From Antedon mediterranea (taxonomy: Eukaryota > Echinodermata > Crinoidea > Comatulida > Antedonidae): DNA of 64,000 nucleotides. The stretch lies in NCBI RefSeq assembly GCF_964355755.1, contig NC_092672.1, positions 1,302,001 to 1,366,000 on the forward strand, written 5' to 3'. A model generated the notes under the pieces. That model did no database searches and was not told the DNA's origin. It saw only the letters and a list, made by a program, of their open reading frames with translations. Positions 1-64,000 of this stretch are shown here, piece after piece. Within the stretch, counting starts at the first letter, position 1, and each line of letters opens with the position of its first letter. Both the position numbers and the translations under genes were made by a program.

Positions 1-222
1 ATTATTTTCCAAAAAACGTCCAAAATTGCAGGGAAGGGGTCTTTAAGTCTCATTGGGTGTGGAGTTGTAAATTGTCCAGACACTGACTTCATTAAAAGTT
101 GAAAACAAATATTTAGAAAATAATGTTTTAATGTTACTTTTAACCTCAGAAATATTCTGGTTTCTTTGTTTGAGTAAATTTAACGTAACATTTCGTAATT
201 TTAAAATGTTTAAAACACTTAC

Positions 223-327
223 CTAGTTTCTGGGTTGTATCCAAGAATATAAAAGAAACAATTGCGATCAGCTTCAAAATCTTTTGCACTGTGGATGTCA
301 TTATAATGCTTCACGGTACATTTACCC
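223..327 (-). CDS. RERE: RERE-type gene, fifth coding exon (end of BAH domain)
   Basis: It is 105 bases: one base, 34 codons and two bases. It starts [20 protein letters not shown] and ends [11 protein letters not shown], a block very close to the RERE signature [13 protein letters not shown]. The GTAAGT donor leads left, out of the window. Confidence 0.92.
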
Positions 328-3300
328 CTACGGAAAAATTGAACAAGTTAAAACCAATTGATCATTCCTTTTAGTACAATATTAAAGACGTTATTTCCAG
401 TAATTTACTGTCATGTTTACTAATGAAGTTATAAATGGAATAAGAATTTAAATTTCTACATAGTTATAACTGTATAAAGTTAAGTGTAGTGTAATGTTGT
501 AGTTATATTATCAAAGACTACTATATTTAATAAGACAATTTGGAAATTGGAGACAACTCTGGGATATATTGTTCCCTTGGGTTGTCAAAACTTGAATTTA
601 TATTTATTCATTAATTTTACTCAAGGCAACAGTTTCCCAGTAATGTGTTTTATAAAAGGATCTTGTCATAAAAAGTGTGTGACTTTCTGTAACTTTATAA
701 ACACACAGTGTAAGTCTCGGGCGTGTCAGATATAAACAGCTCACGGTTCTTACCTTAGTAAACACACAGTGTAAGTCTCGGGCGTGTCATATATAAACAG
801 CTCACGGTTCTTACCTTAGTAAACACACAGTGTAAGTCTCGGGCGTGTCAGATATAAACAGCTCACGGTTCTTACCTTAGTAAACACACAGTGTAAGTCT
901 CGGGTGTGTCAGATATAAACAGCTCACGGTTCTTCACCACAGGATCAGTGATAATAAGATCAAAACCAGAATCTGAAAAAACACATCATGAATAATAAGA
1001 TTTATAGACCTAATGACAGGTGACAGACCTAATTTGCATATTTGCTACTTTAATGCATATCCTTAATTTGTATATGATATTTTCTGATTGTACCTTTTAA
1101 ACATGTGTCCACATGTGTACAAAATTCATGGTTATGAATTAATAAGATACCAATTTCATAGAAAAAAATCAGTTATGTTATAAAAAAAAAAAGAAGCTAA
1201 TTTGCATAATTACTGAATACTGAATACTATACATTCTGCAAGTTGTTCTCTTGTTGGAATGAAGAGGTCACACTCTAACTTAAATAAATCCAGTTCTTAC
1301 TATTTTCTGAGTGTCGATCTTGAACCAGCAGCTGATACACTGTCTCTGGTACTTCAACATGGCGATAGTACCACTTGGCTATCAAAATCACATTCTCACG
1401 TTTACTCTAGAATCAAAAGACAAAATCTTAAAGCTCTGTCTACACTATCAAACAAGTATGATATGCCCAAATATGGTAATGATACAGTATGCCCAAATAT
1501 GGTAGTGATATGACATCATTATGTCCGTACTGTATATGGGCACATCACATTTTTTTGTCACATAAATTGATATTGCAGACATAATCATATTTTAGAGCTT
1601 ATAGTAAAAAGCAATGTTTGTGAAACCCTTTCATAGATAAACATTTGGATTATACAACTCATACATCACCACATCAGTGTCTCCAGAAAGACATTCACTT
1701 TTATTTTATAAAGAAAACAGAGATATTTTAGTATAATATCTTTATGAAGGAACCAACAACCAATGAAAGAAGATTTTAATTACCACAACACCACTATTTT
1801 AAATCAACTCTTCTCATAACAATAATATCACATTACCAATAGAAAGAGGACATATTTTGTAACCAATGATCAAGTTCTATTACAATTTAAACTAAACACC
1901 AACAATAGGATCAACAAACAAAGACAAGTCAATGATACATTTAACCTTCAAAAGAACAAAGAGCTAATATAAGAACCTGATGCAATGATTGGCATGCATT
2001 GTAATGGGTATCTATCACATTTCCACATAAATCCGCTAATTGTACACTTTTTACAACATGTCAACTGGTATTACTGTAGGCAGGTAGAAATTATTAGTGT
2101 ACATTGAAAGGACTGGTAAAAGATTAGATCCGTTAATTGCATTGTATTTGCTGGGATTGAATGATACAAAGCTCTTTATACTGTTTATTGACATTGATCA
2201 AATTGAGGAAATAGTTGAGGCAGAAAAAAACCAATGACTAAGAAATCTAAACGGTTATGTAAGTTTAAGCATAGTAAATTCTCTGTAAAATCAATTGATT
2301 GTGATTTCTCAATAATGTTATTACCATTTTTGGCATTAATTAACATTAACAATGATAACATTTTATGTAAAAGTCACTACAGTAAAGGTCTTTCACCAAT
2401 ATTTAATTTTTGAATTGAATGGTGTATACCCGCGTGGAGTGTCATGAAATGAACACTGTCATTCGATTTGATTAGTCGGCTCCGGAACCGTGCCAGAACA
2501 GGTGTGAAAGTGGAGTTGTGGCTTGGTGGTTATGATTCTTGGCTACCACTCCAAGGGTCCTGGGTTCAAGTCCTGTTACATGTCAGGATTTTTTCTAAGG
2601 ACAAAATTACAACTCCAGTTCCAAAGACTTGTAATAAGAGTTTGTTTATGTAGAGCATCTTGTGTATATGTTTGTCTTGTGAACCTCTGAGGGTCCCTAA
2701 TGATCAGCAATTGCTGGACGGATCACCCTCATTAAATATTGTTTAAAAAAAAGACCCTTAACACTTTGACTGCCAAACACGAAGATCTTCGTTTTTGGAA
2801 ACACAACGCTTGACTGCCAAACACGAAGATCTTCGTTTTTCGCGTTTTTTTACGAAATCCGGTAGATAGGTTAATTATTGGTATATACTATAAATATGAA
2901 CACTATATTCGGTCTGGACCGTAAATATTTTACAATTTGAAAGTAACTAATCTGGTTTAGGAACGACTGTCAAAATGGTACCTGTCGAAATAACAAACAC
3001 CGCGCATCACAGTAGCGCGTAGAGCGATGGCTTGGCGCATTGTGTATCGGTCGTGCGCTAGCTATGCCGCCGAAGCATTACAAAGGTTTTTGTGGATTGA
3101 CATGTTTGTTTGTTATCTGAATAAAAAATAATGGAGTCATTTTCAATACGAAGTCTTTAATTTTATTATTGTATGTATACCCTAATTGTTTTGGTGTTTT
3201 ACTGAAAGTGACCGAGTTTCACGCAACAAACTTGTTTTGAAATGGTATGGATATTATCATCAGTTTACTATCTAGGCTAGTAGTACAAGGCTAGCCTAGC

Positions 3301-6300
3301 TTAGGCCTAGTCGTAAAACGGTTCCGGACCAACTTTAGGCCTGGTTAACTAGGCCTGGTGTCTTTACTATGTGGATTTTGGCGAAACATTGATGTAAGAT
3401 TTATGATTAATAAAATGTAATACATTTTTCGATAGTGATAACTTGTTTTTATAGGCCTATCGGTGCCGTGTAAGTAATTTTGTTGTTGTTTGTTGATCTC
3501 ACCGGGCGATATTTTCATATTGTGATGTCTTGCACAAAATCGCGAATATCTCGACTTTCTTACGCGAAACTACGAAAAACTCAAAAAGTGTGTTACTTTC
3601 ATTTTACTATTACGATTTACATATTGCGCTTTAAAAATCGTTCTTGGTACCATTGTAAAGCTAAAATCTTTGTGATTATTTTAGTCTAAATTACATATAA
3701 ATCAGATCACATACATGGTTTCAATCAGCTTTAATAAAAACATCGAATTGGGCTAAAAACGCTGGCGGTGGCAGTTTCTAACTGGAAAAACCTCTGGCAG
3801 TCAAAGTGTTAAAGCTGGGTGAATAATTGCATTTTAAACAGATTTTAAATGTAAAAAAAAATTATGATTATTGAGATGTAATGTAAATAAACAGCTTCCT
3901 GCTAAGATCTACAATTAATCTGTCTTAGTTTTTTGATCGAACCTTTGATTACTAGTCAAAGGCCCGGCACCGTATTTAATAACCACAGCTGAATAAATAT
4001 TACAGTTCTAAATGTTCATGTTGTAGTTGACATCAGCATGTCTTATTATTAGATCTGTGATACTAGCGTTTATCATGCCACATCTATCTATTGAGGTAAT
4101 TACACCTGATAGCTATCAGAGTGGGGAGTCCTTTCAACATGTATCAAATCCTACGTTTAGGCTGCTACGAATAAAATTGGTTCAGTTTTCAATTACACTC
4201 CTGTTAATACACACCCCACGGTGCGCTATCAACATCCTAAATCAACGGCCAATGTTCACCCAAGCGTAACAACTTGGCCGATTTTAGTCTTGAAATAGGA
4301 AAAAGAACTAGTAACTAGACAAACAGGATAGTAATGTAAAGTGGATACATCTGTTCGGAGAAAAAACTAAAAATAACTATAATCTGTCAATGTGATATAA
4401 ATGTTACCGTAGACAAAGTATAGTTTTATAAACAATAATGATAAGTACAATACAGGGATTGTAACAAAATACTGAGATTACAGTAAGTTTTGCTGTTTTT
4501 ACAAGAAAATTGTACTTAAAATCAAAGTATAAAATAACACAAATTTAAATTCTACACTCTGGTTGTTGTGACACAAAGGCTGGACAAATACCAAAATCTT
4601 CCCAATCTAATTAACTGGCATCTGTATAAATGTAGATTTTAGACAAATATGTGCTTAATAATTCTGTGCTTCTGAAATTCTAACTAGAACCTACAGTAAC
4701 ATTAAAATGTTTGCATTACAAGTTTTATAACACACCTGATTGTATTTGGACAAATTGATTGGTTAATGCGAATCATGTGTTATTCGGCATTAGCTCTACC
4801 TAACAGAAAGGACCTGATGTTGAAACACAATGGTTTGTAATATAAACTCTTTATTATATTTTATGTTTATTTTTATATACCTCTTTATCAACTCAAACCT
4901 ATGATACTGTAGGACAATTTAATACAGTACCTATATTACCATGTTGGTAATGATTTTTCTTTTATGTTTTTGCAAACAGTTTAAGAACCTGTATCCGTCA
5001 TATATTGTATTGTTTTGATGTATTATGTTAAATTGGATGCACCACTTCTGTGTGTGCCACCGATGCAAAGGTGTCATTTCCTAATAAATTATTATTATTA
5101 CTAGAATCATTCCTCATGTTAAGATGAACCCTTGGATTAGAGCTTCAATAATTAACTTTATAACAGTCTTGCTAAGTCAGTAATTAACTAATCAACTACT
5201 TAACTGTCTAATCAAGTACTTAACCTACCACTTTAAACTCTTGGATGGTTCCAATAAAATATGGAAGATCTGCTCGCTGACTGTCAATGAATACACTATC
5301 TGAAAAACATAATAAGAATAAATAATTAATACTCCAGAAATAAACAGTAAAAATGAACACAGAAATATTTTTTTGTATTAAATAACATTACAAACAAAAT
5401 ATACTGTAAACTCAATTTTGTTTAATGTTTTAATGACTGTAGACCTCTATATACCTCTGTAGGCCTACTGTACAACTACTATAGACCTCTATATACCTCT
5501 GTAGTGTAAACCTACAACTACTGTAGACCTCTATATACCTCTGTAGTGTAAACCTACAACTACTGTAGACCTCTACAGTATATACCTCTGTAGGCCTACA
5601 ACTACTGTAGACCTCTATATACCACTGTAGGCCTACAACTACTGTAGACCTCTATATACCTCTGTAGGCCTACAACTACTAGAAAAGTGTGTTTTTTGTT
5701 CTATGCTAGCTTATAATTAATGTACTTCACCATCTTTAATATTGTAAATACTGTACTCCCAGTACAATGTAGCCTATTGCTTCTTGCTGGTAAAACACAC
5801 TTTGGAAGAACTGTACTGTGTACTGTGTAGGCCTACAGCTCTCTAAGTGTTGTTATTTATTCAATTATTATACTGAAATACGTAACTAAAAAATGAATAA
5901 CAAACTACAATGCTATTATTTCAATTGATCTTATTGAACACAATGATGATTAAATGAAGTATGGTGCTGGTGGATACTCTGTGGAATTGTCTTAGCAATG
6001 AACGCCTTGGGTCGGTATTAACGGCACGCATTTAGCGTTTAGATGGGCTTTGTGATGGCTCTTCTTAAGTGCTCAAAACAAATTAAAATGTGTATACTAC
6101 GGTGATTATGATAAATAGATGCACTAGAAGAAAGTAGTAAAAATGATAACTATTTATTATAACGTCTACAGAAACTGTATTGTTAATTAAAGAATACATA
6201 AATAAATTATATTTTAAATAATATAAAATAACTTTTTCCTTTTTCCTATTATGAATATCCTAAATATTTTAAGAAGTCTCTGCTCAGTGGTGCATACAGC

Positions 6301-9300
6301 TTTAAAAGGTTGAAAGAAAAACTGTTACAAAATACTGATTTACTCAATATTAAGAATCAAACAATTTCCTATTCAACCTCGAGGGAAAGAACAGAAGACA
6401 AGTGTTGTTAACATGAACGCAAATCCCATCAGGACAAGATGTTAACGCAAAATAATATTTTGTATAATCAATATTTTTTATAATATTTCATACGCATCCA
6501 ACAGCAAGTAACTTGCCAATTACACAATGGACAAACTATTATTAATTTATTATTATAAACTCTCTTTTGAGGCTTATGGAGTGAAGTTGATAGAGTCATG
6601 AGTTTAACAACCCTGCCACTGTAAGTCAGGATTGAACCCTGGACCTTGGGATTGGAAGGCATGATATGATGACCTCAATCAATTTTACAATCCAAATTAT
6701 TTTATTTCACTCTACAAACCACCACAAACATTGATTAAAGTTGTAAGGCTACTGTACTAAAACATATTTAGAAATGATGGTGTGTAAAGATTTTACATAA
6801 TAGTGATATTTATGTATTTAGTTAACTTTATTCTACAAGGGTAGTTCTAACAGCTGTACTACAACAGTGAAGCTGACTTGAAGAGGAGTATAGTCGCTAT
6901 CTCGGGACCGTTCTATGGTTATCACCAGGAAGGCTTACTTCATCAAGGCTTCTATGAATGGGTGAAGAGTTGGGAGCAGGAAAACTAGACCATAGACCAT
7001 AGACCATACCCCAGGCCTTGTCTTTTAAGGCAAGTAAGAGCGATCACTCGCCTAAAACACTCCTAAACTGCCCTTGAGGAGTGCGATTTACAACACACCC
7101 TAATTTGGTAAACTTCTACAAATAAAAATACAAACAGCATACCTACAGCACCTCTGAATGTATTGAGGAGTGCAATTTGTAGCACACCTATGATTTTCAA
7201 AAGACAAGGCCTGATACCCAGTACCGTTTTGATTACGATCAATCGAGAAATTACCTCACGAGCCTGTACAGTAGATATAAACCTATATAGTGACAATTTT
7301 TCTTTTAAAAATACTGTGTTACTAATTTAAATTTCTTGTATTAAATTAAGGTGTTTATTTTACTACTTTAGAATATTCCAGTAATACTTTAATGGAATTA
7401 AGCTGTTGTACAGTATGTGGATTTGAAATTTATAGTTGAATCACATTCAGTATTCAAAACATAATTTTTTTTTTCCATAGTAATTCTTAAATCGGACAAT
7501 TTCTGTAGATTATTCATCCATAATTTGATTAGAACTAAAAACACTTCAACAAGAACTTGGCCTTGTCTTAAGCAGAAAAAACAACATTTTGAGCATGTTC
7601 AACGCTATACTATTCTTATTGAATTAAGCTGATCTTCCGGTAGGCCCCACTATGGTTGTCAGTTTATATTAACACCTTTGAACTGTTCAATTTACATACC
7701 ATTACATTGGCTTCCAACAGTCAGTTGGTATTTAATAAAGTCACCAGTAAAATACTATTAACAAATTTGAAGAATTATACTGTTGAACTTAGAACCAAGA
7801 TAATTCAATTCAGTAAAACTTTATTATTCCAAACTCTGAGAAAATTTAAATCATTAGAAAATATTCGCATACGATTTTATCATGCTTTTGTAACGTGATA
7901 TAAATACTTGATTGGGTAATTTAAAAATATTGATGATATAATATCCGTTATTAGTAATAATATAGTAATAGTAAAGCATCCCATACAGGTTTGTTTACAA
8001 AAAAGAAATGACGATGGTGGTTTGTGGGCAGGCTCCCACTTGAGGGTATACTTCATGGACTATACCATTTGTGGAGAGGGGAATTCAATGAAAACTTCTA
8101 CTTTTCGAGTTATATCTCACTCTTCGAGGAGAAGGGCTATTGTTGGTTTATCCAGGTAAGCTAGGCACGAAATAGACTAAATAATACCATGGAGGGAGTA
8201 ATATAGAAGAAGATGCTGTACACATAGTGCACTTTTATACACACACTGTAAAGCCTTGTCTACACTATTAAACTGTATTTGTCAAAAAAAGTTTGATGTG
8301 CCTATATATGGTAGTGATATGCTTAAATATGGTAGTGATATGACATCATCATGTCCATATATGGGCACATCACATTTTTTTGACACATAAAGTTTGATAG
8401 TGTAGACAGCTTTATACTGTAAAATATAAATAATATAGATTTGGCTCTTTGTAAAGCTCTGTCTACACTATCAAACTAGCTTGACTTGACAAAAAAAAGT
8501 TTATTGTGCCCAAATATGGTATTGATATGCCCAAATATGGTAGTGATATAACATCACTATATTCGTAAATGATGGGCACCTCACATTTTTGTTGTCACAT
8601 AAAGTTTGATAGTGTAGACAGCTTAACAATAATTAAAACATCCATGAAAACACAAAAACACAATTGTATAAAACATGTACTGTACAATTAGGAAAGTTTA
8701 AAAACCACTGAACATCAACATTGTTGTTGTCAATGTCATACAGGACAACACAGTACAGTACAGTAGGCATGACCCTTGTAAGCCTCTGTAGTACAGTACC
8801 TTAGTGAAAATAAATAATATGGCTTTAAGAAGATGCAAGGTGCTTGAAAAAGCACACAAAGTAATTTAAGCGATAAAGACAGGAAGTTATCATTGAATGA
8901 ATAGCGTAATAGAGGCTGGCCGGCCGCAGCAGGAGGAAGGAGTTGAATACTACAACGTCGTTAATAAATGCAAACAGGAAGATGTTTCAACAAAAGATGC
9001 TCATTTTAAACGGAACAATTAAACAATGTGTAAACTGTTCATACAAATCATACAATCATTTTATAATCATCTGCTAATTGTTGAATGCTAATTGTTCTTT
9101 GTTCCTTGTATGTTTCACTTATAATTTTATTATTATTTAAACATAATAATTATTTTATTAACTTATGTAAAATCTTTACAATAATAATAATTGTACTAAA
9201 GAATTTAAGTTAATGAATAATTATGTTTCAAAAATGAATTTTTAATACTGTATTCTCTTTTATTTATTTTTTATTTCATTTCATACGCATCCAACATCGA

Positions 9301-12300
9301 GTAACTTTATTTTAAAATTTTGGATGGTTTATAATAATTTACAAAGAAAATAAAACAATTGAAAAAGAAAAGCCTAACATTTTTTCATAATTATTATATA
9401 GTGTACTATACTGTATTTTTAATACAGTTAATAGTTTCATACAAATTCAATTGAGAAATGTAGATATAGCAGATACTTGGGGAAAGTTTCCTGTTAAAAA
9501 ATATATCAAAGCTGATTTATTTTCCCCATCAGCAGCTTAGGGAGTCTCTTGGGAATTGCAGGCAAGTTGACTCAAATTGCAGTGAAACTGAGCTGATTTA
9601 CAATCAAATATCTAAAATTGGAAAAATTAAAATGTATAGTCTTAAAATAGCAAGCAATTGTACAGACATTACAAATAGTGTAAATGTAATAAAATTACAG
9701 TAGGTAAAAAAAAATAAAACAATCCACAATTTAATTTAATGAATTTTTTCTGAATTATTATAAAGTTATTTTATTTAAATAACTGGCAAAAGATCAAGAA
9801 ATAAAACTCTGCATGTACAGTAGCTTTTAAATTAAATTTTTTTATGAATATTAGTTCATTAAATGGTTCTTTGTGTACTGTGGAAAAAAAACTCAAAAAG
9901 TCCCAAAATGGTGTGAAAACAAGTGAAAAAGGTCTACAAAAAAGGAAGAAAGATGAATTTCAGCACCTAAACCGAAGTATGGGGATACACCCTCATCACT
10001 AACCACGACTATAGACAGCAATACACAACTCAATTTGAGTCAGTATGCTGTTCTTAAGTCTTAATTAAATAAAACACTTAAAAACAATGTACTCCGAAAT
10101 GATAACGCACACGATTGTGTTTACAATGCATAATCCTAAACTAAACCATGCAGGTAATTGTAGAAGGGACAAAGTCCAATAAATTACACCATGGATCAAT
10201 TATTCTTACAACACAGTAATAACATAATTAACTATGTAATAACAATTACCTCCATTAGTGATAAACTCAGGTATACATTAGATGTTTGTAAATAGATAGA
10301 TTTGTAAGATTGTAAATACAAATACACTTTGATTGTTCAGTGGATTATGATTACATTGACTACACATTCAAATGAATGGGCATGTTTAACAACGCTGTAT
10401 TATTAATGTTTGTCCCATGTTTTACGATTTCTTACAATCATACAGCGGCATAATTCGCCAACTCAGCATGTTTTGTCACAACTGTGGCTCTCCCACTGGG
10501 ACACGGAGGAAACCCCTCATCACCATAGCAACTCTCCCACTGGGACACGGAGGAAACCCCTCATCACCATAGCAACTCTCCCACTGGGACACGGAGGAAA
10601 CCCCTCATCACCATAGCAACTCTCCCACTGGGACACGGAGGAAACCCCTCATCACCATAGCAACTCTCCCACTGGGACACGGAGGAAACCCCTCATCACC
10701 ATAGCAACTCTCCCACTGGGACACGGAGGAAACCCCTCATCACCATAGCAACTCTCCCACTGGGACACGGAGGAAACCCCTCATCACCATAGCAACTCTC
10801 CCACTGGGACACGGAGGAAACCCCTCATCACCATAGCAACTCTCCCACTGGGACACGGAGGAAACCCCTCATCACCATAGCAACTCAATCAACGCCTATA
10901 ATTCTTGTGAGTCACCTGTGTGTAACTGTAAGCTGTAATTGCAAGCCCTCTTTTCTATTCTGTAGTTTTAAAAATCACAGGGAGGTACAGTATCCATTGG
11001 GAAAGACAAAAGCTGGATGACAAAGACTAGGCTAAAGGCTGGATGACAAAGCCTAGGCTAAAGACTGGATGACAAAGCCTAGGATTAAGTAAATTGCTGG
11101 TCCATAATAACACACTTCCAAGAAACGCATCAATTGATATCCCTCACATTTCATTTCTGTTGCATCCAAAAAATGTTAATAACAGGAGTTGTAACTGTAT
11201 AAAGACAGTACCTAGTATTTACATTGTATACAGGTTGTGCCTTATTAAAGGGTCTTGTATGTAATAATAATACACTGATTGATGTATAAAAATGTACTGT
11301 ACGTTCCAGTACAGTACTCTACAGTAAAATGTACAAACACAATATAATTTATCACTCAGTTTTCAGTTATTATTGTACTTATGCCTAACTGTACAGTACT
11401 GTATGTAGTAATTGTGCACTACAGTAACCGAATTAATAATGCATTGTAAACATTATGAATGTTGCATTTTGACATTCATGATTAAAGTCTACAGTGTACT
11501 GTATGTAAAGATAGAAATTAGATATTGAGAACTTGACGCAATTTACTGTCTTCTCTCTCACCGTCGCCGTCGTCGTCTTCGCAACTAGCCGGTAATCTTA
11601 TCCACATCATCGTTGAATACTTAATTGCTATCGATGTAAAGCTGCATCGTTTCTTTCATGCTGTTTAACACTTTGACGCATCAAATAAACCTGTTAATGT
11701 TTATTGATACGTCCATATCAACTGTTAATTATGCATGCAGGACTGTGTGCATGTCTCCATTATAACACCGACCCAAACCTACTGTATGCTATCTTTTGTG
11801 ACTTAAAATGAGCAAATTGTCACCACTACTACAGTATACTCATTATTAACAACCATGACAATAGATAGAGTAGTCTATCTATCAGTAGTAGTACAGGAGT
11901 ACAGTAGTTTTGGACAAGAAAAAAACCCTGGTCTTGAGGAAAACAGACTACAATACTACTGTACATTTAATGTTTTTTTGTGTGTGTTATACAGTTACAG
12001 TACACTGTATTATTTGTATTATATATTATATTGCTTGCATTACTGATCACAAACTTGTGAAAGAACATATTTTTATTTTATGGTGAACGAGCTTTATATT
12101 CTGTACATACAGTACTAAAATTGTATTTTATAATTTCGTGAAAAAATAAAGATTTTGATTAATTGATTGACCTGTACATTGGCAAGCAAAATGGCAGAGA
12201 AATTCAATTCAACTTGATTAATTATACTGTATTATATCTAATGTTGTAAAAGCTCAAAATTTAAATCTATTCAAGTCACTCCTCAATGATGATCATTGGA

Positions 12301-14104
12301 AGTCCCTTGACTGCAAGTTTACTTTTACACATTTATAAACACTTTGGAACATTATGTGTACACCCGGAGCCCTAAGCATCTATATTTTGGTTATAAGAAG
12401 ACAGGAAGGGTCATATAAGCTATATTTAGCTTTCTAACCGACCCATAACATCAAGCAAGTATCAAGCAAGCAAGTATATAAAACAGAGAAAGATATACAA
12501 AGCATTATAAGACAAATTGAAGGGCTAATAAAAAGCACACCGGGTTTAGCATTGTACTGTTGTAGATAGATTGTTTATTATAAAGTTGAGCGGAATATAT
12601 CAGGACTTTACTTAAATTTTCACAAAAATCATACATAAATAAAACAATAAATAAAAGGTTGATCTTTAAATCATCATGATTAAAACAGGTGCTAAAATAT
12701 GATTAAATAATCATGATAAATATTCAAAAGAAATGATAAATATTGAAAGAAACCAAATATATTTAATTTCTTTGTTTGCACTGACTTTTAATTCTTTTAT
12801 TGAATGTATTCCAATGTCATCAATTAAAGTAACAATACAGTCCATGCATAATCAACATACAGTATAAAGTATAAAATGCAAGAAATGTTTTCTATAAAAA
12901 CAATTTACAGTACTGTACAATGCTAAACTATACTGTTCAAATCATCAACTACTGTATACATTTGGGAAAAGGATGATTGCAATATAAACATCAATTTGGT
13001 ACTAATTATCCTCTTTAATATTGTCATTATTTTAAAATTTTAAATACAAAGAATACGTTACCACAAGTCTGACTACTTAGCATATTGAACATTTTAATTT
13101 AGATGAAAGTGAGTGAATTAATGTGATTGTGATATGGATGCTGTTACATCACCATTGGATGCACTTACTCAAAACTGCCTCATTAAATAAAGGTACGCAT
13201 ATCAGCGCTATAGAGATTGCCTATTTATCTCTCTTTTCACACAGGCAGCTGCGTAAATTAGCTCGCAGCTTCACAACCTCATTTCCGTAAAGGTCAAGAG
13301 GTCATGTACTGAATGAGTGCTTACACTATACATTTGAAATGTAACAAAATGTTTTATAATTTTTTAAAGTTAAATGTAGAGAGAGAAAATAATATAGATA
13401 AAATTGTACATATATAAAATTATAAATGAATATTTAATATGTATTTCTACATGTAATGGTTATTGATGTTTTATTATTTAAAATATGCAGTTTTTTATAA
13501 AATAAAAGTGGGTAAAATCTCCACAAAAAAGGGGAAAAAATGTAGGGGTGTGGCGCAGTGTGTTGGACGTTCGACTACTGATTGTGAGATCGAGGTTCGA
13601 ATCCAACTCTTGCCGCATTTGCTTGTATCCTTTAGGCAAGATACTTTACTTATGTTTGCCTCTCTCCACCGGTTAGATCAAGACACAACTTTGCGCTGAT
13701 TATATTACTAGCTGCATTATGGGAGTATGTTTCCATACGTGTTTGATACAAAAAATGACTGGGGTAATAATGTTGAGCGCATTGAGAGCTTGCTTATATA
13801 TGCACTATAAGAAGGAATTTTATAATTATTAAAAATAAATACACTAGTCCCTACAGTACATGCATTTAAAAAATAACCAAGTTTGTTTTACAACTATACT
13901 GTAAGTACTAATACTATTTATAATATTAATATTAATAACCTTACCTCCAACATTATACTTGGTGCCGTCGATCCCTGTATACGTGACAATCACGCCCTTC
14001 ACATTTTTCGTTGTTCTTGAACCTTCCGTTCCAAGATCTGTTTTTTCTAATGGACGTTTTCGTTTTGATGCGGAGAGGTCTTGCATTTCTTGGTGCTCAC
14101 TCAT
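223..14104 (-). CDS. RERE: RERE/atrophin-type co-repressor, 5' part of gene (BAH domain), partial
   Basis: Five coding exons on the minus strand join at GT/AG sites with consistent phase: 13945-14104, 5229-5299, 1301-1406, 876-972 and 223-327. They give 179 complete codons, and the gene continues past the left edge. The N-terminus is short and basic (SKRKRP). From about residue 45 it reads as a BAH domain: [20 protein letters not shown], then [47 protein letters not shown] and [11 protein letters not shown]. From memory these blocks correspond closely to human RERE ([37 protein letters not shown]). RERE and Drosophila Atrophin are nuclear co-repressors in which BAH is followed by ELM2, SANT and GATA-type domains; those would lie to the left. 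An in-frame TGA lies 21 bases before the ATG, supporting this start. The N-terminus is shorter than in vertebrate RERE. The other candidate family, MTA proteins, fits less well. Confidence 0.9.
699..934 (-). repeat. 61-bp tandem duplication of exon end plus 5' splice site
   Basis: Four near-identical copies of a 61-bp unit carry the last ~58 bases of the RERE BAH exon and its GTAAG donor. Donors lie at 875, 814 and 753; the fourth copy (about 699-753) diverges before its donor. The copies differ by only a base or two, so the duplication is recent. The breakpoint falls at a shared AAG in GTGAAGAACC and GTAAGAACC, suggesting a microhomology-mediated event. Confidence 0.9.
876..972 (-). CDS. RERE: RERE-type gene, fourth coding exon (BAH), with duplicated 5' splice sites
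   Basis: It is 97 bases: two bases, 31 codons and two bases. It reads [20 protein letters not shown] then [11 protein letters not shown]. The acceptor is TTTTTTCAG. The donor at 875 is followed by two more identical donors at 814 and 753, because the exon end is tandemly duplicated. Only the donor at 875 keeps the frame into the next exon; reading past it meets an in-frame TAA within the GTAAG itself. Confidence 0.9.
1301..1406 (-). CDS. RERE: RERE-type gene, third coding exon (middle of BAH domain)
   Basis: It has 35 codons plus one base (phase 0 to 1) and begins [20 protein letters not shown]. The acceptor is TTCTAG and the donor GTAAGA. The KWYYR and [17 protein letters not shown] blocks are diagnostic of RERE. 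A MITE begins only 23 bases upstream of the acceptor in the sense of transcription. Confidence 0.92.
1430..1586 (+). mobile_element. MITE family A, copy 1 (in RERE intron, next to acceptor)
   Basis: The left end is AAGCTCTGTCTACACTATCA. It is followed by two CCCAAATATGGTA units, the GACATCAT block, GGGCACATCACAT and a degraded right end. It lies in the intron 23 bases from a coding exon. The right inverted end has decayed (ATTGATATTGCAGACA). Confidence 0.75.
1587..2455. other. RERE intron, no gene seen
   Basis: AT-rich intronic sequence with no long open frame, tandem array or recognisable element. Confidence 0.5.
2490..2750 (+). mobile_element. tRNA-derived SINE
   Basis: A Pol III-type head is visible: an A-box-like GTGGCTTGGTGG near 2517-2530 and a B-box GGTTCAAGTC at 2563-2572, in a tRNA-like arrangement with an anticodon-loop-like segment between. 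The tail contains the near-palindrome GATCAGCAATTGCTGGACGG and ends in an A-rich run at 2744-2752. The tRNA fold is degenerate, so it is not a working tRNA gene. Confidence 0.7.
2758..3812. mobile_element. Non-autonomous piggyBac-like element with 18-bp TIRs
   Basis: It starts TTAACACTTTGACTGCCA and ends with the exact inverse, TGGCAGTCAAAGTGTTAA. TTAA at both edges is the target duplication of piggyBac elements. An inner copy of the TGACTGCCAAACACGAAGATC segment follows the left end near 2810. The longest open frame inside is about 69 codons, so there is no transposase and the element would depend on one supplied elsewhere. Confidence 0.8.
3813..5228. other. RERE intron with a retroelement-like 3' tail
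   Basis: No coding exon was found. Around 4960-5100 the text reads like the 3' end of a polyadenylated retroelement, with CCTAATAAATTATTATTATTA at the end. The rest is plain AT-rich intron. Confidence 0.4.
5229..5299 (-). CDS. RERE: RERE-type gene, second coding exon (start of BAH domain)
   Basis: It is 71 bases: two bases completing Asp, then 23 codons reading [20 protein letters not shown] and FKV. It is bounded by a TTTTTCAG acceptor and a GTAGGT donor. It matches the opening of the RERE BAH domain (GDCVYI...PYFI..IQDFK) and ends in phase 0. Confidence 0.88.
5434..5681. repeat. Minisatellite, ~37-43 bp unit, about 6 copies
   Basis: The unit contains GTAGACCTCTATATACCTCT followed by GTAGGCCTACAACTACT. 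Copies start near 5438, 5482, 5524, 5566, 5608 and 5645. Some carry TGTAAACC in place of GGCC. It embeds the TAGGCCTA palindrome frequent in this genome. Confidence 0.8.
6560..6665 (-). mobile_element. Possible tRNA-derived SINE fragment
   Basis: Read on the minus strand it has GGTCCAGGGTTCAATCCTGA, a good B-box within a T-arm-like context. The A-box half is weak, so it could be a short relic. Confidence 0.4.
8250..8414 (+). mobile_element. MITE family A, copy 2
   Basis: A full copy with a left end close to AAAGCCTTGTCTACACTATT and a right end AGTTTGATAGTGTAGACAGC. It carries two 21-bp internal units (ATATGGTAGTGAT) and the CATCATCATGTCCATATATG block. Confidence 0.88.
8452..8625 (+). mobile_element. 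MITE family A, copy 3
   Basis: A full copy 37 bases after copy 2 in the same orientation. The left end is AAAGCTCTGTCTACACTATC and the right end AGTTTGATAGTGTAGACAGC. Two internal units are present. Confidence 0.88.
10487..10890. repeat. 44-bp minisatellite, 9 copies
   Basis: The unit contains CCACTGGGACACGGAGGAAA then CCCCTCATCACCATAGCAACTCT. ACACGG starts recur exactly every 44 bases from 10501 to 10853. Copies are almost identical, which implies recent homogenisation. It is unusually GC-rich for this window. It lies in the first RERE coding intron. Confidence 0.95.
10891..13540. other. RERE intron with several repeat tails
   Basis: No exon was seen. A short triplication of GGCTGGATGACAAAGCCTAG lies at about 11010-11085. 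A retroelement-like 3' end with AAAAATAAAGATTTTGATTA lies around 12060-12165. Confidence 0.45.
13543..13830 (+). mobile_element. tRNA-derived SINE
   Basis: The head reads GGTGTGGCGCAGTGTGTTGG (A box) and GAGGTTCGAATCCAACTC (B box, 13594-13604). This is followed by a body with CTTTAGGCAAGATACTTTAC and a 3' part with a GCGCATTGAGAGC/GCACTATAAGAA motif. It lies just downstream (in transcription) of the first RERE coding exon. Confidence 0.85.
13945..14104 (-). CDS. RERE: RERE-type gene, first coding exon
   Basis: It encodes 53 codons plus one base (phase 1), ending NVG before a GTAAGG donor. The ATG complement is at 14102-14104. The residues are charged and low in complexity (KRKRPLEK), then lead into the BAH domain with the YNVGD motif, whose Asp codon is completed by the next exon. 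Any 5' UTR or further upstream exon was not identified. Confidence 0.85.
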
Positions 14105-15547
14105 GCTTGTCGTTACGATTAATCAACAAGCAAATAAATATTGAATAATGTTTGCGTTTACAGAACACATTTTGGTTTATGGAAACATTCTGAAGTTTAT
14201 GTAGTGTAAAACATTAGCAGAAACATTATCTATCAATTGTTCTTGTCAGAAAAGCAAGTATCTCACTCAAGAAGTACAGACTTTAATAGTTTATGGCAGC
14301 AGCAGGTTTCACCTGTTTGAAAGAGACAATAGATAGTTTAATAATTAAAAACTGATGTATCGTCCAAATGATGAACATGAATAATTGTAGAGATATCAAA
14401 TTTCATTTCAAATCATATTGAATTGAATAAATTCTCTACAGTAGGCTCTGTAAAAATAAATCATCGGTAATATTAATAATCTTGGTAATTATAGTACAGT
14501 ATATTACTACAATATTTACATAATAATTATTAATTTTTAGAGGAGCCTACAGTAGCCAAGCCTACAAATTAATGTGGTGGCTGGGTGGGTGGCCTGTTCT
14601 GTTTTAACTACTGTGTAGGCCGAGCCTAGCCTATAGCTATCTAGGCCTAGGCTAGTCCTACCTAAAACTAGGCCTAGGAAGGAGTTAAGTTGTCTTTTTA
14701 AAATTTGCCAGGCCTTTAGGCTACATTCATTACATTTGTTTTATCCTCCTTTACCTAGGCCTAGCAAGCTAGGTCGAAAGGAGTACCATGCAATCTGTTC
14801 ATTCAATGTATTTGAAAAGGGTAAATTGAATCAGATCATCACAATCCTCTCTGCATCACCTCATCTCTTGGCCTGGCTTACTAATAGTAAGGTGGTGAGT
14901 GTAAGCCAACCACCAGCGGAGATGAGACAAAGCATGAACCGTGTAAAACTAAAGGGATACAGGACTAAATTCCGTGCCGGAAAAACACACGAGGCTGTAC
15001 AATATATAAATCATAAACTCACTTAATTGTATCATCAACCATTATAAATCCATAAGATGATAATAATGAATATTTTAGGTATAAATACGTACGTACACTG
15101 ATGTTCCAACAAAGTAAACTTCGCCGATATGTGCATTAGCGTAATATGACCCTTTCGGTGACCTGATAACCTCGGCGTTATCCAGACGTTAAAATGAAAT
15201 ATCACTGGAGATGAACGCCTAAAAAACAGGTTTTTTTTAAAGAGGGCGTTATAACAAATAAAGTTTCATGGCCATAGATATAATATAGAGATATAGAGAT
15301 TTCATTCTCTATATATGGCTCTGTAAAGTTTCAACCACAGTACCACAAAACATTTAATGACAGTAAACACTAATAAAACATTGTCAATAACAAAAAACAG
15401 TATCGTAGCATCTAAGAAAAACTATTTTTATGTAGGCACTAGGCTTGATGATAACAGAAGGAGGAGAATAATAGTATAAAACAAAAATTGATGCGAGTAA
15501 ACCCAAAAGCGCCCCCCATTCATAAGTGATATTGAAAGAACGTCGTC

Positions 15548-15569
15548 GGGGGTGGGGGGGGGGGGGGGG
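15548..15569 (+). other. Poly-G tract
   Basis: Five G, one T and then sixteen G in a row, about 1.4 kb upstream of the RERE coding start. It could form a G-quadruplex on the plus strand; the length is also error-prone in sequencing. Confidence 0.8.
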
Positions 15570-17216
15570 TTAGTACGTTTAAAAATCGATGCGTTTTCTG
15601 AACTCAGAACAATGTATGGTAAACCATGGGTATTTTCGATAGAACCGTCGATTTACCAACGATAGAAAAAAAACACGTGTAAACATAGCATCATTTCTAT
15701 GGCATAAAGCCATGATTCGTGTAATTAAATAATGGCAAAATAATTTAAAGCGTGAAAAAAATAATTTCCTATGTTAAGCTCGTAGGGCTCAACGCAGTAC
15801 ACACGACGCAAACAATCTGTCCAATCACAAACGAGTAGGCCGCGCCTAGCCTATGATTGGTCAATTATTGCGTTGCGAGTATGCCCTTACGTTGCGTTCC
15901 CAATGGAACCAATATTAATTAACTATTAATTTCTCGTTCTTTTTTTTAGATTTAATACCCGGACTGAAGTTCAATCACGCATGCGTGATGAATTTTACCA
16001 CCAGCTGGAGACAACAGACGAGAGTGTTTTTTTTTAATTAGGACCTTATACGTTAAAACACACAAACAAGTGGTTTTTGTAATTAGCCTAGATCAACAAC
16101 TTTAATAATATTAAATCCCTGAGGCCTCTGTAGAAACAACGATGATATTGCAAAATTTATAGCAATATTGATTATCGTTTGTCTGGCGGGTGCTTACTGC
16201 TGCCTTGCAGTAAATCAGGTGCGTATACTGCCTTGCAGTCAGGTGCGCATACGTACTGCCTTGCAGTCAATCAGGGCAGAAACCACTAAAATACCTCATT
16301 AATCCATCTTCACCGTCTCCACAATTATAATAAATATTTATCGAATGTATGTTTCTTTTGCTGCCCGCCAGGTCTTCAATTTGCATCCATTTTATAAAAA
16401 TAAAATACGTCATAGTTTTAGGTACCAGTTGGTTTTTTTTTTGGTAACATTCAGAAGTTCTTCGAAATAAACCAAGGTAGGCTTCACCTCATCAATCTCA
16501 CAATAATGTATACTCGCCATATTGTGTGTTTTAATACAGTACGGATTGCGCATGTGTGGAAAGTATGTACTAATGAAACGTGATTGCAACTGGGGTGTTA
16601 AGGTGACGAATTCCCGCCTGCAGCAAATTGAATGTCGATAGGCACACTACAATGTAAGATTGATATTGTTATATTTGACACTAAACTAAGGCGTCCATCA
16701 CTCAGTCATAGGTGTACTGCTGATTCGATGTTTGTAGCCCGTAGCAAAGGAATCCAACAAAACGGACTCGTGGTGTGATAATCAATCGTTGTTGCAACAT
16801 TATTCGCGTCTAAAAAGTGTTAACAATATACAGTAATAGTCTGATACCTTCAACATACGACCATCTGAATAGACCAACTTATGGCATTGTTACAATGGGA
16901 CTCCCCTTAATGAAAAATGGAACAGTCTCATGCGAATAGTTCAGCAGTAATAAAATGGCGATTTTTATTTACATCCGACGGAGAGCCACTTATGGAATGA
17001 AATACATTAAACAAGGAAACAACAAAGAGAAGATCAATTAACAACACTTAAATTTAGGAAATAACATTTTCTAAATTTTAGATTTTAGGACAATAACATT
17101 GTATTTTTGCTCTCTTCTTTATCAATATTATTGTTAAAGAAGATATAAAAAATCTAATGAAATAAATGCATTACTTTCCTTCCAGCAAATCATTCACGTG
17201 TGAAAAGATAGAAAGA

Positions 17217-17441
17217 GATAATCAATGATAATCAATGATAATCAATCAGAGATAATCAATGATAATCAATGATAATCAATCAGAGATAATAATAATAATA
17301 ATAATAACAGGATTTTTATAGCGCACATACCACTCAAGAGTGCTCAAGGCGCATTCAAAAAAATAAAACAATCAATAATAATCAATGATAATCAGTCAGA
17401 GATAATCAATGATAATCAATCACTGATAATCAATCACCAAA
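17217..17441. repeat. GATAATCAAT tandem array with a SINE-tail-like insertion
   Basis: Irregular repeats of GATAATCAAT and CAGAGATAATCAAT are interrupted at 17289-17370 by an (AAT)n run and a segment reading GGATTTTTATAGCGCACATA, which looks like the 3' end of a dispersed SINE. Confidence 0.65.
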
Positions 17442-18497
17442 CATTATCTCAATTTTCACATCCAAGTAATATTTCAATTAATTCTCTTCTTCAATTTTAT
17501 AAACAAATCCTTGGGCTCGTTGACAGATTAGATCAAGTTAATAATACGACAGATATGATGAATGACAAGGCTCGCAAATCGATGTCGAAATATTTAATGA
17601 TTATAAAGATACATGCAAATATATAATAATTCTCAACTGATTTAAAAATTCTGTCTCCCCACGATTTAATAATAGCGGGGCATTAGTGATAAAGAAAATG
17701 ATTATGATAGCAAATTATTAGTGGCTACAAAATGCAGCATATTGTTAACCCACGGCTAAGTTATTGCTTAAAGGCTTTTACTAATCACACATATAATCAA
17801 AGATAATTTCAGATGGTTTTTTCGTCTCGTATTTATGTTTTAATCAATTTTTTATTCTACTCATCATCCAAGGATACGGGACAATGTTATAATAAAGAGG
17901 GCAGTATTACAAGAATCACAACTCATATTCTGAGAATCAAGGAAGATAGTGTTTGGGTATGTTGCTTCGTCAATACCACAATAATAAAACTATACACAAA
18001 GATGTGCTATAACTAACTTTAATAATAACTCAAGTCAGGTCTACGCACGTTGTTTCTCTCTTCCTCCAACTACATACGTCATACGTATGGGCGGCCTTAA
18101 GGGCCTCACAGATAGAACAAGTTATTATTATGTTTTCTTTTTTTAAATTATGTATTGTACCTAAAATTGAAATAACATCGAAAATACATCAACACACTCT
18201 CGAACAAGCCATATTTTAAAGCACGCGCGGTATAATAATGTGTGACGTGTTTATCCATAGAAATAGTAGTCACTAATATTAATATTATAGTAATATCTCT
18301 TTGGTTTATCCAATTCACAATGAACGCGCCATAAAGAGAGTAAAGTTTTAAAAGAATTTCGTCGTGGGAACATCATTCGAAAAAGTTATAGGCATAAAAT
18401 CCATGATTTCAGCAGCTGCGCTTAATACGGTTCTATTTAAATTGAATAGACGCACAGAATTCAACGCAGAATATTCAGAGAGAACTCAATTACTCAG

Positions 18498-18620
18498 AAC
18501 ACAGTCATGCAGAACGGAATCACGCAGAACCCAACCATGCAGAACGGAATCACGCAGAACCCAACCATGCAGAACGGAATCACGCAGAACCCAACCATGC
18601 AGAACTCAATCACGCAGAAC
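18498..18620. repeat. 30-bp minisatellite, ~4 copies
   Basis: The unit alternates CATGCAGAACGGAATCACGC and AGAACCCAAC. It is open in one frame as a CRTESRRTQP repeat within an 89-codon frame. Nothing around it suggests a gene. Confidence 0.8.
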
Positions 18621-19189
18621 TCGCGTACAGTAGTAGGACGTTGTCATAACTTTATTTCAACACGAATCATCAGTATTTTATAAAGACAGGACACGTATGA
18701 TATAGTTAGGCCCACATTATGTAAGTTGTAAAAAAAATCTTGACAAGCCTATTATTATAAAGAAAAGCAAATGGAGAGATTTGCTGAAGGGTGCACTGTG
18801 ACAATTAGACTAAATATTTTTGCTGACTAGTTTTCTCAGTATTGTAATTCTATTCTTTTTCTTTTATATCAATAAAGTTGAACGGACCTACATATTGTTT
18901 AGATAACTAGGTCTATTATATTGATTGAAATAATCTTTCATTGTAATATAGTATTAACAAACAAAAAACGGAAATACAGCCATAAACGGCCGCCGGTCAA
19001 ATAAGAAGACTTGTCAATTTCAATGATCCTACATATGAGGTAATATTTCAGAAAACAGTAAATTATTTTTTAGGGTTTTTTGTTGATTGATACGTGTTAC
19101 ATGTCATTTGTACGTACGTTATACTTTTGTTCAATTCCCAGGCGCGTGTCATGAATACTAACCACACCACCACTGAATGAATGCAACCA

Positions 19190-19470
19190 GCTCGATTCTC
19201 AAAGGACGCGTCGCAACGCAAGGACCACGCACAAAGCGCGCAATTAAGTAAACATCGCTTGTGATTGGTCAATACATAATGCAACGCGAGTAATTCAGAA
19301 GCAACAGTAAGAAAAGTAATTTGCTTCTGATTGGTTAAATTGCCGGCGTTGCGCGTGTACGTACTTGCGTTGCGTTCAAGGTGGTGGTAACCGAGCTTAA
19401 CCTTTCACGACACAATAGATCATCCAAACTGACGCTTGTGATTGGTCAACTGGTTGCATTGCGTCCAAGT
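19190..19470. mobile_element. Degraded CCAAT/GATTGG palindromic repeat cluster
   Basis: Contains CGCTTGTGATTGGTCAATAC, TTGCTTCTGATTGGTTAAAT and TTGCGTTGCGTTCAAGG, the same word set as the TTAA palindromic elements at 29942 and 34982. The copy is too diverged for clear ends. Confidence 0.45.
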
Positions 19471-20860
19471 GGAACAAGTAAACAGGGTGTTGGATTGTTT
19501 TAATCAACTACAGTGTACATCAAGTTATCCGTATTGTTACCAAGTTGTTACCCACAACAATCGTCACTAGCAATATTAACTTTTGGATTATTTCATGTTT
19601 TTAGCAAGAAGTTTCTTCCAGTTTTGTTTATATTATTGGTCTCATTTTAATCAATATCCCAATCAATTCACAATTTAACGTTTATTTCACTTTTCTCAGT
19701 GTAACAATCAAAAACTGTTTGATGTAGAACATAGACAAATCTCCGAAAGAATAATTATGATTATATTGTGGGCTATAAAACAAATTAAATTTACGAACAC
19801 TAACAGGAAGATGTTTGTCTAAAAAATGAGAAGATAATTGAATTTTAAGCTTTATTGATTTTTATTATCCAATTGTTTACTAGTGCATTAGACAACATTG
19901 ATATAAAATAGTTATTCTTGTTTTTATCGATTTTTTCAAAATTGTATTGCGCCGTGGGTCAAATAAACAAGGTTAGTACATTAAACGACCTTGTGTAGGC
20001 TACTTATAAAGCTTCGTTCACACTTGATACCAATCTTACTCTGTGTTCAGTACTTCTTAAAGCTTCGTTCACACTTGTACGCGCGCAACGCAATGACGTA
20101 GGCAAAACGCAATCATAAGCGACAGTTCTGATGGTCCATCGCGTCATGCTTGGTTCAGATTGCTGCTTGCGTTGCGCACACAGTGACAGATGTGGTTTTA
20201 AGAATTAGAAGTAACAAATTGAATATTTAATCATAAAGTGCAATACATAATAAATTTCGAATCATCACACACAACCAAAGTATGACGCGGTGTGTCCAAA
20301 CGTTGATAAGAATGACACGGCGGCTTTTGTACGCGAGAGTGCGTCAACTTTATTTTGACGAACCTTTGAGACGCGATCATGTTCGGAAACGTGCAAAGGG
20401 AGCGTCACACGTATACAGTCGGCATCATACCATCCTGTTTTACGTCATCGTGTTTTACGGCATTGTACCATTTATTGTCATCAACGTCAATACCATAAAC
20501 ATCTGGATTATTTAATATGTATCGTTGTTTTTGCCACCGAGCGCAAAATACTCGACTTGTTTGGTTTTACTCTTCCTTTAAATCATCATTTATATTTTCC
20601 CCAAATATAATTTTCAATTTAATGTTTACGTACATAGGCATCGGTCAGTAACCTGCCATTATATAAGAAGATAAACGGTGCATGTTGGATGTTCCACAAT
20701 CAAATTATAGTAAGGACTAATAGATAATTTGAAACACGACCTAGGAAGTTATAGCTACAGTCGTTGGAGTATGATATCCACGAGTGAATCTATGAGTTGT
20801 TATCGATCACTAAGCTTGTATCTTTAATGTATTCAATCGATATCAATCCATTCTACTGTT

Positions 20861-21100
20861 TCCGGCAGTTTCCGAATGCTACCGAAAATAAATAGTCGAT
20901 TACTGTGGAACTGTCGTCTTAAATGCATGCGATCGATGGCGATCTATTCGCAACAAAACTTCCGGCCGTTTCCGAATGCTACCGAAAATAAATAGTCGAT
21001 CACTATGGCACGCCGTCTTAAATGCATGCAATCGATAGCGATCTATTCGCAAAAAAACTTCCGGCCGTTTCCGAATGCTACCGAATAAGAATAGTCGATT
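20861..21100. repeat. ~100-bp tandem repeat, ~2.4 copies
   Basis: TTTCCGAATGCTACCGAA recurs at about 20869, 20969 and 21068. It is followed by AATAGTCGAT and, in the first two units, by GTCTTAAATGCATGC and an ATCGAT-rich stretch. Confidence 0.85.
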
Positions 21101-23082
21101 ATGACTGGCAGTTGAAGCTGCTTAGGAGGATGTGATCTAATGATTCGCTCTTACAATAACAAACAAGAGGGGTTGTCGCAGCTGATTTGTGGGTGTGTTG
21201 TCTGATGAATTCATTCTGATTTATAATTCAGGCGATATGTCTCAATACATCATACACAATGGTATACATATTGATACGAATAGGTTCATCAAACAATATG
21301 GACGTTTGACAGTACTTGACGTTGGAACATACCAATATATATATTTAATGTTGTTTATTAAGTTTATAATCTCATTAAGATAAGGTAACTTAATATTACG
21401 TCTGAGAAAAATAAGACGATAATTAAATAGAAATAACAATGATAATATATAATTAAACAATTCGGTGATAATATTATACTAGTTATGATGACTTATTGTT
21501 GATATTTCATACTTCGTTGGATTATGCAGGGAAGTCACACACGACGCACACAATCGCGCGCGTACAAAAGCCACACTGTCATCATTGTATGAACGCGCGC
21601 GTAAAATTATGTGTTATGGTCCCAGATGCAACGATAACATAAGATGGCAAGTGTGTTTTAGTACACAATTAGGCCTATTATTTCAAAATTAGTGTATTGT
21701 ATTATTATTTGTAATCCGCAATTTCTAAACGTTATATTTCCTAAATATCTCACCAAAGTAATAAACATTATGTGACCTAAATGCATTTGCTTAATTAATG
21801 GAAAGCGCAAATGTTCTTGTTTTTACATATTTTCTCGCTGCTTTAACGAGTTAACAAACAAACAAACAAACAAACAAGACGCCGGTATGAGACGACTGGT
21901 GACGTAATAACGCTTTACTAATGCGTATCGCTCGCATACAATCAAGAGCGTATCTGCGTATTCGTAAGCGTTATTTTGAAACCGTCGTTCTCATACCGTT
22001 CTGTTCGTAAATTCATTAGTACCAGACATGACATTTTTATATTCAATAGTTTTTGCAGTGTGGTACCATCCTGGAAAATTGCAATCAGTTAGCATTGTCT
22101 CGCGTGCACTCGTAGTGTCAGCAAAGGGTACTACAGAATTAATATCTTTTTTTACACGCGAGTATAGGCCTAGCCTAATGAGAGATATTGAGGATATCGA
22201 ATATTGTTATTTACCGAGGCACATCAGAATGTCATCACATGTTTCTTATTTTATTTTTTAATGTATATAAAGTTTCATGTCATTTCGTGGATTTACCTCT
22301 GGGAGTTCCCGCATTGTTAAAATTAATATAGCATAATGACTTTACAAGTTGTTGACAGTGTAGGTGTTAATGCTTTAAAGTGCATTTTGGTTATTAAGTG
22401 TAAATATTTATAAATTTTGTTGAAAAAAAAAACGAGATAGAGTCTAGTATAGAATTAGAATTATTCATTATTCTAGAAATATATTTCTGCCACTCATTAT
22501 ATCTCTAAATAACGTCCTGTGGTGGAATCTAAATACTTTACTTCCGCAACGATGATTCGGAAAATTCGAAAATAATGTACATTTACAACGCGATTTCATC
22601 TCGTTGAAAATGATTAGAACACCAAAACGACATCCATACGCGTGTGAAGAGAGGAAATATTATTATCAACAATGTAACACTTTACTATTACGCGTTCGCT
22701 CGCGTAAAAAAAACAAGCGTTTTAGTCTGAATCAAAGAGCGAACAGCTCGATGTTCATTTCAATCGCGTATCATGTCTGCTGAGTTTTTCGATTCGCATG
22801 AATGCTTACAACAAAAATGCGCGAATCGAAAGCGCCAGCTATACGCATGCGTATTCATGTTTCCATCTTCCAAATCACACTCAGCTCTCTACGTATCATC
22901 CGTATCGTCATAGGCCATGTTTTCGCCGAATATAACACAGAAAATATGTTATTTTACGACGTCGTCGACGTCACGTCCTGAATGTTTAAAACGATCGCAT
23001 TAATTGGATAATTACCGTATCTAGTTTGAATGAGATAATTATGTTCGAGTATATCGATTAATACCCAGTTTATACCATATTA

Positions 23083-23200
23083 TCGGATAATTACCGGGTT
23101 TTTCCTCGGATAATTACCGGGGGTTTTCCTCGGATAGTTACTGGGGTTTTCCTCGGATAATTACCGGGGTTTTCCTCGGATAATTATCGGTTAATTTGGT
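23083..23200. repeat. ~28-bp minisatellite, ~4-5 copies
   Basis: The unit is CTCGGATAATTACCGGGG followed by TTTTC, with slight changes. Upstream at 23005-23080 there are looser GGATAATTACCG-like motifs. Confidence 0.85.
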
Positions 23201-25328
23201 ATCGAATAATTATTGGCAATAATTGATTTTTTTCGTTTTATGTTTCTTGTTTCAACTGTGATGATACACATGTAAGGTACCAAATCATGTGTGCAGTAAA
23301 ACCTCGATAATTAGCAGGCCTAATTACCTGTAAAAATTCCTAAAACTAATTTCAAATATCCATCAACCTCAGACTATATGAAATCTACCTAATACACGTC
23401 GTATTTGATGTATTTTTGTACTTAATGCAAAGTAAAAGGTATTTCTATTAATGTCTTGTAATGCAATAAACAAATAGTTACAATGTTTTCCGTCTTGAAC
23501 ATAATTGGATTCAGTTGTAGTGTTGCGCACGGCAACTTTTCTTATAAGGAACCTAATTTAATTGGCAACCATTCAACTCCACCGTCCTATTAGCCGTTTG
23601 CACCAATCACTTTCAAATATAACGCGCGCGCTGTAACTTTGATAACAATGGGGCTTTTTTGCCGAGGATATACTCTGGTTCGTTGTATAGGTGGAGTGGA
23701 GTGGATTGGCGAAGGCGGCGGATAAAGTAAAATGTTTTGGTTTGTTTTAATAAATATTTATCTAGGCCTAGAGTTGATTCATATTGGGAATCTTTAAGTT
23801 TTCCTATCCCTTCGCGTTTCTTACGACAGGTGACGTCAAGATATGTTGATTATAAAAGGCAGTAAAAGTTTCCACATAAGCCTAACCCTGGAATTTCACT
23901 AATAGTAGTTTGTAAATTCTCAAGAGTACATTCACTTTCTGCCATGAGTATAATAAACGTGTTTTTCAACACATCATAATACTATAAAGCACACCATAAA
24001 AATACCTTACATTATACAATAATAGAACTAGAAAGTAGAAAGTAGGCCGGATTCGTAAAGTACCACACTTAGGCGGGCACTTAGGCAATCTATCCATTTC
24101 TGTTCTCTATTTCCAACTTTCATTATAATTCTGCTATCAAATTTTACATAAAGGAAAGAAATTGTAAAAAAAGGATAACTAAATCATTTCACTGAATGTT
24201 TGATTGAGACGTTATTAAATTACGTTTGATACGTTATTAAATTACGTTTGATACGTTTTCAAGTTACGCTATAGGACACCAAGGAAAGTTGAAAAAAAAC
24301 ACAACATTTAAAACTTTTCTTTAATAATAAATGCCACAAATTATACTGGTAAATAAACTTCTGATACTTTTAGCGTGTGACAGGTTAAGTAATTTACTCG
24401 AAGTTTACTCGAAAATGCACATACACACGAGAGTAACCAGCGGTATGGTCTCTAAAATATCACAGAATAGACAAAAAACTAACGAATCAAAACTGTTCAA
24501 ATCTCGCACATAATATAATTTTAATATTTAAAATCATTTGAAAATATAACAATATTTAAATGAGGTCATTTTACAATTATTACTTGTTAATTAATAAAAT
24601 ATCTTGTTTAAATAATTTTCACTATTGAAAACTAAACTGTACACAGCGAATTCGTTAACGAACAAAATGTGTTTAATTTTGTACATTAATGACCCCAAAT
24701 TAACACAAACTGTTTATATTATTCATGTTTTAAGGCAGAACTCAAGAGACTAATTAAGTGTGAAGAATCTAGAACTTGTTTTACTAACTTCAACAAATTG
24801 AGAGTGCATGGCGTGACATTACTGACGAGTGTTATCCATTGTAAACACGTATTACGCTAGACATCGTAAGTAGCACTTTTGGTGAATTCAAAAAACAGTA
24901 CTTTCATCAAATTCTCTAGTTGTATTATGCTTCTTATAATAATATATATCTACCTGGACGCCACGCAGCTATTGAGTCTAACAGACATTCCACGCATGCT
25001 CATATACTTCTAAGCGTACGCAGAATGACTTTTCGGCTCGATAGCTGCGAAGTCGAATGGTACGTCAAAAGTTGCTAATATCTGAAGTACAGTATCCAAA
25101 ATCAGACCAAATTACCTTACACTCATTGTTTAAACAACTTATCTTGCATTTTAATTTTCCAAATTATACTCCATTTTCGAGATAGAAAACCTGTTCAAAA
25201 TGACTTTACACCTTAAACCATACTGATCAGAAACGACCTATCACTGGTGGTCAACTTCTACAAGGCATCACGTGACAGTGCGTACAAAAAATGTTGGTAG
25301 TGTTCAACGTACGCTGGATGTATAATAA

Positions 25329-25334
25329 TTTATT
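25329..25334 (-). terminator. Candidate polyadenylation signal of the somatostatin-type gene
   Basis: AATAAA on the minus strand, 34 bases beyond the stop codon. If used, the 3' UTR would be very short. Confidence 0.4.
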
Positions 25335-25367
25335 TAATATTATGTAAATTAAGAAAAAAAAACCAGT

Positions 25368-25628
25368 TTATAATCTTGCACTTCGACCGGTTCTGCATCG
25401 TCCCCTGCCTTTCCAGAAGTCCGGTATACAATTAGAAGGACGCGGAGATTTTCTGACCATTATTGGTTCATGCGGGAACAACTGTTGCACTACATCTTGC
25501 GTTTCGTCATCAACCGGCCTTTCTTGGGTTTCTAATTCTGATGTTGCCAGTTTTCGAACAAGGTCGAAAAGTCGACTTTTCAATACTTCTCCCAATTCAT
25601 TGGAAACTAACTCTCTTCCTTCTGGATC
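25368..25628 (-). CDS. Somatostatin-type precursor, exon 2 (spacer and peptide)
   Basis: 86 codons plus TAA, beginning DPEGRELVSNELGEV after a TTTTTTCAG acceptor. It carries the RK cleavage site, the FWK ring and the short C-terminal extension. Confidence 0.85.
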   Translation of the reverse strand, partial: DPEGRELVSNELGEVLKSRLFDLVRKLATSELETQERPVDDETQDVVQQLFPHEPIMVRKSPRPSNCIPDFWKGRGRCRTGRSARL

Positions 25629-28600
25629 CTGAAAAAAGATTTAAAATTAATTAAAAAATTAGTTTAACCAAACATATCGGTGACACCATCATAATACAGC
25701 AGTTAATCTTTTGTGTACAAAAATTGATATTATATTATCAGCGTGTCTGAACGCGCGCGTAATAATGTTTATCGAGCTATGGTGTTATCGCCAATTTACC
25801 GGTATTACTTTAACAAATAAATAAAATGTATGTATGTTCAATCGATTCTGCAGCTGTCTTTAGGTAGATTCTAACCGACTGTTGACAGTCAGCTAGATAT
25901 GAGTCTTTAATACATGTTATCACTGTCACTAGGTTGGTATGTGGAGACAATGTATAAATTGTGTTTAGCTGCAGAATCGTGTGCGTGTGGATAAGTTCCT
26001 TATATTGTACTTTATTCAGAGCAACAACATGGGTTTGGCCGTTTATCCATTGGATAGACTTAGTTACATAACCTTTGACATTTAAACCTTTTTTATCTGA
26101 AGTTAAAAACCAACATGCATTAAGCATCTTGTCTGAAACTACAAACAAAACAATTTTGCCAACCATAATTATCTCATCCGATTCTTAGTGCTGTCTCCAC
26201 ATAATATGTACATATATCACAGGAAAATAACGTAATACAACATCCTATGTGTTTCACATGTGATGCCTGTATCATGGAAGGTTAATTTGATGGTATAGTA
26301 CAGGCTTCACATTTGTTTCGAACGTGAAGTTGTATCACGGAATTCAGCTTATGATACAGGGCGAATTCGGTTAAAGAGATTCAGCTATTAATTGTCACTT
26401 TCTTAATCAACTTTCCTTTAATATTCACATATAAGTGGATTTTCTTTCTTTCACGTCGTCCATTAGCCTAAGTGTTTAAATGTGTAAAATGTAACCACAT
26501 TACACTGTAGATAATACAATTTAAAAGAGACTGAGCCAAAATGTCTGAATTAAGAAGTTTTTTGTTGTCAGCCTATAAATAAGTAATTATATTTGCTGAG
26601 ACTGCTTTTACATATAATAGAATAAAGATAAAGTACATGGTGCAGAAATGGACATTTAATATTCGCCAACAATCACTTTCTTTAAAGCTCTCAATCAAAC
26701 TAGTTTGGCATAAACGAATAAAAAAACATGGTAGTGATATGACGTCATCGTGTTCATATATGGGCACATCACATTTTTTGTTTGTCACATCAAGTTTGAT
26801 AGTGTGGACAGAGCTTTAAGCTACATATCGATCTCATTTCTTTGCACTAAACATAAACTTTTTTCGTATCCAAGACAGGGCCACAATGAAAAACAGGTTT
26901 TTCTTTTAACTAAATGATTGTGAAATCACGGATAAATTTGTTGTTGAATAAATAAATGAAATGTAACGTGGTGGTTTAGAAGCTGGGCTACCAATAATCC
27001 CATGGTCCTGGGTCCAAATCCTGTCAGATTCCATGTCTTTTTTTCTTATGATAGAACAACTTCCAAAAACTGTTAAGACTTTGTTAGAAAATATTAATTT
27101 ATTTCTTGAACGCTCTTTCATTTCTATTGGTTTAAGTTGAACTGCAATTTTCCAAACTGGCTTAAATGATGAAGAAGAAACCCATATCATAACAAGGCTT
27201 ACGGTGTCTTACCAACAATATTCCTAATACAAGTATAATGCCAATTTCTAGTTTATTGATAGCTTATGCGCTTACCTAATAGAGCCTTGGTATTACATTA
27301 TTCGTAATTACATAGCTACTACTTTTTATTTCGTTAAAACAATTATTGTCAAAGAAACCGTCTCTCTAAGATTACTATGGCTTTTCAAACCAACCCCTGG
27401 TTAATCATTTGCGTAAAAACTGTGAACATTTAATAATAAAAAAAATATTAAAAACAAAGTTGATTTCATTGATGTTATTGTTATAGTTGTTAGACACGTG
27501 GAGCCCAATCTGAACATTATTATTTATTTATTTTCCTGTTTTTGTTTGTTATGTACTGTGATTTATTTTTTTTACTTTTTTACTTTTAAACCCTTTTTAA
27601 CTGGTGGTCATGATTTAAAGTTGTCCGCAACTTATTTTGACGTCCATCCGCACATTTTTGATGTTTTTTATGTTTATTGTAATGTTTAAGTTATGTGTCT
27701 ATCTTATTTGTAATTTGTAATTTTTTTCTTTTATTTTAAAATGTGTGGAGAAACTAATAAAACAAACAAACAAACAAACATCCATGAGCAGGGTGGTTGT
27801 TAACTGGAAAATTATTACTTTTTTGTTGAACCAAATAATACAGACAAATACTTTAGTGACGTTTCGTTGACATGCTGTCGACTTCTTCAAACTAATGTTT
27901 GGAATGGCCTCATACTTTTTCAGTTAATTATATTCGGAACCAGATGAATTTTTTTAATATGGTGGTTGTTATTAAGGAGAACAATAATAAATAATTGAAA
28001 AGAAAAAAATATATACATTGCCGGTTTTAAATACATATTATTATTATTGTTATTGACAATTAAGTAATGTAACATGAGACAGACCTGCCCTAACATTGCT
28101 GCAAGCAAAATTACCAATTTTAATATCAAAATGTCGACCAAGATTGATTGGTTCTAGTGTTTGTTTATGCTCATCACTTATGGATATATATATTTTTTTG
28201 ATATATTAATTATTAAATGGTTTTAATGTTTTTAATGTATGTTGAGTTCTAGTGAGTTAAAAGCCTTTTTTATTTATTTTACGATGTTTACACATCATGT
28301 CAGATATTTACAGAGAGCTTAAAACTTTTAATTCACTAAAGAAACACATTACTTTTAACACATCAAGGTAAATAGATAAAAACTATTGTTATTACTTTTT
28401 CTATATACCTGCCTATATCGGTGATATATAACGACAGTTATTTCTCAAAACGAAACTTACGCTTAAGTCAATGCTTTAAGCTACCACGTTCACTAAACGC
28501 CTGTAGAAAGACCAGGGATCATGTAACAAGCATTACATCAACTCGTATGCATACAATGCATCAGAGTAAACATGCAGTACCTTCTACACTACTGAAATAA

Positions 28601-31600
28601 TGTATCTTACTAATAATATAACACTATATTATTAAAATTTTAATTTAATACCATGTGGGAATTTACAGTGATATATTACACAATTATCTCTGTACAAATA
28701 GGGCTAAAAGCCATTAACATCGTTGGCAGGCACTCCTGTAAAACAAATTGGCAATAAAAAGATATTAACTAAGTGTTATATATAGTACAAAATATCATTC
28801 ATCATTTTATTACGCGCGCGTGCCTATTGGCTATTATGTATGGGGTATAATGTTACAGCGGTGTCGATATAATCAATGTTGTGGAGTGTTACAAAGGTAA
28901 TGAAAAAAACAACAATTACTGTATTTTATTTTATATTTATTTCATCACTTCCGGTACACATATTCGACCAATTCTCTAAAATGATATTCAGTAGTATCAT
29001 AGAAGAGTAAAATTACAATTTAATAAATTAATTTCATTCTTTCTTGGTAATACAGTATTATAATTGTCACACAATAGACATATTTGAATTGCATACAATA
29101 ATTATTATTATATGACAATGACAATGACAATGACAATGCAGGCTATTTTATTTTGAATACCTGTGTAGCGGATGGCAACTACTGCAGACTATTTTTATTT
29201 TGAATATTTGATTTGCGATTTGCAGAAGATGATTTAGAGGTTTTGCGTAAATTTAAATGTTGTTTTTCAAATAATGAAAAGAAAATAAGAAAAATAAATA
29301 ATGATATTGCCACTTTTCATAAATTAATGTTCTAATCATGAATGTTTCCTCTTGAGATGCTCAAGGTAATTTCATTTTTAATTTGCTAATAAAAACCTTA
29401 TCTTGTTTTTCAAATTTCACACTTGCTTGCTGTTCAACTTATATCAATATTAATTAATTCATTTTTATAAATTTATTCAACGAAACCAACTCTTAGCGAA
29501 TTTACGACGTAGAGTTTTCTCTATGGAGTGAGTGTAGAATGGGCTTTTATCCTATTCTCACTGCTGGTTATTATTCATCGGTATGAATAATAATAATAAT
29601 CATTTTTATTATTAGTCCCTTCCAGTGTCAATTTGAAAATCGACACCAACGACGCACGCCAACGCCTCATTCAATTTGATGTTTCGTAGGACTCGTGAAC
29701 GTGCACATGGGTCGTAGTCTACACTATCAAACTAGTTTGACAAAACACGTGTGATGTGCCCAAATATGGTAGTGATATACCCCAATATGGTATTGATATG
29801 ACATCATCATGTCCATATGGGCACATCACATTTTGTTGTCACATAAAGTGTGATAGTGTAGAAAGAGATTTAGTGGTGGTGTTATTCCATTGGTCTGGGC
29901 CGATGGTCGTTGGTCGCGTCATCAACATAACTTATGACACTTTAAAGCTTGGTTGCCACTAGAACGTAACGCAAGGACGTAAACGCAACGCAAGCGTTTT
30001 AACCAATGACAAGCAAAGTTATAGACAGTTAGCAATCACAAGCGAATAAGCCATCGCTTGTGATTGGTCAATTCACTTGCGTTGCGTTACGTCCTTGCGT
30101 TGCGTCGCTAGTGGGAACCACGCTTTAAGTTCACTGGGAAGTTTAACAGTTTTTTTGTTTATAATAAACTAATTACTAATTTTTGTTTTATTTTGTAATT
30201 TAGCGCATGCAAGGTACAACATGTGTGTGGCACCACCAGCTATATAAGTTTGACGATGGATTTCTGCATCCAATAATAACACAACAGTGACCGAGTCGTT
30301 TAACGTGTGCGAACAGGTCGCCATGGTTTGTATGCGAAACGAATGAAATACATTTTGATTGTACCGTGCTCATATTATGTTGTATGTTATTTGATTCTTT
30401 GAGTGGGAGTTGGCATGGTAGGGATAAGAGTAACAAGCTACGGTTTGAATATTATACAGAAATCATCAGTGAGAAGAATCTGACTTTCGCTCTCGTCCTC
30501 AGGCCGAGTAACTGTTATAGTCACTCATCATATTCACATTTTTTGTGATAATTTTAATGGAATGTGGAAATAAAACTGTACCAAAACGACTTTTCAGTTC
30601 CGTAAATATTGTTTAACTCTAAGGCATTGTGCTAGAATCATTCAATTTGCAACGGATATGTGGCATTGCATTTCGATAAATAATACCACGTCAATCACAA
30701 CGTCAATTAAGCAAGGCAAAATAACCTACAATTCGTATGTTGTACTATTTTCTTATGTTACATAAATGACATATGAACTTCTAAATAACATTATTCAAAC
30801 CTATAAAAACAGTTGAAGAGAATGAGAGAAAGGAAAACATTTCTATGCCAACTACTAATGGAATCACTAGAATCTTATTGGAATAACATTCAACAATAAT
30901 ACTGTTTGTTTATCCTATCATACTCCTTAATGCAATCTTATTTTCCTGCGTAAATGTTTTCGTCATTATTGATTTCAAACATAGCCGTCGGTAAAAAAAG
31001 AAACACAAAGTTGATATGCGCGTACACACGTTGATAAGTGTGCGCGCGCGTGCAAATGATGATCTTTCCGTACGCGCGCGTTGATTCCTATTGGCGGTGC
31101 CTTTTTCGGAATGGATAAACATTGAAAAAAAATGTAATTAGTTTAAAATAATGTTTGAGATCACGTAATTGGTAAAACGAAAATGCAATTTTAATATAGG
31201 CCTACAACACGCCTTCAGTGTAATAATTCATTAATTACGGACAGTAACACAATGCGTTGCATCACCAGTGGTGAGTTTGTTTCATATAAACTTTTTGTTG
31301 TTCTTGTCTTAAGTAAAATCATAAACAGCAGTTAAATCACGTAGGCGATACGACCACTTATTAAAATTATAGGCAATCTATACAGACAATGACTACCCAC
31401 AATTGGAAACAATAAAACACGTACGTAGTAGATGTTATAGCCAGTATTATTCTACACACGTAGGTGTAGGAAATATATATAATTGCATTAACCTAGGAGA
31501 AGAATGTCTTTATTTATGTCAAACTTTAAAGTACCGTCCAACCATGGGGAAATTGGTTCAACAACTTTGTGCTCAAAAAATTGAAACGGATTAAAATGGC

Positions 31601-34600
31601 AATTATTTCTATATTAAAGGTTTCTGTGTGTTTTATTCGAGGAAAATTCGAGGGTTAATATTCATTGGTGCCCACGTACATGCTTGCTTTACTGTTCGAT
31701 AATGTTTGACAAACTTGTCTCTTTTGGATTCTTCTATTCAATTGTGGGCGTGCGTATATTGATGTCAGACCATTCTAAATAATAAACCTTTTCTGAACTA
31801 CTGTGCCAGAATTTTACTCGCACTGTTCACACTAACCTATAAATTGTAAAACTACGTCTGTGCCCGAAGTTTACTCGCATTGTTTAGACTAACCTATGAA
31901 TTGTCTAATACAGCTGTGCCCGAATTTTACTCGCAAACAAATGTTTGTAACGCGATTAAATTTCATGATTCAAATAATCATAACACTTGATGGTGATGCC
32001 GTGGTACCGCCGTCATTATCACAGTACGTTGAAGTAAGCAGGTTCTACAGTGAGCGATATAAAGCTGATCGCGTTATGATACACCTCAAGTGTGGCTTTT
32101 ATTATTAGCCTGAGTATTGGGAGATTAATTGACTGCTTTCTATTAATTTACCTAGGTAATCATTAAAAGTAATGGAAGCACAAGCAGCACGTTAAGACAA
32201 CTATCACTTAAATTCACGTATTATTTATTTTGATTATTATTGGACACATTACTGATATTAGTAATTAATATATTAATGCGATTGTTCTTTTACTGACGCA
32301 TTGGTTTGGGCTCGCTGATATTATGCTTAAGCATTAAACAATATTAACATTATAGACCTTTGTTTTTGTGGAGATGCGGTAATCATTTAGGATGATGCTT
32401 AAAGCTGTCTACACTACTACACTAGTTTGACAAAAAGTGTGATGTGTCCAAGTATGGTAGTTATATGCCCAAATATGGTAGTGATATGTCCAAATATGGT
32501 AGTGATGTGACATCATCGTGTCCATATAATTGGCCCATCGCATTTTTTTTGTCACATAAAGTTTGATAGTGTAGACAGAGCTATAGAATGCATTGATGAT
32601 TGGTTAATGCGTTCCGCGCTGCTGGCCTCATTTGTTCAAAATCTTTCGTTAATACAAATGGCTATTTAGGGTGTAGTTTTGCTAAATATATTTCCGAACT
32701 TGGGGTGCATTAGCGGAGAAATGTAGGTGAGGGGTTTTTATGGATACGAAGTGATGGATAATTCGAACTGTCGCTTGTGGTTGGTCAACTCAATTGCGTT
32801 GCGCCTAAGGCGTGGTTTCCACTGAAACACCGACGACGCAACAGTGCTAGCTGGATGGGCATTATGTTGCGTAGGTATAGCGTCGCTAGTGGGAATCAAG
32901 CTAAAACCGTTACGTTACGTCACGTGGACAATTTGTTGGGAGCCGAATGTGTCCCCTTAACATGTTCTACTGAGCAGTACTTACTTTCAACTTGCTTCTT
33001 CTAGTTTAAATGGTACATTCGTAAGGATAATGTCAATTCGTTCGTCGTTATCATCCTTTAAATGGTACATTCGTAAGGATAATGTCAATTCGTTCGTCGT
33101 GATCATCCTTTTGACTATCTTTGTTTACGTTTTTGTATGACGCGTATGTGATGCATTGCCTCCAAACAGCACTTGAGTGTCTCTTTAAATCTCAAGTGAT
33201 TGGGCAGTATTATTAATTGGCTTCAAGGGCCTCTTAAGGACCGACGTAATAAAATAGACTTCTTATAATGTCGTGTGGAAAGATTTAATACGAACATGGC
33301 TGTATTATTAATAGCCAATACTCAAAATCACTGTTTGCAACTAGTAGTACTGCAAATCGGATACAATACAATGACTTTTGTCATCCAAACCATTTACCTT
33401 TGTATATTTTGGAACAAAATACAACATTTTTTTGTTTGTTTCTTATGATTGTTTGTAGTTTATCAATTTTCTAGTAAATACAAATCTTCAAAAAATCTAT
33501 TCAGACGCGCACATATATACGTGTGGATAAGTAGGCCTATTGATGCGTCCGTGCGTACAAAATCCTATCACGGCTAATCCAATCCGTTGACTGTGATTGG
33601 TCAACGTTCGTTGCGCGTGATCTTAAACTGCGCCTAATATAGCATGAACACGCGCGACAATTTGAAAAAGCCAATAAACGATCCCGATTTATATAGTCTT
33701 GTGTGTATTTGTGTTTTCTTATTTCTTTCTTAATATAAGACTAGAATATTTGTACATGCAGGAAAGACAACGTTTCCTAATCCTACTACAGAATATATCA
33801 ATATTTTAGAATTAAGTACTTGACTTTGAATGTAAGTTTGATTTACTGTAAGTTATAAAATCAAATCAAACACAATTTAACGTTTTGTCAACGCGGACAC
33901 AAGTTGTTGACAAATTAGAAACGACAGACCACCAAGCAAAGATTGATCAACTTTGACATCCATACCTCACATTTGGCGGAGTGATAAGGCCTACTGTGAT
34001 TATTAACAGTACAATGATATAATAACATGAATCAATGCGCATATAAAGTAGTGTAGTTTGGTGAATCGATTATATTAATCGGTTATGCAGCAGATTCTTA
34101 CACAGTATCATGTCTAGAGACTGCAGGAATGTTTCATGTCAAGCGATAGTAACCAGGATCACCCACAACACACGTATAGCACCTATGTAATAATTGAGAC
34201 AAGTAAGAAAGTTTCTTAGTCAGCAGACAAAAAAAAGCAGGTAATCTTTAAATAGAGAAATTACAGAATAAGTTTTAAAATCGAAAACGTTTTCATTAAA
34301 ATTCTGCCAGGGATTCGTTTGTGTAGAGAGAGCTTAAGATGGTAAACGTTATTTGACAGTATGAAACTGTACAACCAACTGAACAATACTCTTAACAAAA
34401 ACAATACTCTTAACAAAAACAATACTCTTGAAAAAAACTAAATTTAGGAGTAAACTTTCTTTTTTTTAAACTTATATATAAATTAGGATCCAAGGAAGTT
34501 ATTTGATAAAAAAACATCTCATTTATTCATAACCGATTACTTATTAAGATAAAAAATGTGATGACTTATTGCGAACACTTCAATTATTCAAAGATTATTT

Positions 34601-37600
34601 AGATTCTAAGTTATTTCATCAAACTTTAAAGTACACATTTATTTTTCAAAAAAAAAAGACTTAATGCTCAATAAACGTGATACAATGCATTAACCCAGCC
34701 CACGGGAGAATAACACTGTGCTTATGTCAATACATTTTATACGGCTGTGAGCAACAGTGCCAATATATTCATTTATCCTTAAAATAGTGTAAATGTAACA
34801 AATTACGCAAATACACGTGTCTTTAGAGGAGGTGGGAAATTGTTTTAAACCATTATGCTATCAATTATTAATGTGGTTGCTAAAACATATGTTGTGAAAG
34901 TCGAACAATATGAGTAAAAGTTTAATCAACTCAAAATAGATTTTCTTGTTTTTTTCTATATTTCGAATCTACATAGGCCCCTTAAGCGTGGTCCTCACTA
35001 GCGACGCAACACAAGGACGTAACGCAACGCAAGTGAATTGACCAATCACAAGCGATGGCTTATTCGCTTGTGATTGCCAACTGTCTATAACTTCGCTTGT
35101 CATTGGTTAAAACGTTTGCGTTGCGTTTACGTCCTTGCGTTACGTTCTAGTGGGAACCAAGTTTTAAGCGTGGTTCTCACTAGCGACACAACGTAACGCA
35201 ACCTACGCAACGTAACAACATGCCATTCCAATCATTGTGTTTGCACCCGCCTGCGTGAAACCAAACCTCCATTTGGTTTGTAGCATCGAATTAATCTGAT
35301 AATTTTTCAAATTAATTTAATAATTTCTAAAATTAAAATTATAGCTTGTGGTGATATAAACGATGTACCGCGTTATACAGCTTTATTACAAATATTAAAC
35401 TTTTTTTTTCAAAACAAAGATCATTGCGCATTAGTATCCTAAAAATGTCTGCATAAAGAGTGTTTAAATTAAACAAACCAAACGTGGGAGAAAGTTTGAC
35501 GAAAGGAGGAGTTTGTTCCAAAGATAAGATGCAACAAATGACAAAGTGTGTCCACGTACGGAACGGAGAACATAACATTAAATAACTAGTTTGAAACATG
35601 TTACAACCATTGTCATAGGATGGATCTCTTTCCTTTGTTCCTTGATCAAAGTGAAGCTTTTTGGTATTCATTGTTGTAAATTACATTCAGTACGTAAACA
35701 TACATGGAAATATTGTATTAATATTTTTGACAATTTGTAATAATAGTTTATAAATTTATATTACTCTTTTTAAATTAAAAATGTGTTCAATGTCACAAGA
35801 AAGTTGTTTTTACATCGAAAGTTATAAAAACAGTTATAAGCAAGCTACATGTGATAGGAAGAGTAGTTAATTCTATTTTAGCACTTTTTGTGCATATAGA
35901 GTTTTACAAATTTTTTTTATATGGTTTTTGTTATTACTTAATATTGTATTGATTTCCTTTGTGTGTGCTGCCTTATAATTGTAGTGTGTTCATACGGTGC
36001 TTTCAGCTTTTGCTGCTTTTTGTATTTTTATACCGAAATAAAATAAAATATAAATAAAAAATTAGGCCACTATGGCAAGACAAGTGCGCCAAAACTACTC
36101 AATCCATACAAGCCACAATTGCTGTTGATTGCTGCTCTTCAATATAATAATCGTTTTATCCTTTGTCTGTTGTAATATTTCCACTTGTCACATGCAATTG
36201 GTAGGTCTACTTTAATTTAATCTTAACATGCATAATAAGTTACTTTAATAAGATCACAATGAATGCCAACACAAATCCATGTCTGTATGTTCATGACATG
36301 CTCTTTGAATTCGGCAAGCCTCTGGCATTAAACCGCACACACATTTCGAACGGATTTGGTAACTGACGTTAAGGTATTTTAATAATTATAATATATTACG
36401 GAAATTAGAATAAATGACAATGTATTGAATGCGTTTTATTATTGAGGTTAACAATTTCTATCACGTTAGCAGATTTTCACGACGTGTCACTCGACTACGC
36501 AACTGTCCAGTAAAGTCTTATACGCATGCTCAGAAACATGTGAGCAATGCGCAGAAAGACATTCGCGTAGTGTATGTATATAGTTTATATCTTAGCTTTA
36601 GCTGCTTCATATAGAATGTAGTCTCTCCCTCTCCACAATATTAACTCTATTCCTGCCTCACTTACTGCTGTCACTCATGGTTACCTTTTTGTCCTCCACT
36701 CGCATCCATAGAGAGCATGCAAGACAATCATAACTATATATTTCTCTTTCCACACTTGTCTCTCCCAGAGTGTCTTCTTAGGAACACTTAAGCACGTCTA
36801 CATTATACATTTAATTTCAATAACACGTTGCATTTTGGGTAATAGGTGTAGACTAACAAAATAATCAGTGAAAAAAATGATAATACTCGGTATCAAAATG
36901 TTCGAGCCCTTTCGACTGGACCGACATAGATGTTCTATCTGATTGCAACATGATAATAATTTGTAAATAATTGTTGTTATTAGCCGTTTCTAATTACCTA
37001 TCATTTCAATTATTTCAATTAATTTTTATGGTACGGGTCATTGAAATTGTAATTAATATTTCACAAATCGGGTATAATCTTCGTAATGACGCTGATTAAA
37101 GCCAGAAAAACATCTATTGTCCGTCGTGTTATTGATTACAGTTATTAGAGTAACAAAAATACTGCAGTCATTTTGTAATATTATTAACACTGATTTACAA
37201 GACATCTTTGTCTGCAGTAATGTCTTCGTTTGGCCTGACACAACATATTATTCAAAGTGTTTATTTTCTTTATTTGTTTCATTATTATTGTATTGCTAAA
37301 TGGAACAATGGGTTCTTCTTTGATTGTATCGATAAATAATTGCTACCATACCATAATAATGGTATTGTATTGATACAAATCTGAACCATATAGGACAGTT
37401 CAATCAATCAATCAATCAATCAATCAAAGTAAACTGTTTTCTCTTAAAGTCCATAATAATAAATTAACAAATAAATTAATTTGATTAAACTAAAAGAGTG
37501 GGGGCAAAATCCAAAAAAAATAAAGCAAAGTTTTCACATCTAGCACGGATTTGGTTATCCGTTGTAAAGCGAAGTCATTCATGCTTACTATTGATTGGTC

Positions 37601-40600
37601 AAAATAAAAAAATCGTACGATATCAGCAAATAAATGGCTTCTTGAACCATCGCACCGAGTTCGGAGTCCGAATCAGGTAGGAATTCAAATCGTATGAATT
37701 TGGTGTGAACGATCCTATGCTTTATCACTGAACACATTTTCAATGGTATTTTTTTTATGGCACCTGATGCGATGTGAAAGGAGCTTTATTCTATGCACGA
37801 GAAACATCTACTGAATGTGTCAACACAAACCTGTTAAATAACGCATAATACATTGGCGTCCTGAGATACGTTCAATTAGTACATATTATCCATCGTTGGT
37901 CAATGGCATGGGGCCTTAATTGCCTATTAAACGGTCAACACGAGTTTAAAATGACGATTTATCACTATACAAACTACAATGATAAAATAACAAATACTGA
38001 AGCAGAACAAGAAGGATTAAACGACGCCTTAAAGCGAGTGAAAAAATACATGACACATTATTCTTGGAAATTAGCAGCAATAAACATTCTTTTACTGTTT
38101 CCCAATAATCATTCCTTTCGTTTGGTTTGATTTATAATATGTACTGTTCACGTTATGGGTTATTTTGCGCGTTATGCTTACACGTATACTTCATATGCTT
38201 ACACGTATACTCCATACTACGTTGCGTTGTGCCTGAATGCCATCATAAAGTGTGCCTAACATTTTATAATTCAGTCTTTATTTTTTTCTTTATTTTTCGT
38301 CCGTGGCATTCAGTGTGAATACAACCTAGTATTTCTATGAACAAGTTATACAAAACAATAATCGCCGCGGATCCAAAGTGTTAGATTTGTTGCACTTTTT
38401 CCGTTCCATACATTACGATTTAAATGTTTGTATAATACGTCTTCCCGTTATTAGGTATAGTTTGCAATTTAATTATGTCTTTAAAATGTCTTGACACAAA
38501 TAAAACCACTTTTGATCTTGCTGTTGGCTATCTTAGTATCTTACATTACATGGTAATTTAAGATGCTTTCAAAGTGGTACAGCCACCACACATTGATTAC
38601 AGTACTTTGTATGTTTGTCGGATACATCTCACTATTATACCTATGCCGAATGTCAATGGTCCCGGCATCCTCATCGTATTAATACAATCTATTCAATTCT
38701 AAATTGATTCTTTGATTGCTAAATGAAATTTAAATAAATAAAATTCATTTTAAATTTCATCTTGATCGATAGCGATTTCTGTATTTTGATCATATCGAAC
38801 TACTTTTCTTTTCTTTTAGCATAGTTTTACCATTTTAAAATGTATGTATATTGTATATATATTGATGGGTACACATCTCGAGTGTCAAAAGCTATCTTCA
38901 CGTATTATTTTACTTGTATGTAGTCTGGCTGATTTATTTACATAAAAAGCAGGCAGCTTAACGCGGCAATCTGAATTAATTTCATATCCATTACAAAGAT
39001 TTACATTACACAGGGTTTTTATAAGGTAAGTTAGATATTTAAGTCGGAGGTTTTATCTTACAACAGGACACGGTCTGACGATCATAAAGCGACCGTATTC
39101 AACGTTATTGCTCATTATCCTTAGTCACGTCGCGTCGCGAAAAACGCGCAATAATAACGCGCGCGTATAACAAAGAATAACTACAGGATATCACTGAATG
39201 AACGCAACAAGACACGGCGATCTGAAGATCATACTATTAAATATATTCAAAAATAAAATCATTATTCTTGTCTTGTTAGACACGTATATCAATAAAGACA
39301 CGCAATGATCTTTTTATTTTAAAAAAATTACCATTTTTATCATTTTAATGCACGGGTGCCTGACTGTGTTAGCGATATAAAACATAAGTTGCTATACATT
39401 TTTGCTACGTTTTTGTACTGGAAAATATAAAATTATTGATTTATGTAAGATAAATATCTAATAATTTTTTACCAAAAATTAAATTAAATATTACTAATAG
39501 GCACACTCTATAGGACTTTCAATATTATACACAACGATTTGGTAACCTAAACTAGCGTACATAATAATATTTTTTTCGACAAAGCTGTGTCTGTAGGCCT
39601 AATACCAGGAATGGAAAAAAAAAATTAAATGATACGACTGTACAAAAGAAATCAATGTTACTGAAGCTAAAAAAATATTTATAAAATATCGTTAAATCTG
39701 GATAAACGAATCATGCATAATGAAGTCTACAAAATCTATGTTAGCATCTATTAGAAATACGTTGAAATCTGTGTTGATATAGGCTACGGTAACGTATAGA
39801 TATTCAAAATTCTTTAAAGCGTTTTTCCACCACACCTGGTCGGGTCCGGTAAGGGTGAGTGAGTGACCGAGCGGTTAAGACAGTGGAACCGTAATTACGT
39901 AGCCATAATATCGGCAGGGGTTCGAGGCTCACTCACTCCATGGTTCTGGTGGTAGAACGAGTCTTCTCGGATAAGGACTATAAACCGTAGGTCCAGTGTA
40001 CACATCTAGCTCGTGTGCACTTTAAAAGAACCTAGTACATCTTTCGAGACGAGTAGGGGGTTACCCCGGTGTATTAGTACATCACAGCCACTGATCACCA
40101 ACTGGGCCCTCTGGGAGACCAGTCTTTGACTGAAGAGGTTACCCAGTATAAATATAAATTTCAATCAATCAGTCCAGTTCAGACAAATAACATCGCATTT
40201 CGATGTTTTCATGCGCGCGTGGCCGGCTATGAACCAATCTTTTTACTCGACATGCGCGCATCCGCGTGGCGCGTCGTGAAAACGATAAAAAAAACTCTCG
40301 CACAATCTGACGTGAAGCCTGCACGTCACTGGAGCCGGATCCTGAACGGAGCAGGTGTGATGAGACCTTTAATTCTCATTTTACCACGACTAGCAGCAAT
40401 AACGTTATGATATCTGTAGACACCAACTCACTAGGGTGTGCTTACTGCAGTAATTATGTTTTCCATCTAAATTACTATGGTCTCTCATGTTATGGTTCCT
40501 TGTATAACGTTACTATCACTTCCCTATTCCCAGATGTGCGTATCTATGTTAAACATTAGGCCTACATTTTCTACTAATTAATTCAATACCAAACCCAAAT

Positions 40601-41132
40601 ATTGCACTCATAATAGGTAATTCATGATTGATTTAAGGGTGATTCATTGATATATTCAATGTTCAATATAGAAACTTTTTGTAAATTTGTTGCAACAGAC
40701 GTAATGTATCCAATAATTGGGCAGACGAGACAATGATGTATAACAAGTGTAAAATTTTTAAAATAAAACAAATTTATACTGAGCTTATTATACTTATTAT
40801 ACATAATATGCAAGAAATTAGACATTTAGGTTACAACTTGACAAGAGCAATCTTTTTCTTTAACCTCATATTGTCATTTTAAAAGTTGATGTTACCTACT
40901 AATTTATTGGCAATACAATGAACGAACGAATGAATGAACAATATGAATCTAAATGTGTAGTTAGTAAAGACAAAAACATTAAACAATTTGATAAAATAAT
41001 TTCAAAAAGTATTTCACGTACCTGTAAAATGTCGTAAACTTGTTGTTTTTCGTAAGGACTGATGCTCCTGGCGTAGATACATGATACGAGTAGTAATAAT
41101 GGCAATAGGGTACCAGCCAATACCTGCGACAT
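25368..41132 (-). CDS. Somatostatin-type neuropeptide precursor (two exons, 123 aa)
   Basis: Exons 41022-41132 and 25368-25628 join in phase 0 across a 15.4 kb intron. The product has a signal peptide (MSQVLAGTLLPLLLLVSCIY, residues 1-21), an acidic helical spacer (LGEVLKSRLFDLVRKLATSE), and near the C-terminus a dibasic RK site (96-97), SPRPSN and the ring CIPDFWKGRGRC (104-115). Vertebrate somatostatin-14 has a 12-residue ring, CKNFFWKTFTSC; FWK occupies the same ring positions here. Precursor size (human 116), the C-terminal peptide and the single intron splitting the propeptide after a Gln codon also agree. The secreted peptide would act on a somatostatin-type GPCR (family knowledge). Oddly, RTGRSARL follows the second Cys, so a further cut or amidation at Gly is possible. 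Urotensin II also has FWK but a shorter ring, so it is less likely. Confidence 0.82.
25843..25979. mobile_element. Short TIR element with CGATTCTGCAGCT ends
   Basis: The left end CGATTCTGCAGCT (25843-25855) and right end AGCTGCAGAATCG (25967-25979) are exact inverses. Inside is an ACTGTTGACAGTCAG near-palindrome. Related pieces occur at 44636-44690, 61838-61893 and 61935-61990. It overlaps a 118-codon minus-strand open frame that is probably spurious. Confidence 0.6.
26684..26818 (+). mobile_element. MITE family A, copy 4 (one internal unit)
   Basis: Left end AAAGCTCTCAATCAAACTAG; right end AGTTTGATAGTGTGGACAGA then GCTTT. Only one ATGGTAGTGATATGACGTCA unit remains, so internal repeat number varies between copies. 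Confidence 0.82.
26965..27060 (+). mobile_element. tRNA-derived SINE fragment
   Basis: GTGGTGGTTTAGAAGCTGGG and the B-box-like GGGTCCAAATCC (27009-27020) resemble the SINE at 2490. The body is short. Confidence 0.5.
27480..27780 (+). mobile_element. Possible retroelement 3' tail
   Basis: A T-rich stretch ending AACTAATAAAACAAACAAACA, i.e. a polyadenylation-signal-like word followed by a simple repeat, as in LINE 3' ends. No reverse transcriptase motif was seen. Confidence 0.3.
29711..29872 (+). mobile_element. MITE family A, copy 5
   Basis: Left end GTCTACACTATCAAACTAGT; right end AAAGTGTGATAGTGTAGAAA. Two internal units. It accounts for the open frame starting at 29756. Confidence 0.85.
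29942..30128. mobile_element. TTAA-flanked palindromic element (family B), copy 1
   Basis: About 187 bp with long imperfect inverted halves. It begins TTAAAGCTTGGTTGCCACTA and ends TAGTGGGAACCACGCTTTAA. The arms contain ACGCAACGCAAG and CTTGCGTTGCGTTACGTCC; the centre has CGAATAAGCCATCGC. TTAA borders suggest piggyBac-type mobilisation. No coding capacity. Confidence 0.8.
31799..31945. repeat. ~55-bp imperfect tandem repeat, ~2.5 copies
   Basis: CTGTGCCAGAATTTTACTCGC, TGTGCCCGAAGTTTACTCGC and TGTGCCCGAATTTTACTCGC recur near 31801, 31859 and 31915, linked by CACTAACCTATAAATTGT-like text. Confidence 0.7.
32401..32584 (+). mobile_element. MITE family A, copy 6 (three internal units)
   Basis: Left end AAAGCTGTCTACACTACTAC; right end AGTTTGATAGTGTAGACAGA then GCTATA. 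Three ATATGGTAGT units: more than most copies and intermediate toward the expanded copy 8. Confidence 0.85.
32770..32910. mobile_element. Degraded family B relative
   Basis: Contains CGCTTGTGGTTGGTCAACTC, GGCGTGGTTTCCACTGAAAC and GCGTCGCTAGTGGGAATCAA, words shared with the palindromic TTAA elements. Ends are not clean. Confidence 0.5.
33008..33115. repeat. 53-bp tandem duplication
   Basis: AAATGGTACATTCGTAAGGA followed by TAATGTCAATTCGTTCGTCG occurs twice, the copies differing by about one base in the ATCATCCTTT end. Confidence 0.9.
34982..35167. mobile_element. TTAA-flanked palindromic element (family B), copy 2
   Basis: Begins TTAAGCGTGGTCCTCACTAG and ends CTAGTGGGAACCAAGTTTTAA. It is nearly the inverse complement of copy 1 and about 186 bp long. 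The high identity to copy 1 suggests recent activity. Confidence 0.82.
35164..35216. mobile_element. Family B half copy sharing its TTAA with copy 2
   Basis: TTAAGCGTGGTTCTCACTAG and ACGTAACGCAACCTACGCAA start at the same TTAA that closes copy 2. This looks like an insertion into the target duplication of the earlier element, later truncated. Confidence 0.6.
35900..36062 (+). mobile_element. Retroelement-like 3' end
   Basis: A T-rich tail with CATACGGTGCTTTCAGCTTT, then CCGAAATAAAATAAAATATAAATAAAAAA. This is typical of a polyadenylated LINE or processed transcript; no coding part is attached. Confidence 0.35.
39850..40165 (+). mobile_element. tRNA-derived SINE (Ser/Leu-like head)
   Basis: The head reads GTGACCGAGCGGTTAAGACA (A box) with B box GGTTCGAGGC at 39919-39928 and a long variable-arm-like middle, like a tRNA-Ser or -Leu. 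A ~230-bp body follows, with GGGTTACCCCGGTG and ACTGGGCCCTCTGGGAGACC. The end is CAGTATAAATATAAATTTCA. The acceptor arm is not a clean tRNA, so it is a SINE rather than a gene. Confidence 0.82.
41022..41132 (-). CDS. Somatostatin-type precursor, exon 1 (signal peptide)
   Basis: 37 codons, ending VYDILQ in phase 0 before a GTACGT donor. A hydrophobic core of eleven residues is followed by a likely signal cleavage near YA|RS. The segment SISPYEKQQVYDILQ starts the propeptide. Confidence 0.82.
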
Positions 41133-41288
41133 GTTGATAAAAAGAAACTATAAAAATGAAGAGAGAATTCAATGCTCTTAGTTTAGTTGCCTCGATGTTT
41201 CCCGCTTGAATTTGGATGAAAAATAAAACGAATGTCTGTCGTCTGCTGGCAGTGCCCGTCGTCTGCTGCTCGCTTGCTTCACAAGTCC

Positions 41289-41295
41289 TAATATA
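41289..41295 (-). promoter_or_regulatory. Candidate TATA element of the somatostatin-type gene
   Basis: TATATTA on the minus strand, about 160 bases before the ATG and just upstream of a GC-richer stretch (41230-41280). A start site near 41260 would give a 5' UTR of about 130 bases. Confidence 0.35.
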
Positions 41296-41485
41296 AGCGA
41301 AACCACTTTCTATTGTGCAAACCTAATTAGCCCTATTCAACGTCTGGAACAGACAAGCCTACCGCCCACCTAATCACAGTTGAATATCTATTGAAAAAAA
41401 CCACTAATATACACTGGCCTTATTTATTCATTAGCTTTTGAAAAAAAGAACTGATTATTGAATTAATACGGTGATGATCAAGTAG

Positions 41486-41493
41486 TGACGTCA
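41486..41493. promoter_or_regulatory. Consensus CRE (TGACGTCA) upstream of the somatostatin-type gene
   Basis: A perfect palindromic CREB/ATF site about 350 bases before the start codon. The mammalian somatostatin promoter is the classic CRE-driven gene. The same octamer occurs elsewhere in the window (near 23832, 26739, 45721, 46212), so presence alone is weak evidence. Confidence 0.35.
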
Positions 41494-41780
41494 TGATTAT
41501 GTTCAATGCCTTAAGTAGGAGCGAAGGATGGATTCGCTAATACCAATTATGGGATTGTAGGCGCGTAGTCATCATTCTGGTCCTTAGCATTTTTATTAAG
41601 ATTGCTAATTAGCTCATTGTTTAGAGTTTTGTTAATATCCACGTCCTGCAATTAGTTGATTAATGAGATTAATGGGTGAAGCCCAATACAGAAGATAGTT
41701 ATCTCTTATCAACAGTCACGCGTTGTTTGCGTTTAATCCGTGTTAAGCCAAGTGCGTCCTATGTAACCAAGCTTAAAGCT

Positions 41781-41825
41781 TGCGTCCTAGGTAACCAAGC
41801 TTAAAGCTTGGTTACCTAGGACGCA
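41781..41825. repeat. Perfect 22-bp inverted repeat with 1-bp spacer
   Basis: TGCGTCCTAGGTAACCAAGC plus TT, spacer A, then its exact reverse complement. A direct partial copy (GTAACCAAGCTTAAAGCTTG) precedes it at 41763. The wider region to 41960 carries family B-like words. Confidence 0.9.
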
Positions 41826-42779
41826 GCGCTGTTTTAGCGCAAATGCAAGTTCGACCAATCACGAGACGTAATGGATGATGATTCATTTATCTTTAGGACG
41901 CGCGCAGCGCAAGTGTGTGTACGTAAGCGCGCAGACACGCAAGTTTGACAAGTCACGACGCGATGGATGATGACATAGCAAGGGGAGTATAATGCCATCA
42001 CCAATTTGCATGTAAGGGAAAGCCATAGTTTTTAAAAGTACACACACACACACAACTTTTCCCAGCATGAGTTGTTTTATTTTCACACTTCAGGATACAG
42101 TGTTTCAGGTAGTGCTGCGCATGAACTTTATAAAAACCTTCCGTTCAACCGACATATGATTATTGTAAACGCTATTTTTGGTATTTTGCCTTAAGATGTT
42201 TACGTTCTTTCACATGTGATACTTTTACAGATATTGTACATTGTTATTTTAGGCTTTGTTTGTACCATTTCAACTCTTCTGCATGTTAACGTACTGAACC
42301 GAAATTCAATCAAATAATAACCCTCCTGATTATTATAGTGCACAACCCCCGGTGTTTGTAAATAATAATTATAAACATTTAAATCGATAGTATTTCTAAG
42401 CTTCGTTTACTGATACGTGACTATTTACTTTCTAAACTGTTCACAATTGAATCAAATTTGGTAGAAAATCCCCGTGGTCTATTCTAAACATTGTAACTTT
42501 TATCGGTATCAATATTTCTTTAGTGTCATAGGAAAATTCTCTTACAGCATCACATGTGTTTCACATGTATCACCGAAAGTATCCTAGATCATACACTAAC
42601 CTTTAAATTAACCTAACATGTGATGCACATGTGATGCTGTATTACCAAAGTTTCCTATGGCATTGAAAGGCAAATATTATCGTATGTGAAGATGCACTGA
42701 TAATTATTTTGTAAAATATCTTTGTATCTATATTTATTGCATATTGACATCTGGCTTACTTATTCTTGTTATATTAAAG

Positions 42780-43115
42780 GGTTTGTAATTGGGTCCGTGA
42801 GGCAAGATGCATACTTCTAGTTTGAATCAAATAAAGGCGTTGCTTTCTATTTGTGTTTCACACATTATTACTAATAACGATAAATTGCCTCATGATCTAA
42901 ACGAATATGTAACACTTATCACCCATTCACATGAAACTAGACAAAAATGTAAGGGAAATCTATACCAGCATAAGGCAAATAGTACATCCGGCCAATTTTC
43001 CATTACCTGTATAGGCACGAAAATATGGAACGAAATACCAATACAAGTCCGGGAAATTAAATATAGGAAACATTTTAAAACCAAAGTCATAGAACTCCTG
43101 TTGGAGTCATAAAAT
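42780..43115 (+). pseudogene. LINE reverse transcriptase, C-terminal fragment
   Basis: A 101-codon frame ends with the block TCIGTKIWNEIPIQVREIKY and HFKTKVIELLLES. The pattern G.KIWN.IP..(I/V)(R/K)....F K.K....LL is the usual C-terminus of CR1/jockey-type LINE reverse transcriptases, preceded by the usual H.HETRQ block (HSHETRQKCKG). The catalytic domain is absent, so this is a 5'-truncated, dead copy. Confidence 0.7.
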
Positions 43116-43244
43116 GTATGAGTAAATGTATGGCATTAATATACATGTGTGTATATGTATGTATATACAATTGAAACGGAATGGTGTATGTGTGTATGTA
43201 TGTATATATAAATCCAAAGGCAAATTACTGAAAAAAATGACAAT

Positions 43245-43385
43245 GCTGTGGGTATCAGTGGCTGGATCTCAATGGAGATACAAAAATAAAAAGCGAAAAG
43301 CTAAATCAAAACGATAAAGTAAACAGCCAGAAAAGTTAGCAGAGCTTTCGGGCAACACTAGCCCTTCATCAGTGCAAGTGAAGGA
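43245..43385. repeat. Direct repeat, copy 1 (possible Penelope-like element edge)
   Basis: CAGTGGCTGGATCTCAATGG ... AAGCGAAAAGCTAAATCAAA ... GCTTTCGGGCAACACTAGCC then CTTCATCAGTGC. A second copy lies at 44288-44396 in the same orientation. The GCTTTCGGGC...CTTCATCAG wording resembles Penelope-like element termini. Confidence 0.5.
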
Positions 43386-44287
43386 ATTTGGATAACGTCA
43401 TATTATTATTACTATTATTTATTAGTAATTTTAATTACTATATGATTTGTTTGATTTGAATAAAATTGAAATGTTTTAGTTAAACAGGGAGTAGAGCTAG
43501 ATAGGCATGAAGTTGCCTTTTCTCTTCTTCCTTTTTATCCAATTATTTTAATGTTTTATATTTTAATGTTATGTTTATTTATTTTTTGGATGAATAAAGA
43601 AAGAAATCAGATTATTACATTATTATTAGAAGTATTTAATACCGTACAACCTAAACAAGCACATGGGCCTCTTTATTAATGACTCTCTCGGTAGGTTCTT
43701 TTCTAGATGGGCTTCTTTACGAAAAAGAAAAAGCTTCTTCGTGGGCTTCTTTTAGAGGTTTTACATAATTACCAGAATAGATTCATGGTATTACATATGT
43801 TAATAAGTTGAAAGACTCATCACTAGCTTGCACTAATTGAAAAAAAGTTGATATGAAAACATCCGTGTTGTTTTAATCCTTGTTGCTGCTACATTTCTAG
43901 CTGAGTCGGTGGCTGCCGATGAACAATCACCAAGAACTAACACACTGTCCACTGTGCTGTAGCAGCATCACAAAATGTCAACTAAAGCAGTCCTCTATCA
44001 CTGTTTGTGGGCTTGAGTGTTTCGGTGAATTTCTTAAGTAAAATGATTTAAAAAAAAAGAATCGTCGAGATTGCTCTCACAAGCAATTTTGATTATTATC
44101 GTTTGTTTTTCTTTTTCATCCAAAGCCGCGTATATCGTTTTTTATTGTACAGCAAGGTCATCCATCGGACTGGTTCCTTGATTATAGGACACTAGATAAT
44201 GATCATCTTTATAAACACTAAAATAATAAAATATTATTTGAAAAGGTTTAAATATGAGCTACTAAGTTCATGGAAGATCACAACCAA

Positions 44288-44396
44288 TCAGTGGCTGGAT
44301 CTCAATAGAGATACAAAAAAAGCGAAAAGCTAAATCAAAACGATAAAGTAAAACAGACAGAAAAATTAGCTTTCGGGCAACACTAGCCCTTCATAT
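44288..44396. repeat. Direct repeat, copy 2
   Basis: Repeats the 43245 segment with small changes and ends at CTAGCCCTTCATA. The two copies are about 1.04 kb apart; no open frame lies between them. Confidence 0.55.
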
Positions 44397-44464
44397 ATAA
44401 TATCGAAACCTGAGCTGCTCTGACGAGATCTGATAAGATCGAAACAGTACTGTCTGCAGATTGG

Positions 44465-44467
<3 letters not shown>

Positions 44468-44507
<40 letters not shown>

Positions 44508-44543
44508 GGTGTAGTATCATATTATGATACTACACCAATTATA
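44468..44543. repeat. (TA)n run joined to a perfect 21-bp-arm palindrome
   Basis: An AT dinucleotide run runs straight into TATAATTGGTGTAGTATCAT A, a 1-bp centre (T at 44522), and the exact inverse to 44543. It would extrude as a cruciform. It may be an end-to-end remnant of an inverted-repeat element. Confidence 0.9.
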
Positions 44544-47386
44544 TAAAGAATAAAAGTACTACTATGGAATTAGTGTGGTCATTTTAACAGAGATAACATC
44601 TATTAGACGTATTTAATACACCACCTACAGTAGATCTAACTGACTTTCGATCGTCAGTTAGATACTATTTAGTGACAGCTGCAGAACTAGGTGAACGCAT
44701 ATTAGTAGGCCTACTATACAGTTTATCGTAATCACACCCAGTAAAATAGTATGTTCAATCCTTAAAATTTATCACAGGATCTGTATTGTTTATTTTGGCT
44801 TAGTAGTATGAAATAGCGACATTTTGTTTACAGGATTACTCGTGTCATGTAATGAGTTAGTCCTTATTTATATTTTCCTGCTACGTCAACAGCATTTACA
44901 TACATGAATCAATAATTGCTAGTTGCTGGTAAGCTAAATAATGTAGGTCTTAGGGTATCTGACTAACCTATGCCAATGTGCTATTCTCTTCGAAAATATC
45001 TTAATAACTAATTTAACATTTTTTCCTTTAAAAACAACAAAGTGAAATTATCATCATCTTCCTATACGGTGCAGAACCTCATTTGAGTATTGTCACATAT
45101 GGGTTGGTCACATTTATACAGCTGGGCTTCATCATTTTCTTTAAATTAATGGTTCCACCAAAAAAATTAAATTCAAGCTTTACGATTGAACCATGTTCTA
45201 TATCACTTAACTCCTAAAGATGATGCGTGTATCAATTGTAAATAAAACAAATGTCGATAAACTTCTGACCATTTTGTATAATATAACTTAATCCCGACAA
45301 TTTCTGTATACAAATCCTTTTACTATAATATAAGAATATTTTAATATTATTAAAATAATCTTATAAAGTTGTTTTTGTTTTGACAAAAAGTGCATTATGT
45401 TATACAAACATCTATACTATCATTTTTACTTAAACCGAATTTTTGTAGACATTTTTTTTAGTCAGATTTTGGATAATACAGTACGGTATAATTTCTCTAT
45501 TGGTAGAGTAAAACGGATTTAGAGTATATAAAAAGAAAAAGGGGACAAAAGAAAAATCATTTGGCTAATGGTTATACACACAAATAATAGAATACATTGC
45601 GTGACGGTTAGTTTTCTAGAAGTCTTACATTGTAACAAAAGCTTTTCAGTTCGTACACAATATTTTAAGTCTAAAAATATTTCTTTGTGTCGAGCGCGCA
45701 TATACTTGTTCACGTGGGATATGACGTCAACGGATATGATTGCGTTTCTGACATGATAGACTACTGAAACATAACATGGAAGCCATTCTGTCATGAGAGA
45801 CTCTGCAACATAACATGGAAGCCATTTGGTTCAAAATTATTGTGCTTTAATTTCTCACAATCATGACATTATGAAGTTCACTGACATTAGAACACGCGCG
45901 AATAAAACAGGCACCTCGTGGCCGGCGAAAAAACTTGATTCAATACGCTACTGTTGACACTATACTTGATATTATAATGAAAAACCTATGATGCTAGAAA
46001 CTATAGCAGCAGGTGATGGTGAATTGTTAATTTAACGAAATCATCGATCACTCTTAACGGATCGAAAGTCAAGAATGTCTGTTTTTATTGACAGCTTTGT
46101 ATTAAACTTAACACAAACAATTCGCTTTCTTCGTTTTCTTCGGTTCAAAGTTATACTTCACTCAAATATTTTAAAACAACATACGGGTTACAACTACGAT
46201 GACGACAATACAGAGTTCGCGCCAACTCGATGACGTCACATTTTGAGCTAATATTTTTGTTTTACATCGACACCCAAGCTTGAGGAAAATTAAAACGTGG
46301 CAAAAAAAAAAACACCTGACGTGTTTCATTGGGTACATGTGAATAATAAATTGTATTTTATTTCTGATGTAATGTATCCCTTGATAATTTTGGCGAATTA
46401 AAATTGATGTATGTTTTAAAACATGAAAATAATAGGATATGTCACGTAATCCGTCAAAGTTAACGAGGATAGAAATCAGACAACTATGTTTACCTAATGT
46501 TCTACTAAGCAGGTGGCAAACCAAAATCCTATACAACTTTCTGTCAACATCATTTGTTCGTAAAATATATTTTACAAATATGTTTTCTTTTTTTTTTATT
46601 TTTTTTAGTTGTTAGTGTTATCTGTTATGAGACGATACCATTTCACTGTGTGTTTTACAGCAGCAGTTATATATAATTATATTTCTTGGATTTTCTTATT
46701 TCTTAAATTTCATTTCTACTGTTCTATGGTTATGTATACAGGCTAGAATTATAAACAAGTCATTTATGTAATTGATAGCCTCTCCCTTCATTGACACCTA
46801 TTTTGTTGTTCTTTTTGCTATAAAGTTATATAGATGAAGTTCCAGTGTCATTGGTATTGAAAATGGAGAATAAAACTGAAAACTAAATAAATGTTGTTGT
46901 TGTAATTGAAAGTTTGCATAATTTACAACTACAACTAGTGCAATGTAAGCTTTGCGACTTTAGTCAAATATGTTAATGAGCTGTGACGTAAAGTGCTTAA
47001 TCTCGGTGGTTTTTGGAAGCATGTTGCATCAACAACCGCTTCAGGGAGAAACTTAATAAAATGATTCCATACTAACTTAACATCGGAAACATTCAACACA
47101 TTTGGCCAATCAGAAGCAAATAAAAGTAGTAACTCGTTTCTAATGATAATCAGAGGCACATATGATAATCTTACCTCGTATACATATCTTTCGGGATTCA
47201 ATGCAATTTACTAGTTTTATTTTCAGTTCCAAATTAAATTCATTCTTTCTTTAGAAAACAAAAATCTACAGAACTGTTATTGTAAGGCGATTAACATCAT
47301 GTGATTACAAAGATATTGGATAATTTTTTTTCCAATAAAAATGAATATCTTAACGACTCTTCCAACGTACACAACATAGTTTATAC

Positions 47387-47545
47387 AGCTCTGTCTACAC
47401 TATCAAACCAGTTTGACAAAAAAAGTGTGATCGTGCCCATATATGGTAGTGATATGCCGAAATATGGTATAGTGATATGACATCATCATGTATGGGCACA
47501 TTATATTTTTTGTTACATTAAGTTTAATAGTGTAGACAGGGCTTA
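47387..47545 (+). mobile_element. MITE family A, copy 7
   Basis: Left end CAGCTCTGTCTACACTATCA; right end AGTTTAATAGTGTAGACAGG then GCTTA. Two internal units, the second with an added TA. Confidence 0.85.
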
Positions 47546-48483
47546 AAACCCTGTTGTGGTTTATTATGACACGAACACTTGTATAATCTTATTCTATGAG
47601 ACAAATCCAAAATTTGTTGTCAAAGTTCCACATGACATTGTACGAACATTCTGTTTAATGTGGGTCAGAATGTGACGATGTTAGGAAGCCTGAAATCAGC
47701 AAATTACAGGTAAGATGAGATCGAAAAGACTTTGGGCATAACGCAAGAGTTTGTTAGATCTTGTCAGTATTCATTTTCTGCAAATAAAATGACAAATTGA
47801 AAGTGAGGTTATCTTAACTGAAACCTATTACCGATCATCTCAAATTCACAAAATTCCACGTGGCCGCAGCTACGCGCGCACCTATTGAGTTATTCTACGC
47901 ATGATCCGCGTTAGGATGTACGCGCGCAGATAGAGCGTACCACACTGTATGTTGGCGAGCTTTACTTACAGCCAAGGGGACAAATTGTTCTTCTATCGTA
48001 ATCATGTTTTAGAACGGCTATAATCAAGAAATAATAATTTATGTATAAAAATTATTAAAATCATTAAACTAACTGATTACGTCGAAATATTTAAAATATA
48101 GTGTAGGCCTATTCTAAAGCGAAAGAGTTATTGTAATTTTTCTCCAAAATAATGATCTTGATAAACATTACGGCTAATTGTTTAAATGTATTACCGTACT
48201 CTGCTGCTATAATGTAATACAATTATATCTTTAATGGATAACACATTAGCGCGTAGTGCGTACAAATAATGATAAAATTAAATTTAGCCTCAGATTAATT
48301 AAGGCATATAACATAACAATGCTATATTAATTAAAACATCAATATTTCATGGTAGCTTAGTTGTAACATTCAGGAATCTATGAATAATCAATAAAGATGT
48401 ATTGTTCCGAAAAAATTGAAAACAAAATTTACAAATACATTTGAATATAATTCTTATTTAGTTAAATTACGTTTGTTATCGTA

Positions 48484-49123
48484 AGGCTCTGTCCACACTA
48501 TTAAACTAGTTTGCCAAAAAAAGTGTCATGTGCTGAAATATGGTAGTGATATGCCCAAATGTGGTAGTGATATGCCTAAATATGGTAGAGATATGCTCAA
48601 ACATGGTGGTGATATGTCCAAATATGGTAGTGATATGCTCAAATATGGTAGTGATATGCTCAAATATGGTAGTGATATGCTTAAATATGGTAGTGATATG
48701 CCCAAATATGGTAGTGATATGCTCAAATATGGTAGTGATATGCTCAAATATGGTAGTGATATGCTCAAATATGGTAGTGATATGCCCAAATATGGTAGTG
48801 ATATGCTCAAATATGGTAGTGATATGCTCAAATATGGTGGTGATATGCTCAAATATGGTAGTGATATGCTCAAATATGGTAGTGATATGCCCAAATATGG
48901 TAGTGATATGCTCAAATATGGTAGTGATATGCTCAAATATGGTAGTGATATGCTCAAATATGGTAGTGATATGCTCAAATATGGTAGTGATATGCCCAAA
49001 TATGGTAGTGATATGCTCAAATATGGTAGTGATATGCTCAAATATGGTAGTTATATGCTCAAATATGGTAGTGATATGCTCAAATATGGTAGTGATATGA
49101 CGTTATCATGTCCATATATGGGC
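48484..49123 (+). mobile_element. MITE family A, copy 8, internally expanded to ~27 units
   Basis: The left end is AAGGCTCTGTCCACACTATT, followed by the TAGTTTGCC segment, then about 27 tandem 21-bp units (48533-49098), then GACGTTATCATGTCCATATA and TGGGC. The right inverted end is lost. Units alternate GCTCAAATATGG and GCCCAAATATGG; the CCC type recurs at 48701, 48785, 48890 and 48995, i.e. every 84-105 bases. Confidence 0.92.
48533..49098. repeat. 21-bp satellite array inside a MITE
   Basis: The unit is GATATGCTCAAATATGGTAG plus T. Because 21 is a multiple of three and the unit has no stop in several frames, it produces open frames of 171-214 codons on both strands (LKYGSDM, SNMVVIC and SISLPYL repeats). 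These are frame artefacts, not proteins. Confidence 0.95.
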
Positions 49124-51179
49124 TTAAGAAGTAACTTGCCAAACTGTGTTTTGTGTTTGTTTAACTTTAGTTGATTTATTCTATACTTATTATAATGACT
49201 AGAAGTTCCAGTAAAGTAGTAGTTTTTTCTATAATGAGTATATTTATCCAGAAAGGAAATGTCTAAAATCTTTATGTACGTTCTTTTGAAAATATGTAGG
49301 TCTCTACACACACACTATTTTCGTTGATTTCGGCTCTGAACAAAGTGCTATAGATGGTCAGCCGGCATTTAAAATACATTGCTCAAGATTTTAAAGTGTC
49401 GGAGAGAGATACAATACCGAATTATTGTTTTCAACCACACGAACATTCTATATCACTTTTTTAAAACATCAGTATCTTCAATGTAGGGTGATTTCAACAT
49501 AAAAAAACTAATGATTTTAGACAGTAAATCTCTAAAAACGTTTTCGCTATTAACTCATCCCGTTAAATTCCAATTTAAATTCGTTACAACACGAGCGCAA
49601 TGTAATAATAATTACAAGAACAAGTTTTATTATAACGATCTGTTACTAGATATCAATTCATCATATTGTAAAATGAATTTTGAAAAGACAAAGAAATTAA
49701 GGAGGCATTATGTAAAAAATATTGGCAAAATAATAAAATTAAAAATTATATACATCATACATGTTGTGCATTAAAGATTTGTTAATAATGTGATAACTTA
49801 CTGCGAAGTAGGGCAACACATCTGACCAATTAAATCAAATGTTTAAGTTAAGTTTGTTTTTCTATTTGGCAAACACGATGCCACTGACCGATTATGAATC
49901 CTTATAATAATTACCAAAATAAATCTAGAAATACAATATAAACATGTAAGACAATAAACGTACGTGATTGGTCATGACAGTCCCCGTGACAGTCATATGC
50001 CTAAAGAATGCTTTTGTTTTCCATTACGTTAAGTCTAAGAGTTGAAAAACATATAGAACATTTTCATTAATTTTTGAGAATTTTGGAGAAAGAAACATAG
50101 TTTTTAGTGCCTTTTTGGCTTTCATAAATGTGTAGCAAAGGCGGGATTGGGTAGCAGTATTTTGCTACACTGTCCAAATTTTGCCCTGATCGTTACAAAA
50201 TATGTTTAAATAAAATACACTTCAATTGAACATTTGTCATCTGAGAAGTGATTTATTTGTCTATAAAATCTGCTCCGACCCGGCTCAGGAAAATGTCAAT
50301 GTTTTGTGCACGACGCTCCACGCCCTCTTTACTACCGTACGAATGTAGTATACAATAAGGTGGTTATTGTCTGATGGTAACATAACGTGTTTAATAAAAA
50401 TTACGAGTACTTCAATATTGAACTCTTTTGTCGTGAGATATGATTAATAACTACCTTATTAAACTTATTAATATGTTCATACTAAAGGATAAACAATGGT
50501 ATTGATATCAATTAATAGTTTCCTTGATGTTAACCACAAATGGTTTTATATGCATTAACCTTTTGTTTGAAATGGTATATACTCGAGTAGCTCTCGACTA
50601 TTTTGACCCATCTCCGTATAAGTGAAATGGTATCAAACGCCATTTATTAATTAAGTTTTTTTTAACTCATGAACATTAGTTAAACAATCTGAGTTTTGCT
50701 TTATTTTAAAGGCAAAGGGTAAAAAATAATAAATTGAATATACTGTTTATAAAACTCAAATAAATCTATCTCTGCATTAACATTTCGTTGGTGGCGCTAT
50801 TTTTTGGAAAACAAATTTCATTACGTTTATATTTCAGGAAACCTCAGATCTATTTATTTATTTCAATGTTTTTAGAGTCAAAACTGTTTTTATTTTTGTT
50901 ATTGGGGTACAATAGAGGAACTTAATAAGTCAGCATATTTTCAATCATAGCTACAGCGTAGAAATAAGCCGTACAACTTAAGAAAGACCAACCCATATCA
51001 ACAAATAAAATGTAAAACTAAACGATATAAAAATAGCCCTTTGCCATACCTAATTAATCTGTTGAATAATAAAGAATAATTACATTTAGTTGCCGTTATC
51101 AAACAATGTGAAATGATACATACGTTTTAATACAGCTATTTTATTAGGCCATGATTCGTAACAATTTTCATATTTTGTA

Positions 51180-51325
51180 CTTTACCTGATTCCATTTTAA
51201 TGTTATAGATGTTCTTTTTATGTGATAACTTTTTTATATGTGAAATATTTTGTAAAATTATACACAATTTAGCCTTTGGCTACAATGTAGATTTTCGTTT
51301 TATTGAATAAACCTTGAAAAAAACA
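51180..51325 (+). mobile_element. Retroelement-like 3' end
   Basis: ACAATTTAGCCTTTGGCTAC, then GTTTTATTGAATAAACCTTGAAAAAAA: a small hairpin, a polyadenylation-like word and an A-run, as in LINE 3' UTRs. No coding part is attached. Confidence 0.45.
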
Positions 51326-52410
51326 ATAGATCTAAATGAAGCCTGTAAATCAAATCTTTATTTTCCCCCATATTTGTGTACATGGCAAAAATGTTTTCCT
51401 CGACAGAAAATTATGGTAAAACAAACAAAACATTCAACGCCTAGCGATATGAATATATATTTTTTAAATTTTAATTTTTAATTCTTAACTTTTTAATTTG
51501 CTTGTATTTCATTCTAACTTTGTATAAAATGTTTGTATCTTCCGGATGTTTCCAATGATGCCCATTTGAACCATACATTTAGTACAAAACTACTAAACGA
51601 CAAATTGAGTAGTTTGACGTAAGATTATGCTTTTTTGGAGTCGTTTGCAAAAGTTGATAGAGAAAGGCGTACTAACGGGAGAGCTAAGGGCACTGCAGTG
51701 GGACACTAACGAGCATTTGGTAACGTCAGTTAAAATATAAATGTGTTTTGGGCTGAACACAACTATTTTATTACCTGCTATTGTACTTAACTTGTCAATA
51801 AAGTAACTTAAAGACGATTTATTTGCTCAAAAGTAAAAATGAAAGAAGACAAATAAGTGTAGGCCTAACTGATAAATAATATTCACACATTGTTTAGTGG
51901 TAGTTGTTTATTCCTGACGAGAAAAATAGTTTAACATATTTTAATTGTAATGTATGATGTATTTATTGTTTTGTCGATGTGCATCGAACACAATAGAAGA
52001 TGGAGAAGTTGAAATGGGTTTAATTTAACCGATTTGTCTGCGCGAGAGGTCGAATCTCGAACTATGGCTACGATACAATACTATATTAATGTCACTTTTG
52101 GAAATACAAAAGTAAAACTGATGCTAAAACAAGTGAAACAATATACAGACGTAAAAAACAGTCAACACATAAGGTATTGCACAAGAAATCATTTGTCAAT
52201 AATAGTATTATGTGTGAGTGAATTAATTTCTTAATCTAGCTCTAACTTAAACTTTTCAGAGCCTATATGATTCGCGTATCAATTCAATTCAATTCAATTT
52301 CTTTATTGCTGCAAATGCCACTAAGAGCTAATATCCGATTAAACATACTACATCATACAAACATATACATACTTCGTATCGATGGTACCAGGTTTTTCAA
52401 GCACGAGGGA

Positions 52411-53085
52411 TACCGTAAATCTTATAACTGTAACAACCCTGGGTTATTATTCTTTGTTTGTTTTTAGAGTGAGTTACTAATTAGAAGGGGAGTTACTATT
52501 AAAGTAGTGGGTTACTATTAATAATCTTAAATTAGGCACCTGGAAATAGTAACCCACCCCAACTTTTCCGGTCAGCAACTCATTTGGTTGAACTCTAACT
52601 TTATTTTATAAACTGAAAACACCAAATCCTCCCCTACTCCCGAGATCAACATGCATTATTTCCTTATTTTCAAAAATACGGCTGCATCATAAGTTTTTGT
52701 GACACTAGTATTAACCCACATGGGTTACTATTACAGTAGTGGGTTATTATTATAGATTGACTCATAAGGTGGGTTACTATTAGAGGGTGGGTTACTATTA
52801 GAGTGTGGGTTACTATTAGAGGGTGGGTTACTATTAGAGAGTGGGTTACTATTAGAGTGTGGGTTACTATTAGAGGGTGGGTTACTATTAGAGGGTGGGT
52901 TACTATTAGAGGGTGGGTTACTATTAGAGTGTGGGTTACTATTAGAGAGTGGGTTACTATTAGAGTAGTGGGTTACTATTAGAGGGTGGGTTACTATTAG
53001 AGTGTGGGTTACTATTAGAGTGTGGGTTACTATTAGAGGATGGGTTACTATTAGAGTGTGGGTTACTATTAGAAGATTTACGGTA
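52411..53085. mobile_element. Possible element with TACCGTAAATCT inverted ends enclosing an 18-bp array
   Basis: TACCGTAAATCT (52411-52422) and AGATTTACGGTA (53074-53085) are exact inverses bounding the whole GTGGGTTACTATTAGAG array and a short inverted copy of it (AATAGTAACCCACCCC at 52546-52561). There is no coding capacity. The ends may be terminal inverted repeats or coincidental. Confidence 0.5.
52771..53073. repeat. 18-bp minisatellite, ~17 copies
   Basis: The unit is GTGGGTTACTATTAGAG followed by one variable base (G, T or A), with one unit extended by TA near 52965. The minus strand reads as an SNSNPH/SNSNPP repeat over part of the array; this has no gene context. Confidence 0.95.
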
Positions 53086-53599
53086 CTCGCATTTTGTAAT
53101 ATTTAGACTAGAGCTATATAGATTTTTTAACAAAATTAGCAAGTGTCGCTCGAACATTACATGCAGAACACGATTGTTTATAAGCACACAAAAATAACTC
53201 AGTTTAAGTAAAACATACAGTACATATTTGGATTTAACCGACCTTTCGATAATTGGTCTATTTTGGAGATTACTTAAGCTATGTTTAAAACTGACACATT
53301 AAACACGTTAATAAAATCTATTTAAATAACAATAGTTGAATGAACGGTTGAGGTTGTTCACCATAGCACGCCAAGCACTCTCTGCTGTATCATAAATGCA
53401 ACCATTCAATCAAATGTATTTCAAAAACAGACAGAGAAAGTCACAACATATCTCGTTATAAGAGGCGCCTTTTCTAATTCTTTTCGGGAAATTAATTTGA
53501 TTTTAAAAGTACAATTTGTCATTATTTCGTAATGCCACACAACGTTAATTGTCATCGCCTACTAGGTCAAAGGCCAAATAAGCTATTTGTTAGCCTAGT

Positions 53600-53960
53600 T
53601 CTTCCAGACTTGTTCCTATCTTCTTTTCAATCATAATATCCCACGTGTTACCAGAATTTGGAATAACTTACCCAGTGAAATCCGCAACTTAAATATTTCT
53701 GTTAGTTCTTTTAAAACCAAATTACTTAATTATCTCAATATTTATTTTTTAAATAATTTTGATATTGAAAATGTGTGTAGTTGGTCGCTTTCTTGTCGAT
53801 GCTTTTATTGTAGAACGTAATTTATTTATTTTTCTCTGTTCTGGGTTGACCAACTAGCATAGGTGTTTAGCACCTGTTTGGTCTTTCCGTGTCGTAATTG
53901 TTTTGTCTTCTTTGTTATGTATATGGCAGAAATTGAATAAATAAAAAAAAATAAAAAATT
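53600..53960 (+). pseudogene. LINE reverse transcriptase C-terminus and 3' UTR remnant
   Basis: From 53646 one frame reads RVTRIWNNLPSEIRNLNIS then SFKTKLLNYL, the typical (R/K)(I/V)WN.LP.EIR...S...FK..L..YL end of a non-LTR reverse transcriptase. It is followed by a 3' UTR with GGTTGACCAACTAGCATAGG and a tail GAATAAATAAAAAAAAATAAA. The upstream coding part is missing, so this is a dead copy, distinct from the one at 42780. Confidence 0.75.
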
Positions 53961-54803
53961 CTGGCAGTAAGTCCATGTATTTCTTATCATTCCTCGTTCA
54001 AATAATGTACTCACTATTGTAATTGGGTTAAAAAAAGTACGCAGACGGAAGAGGTAGTTTTTAAGTACAGTATTGGGTATCATGTATTAGCTCTTTAACA
54101 TTTAAAATCAAGACAAAGCAATTAAAACCGTAAAAATTGAAAAAAAAAATGTTGTGTGAAAAGTCATTGATATCATCGTAGAGGGGGCAATAACAATAAG
54201 TTCTTATGCCGTACTCGACGCAACACACAAGCAATGGAGCTTCTCAACTGTCGCATTGTGATTGTTCAAATAGTAGTCGTCGTTAGATACGTTTGTTAAT
54301 ATGCTTAAGATTTTGTTTGTAATCCGTAACCTACATTAAAAGACTTTTTTTTCATAGGTATAGAACTATTTCATTGACGATGAATTATCATACAGTAGTT
54401 ATAAATTTGTTTTTGTATTTCATGAGTGTGTCCCTCCTTCAACTGTATTCCTTATGATTTACGTTTTTGTATTACTACCCTAAAACAATGAAATGACAGT
54501 TTCAAAATAAAAAGAAATTGTTACCGGACGTACCGAATAACGCTACAAACGGAAACAGTATTGTTGTGCATTGTACCAAAATAAAGTTTACAACAGTTAA
54601 CTAGGAGGCGTTCCATAGTCATGGTGGTGTGCGTCTACGTTTAACTAGCTAATCACTATGGGCGCTTATTGTCACGAGACACTAAAGTAAATAGCGCGTA
54701 AAAAGACCCGAGCGTGGTTACAAAGCAGTTGGCGCGTTACGATCACCAATGCCCTACAATACTGAGTCAAGAATGAAGTCACAGATCAACAACGGCAACG
54801 TGA

Positions 54804-54811
54804 TATAAATA
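54804..54811 (+). promoter_or_regulatory. Candidate TATA box of the TSP1-repeat gene
   Basis: TATAAATA lies 176 bases before the ATG at 54980. It would place transcription start near 54835 and give a 5' UTR of about 145 bases with no intron. No initiator was identified. Confidence 0.35.
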
Positions 54812-54979
54812 GGCCTTATACTATTATTACTTTAAAACATGCCATTGATATATTATAACTACCGGTCACACTACAGACATCCGATTGGTTGATATCCTGT
54901 TAAAAGGGAAACCATTGAAAAGAAAACAGGTAATGAAGTGTATGATATGGTGTAAGTAAACGATTAAACGTTCGCAAAA

Positions 54980-57536
54980 ATGCAGATACTAAAAAAATGG
55001 TTAATAGTACTTTTTCTACTATTCCTTGTCTGCACACAAGGGTCCTCGTTTCGTCGTCGAAGAAGACGCAGGCGTCGCTCACCGCCTGTGGTTAATTGTG
55101 CATGGGGCCCGTGGACTGAGGGACCGTGTAGTCATGCCTGTGAAAACAGTGGAACATTAACTAGACGAAGGGTGCAAACTACCCATGCTTCAGGTGGAGG
55201 CCTACAATGCAAAGGAGATGGGGTTGAAACTATACGTTGCAATAGGTTTTGTTATAATGGTGGAACTCCTTCCGAAGAGGGCTGCTCATGTAAAGATCCT
55301 TACTATGGTACATGCTGTGACAACTGTACTTCAACACAGTGTGAATGGAGTGAGTGGGGAAGTTGGTCGGAATGTACGCCTAATTGTGGAGTTAACCGAT
55401 ATAAGATACGTAACAGAGATATCATGAAAGAAGCAGTATGTGGAGGTGCACCGTGTAATGGAACCTCAACAGAAAGAAATGAGTGTGAACCACTTTGTTT
55501 AAATAATGGTCTTATTATAAATGATAAATGCAAATGCACTACACCGTACAGTGGTGACTGTTGCGAAGTGTGCAATGCAGTGGATTGTACATGGACTCAA
55601 TGGGGTGAATGGGCAAGTTGTGATCCACTGTGCGGAGTAGATCGTCAACGAACAAGAGAAAGAAGACAGAACCCTTCAATATGTGGGGGTAATCCATGTG
55701 TAGGCCTTCATTTAGAAACTGAAGATTGTGAACCTTTATGTTATAATGGCGGCGTACCTTCTGGTGGTAGCTGCAGCTGTACACAAGAATACACGGGCCA
55801 ATGTTGTGATTCATGTGTGTCATTGAATTGTACCTGGGGTCCATGGACGCTATGGTCACCTTGTCAACCACCTTGTGGTAACAACCGTACTAGAACTCGC
55901 CAACGTGCTATATTACATCAGGCAAAATGTGGTGGTATCTGTGATACTGATCTTGCACAAGAAACGGAACAATGTGGGTCATATTGTCTACATGGAGGGA
56001 CTCCTATGAATGGGTACTGTGAGTGTGATACACCTTTCTCGGGCACATGCTGTGACGTGTGTGCTGCAGTAAATTGCCAATGGAGTCATTGGGGAAGGTG
56101 GTCTGCTTGTGATCCAGTTTGTGGGGCTGTGAGAAATAGGACACGATCTATGTTCATTGCAGAACATCCTCAATGTGGTGGAAACGAATGTGGGCAGCAA
56201 CCTGTAGAGACGACTATGTGTGAATCCTTATGTTTTCACGAAGGAACAGCAATTGGAGACCATTGTTATTGTAAGCCATCGTTCACTGGAAGTTGCTGCC
56301 ATGTATGTGCACCTACTGACTGTGTCTGGGAAGAATGGAGTAGTTGGTCACCGTGTGCTCCGGAATGTGGCACACAGCGCATACAGACACGGACAAGACG
56401 AATATTGACCCCAGAAAGTTGTGGTGGACTTGAGTGTATTGGAGAAACATTTCAAAATCAAACATGTTCTTCAATTTGTTTCAATGGTGGTACACCAGAC
56501 GATAACCAATGTCTGTGTCCTCCGTCCTTCAATGGAGAATGTTGTGGGTCGTGTGAACCAAAGGATTGCCATTGGGAAACGTGGCAGGAATGGTCAGCTT
56601 GTCAACCTCAGTGTGGAAGGAATCGACAAAAGAAAAGAATTAGAACGATTCTTGCTCACGCAACATGTGAAGGATTATGTCCTGGTTCTAGTACAGATGT
56701 CGTAAGCTGTAATGACACATGTGACCATGACGGTACACCAATGGATGGCTATTGTTTATGTCAAAGGCCATTTTCTGGAACGTGCTGTGAGCAATGCATT
56801 CTCTCGGATTGTCAACTGTCATCGTGGAGTCAATGGTCAGAATGCTCTCCAGAATGCGGAGTTAACAGAACGAGAACGAGAATAAGATCAGTCGAGCACG
56901 AGGCTGAATGCGGTGGATTGACATGCGCAGATGACCTGACAGATCTTGAGTCGTGTTCTTCTCTATGTTTCCACGGAGGCGTGGCTACCGGCGACACGTG
57001 TAGTTGCCATTCTCCTTACAAAGGTGCCTGCTGTATACAATGTGATCCCACAGATTGCACATTTTCGGAGTGGTCTTCTTGGTCTGACTGTCTACCAATC
57101 TGTGGAAATAATAGGTCTCAGCAAAGAACTAGATACGTAACAACGCCACAAAGCTGTGGCGGGCAGTGTGTTAGTAATACTACGGTAAGCAGACCTTGTA
57201 AGCCTATCTGCTACAATGCTGGCATATCGATTTCATCTGGCGAGTGTCAATGTAAAGTACCGTTTACTGGATCATGCTGTGAAACCTGTCATTCTGTTAA
57301 CTGCACGTGGGGAACTTGGCAGCCTTGGTCAGAATGTCAACCAAAATGTGGAAGTTCCCGTCAGAGGAGTCGAATACGAACTTTGGAAAGTCAGCCCATC
57401 TGTGGTGGAACCTGTTCTGGTTCTCCAATTGAAACCGATACTTGTGAAGATCTTTGCTTTAATGGTGGAACCCCTGTTGATGGGCATTGTCAGTGTCCAT
57501 TTCCCTTTTCGACAATTTCTTGTTGTAAATCTTCTG
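54980..57536 (+). CDS. TSP1-repeat gene exon 1: signal peptide, Arg run and ten TSP1/EGF-like modules
   Basis: 852 codons plus one base, ending ...ISCCKSS before a GTAGGT donor; reading on past it gives only ten more codons before a stop. The ten modules begin at CAWGPW, CEWSEW, CTWTQW, CTWGPW, CQWSHW, CVWEEW, CHWETW, CQLSSW, CTFSEW and CTWGTW. Modules 8 and 9 lack the first Trp. Module 1 is the most divergent (CSHAC without the usual G). Confidence 0.92.
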
Positions 57537-60500
57537 GTAGGTTGTTTTTAATCAACATTTTGGACTAAATCCAATAATATACATTCACAATGTATTAATT
57601 TAGCCTTGTTTGTTTATGTAAGAGTATGATTTAAGTAAACTTGTACTTTTGGTAAATGGTAACCATAAGAACTGAACTGCTACATTTTGCTTTTAAGTTT
57701 TTCTTACAATCATTACTTATTACATTGCTTAGTTTACATATTTTGAATAATGTGTTTGGTTCTTATTTATTTAACAAGATGGCGACCCCTGTATTTACCA
57801 CTCTCTTGTCAACGACCGTTGGAGAAGTGTTGGTAACTCAGAGCTCATTCACAGATCATCATCGTGCGATGTAAATATGACGTCGGAAATTTGGTATCGG
57901 TTCAAAAGTATTAGCGGGGAGCAAATAATTGACAGATGCGTGACTATCAACAAATGTGGCGTACATTTTCCAATATGGTTGAAGGGTAAGTGTGTATCGT
58001 TGAACCCATAAGCTGTGTATCCATGAGTGGATGCTGTCATGGGAAATGTAGGTGTTCAATCAAAGAATCGTGAATATGATGGACTTTTAATTTAAGCCTA
58101 GTTATTCTACACTACCAAACTTTACCGAACATTTGTTTGCAAACATCAAATTTGCCAACGTTTGGTGGTACATGTGTGTCTACACTATACTGGAGGTCCA
58201 TTACACTTTACAGTACTGTGTCTACACTATACTGGAGGTCCATTACACTTTACAGTAGGCCTACTGTAGGTCATTAAACATTAGAAGAATAATGTAATTG
58301 CAGAGCAACAAAAAGGTTTGCTCGTTTTACAGTACATTAATAAATAACGTAGGCCTCTTTTATGGAGGCTTTTCTACAGTTAATTGGCCCATTCTATTTG
58401 TGTCGAAAATACATCACTCTCTATTGTACTGTATGTAAATGTACTTCGTAATCCTTAAAATCGAACGTATGCACATTATACAGGAAGACATCCGGTTGAC
58501 ACTGGTAACGAAGTTGAGAGACACGCATGCGTCAGCAAGAGTGAGGATGGCATCACAAAATGCTGTGAGCATAAGAAACCTATCAAAATCAAAAAGTGCT
58601 CCGATTTCTACATTTACAAGTTGGCCTCAGTCCGTTCATGTGATGAGGGATATTGTTCTGGTAAGTTGACCAATGGTCAGCGTCTACTCTACAGTGTTAA
58701 TAATAATATTCTAATTTGTAAATCGCCTAATGATGTTAAACCTCTAAGCGCTGTACATTATTATCATCATGTTGGATCAAACACGTGTACACGTGTATTC
58801 TATTACTTCTGATTTATTAAATATAAGAAATGTGTGCATTAATTAATAAAACTGATTGCGTGTTAATAAATACAGTATAAGCAAATGTAAACTAAACATT
58901 CCTTTTTCAAAAAAACATAAAGTATCAGGAAGTAAGCTTTGGTAACTTTAAAACTTATTTTAAAATGATGATTTCTTTGTTATAGGTGAGGAAGCACCGT
59001 GTCCACCAGGTACCAGTTCCCCAAATGGATATACTCCGAATTGTTTAGGTAGGTTCACTACTTTGCCCCAAATGTAAGTTAAGTTATTTGAATGTAACAA
59101 ATATTACAATACCAATGGTTCATAAAGAGTATCTCAGTTTAAAGAATACAAAATTCAAACGATATGCAATAGGGCCTACCATTAAAAATGTCAATTGATC
59201 CTTCGCATTTCGTAAAATAACGACGTCACACAACATGACGTACTTTTGAAATGGAAATTGTGAGATTTTCGTCGCGTTTTGGAAGTACTGTACTGTATGT
59301 AGCCTAAAAAGTTAGCAACGGTACATTGTGAAGTTTCAGACTAAAGATGGCGACAAACATAACTTAAATGATACGAACAAATGCTGATGCTGAGGATCAC
59401 AGGAAATAACAGGTAAATTACAACAACCCTGGAGAAATATTTATACAATGACCTTCGACTTAATATTGGCAAAAAAAATATTTGGCACGCATAGCGTTTC
59501 ATACGTAAAAGACGAGTTGAAAATCGGAAAACCGACTGATGGAAAACAACAATAAAAAACAATATTTAGAAACTAAAGAGTCAAAGTCTATCTTACGACC
59601 AGGCATACTACACTAATCTCTGATAGTCTTAGTTGTCTTTAGACTTATTAAAGAACCACAATAATTGATGGATATTTAAAATAAGCCTACCTTATTTAGT
59701 TGAAATGTTATTAAAAATAACCACTACTTTCTTCGCTCGAGCTCGATTGTCTGAATATATAACGCCCTCTATAATTAGGCATGGCGCATGACTTGGGTTA
59801 GGGTATTGTTGGGGAAGCTAAAAATGCAACTGCTGTTGATAATCCTTTTTAAAGTGATATTATAATTTTTGCATGCAAACGTAGCTTGCGCATTGCGTAT
59901 GTAAAATTGTATTTATACACATAGTTAACACTTCATACTCACGTTTGTTGTAGTTGTCATTCTACTCATCTTTATCGATAGGCCTACTAAAATTCTGTTT
60001 GATTTTTAAGCCCCTCCTCCGGAGTTGTCCGAACCTGAGCTGTACATAAAGGAGACTTCTGATGGCTTCCATCTTACCTGCGTGTTTTCGTACCCGGATT
60101 CTAATAATGTCTCATTTGATGTGATATGGTCATCAGAGAAGGACGAACTTTATAGAGAAACTTTATCGCAATCTAGAAAATCGATATTACATAAAGACAA
60201 AATTGACGATACTCATCTTTTGGTGAGTTCTTCTTTTTCATCGAAATAAACCAGTTTCTAATTATTTGCTTTATTGGTTATCCGCACTTGGCGGATAACC
60301 CCTTGTTTACCTTTTTTATCAATAAACATTCATTAGTTTTTGTTGTTTGTACTGTATGTTGTACGAGGGCTCTAAATTATTTATTCTATACAGAAACTGA
60401 ATGCCTCCTGCCTCAATAAATATGGCAATTGAAATATAGAAACAGTAACTTCTTCTTTATAACAAAATATCATTTTAACCAAGTGAATTTATTCCGGAGT

Positions 60501-61187
60501 ATCCTATAATTTTGATTATAGTTTAATTTGTTTAAACCTTTTCTACAGATTTATTGTAAGGTTACTGGAAAGTTTCTGTATGACGATGGAACTGCTAAGA
60601 GCGCGCCCTCACATGCTGTTAGTAGTAGAAGCATCCTACTGAGTCTAGAGGTACGTACGTCACATTCAAATGTTGTAACTTGAAACAAAGCTGAGATCGA
60701 TACATACAACACAGTAAATAACACATTCATATATTGTAACTTGAGGAAGCAAATGTCGATACATCAAATACAGTAACTGAACATTTAAAATAAAATACAA
60801 AGACTATAGAGATTGGGGTACGTAAGTCTATACAAAGTGTAAAATCATGAAATTAGGGATTTAGGTGAAGGAAAAACTCAATCATAAAAGTAATTTTTGC
60901 AGGAATTTGAACGAACACCAGAAATAAACAACAACACAAGTAAGACTAGAGCTTCAACAAGATCACAAAGCGAAAGTAGTGACAACACAAACAGCTTCAT
61001 TTTACCGACTGGTATTGGTGTTGGAATTCTCGTTCTAGTTATCATTGTCGTCTTCACAATAATTATCATAAAAAATAAAAGACTACGACTGCCCTCATCG
61101 TCCAAATTGTTTATTTTAAATTCAAACAAACACGGGTCGTGTGAAGAGATATTTTCAAGAAAAGATGAAAATAATACCAGTTTGTAG
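54980..61187 (+). CDS. Ten-module TSP1 repeat / D8C / Ig-like type I membrane protein (1200 aa)
   Basis: Seven exons join at GT/AG sites with matched phase: 54980-57536, 57779-57985, 58484-58660, 58986-59048, 60011-60222, 60549-60650, 60903-61187. A signal peptide (residues 1-21) precedes nine arginines (25-33), a possible furin site. Residues 40-852 hold ten ~81-residue modules, each a TSP1 repeat (CxWxxWxxWSxCxPxCG...RxR...CGG...C) then a CxNGGTPxxxxCxCxxPFxGxCC unit. Residues ~853-981 form a D8C/uromodulin-type domain (NDRWRS, SCD, WYRF, CG.HFPIWLKG, YIYKL, CDEGYCSG). A CPPGTSSPNGYTPNC linker leads to an Ig-like segment (~1002-1106) as in VWDE. A helix (~1139-1162) and a ~38-residue tail end it. 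TSP1 and D8C domains are extracellular, so a surface receptor or adhesion protein is inferred. An in-frame TAA just upstream supports the ATG. No full-length homologue known to me. Confidence 0.88.
57779..57985 (+). CDS. TSP1-repeat gene exon 2: first half of D8C domain
   Basis: 207 bases, phase 1 at both ends. The acceptor is TTAACAAG and the donor GTAAGT. It reads DGDPCIYHSLVNDRWRSVGN ... SSSCDVNM ... WYRF ... CGVHFPIWLKG, the order of the N-terminal half of the UMOD/OIT3/VWDE D8C domain (CD...NDPWRS...CD..GWYRF...CGT..P.WL.G). Confidence 0.85.
58145..58265. repeat. ~41-bp tandem duplication in intron 2
   Basis: GTGTCTACACTATACTGGAG followed by GTCCATTACACTTTACAGTA occurs twice, then TAGGCCTACTGTAGG. 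It resembles, but is not, a family A MITE end. Confidence 0.75.
58484..58660 (+). CDS. TSP1-repeat gene exon 3: second half of D8C domain
   Basis: 177 bases, phase 1 at both ends. It reads RHPVDTGNEVERHACVSKSE ... CCEHKKPIKIKKCSDFYIYK ... CDEGYCSG. This corresponds to HP...G.V.R.AC....CC....I.V.NCG.Y.VY.L....C...YC in uromodulin-type domains. Confidence 0.87.
58986..59048 (+). CDS. TSP1-repeat gene exon 4: Cys-rich linker
   Basis: A 63-base, phase-1 symmetric micro-exon reading EEAPCPPGTSSPNGYTPNCL, with a TTATAG acceptor and GTAGGT donor. In VWDE a similar CxPGxxxxxxxC linker joins D8C to the Ig-like part. Confidence 0.8.
   Translation: MRKHRVHQVPVPQMDILRIV
60011..60222 (+). CDS. TSP1-repeat gene exon 5: Ig-like segment, first part
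   Basis: 212 bases ending in phase 0 before GTGAGT. It opens APPPELSEPELYIKETSDGF, then HLTCVFSYPDSNNVSFDVIW, a B-strand Cys and C-strand Trp pattern like an Ig-type fold. Confidence 0.83.
60549..60650 (+). CDS. TSP1-repeat gene exon 6: Ig-like segment, second part
   Basis: 34 codons, phase 0 to 0, starting IYCKVTGKFLYDDGTAKSAP after a TTTCTACAG acceptor and ending SILLSLE before GTACGT. The YC supplies the second Ig-fold cysteine. Confidence 0.83.
60903..61187 (+). CDS. TSP1-repeat gene exon 7: stalk, transmembrane helix, tail
   Basis: 94 codons plus TAG. A Ser/Thr/Asn-rich stalk of about 30 residues leads to the helix ILPTGIGVGILVLVIIVVFT plus IIII, the stop-transfer KNKRLR and a tail with SCEEIFSRKD. 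The TTTTTGCAG acceptor and phase 0 fit exon 6. Confidence 0.88.
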   Translation, partial: EFERTPEINNNTSKTRASTRSQSESSDNTNSFILPTGIGVGILVLVIIVVFTIIIIKNKRLRLPSSSKLFILNSNKHGSCEEIFSRKDENNTSL

Positions 61188-61229
61188 TCCCGACCCATTT
61201 TATCCAGGAATAGAGGTTAGTATGAAAAG

Positions 61230-61610
61230 GACCTATGACGATCAAAATTAATTGAACGTCTATTTCAAAATAGAACAGCGCCGCCTATCGATCGTGCACT
61301 GTTCTAAATATTTTGCTAGGATTATATTAGCTTAGTATTAGTTCCATATATTCATACACAATATCTTTTTTTATGGAAAACACATAATTTTATATATAAG
61401 TTTAAAAAATTCATTGAAAAAATTAACCTAAATATTCATATATTTTATTTGAAACCTGTTATGAACATCTATTTCACAATAGAACAGCAACGCCTATCGA
61501 TTTTGCAGTGTTCTAAACTAAAATGTTTTTGCTAGTTTAGATATTAGTTTAGTTTTATGTTATATTCATACAAAATGTAAATATGTTTTTTTATATAATG
61601 GAAAACAAAG
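61230..61610. repeat. ~230-bp tandem duplication after the stop codon
   Basis: AATAGAACAGCGCCGCCTAT and AATAGAACAGCAACGCCTAT start two diverged copies (near 61250 and 61480), each followed by a TTTTGCTAG/TTAGTTT segment and TATATTCATAC. It lies in the likely 3' UTR of the TSP1-repeat gene. Confidence 0.65.
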
Positions 61611-61837
61611 AAAAGGAAGCTAAATATATATAAATATATTTTATTTGTAATCTGTCTGTCTTACTTCCCAATATGAATCGGTGATTCCCTGGTTATCACC
61701 CCCAAAAAATACGATAACGACAAAGAAACAAATGATATTGATTCTTGTAGAGAGAGAGAGTTGTGATTATAAATAACGATGATAGTCGTCATGATCATGA
61801 ACACGATGGTGAGGATAAAGAGATGATGATATGGTAT

Positions 61838-61990
61838 CTAGTAGATGACTGTCAATAGTCAGTCACGAGCTACCCAGGGACAGCTGCAGAATTTCTGATG
61901 ACGATGATGATGATGATGATGGTGAAGTTTGGTATGTTGTAGATGACTGTCAATAGTCAGTCACAATCTACCTAGGGACAGCTACAAAAT
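61838..61990. repeat. Two partial copies of the CTGCAGCT/GACTGTCAATAGTC repeat
   Basis: GATGACTGTCAATAGTCAGT followed by a TACC-GGGACAGCT segment occurs at 61843 and 61946, separated by a (GAT)n stretch. Each contains the inverse pair GACTGTC/AATAGTC. They relate to the TIR element at 25843. Confidence 0.65.
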
Positions 61991-62054
61991 TGTGTGATGA
62001 CGATGAAGATGACGTTGTATATGATTATTAACTATCAGTGAATTCATTCCCAAT

Positions 62055-62447
62055 AATAAACAACTTCGAATGGACGATGATTATTTTGACATACTGTTCA
62101 GTTCAACTATCTCAATTCTAATTTTCCTATAGAAGTTCGTTCGTTCTCAGGAAAATATTTACAATTAAGTTAAATCCTTCGAATATACTAAAAACATATC
62201 TTGGTTAATCCTGAGTCTAACGTCCTATTGATCTGTTTGTCAAAATGTGTACACCTCTTTCTCTTTCTTAATCTCAAGGACATCTGTTCTAAGTTTGAAT
62301 CACAACAATTGTATTTACAACTAAGAAAAAACCGATATGGCTTTTATTCAATTACCGTATCTTCATTTTGTCATTTTTGTTTTCCTTCTCGTGTTGCTTC
62401 CAGCAACGGCTAATTGGCGTCTGTCGTAATAAAGGCTGAAGAATAAA
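62055..62447 (+). terminator. Candidate polyadenylation signals of the TSP1-repeat gene
   Basis: AATAAA at 62055-62060, 62428-62433 and 62442-62447 on the plus strand, 0.9-1.3 kb beyond the stop. No nearer signal was seen, so the 3' UTR is probably about 1 kb or more. Confidence 0.3.
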
Positions 62448-63093
62448 AACTGGTGAGAGGTAAACTCATCCAATTTCATTAATAATTGAACTTTTGATTT
62501 CTATAAATTTTTCAGACATTAAATGAACCGTATAATCATTAGCATAGGTAATTCTTTAAATGTCGTTTTTTAGAGTTTTTATTGTAATTATTTCAGGCCG
62601 CTGGCGTTTAAAATTTGTTGTCAGAGTACGAACGAACGGAGTCCATTCGCGACAACTCATGGCAACTCATTTAGCAATTTTGATTTAAGTTAAAATTCAT
62701 ATCCGCACTTTTTTCTATTATAAACATTAAGAAAATGTTTACACCCAGACTGCCCTTATTTACTCCCGTTTTCGTAGATTATTCTATAAATCTATTGTGG
62801 AGATCTTTTACCCGAGTTCTCTTCCTCTCTTCTCGGGCTCTTATATAAGGCAAATACATTTTAACCGTACACCTTTTTTTCTGATTATGTTGTTTTTAAA
62901 ATTGGTAGAGAAACGGGTCCGTTATAGCCCCATCATTGTTATGAAGGTTTTTAAATGTGAGATTTAGTCGATCACACTTGAAATTTATTTTTACATATTT
63001 AGGCAAAAAATGGTACCAATTACGGTATAGAAATCTACAGAAAACTAAAGAATACGAATCTGTATTGAACAATATTTATCAAAATAAAAAAAT

Positions 63094-63140
63094 CACGTGT
63101 TTTTGTCACATAGAGTTTGATAGTGTGGACAGAGCTTTAG
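63094..63140 (+). mobile_element. MITE family A, copy 9 (right end only)
   Basis: Only the right end remains: TTTTTGTCACATAGAGTTTG then ATAGTGTGGACAGAGCTTTA. The left part is missing. Confidence 0.8.
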
Positions 63141-64000
63141 AGCGTCGATAACAACAACGTCATCCATTAATAAATATAATATTTTTTTAACAAATATTAA
63201 AATAAAAGACGTAAGAAATAAAACAGTAAAATTGTATGAAGTAAATTATTTATTATTTTCAACGTTTTATTGACATAGATAAGCTAATGTAATAAATACT
63301 ATTACAAATATATAACATATAATTATCAACATTTCATTACGAGTTAAGTACAGACTTGATAGTCACTGAATATGCTTAAATGTACCGCCACTCAAACGTA
63401 CAAGTGTTTATTTTAATTATTGAGAACTAAGAAATGTTTAATACCAAATCATTCCACCACCGTCATATAGGTTTATAAATGATATAAGCGAGATACAGAG
63501 TTCAGTTTTTTTTTATATTAAAACTAAATTATTTATAAAATGTTGTTTAAGCTATATATTTAGTGTTGTTGACAGTGCTGCTGTCAATGAACAAAACAAA
63601 CTTGTGTTTTGCAATCATAGCTATACGATATACTCGCGTGTACCTTTCGAGTGAATGTTGAATTCACTTTCATACATTAAAATACGGACTATCGCGAGTA
63701 ACATAAATACTACACGCGTGTCGAATGGCGAAATAAAGTGATGTGTTTTACCTTTAAAGGTTTGAATACAGACTGTTAGCGATGACTAGGTGGACAGATG
63801 AGTAATGTCAACAAGATATGTACCTAACTTTACGGCTCTGTCTTAATATGAGTATCCGGTTTTCCTATCACGGAACCTTTCCGTAAATACAGCGTAATTT
63901 AGATAACTGTAAACATATCATCGGCCATAAATCTAGTTTTCAGTTTTATGAGCGTAAACACACTTCCTATAAATATTACTAGGTCAGTGCAAAAGTTCAT

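Follow-up and report, generated by a model that had tools for sequence, protein, structure and literature searches.

Structure of the gene model

The window analysed here, a 64,000-nucleotide stretch of the Antedon mediterranea genome, contains on its forward strand, between positions 54980 and 61187, a gene of seven exons separated by six GT-AG introns, whose spliced product of 3603 nt encodes 1200 amino acids followed by a stop codon (Table 1). Exon 1 is contained in an open frame of 866 codons (54968-57568) in the list of open reading frames of the window. The first-pass annotation had proposed an order of ten TSP1 and EGF-like modules, a uromodulin-type domain, an Ig-like domain and a membrane helix, and this order is borne out by the spliced model together with the domain searches described below. 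Two tandem repeat arrays are located in the same part of the window: a 21-bp array of 27 copies (48531-49099), which is open in several frames on both strands and is probably a minisatellite and no gene, and an 18-bp GGTGGGTTACTATTAGAG minisatellite of 17 copies (52768-53073), 2 kb upstream of the gene.

Table 1. Features of the gene model (window coordinates).
Feature	Position	Strand	Description
Exon 1	54980..57536	+	Signal peptide, Arg9 run, ten TSP1 + EGF-like modules; 852 codons; donor GTAGGT; phase 1
F-R9-SPPVVNC motif	55049..55099	+	17 residues, identical in the intact paralogue L001
Exon 2	57779..57985	+	D10C (D8C) domain, first part
Exon 3	58484..58660	+	D10C domain, second part; 177 bp, equal to L001
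Exon 4	58986..59048	+	Short Cys linker (NGYTPNC); 63 bp, equal to L001
Exon 5	60011..60222	+	Ig-like domain, first part; Ig_VWDE under cut-off
Exon 6	60549..60650	+	Ig-like domain, second part
Exon 7	60903..61187	+	Ser/Thr-rich stretch, membrane helix, basic stop-transfer, 38-residue tail ending NTSL; without counterpart in the L001 model

That exon 1 and exons 2-7 form one gene, as the same annotation had assumed, is supported mainly by an intact paralogue elsewhere in the genome (locus L001, see below), and because this paralogue has the same exon order, the same intron phases (1,1,1,1,0) and the same lengths of exons 3 and 4, we judge it very likely that the seven exons belong to a single gene. 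The alternative would be a misjoining of two neighbouring genes, one encoding a secreted TSP1/EGF-like protein (exon 1) and the other a D10C-Ig membrane protein (exons 2-7). The exon 1 frame can indeed continue to a stop at 57568, but such an artefact, which we consider very improbable, was rejected on account of the paralogue; weaker arguments against it are that intron 1 (242 bases) contains neither AATAAA nor ATTAAA, and that no ATG precedes the D10C start within the open frame of exon 2. The chance of finding a pair of D8C matches on the same strand at most 10 kb downstream of a TSP1 cluster was roughly estimated at 0.0008 per locus, using 56 TSP1 clusters that were merged by eye from 150 scored hits among 376 candidates.

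The TSP1 and EGF-like array

Pfam recognised ten TSP1 stretches in exon 1, with scores over the cut-off for both TSP1_spondin (137 bits) and TSP_1 (119 bits). The array is composed of ten modules of 80-82 residues each, eight of which contain 12 cysteines, with 11 cysteines in modules 1 and 10. A structural model of two modules, built from the gene's own repeats (pLDDT 85.7, pTM 0.50), gave as its top Foldseek matches the TSRs of thrombospondin-1 (E 6.6e-4) and properdin (E 9.1e-4), with TM-scores of about 0.4, and the top VIA-align match was also a TSR (Z 5.7), no match reaching a Z of 8. The first part of each module is a TSP1 repeat that is predicted by this model to adopt the TSR fold.

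The second part of the module shows the pattern C...C.NGG....C.C...F.G.CC..C of an atypical EGF-like module, in which the third cysteine of EGF seems absent and a C..C is additional. A single EGF-like module had no match in Pfam when searched alone. A profile of the ten copies retrieved 13 sequences from the PDB at E<=1, all of them EGF-containing proteins, among them Notch1, fibrillin-1, HHIP, EGF and neuregulin, the best E being only 0.0068. Because the VIA-align matches fell mainly on the TSP1 parts, the EGF-like part was modelled separately (pLDDT 73), and its fold matches were weak (E at least 0.86). The EGF-like identity of this second part is therefore regarded as fair, not firm. The TSP1 motif C..[ST]C..G is linked to O-fucosylation by POFUT2; it is found in none of the ten modules of the window gene, in contrast to all five TSP1 modules of L001.

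The D10C domain and the Ig-like part

When exons 2-7 were searched alone, Pfam reported D8C_UMOD with 43.7 bits (cut-off 27). The search of the whole 1200-residue product, which recovered the ten TSP1 modules, did not list D8C, and it gave Ig_VWDE at a score under the threshold. Searching the PDB with the D8C part returned GP2 (3e-14) and uromodulin (2e-12), and in the alignment with GP2 all ten cysteines are present. According to the excerpts of PMC8930769, the domain has been redefined as D10C, with cysteine pairing 1-8, 2-9, 3-6, 4-10 and 5-7; because the ten cysteines of the redefined domain are present, D10C appears to be a better name than D8C for the domain described here.

The following Ig-like part is a tentative assignment. 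Its Ig_VWDE scores of 20.1 bits (whole protein), 22.6 bits (exons 2-7) and 25.7 bits (genome scan) are all below the cut-off of 28.1, and no Ig structure was matched in the structure search. With 26 identities over 119 alignment columns (49 over 131 for D10C), the Ig-like part appears poorly conserved between the window gene and L001, and in the latter no Ig_VWDE match was obtained at E<=1.

Membrane helix and topology

The hydropathy of the helix encoded by exon 7 is 3.47 (Kyte-Doolittle, 19 residues). A count over the whole window, taking one phase per site and requiring a stop within 900 bases, covered 3087 YAG sites on both strands, and exon 7 is the single one that opens a frame of at least 60 aa with a helix of at least 2.8, in agreement with the membrane helix claimed initially. 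Exon 7 rests on one copy, since paralogue L001 is helix-free; several candidate hydrophobic frames are present downstream of the three related D8C loci (L001-L003), none of them attributable to the gene. If exon 6 is left unspliced, it is followed by ten further codons and a stop, which would result in a secreted form. The N-terminal position of the signal-like segment puts the TSP1 arm far from the membrane and the D10C-Ig unit next to it, the reverse of the arrangement pictured in the first-pass annotation. The tail finishes in T-S-L, which is a PDZ-ligand-like end.

Paralogues and other related loci in the genome

A protein search of the 354-Mb genome revealed three further loci at which a TSP1 exon is followed downstream by D8C exons. 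The first, L001 (G000:C1:33642500-33652499), lies on another chromosome than the window gene, is intact and encodes 612 aa in six exons, of which exons 3 and 4 have exactly the lengths of those in the window gene. It shares with the window gene the SP-FR9SPPVVNC segment, a TSP1 array on one exon, an EGF-like CC module, the D10C domain, the linker, the Ig-like part and the intron phases, but it differs by having five tandem TSP1s and a single EGF-like module, and by a model without a membrane helix, its last exon running into a stop with no helix encoded. All nine arginines of the Arg run are kept in both genes and eight of the nine codons differ; a protein feature has thus been conserved while the DNA drifted. 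Over the 255 aligned codons after exon 1, 81% of the synonymous and 43% of the nonsynonymous sites differ between the window gene and L001.

The two other copies are decayed: L003 (C5:19.30 Mb) is interrupted by two in-frame stops, and L002 (C1:33.72 Mb) has in-frame stops and a first D10C exon that is divided between two frames. These two copies, located on two chromosomes, share 97.5-98.9% identity across the five longest blocks that they have in common, so that they do not count as independent; they represent a recent inter-chromosomal duplication. Between L001 and L003 the dN/dS is 0.46; as one of the two is intact and the other decayed, this value was not taken as proof of selection. The intact secreted paralogue suggests a real, small family that was assembled from known parts.

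Four further loci (L004, L005, L011 and L012) carry the same type of TSP1 + EGF-like (C..CC) module as the window gene, with 38-46% identity between exon 1 of the window gene and L004. Some of them, unlike the window gene, appear on visual inspection to carry a hydrophobic anchor at the N-terminus; no D8C was found at these four loci among the matches listed. On L004 (G000:C5:30638000-30647999, minus strand), long single TSP1/EGF-like frames of 204, 615, 411 and 321 aa are present, those of 204 and 321 aa being the ones that start, by eye, with a hydrophobic anchor. At locus L014 (G000:C11:2896000-2903999, plus strand, from base 166), a single frame stays open over 2538 aa and begins with a signal-like segment; its first 1500 residues, the part examined, read as TSP1-like modules on a single exon. 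TSP1 matches are spread over C1-C11 among the matches listed.

Two inverted D10C-type loci, L007 (C9:13.62 Mb, plus strand) and L008 (13.58 Mb, minus strand), have a second D10C exon that reads alike; their D8C score of 21.1 bits is below the cut-off, and no TSP1 match was located nearby among the matches listed. Regular tandem VWD matches with a spacing of about 1.7 kb were observed at G000:C3:38096795-38150495, perhaps corresponding to a large VWD-repeat gene. The genome scan with D8C_UMOD listed six matches, and because the D10C exons of the window gene itself were not among them, such exon-by-exon genome scans miss true copies. The only exon listed in the Ig_VWDE genome scan was that of the window, below the cut-off.

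Relation to VWDE, Equinox, uromodulin and GP2

The order in VWDE is D8C, linker and Ig, and the first-pass annotation had described a VWDE-type block that lacks a VWD domain. The latter point is confirmed, Pfam listing no VWD at E<=1 in the 1200-aa model. The former was upheld in part: VWDE is included in the D10C alignment in the excerpts of PMC8930769, but Ig_VWDE remained below its cut-off in the window gene, was unmatched in L001, and was also unmatched in a VWDE-like gene located at C2:4.225-4.243 Mb, whose putative Ig exon had no match in Pfam. The link to VWDE is weaker than had been stated, the putative sharing of the D8C-linker-Ig order depending on the sub-threshold match in the window gene and on the domain order of VWDE given above. 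The C2 gene encodes on the same strand a D8C (29.1 bits, cut-off 27) and a VWD (33.2 bits, cut-off 22.9), as well as an EGF-like region below the cut-offs; its VWD exon was absent among the matches listed in the genome VWD scan. The presence of this separate gene with D8C and VWD rules out that the window gene is the VWDE orthologue. What the window gene has in common with VWDE is the D10C domain, followed in the window gene by the sub-threshold Ig_VWDE match; VWDE possesses VWD and EGF repeats and, in the excerpts of PMC9117669, no TSP1, whereas the window gene possesses TSP1 and no VWD.

A role as a wound or regeneration matrix protein acting like VWDE or planarian Equinox, the membrane form being shed or acting locally, was weighed on the basis of this relationship. 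Equinox is described in the excerpts of PMC9117669 as a planarian wound epidermis protein that is needed for blastema formation, that joins TSP1 to EGF repeats resembling those of VWDE, and that is reported from cnidarians to cephalochordates. It resembles the window gene in its signal peptide, its TSP1 and EGF modules and its relationship to VWDE, but it is a secreted protein in which several EGFs follow one or two N-terminal TSP1s, and no D10C-Ig-membrane part is described for it in these excerpts; the window gene alternates ten TSP1s with EGF-like modules and ends in D10C, Ig-like part and helix. The membrane anchor of the window protein, and a model with neither a listed VWD nor a C-terminal EGF tandem, also argue against a wound role, and because Ig_VWDE failed to match the Ig of the C2 VWDE-like gene its likelihood is further reduced, so that we consider it unlikely, at roughly one chance in six. 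A role in innate immunity, with the protein acting as a microbe-binding surface receptor or decoy in the manner of uromodulin and GP2, appears marginally less likely still. It finds support in the D10C domain, which in GP2 and uromodulin forms part of the decoy module (PMC8930769, in excerpt) and which is present in the window gene with all ten cysteines and the GP2 match reported above, and in the occurrence in the genome of several genes with TSP1/EGF-like arrays and of decayed copies. According to the same excerpts, the high-mannose glycan that catches FimH is carried by N65 in GP2 and N275 in uromodulin; the window protein has Y and K at these positions. In contrast to uromodulin and GP2, it also has no ZP module listed by Pfam in the 1200-aa model, and a TSP1 array is added. 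The idea of a long stalk presenting a uromodulin-type domain for pathogen binding is not supported in that form, as the array is membrane-distal and D10C is situated close to the membrane, beneath the long arm; a uromodulin-like FimH decoy is poorly supported.

Proposed function and significance

The reading that we prefer, and to which we assign about half of the total weight, is that the window gene encodes, as one gene and as a new combination of known domains, a type I surface adhesion glycoprotein that would bind matrix or polyanions. In this proposal, the TSP1 arm, braced by disulfides, would extend from the cell with its polybasic tip, and both would bind polyanionic partners, either sulfated glycans or matrix glycoproteins. 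Next to the membrane, the D10C-Ig unit would form a compact base for protein binding, and the protein would be anchored inside the cell by its short tail with the T-S-L end; the secreted paralogue L001 would be the soluble matrix form. Because the arm would bind matrix or polyanions, D10C-Ig protein partners, and the tail would act as anchor, adhesion to matrix or to neighbouring cells is, judging from the domain types, the most likely role. The Arg run could instead be a furin-type processing site.

The domain types are known, but their order appears to be new within the literature searched: among the matches listed in a search of partial coverage, this domain order was not found described. 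Unnamed predicted proteins of the same order may well exist in the gene sets of other echinoderms. We consider it reasonably probable that the gene represents a so far undescribed family, characterised by SP-F-R9-SPPVVNC, a one-exon TSP1(/EGF-like) array, D10C, a Cys linker and an Ig-like part, of which L001 would be the secreted form. The window copy differs from L001 in its membrane exon, in the EGF-like modules that separate its TSP1s and in its lack of O-fucose-type sites, and it would thus be a secreted matrix protein that has become an adhesion receptor of the membrane, unless the change went in the other direction. The gene places the uromodulin-type D10C domain in an invertebrate TSP1/EGF-like surface protein, and the same genome encodes both a secreted and a membrane form, which makes testable both the interconversion of matrix protein and receptor via exon gain or loss, and the role of D10C outside the vertebrate decoy proteins.
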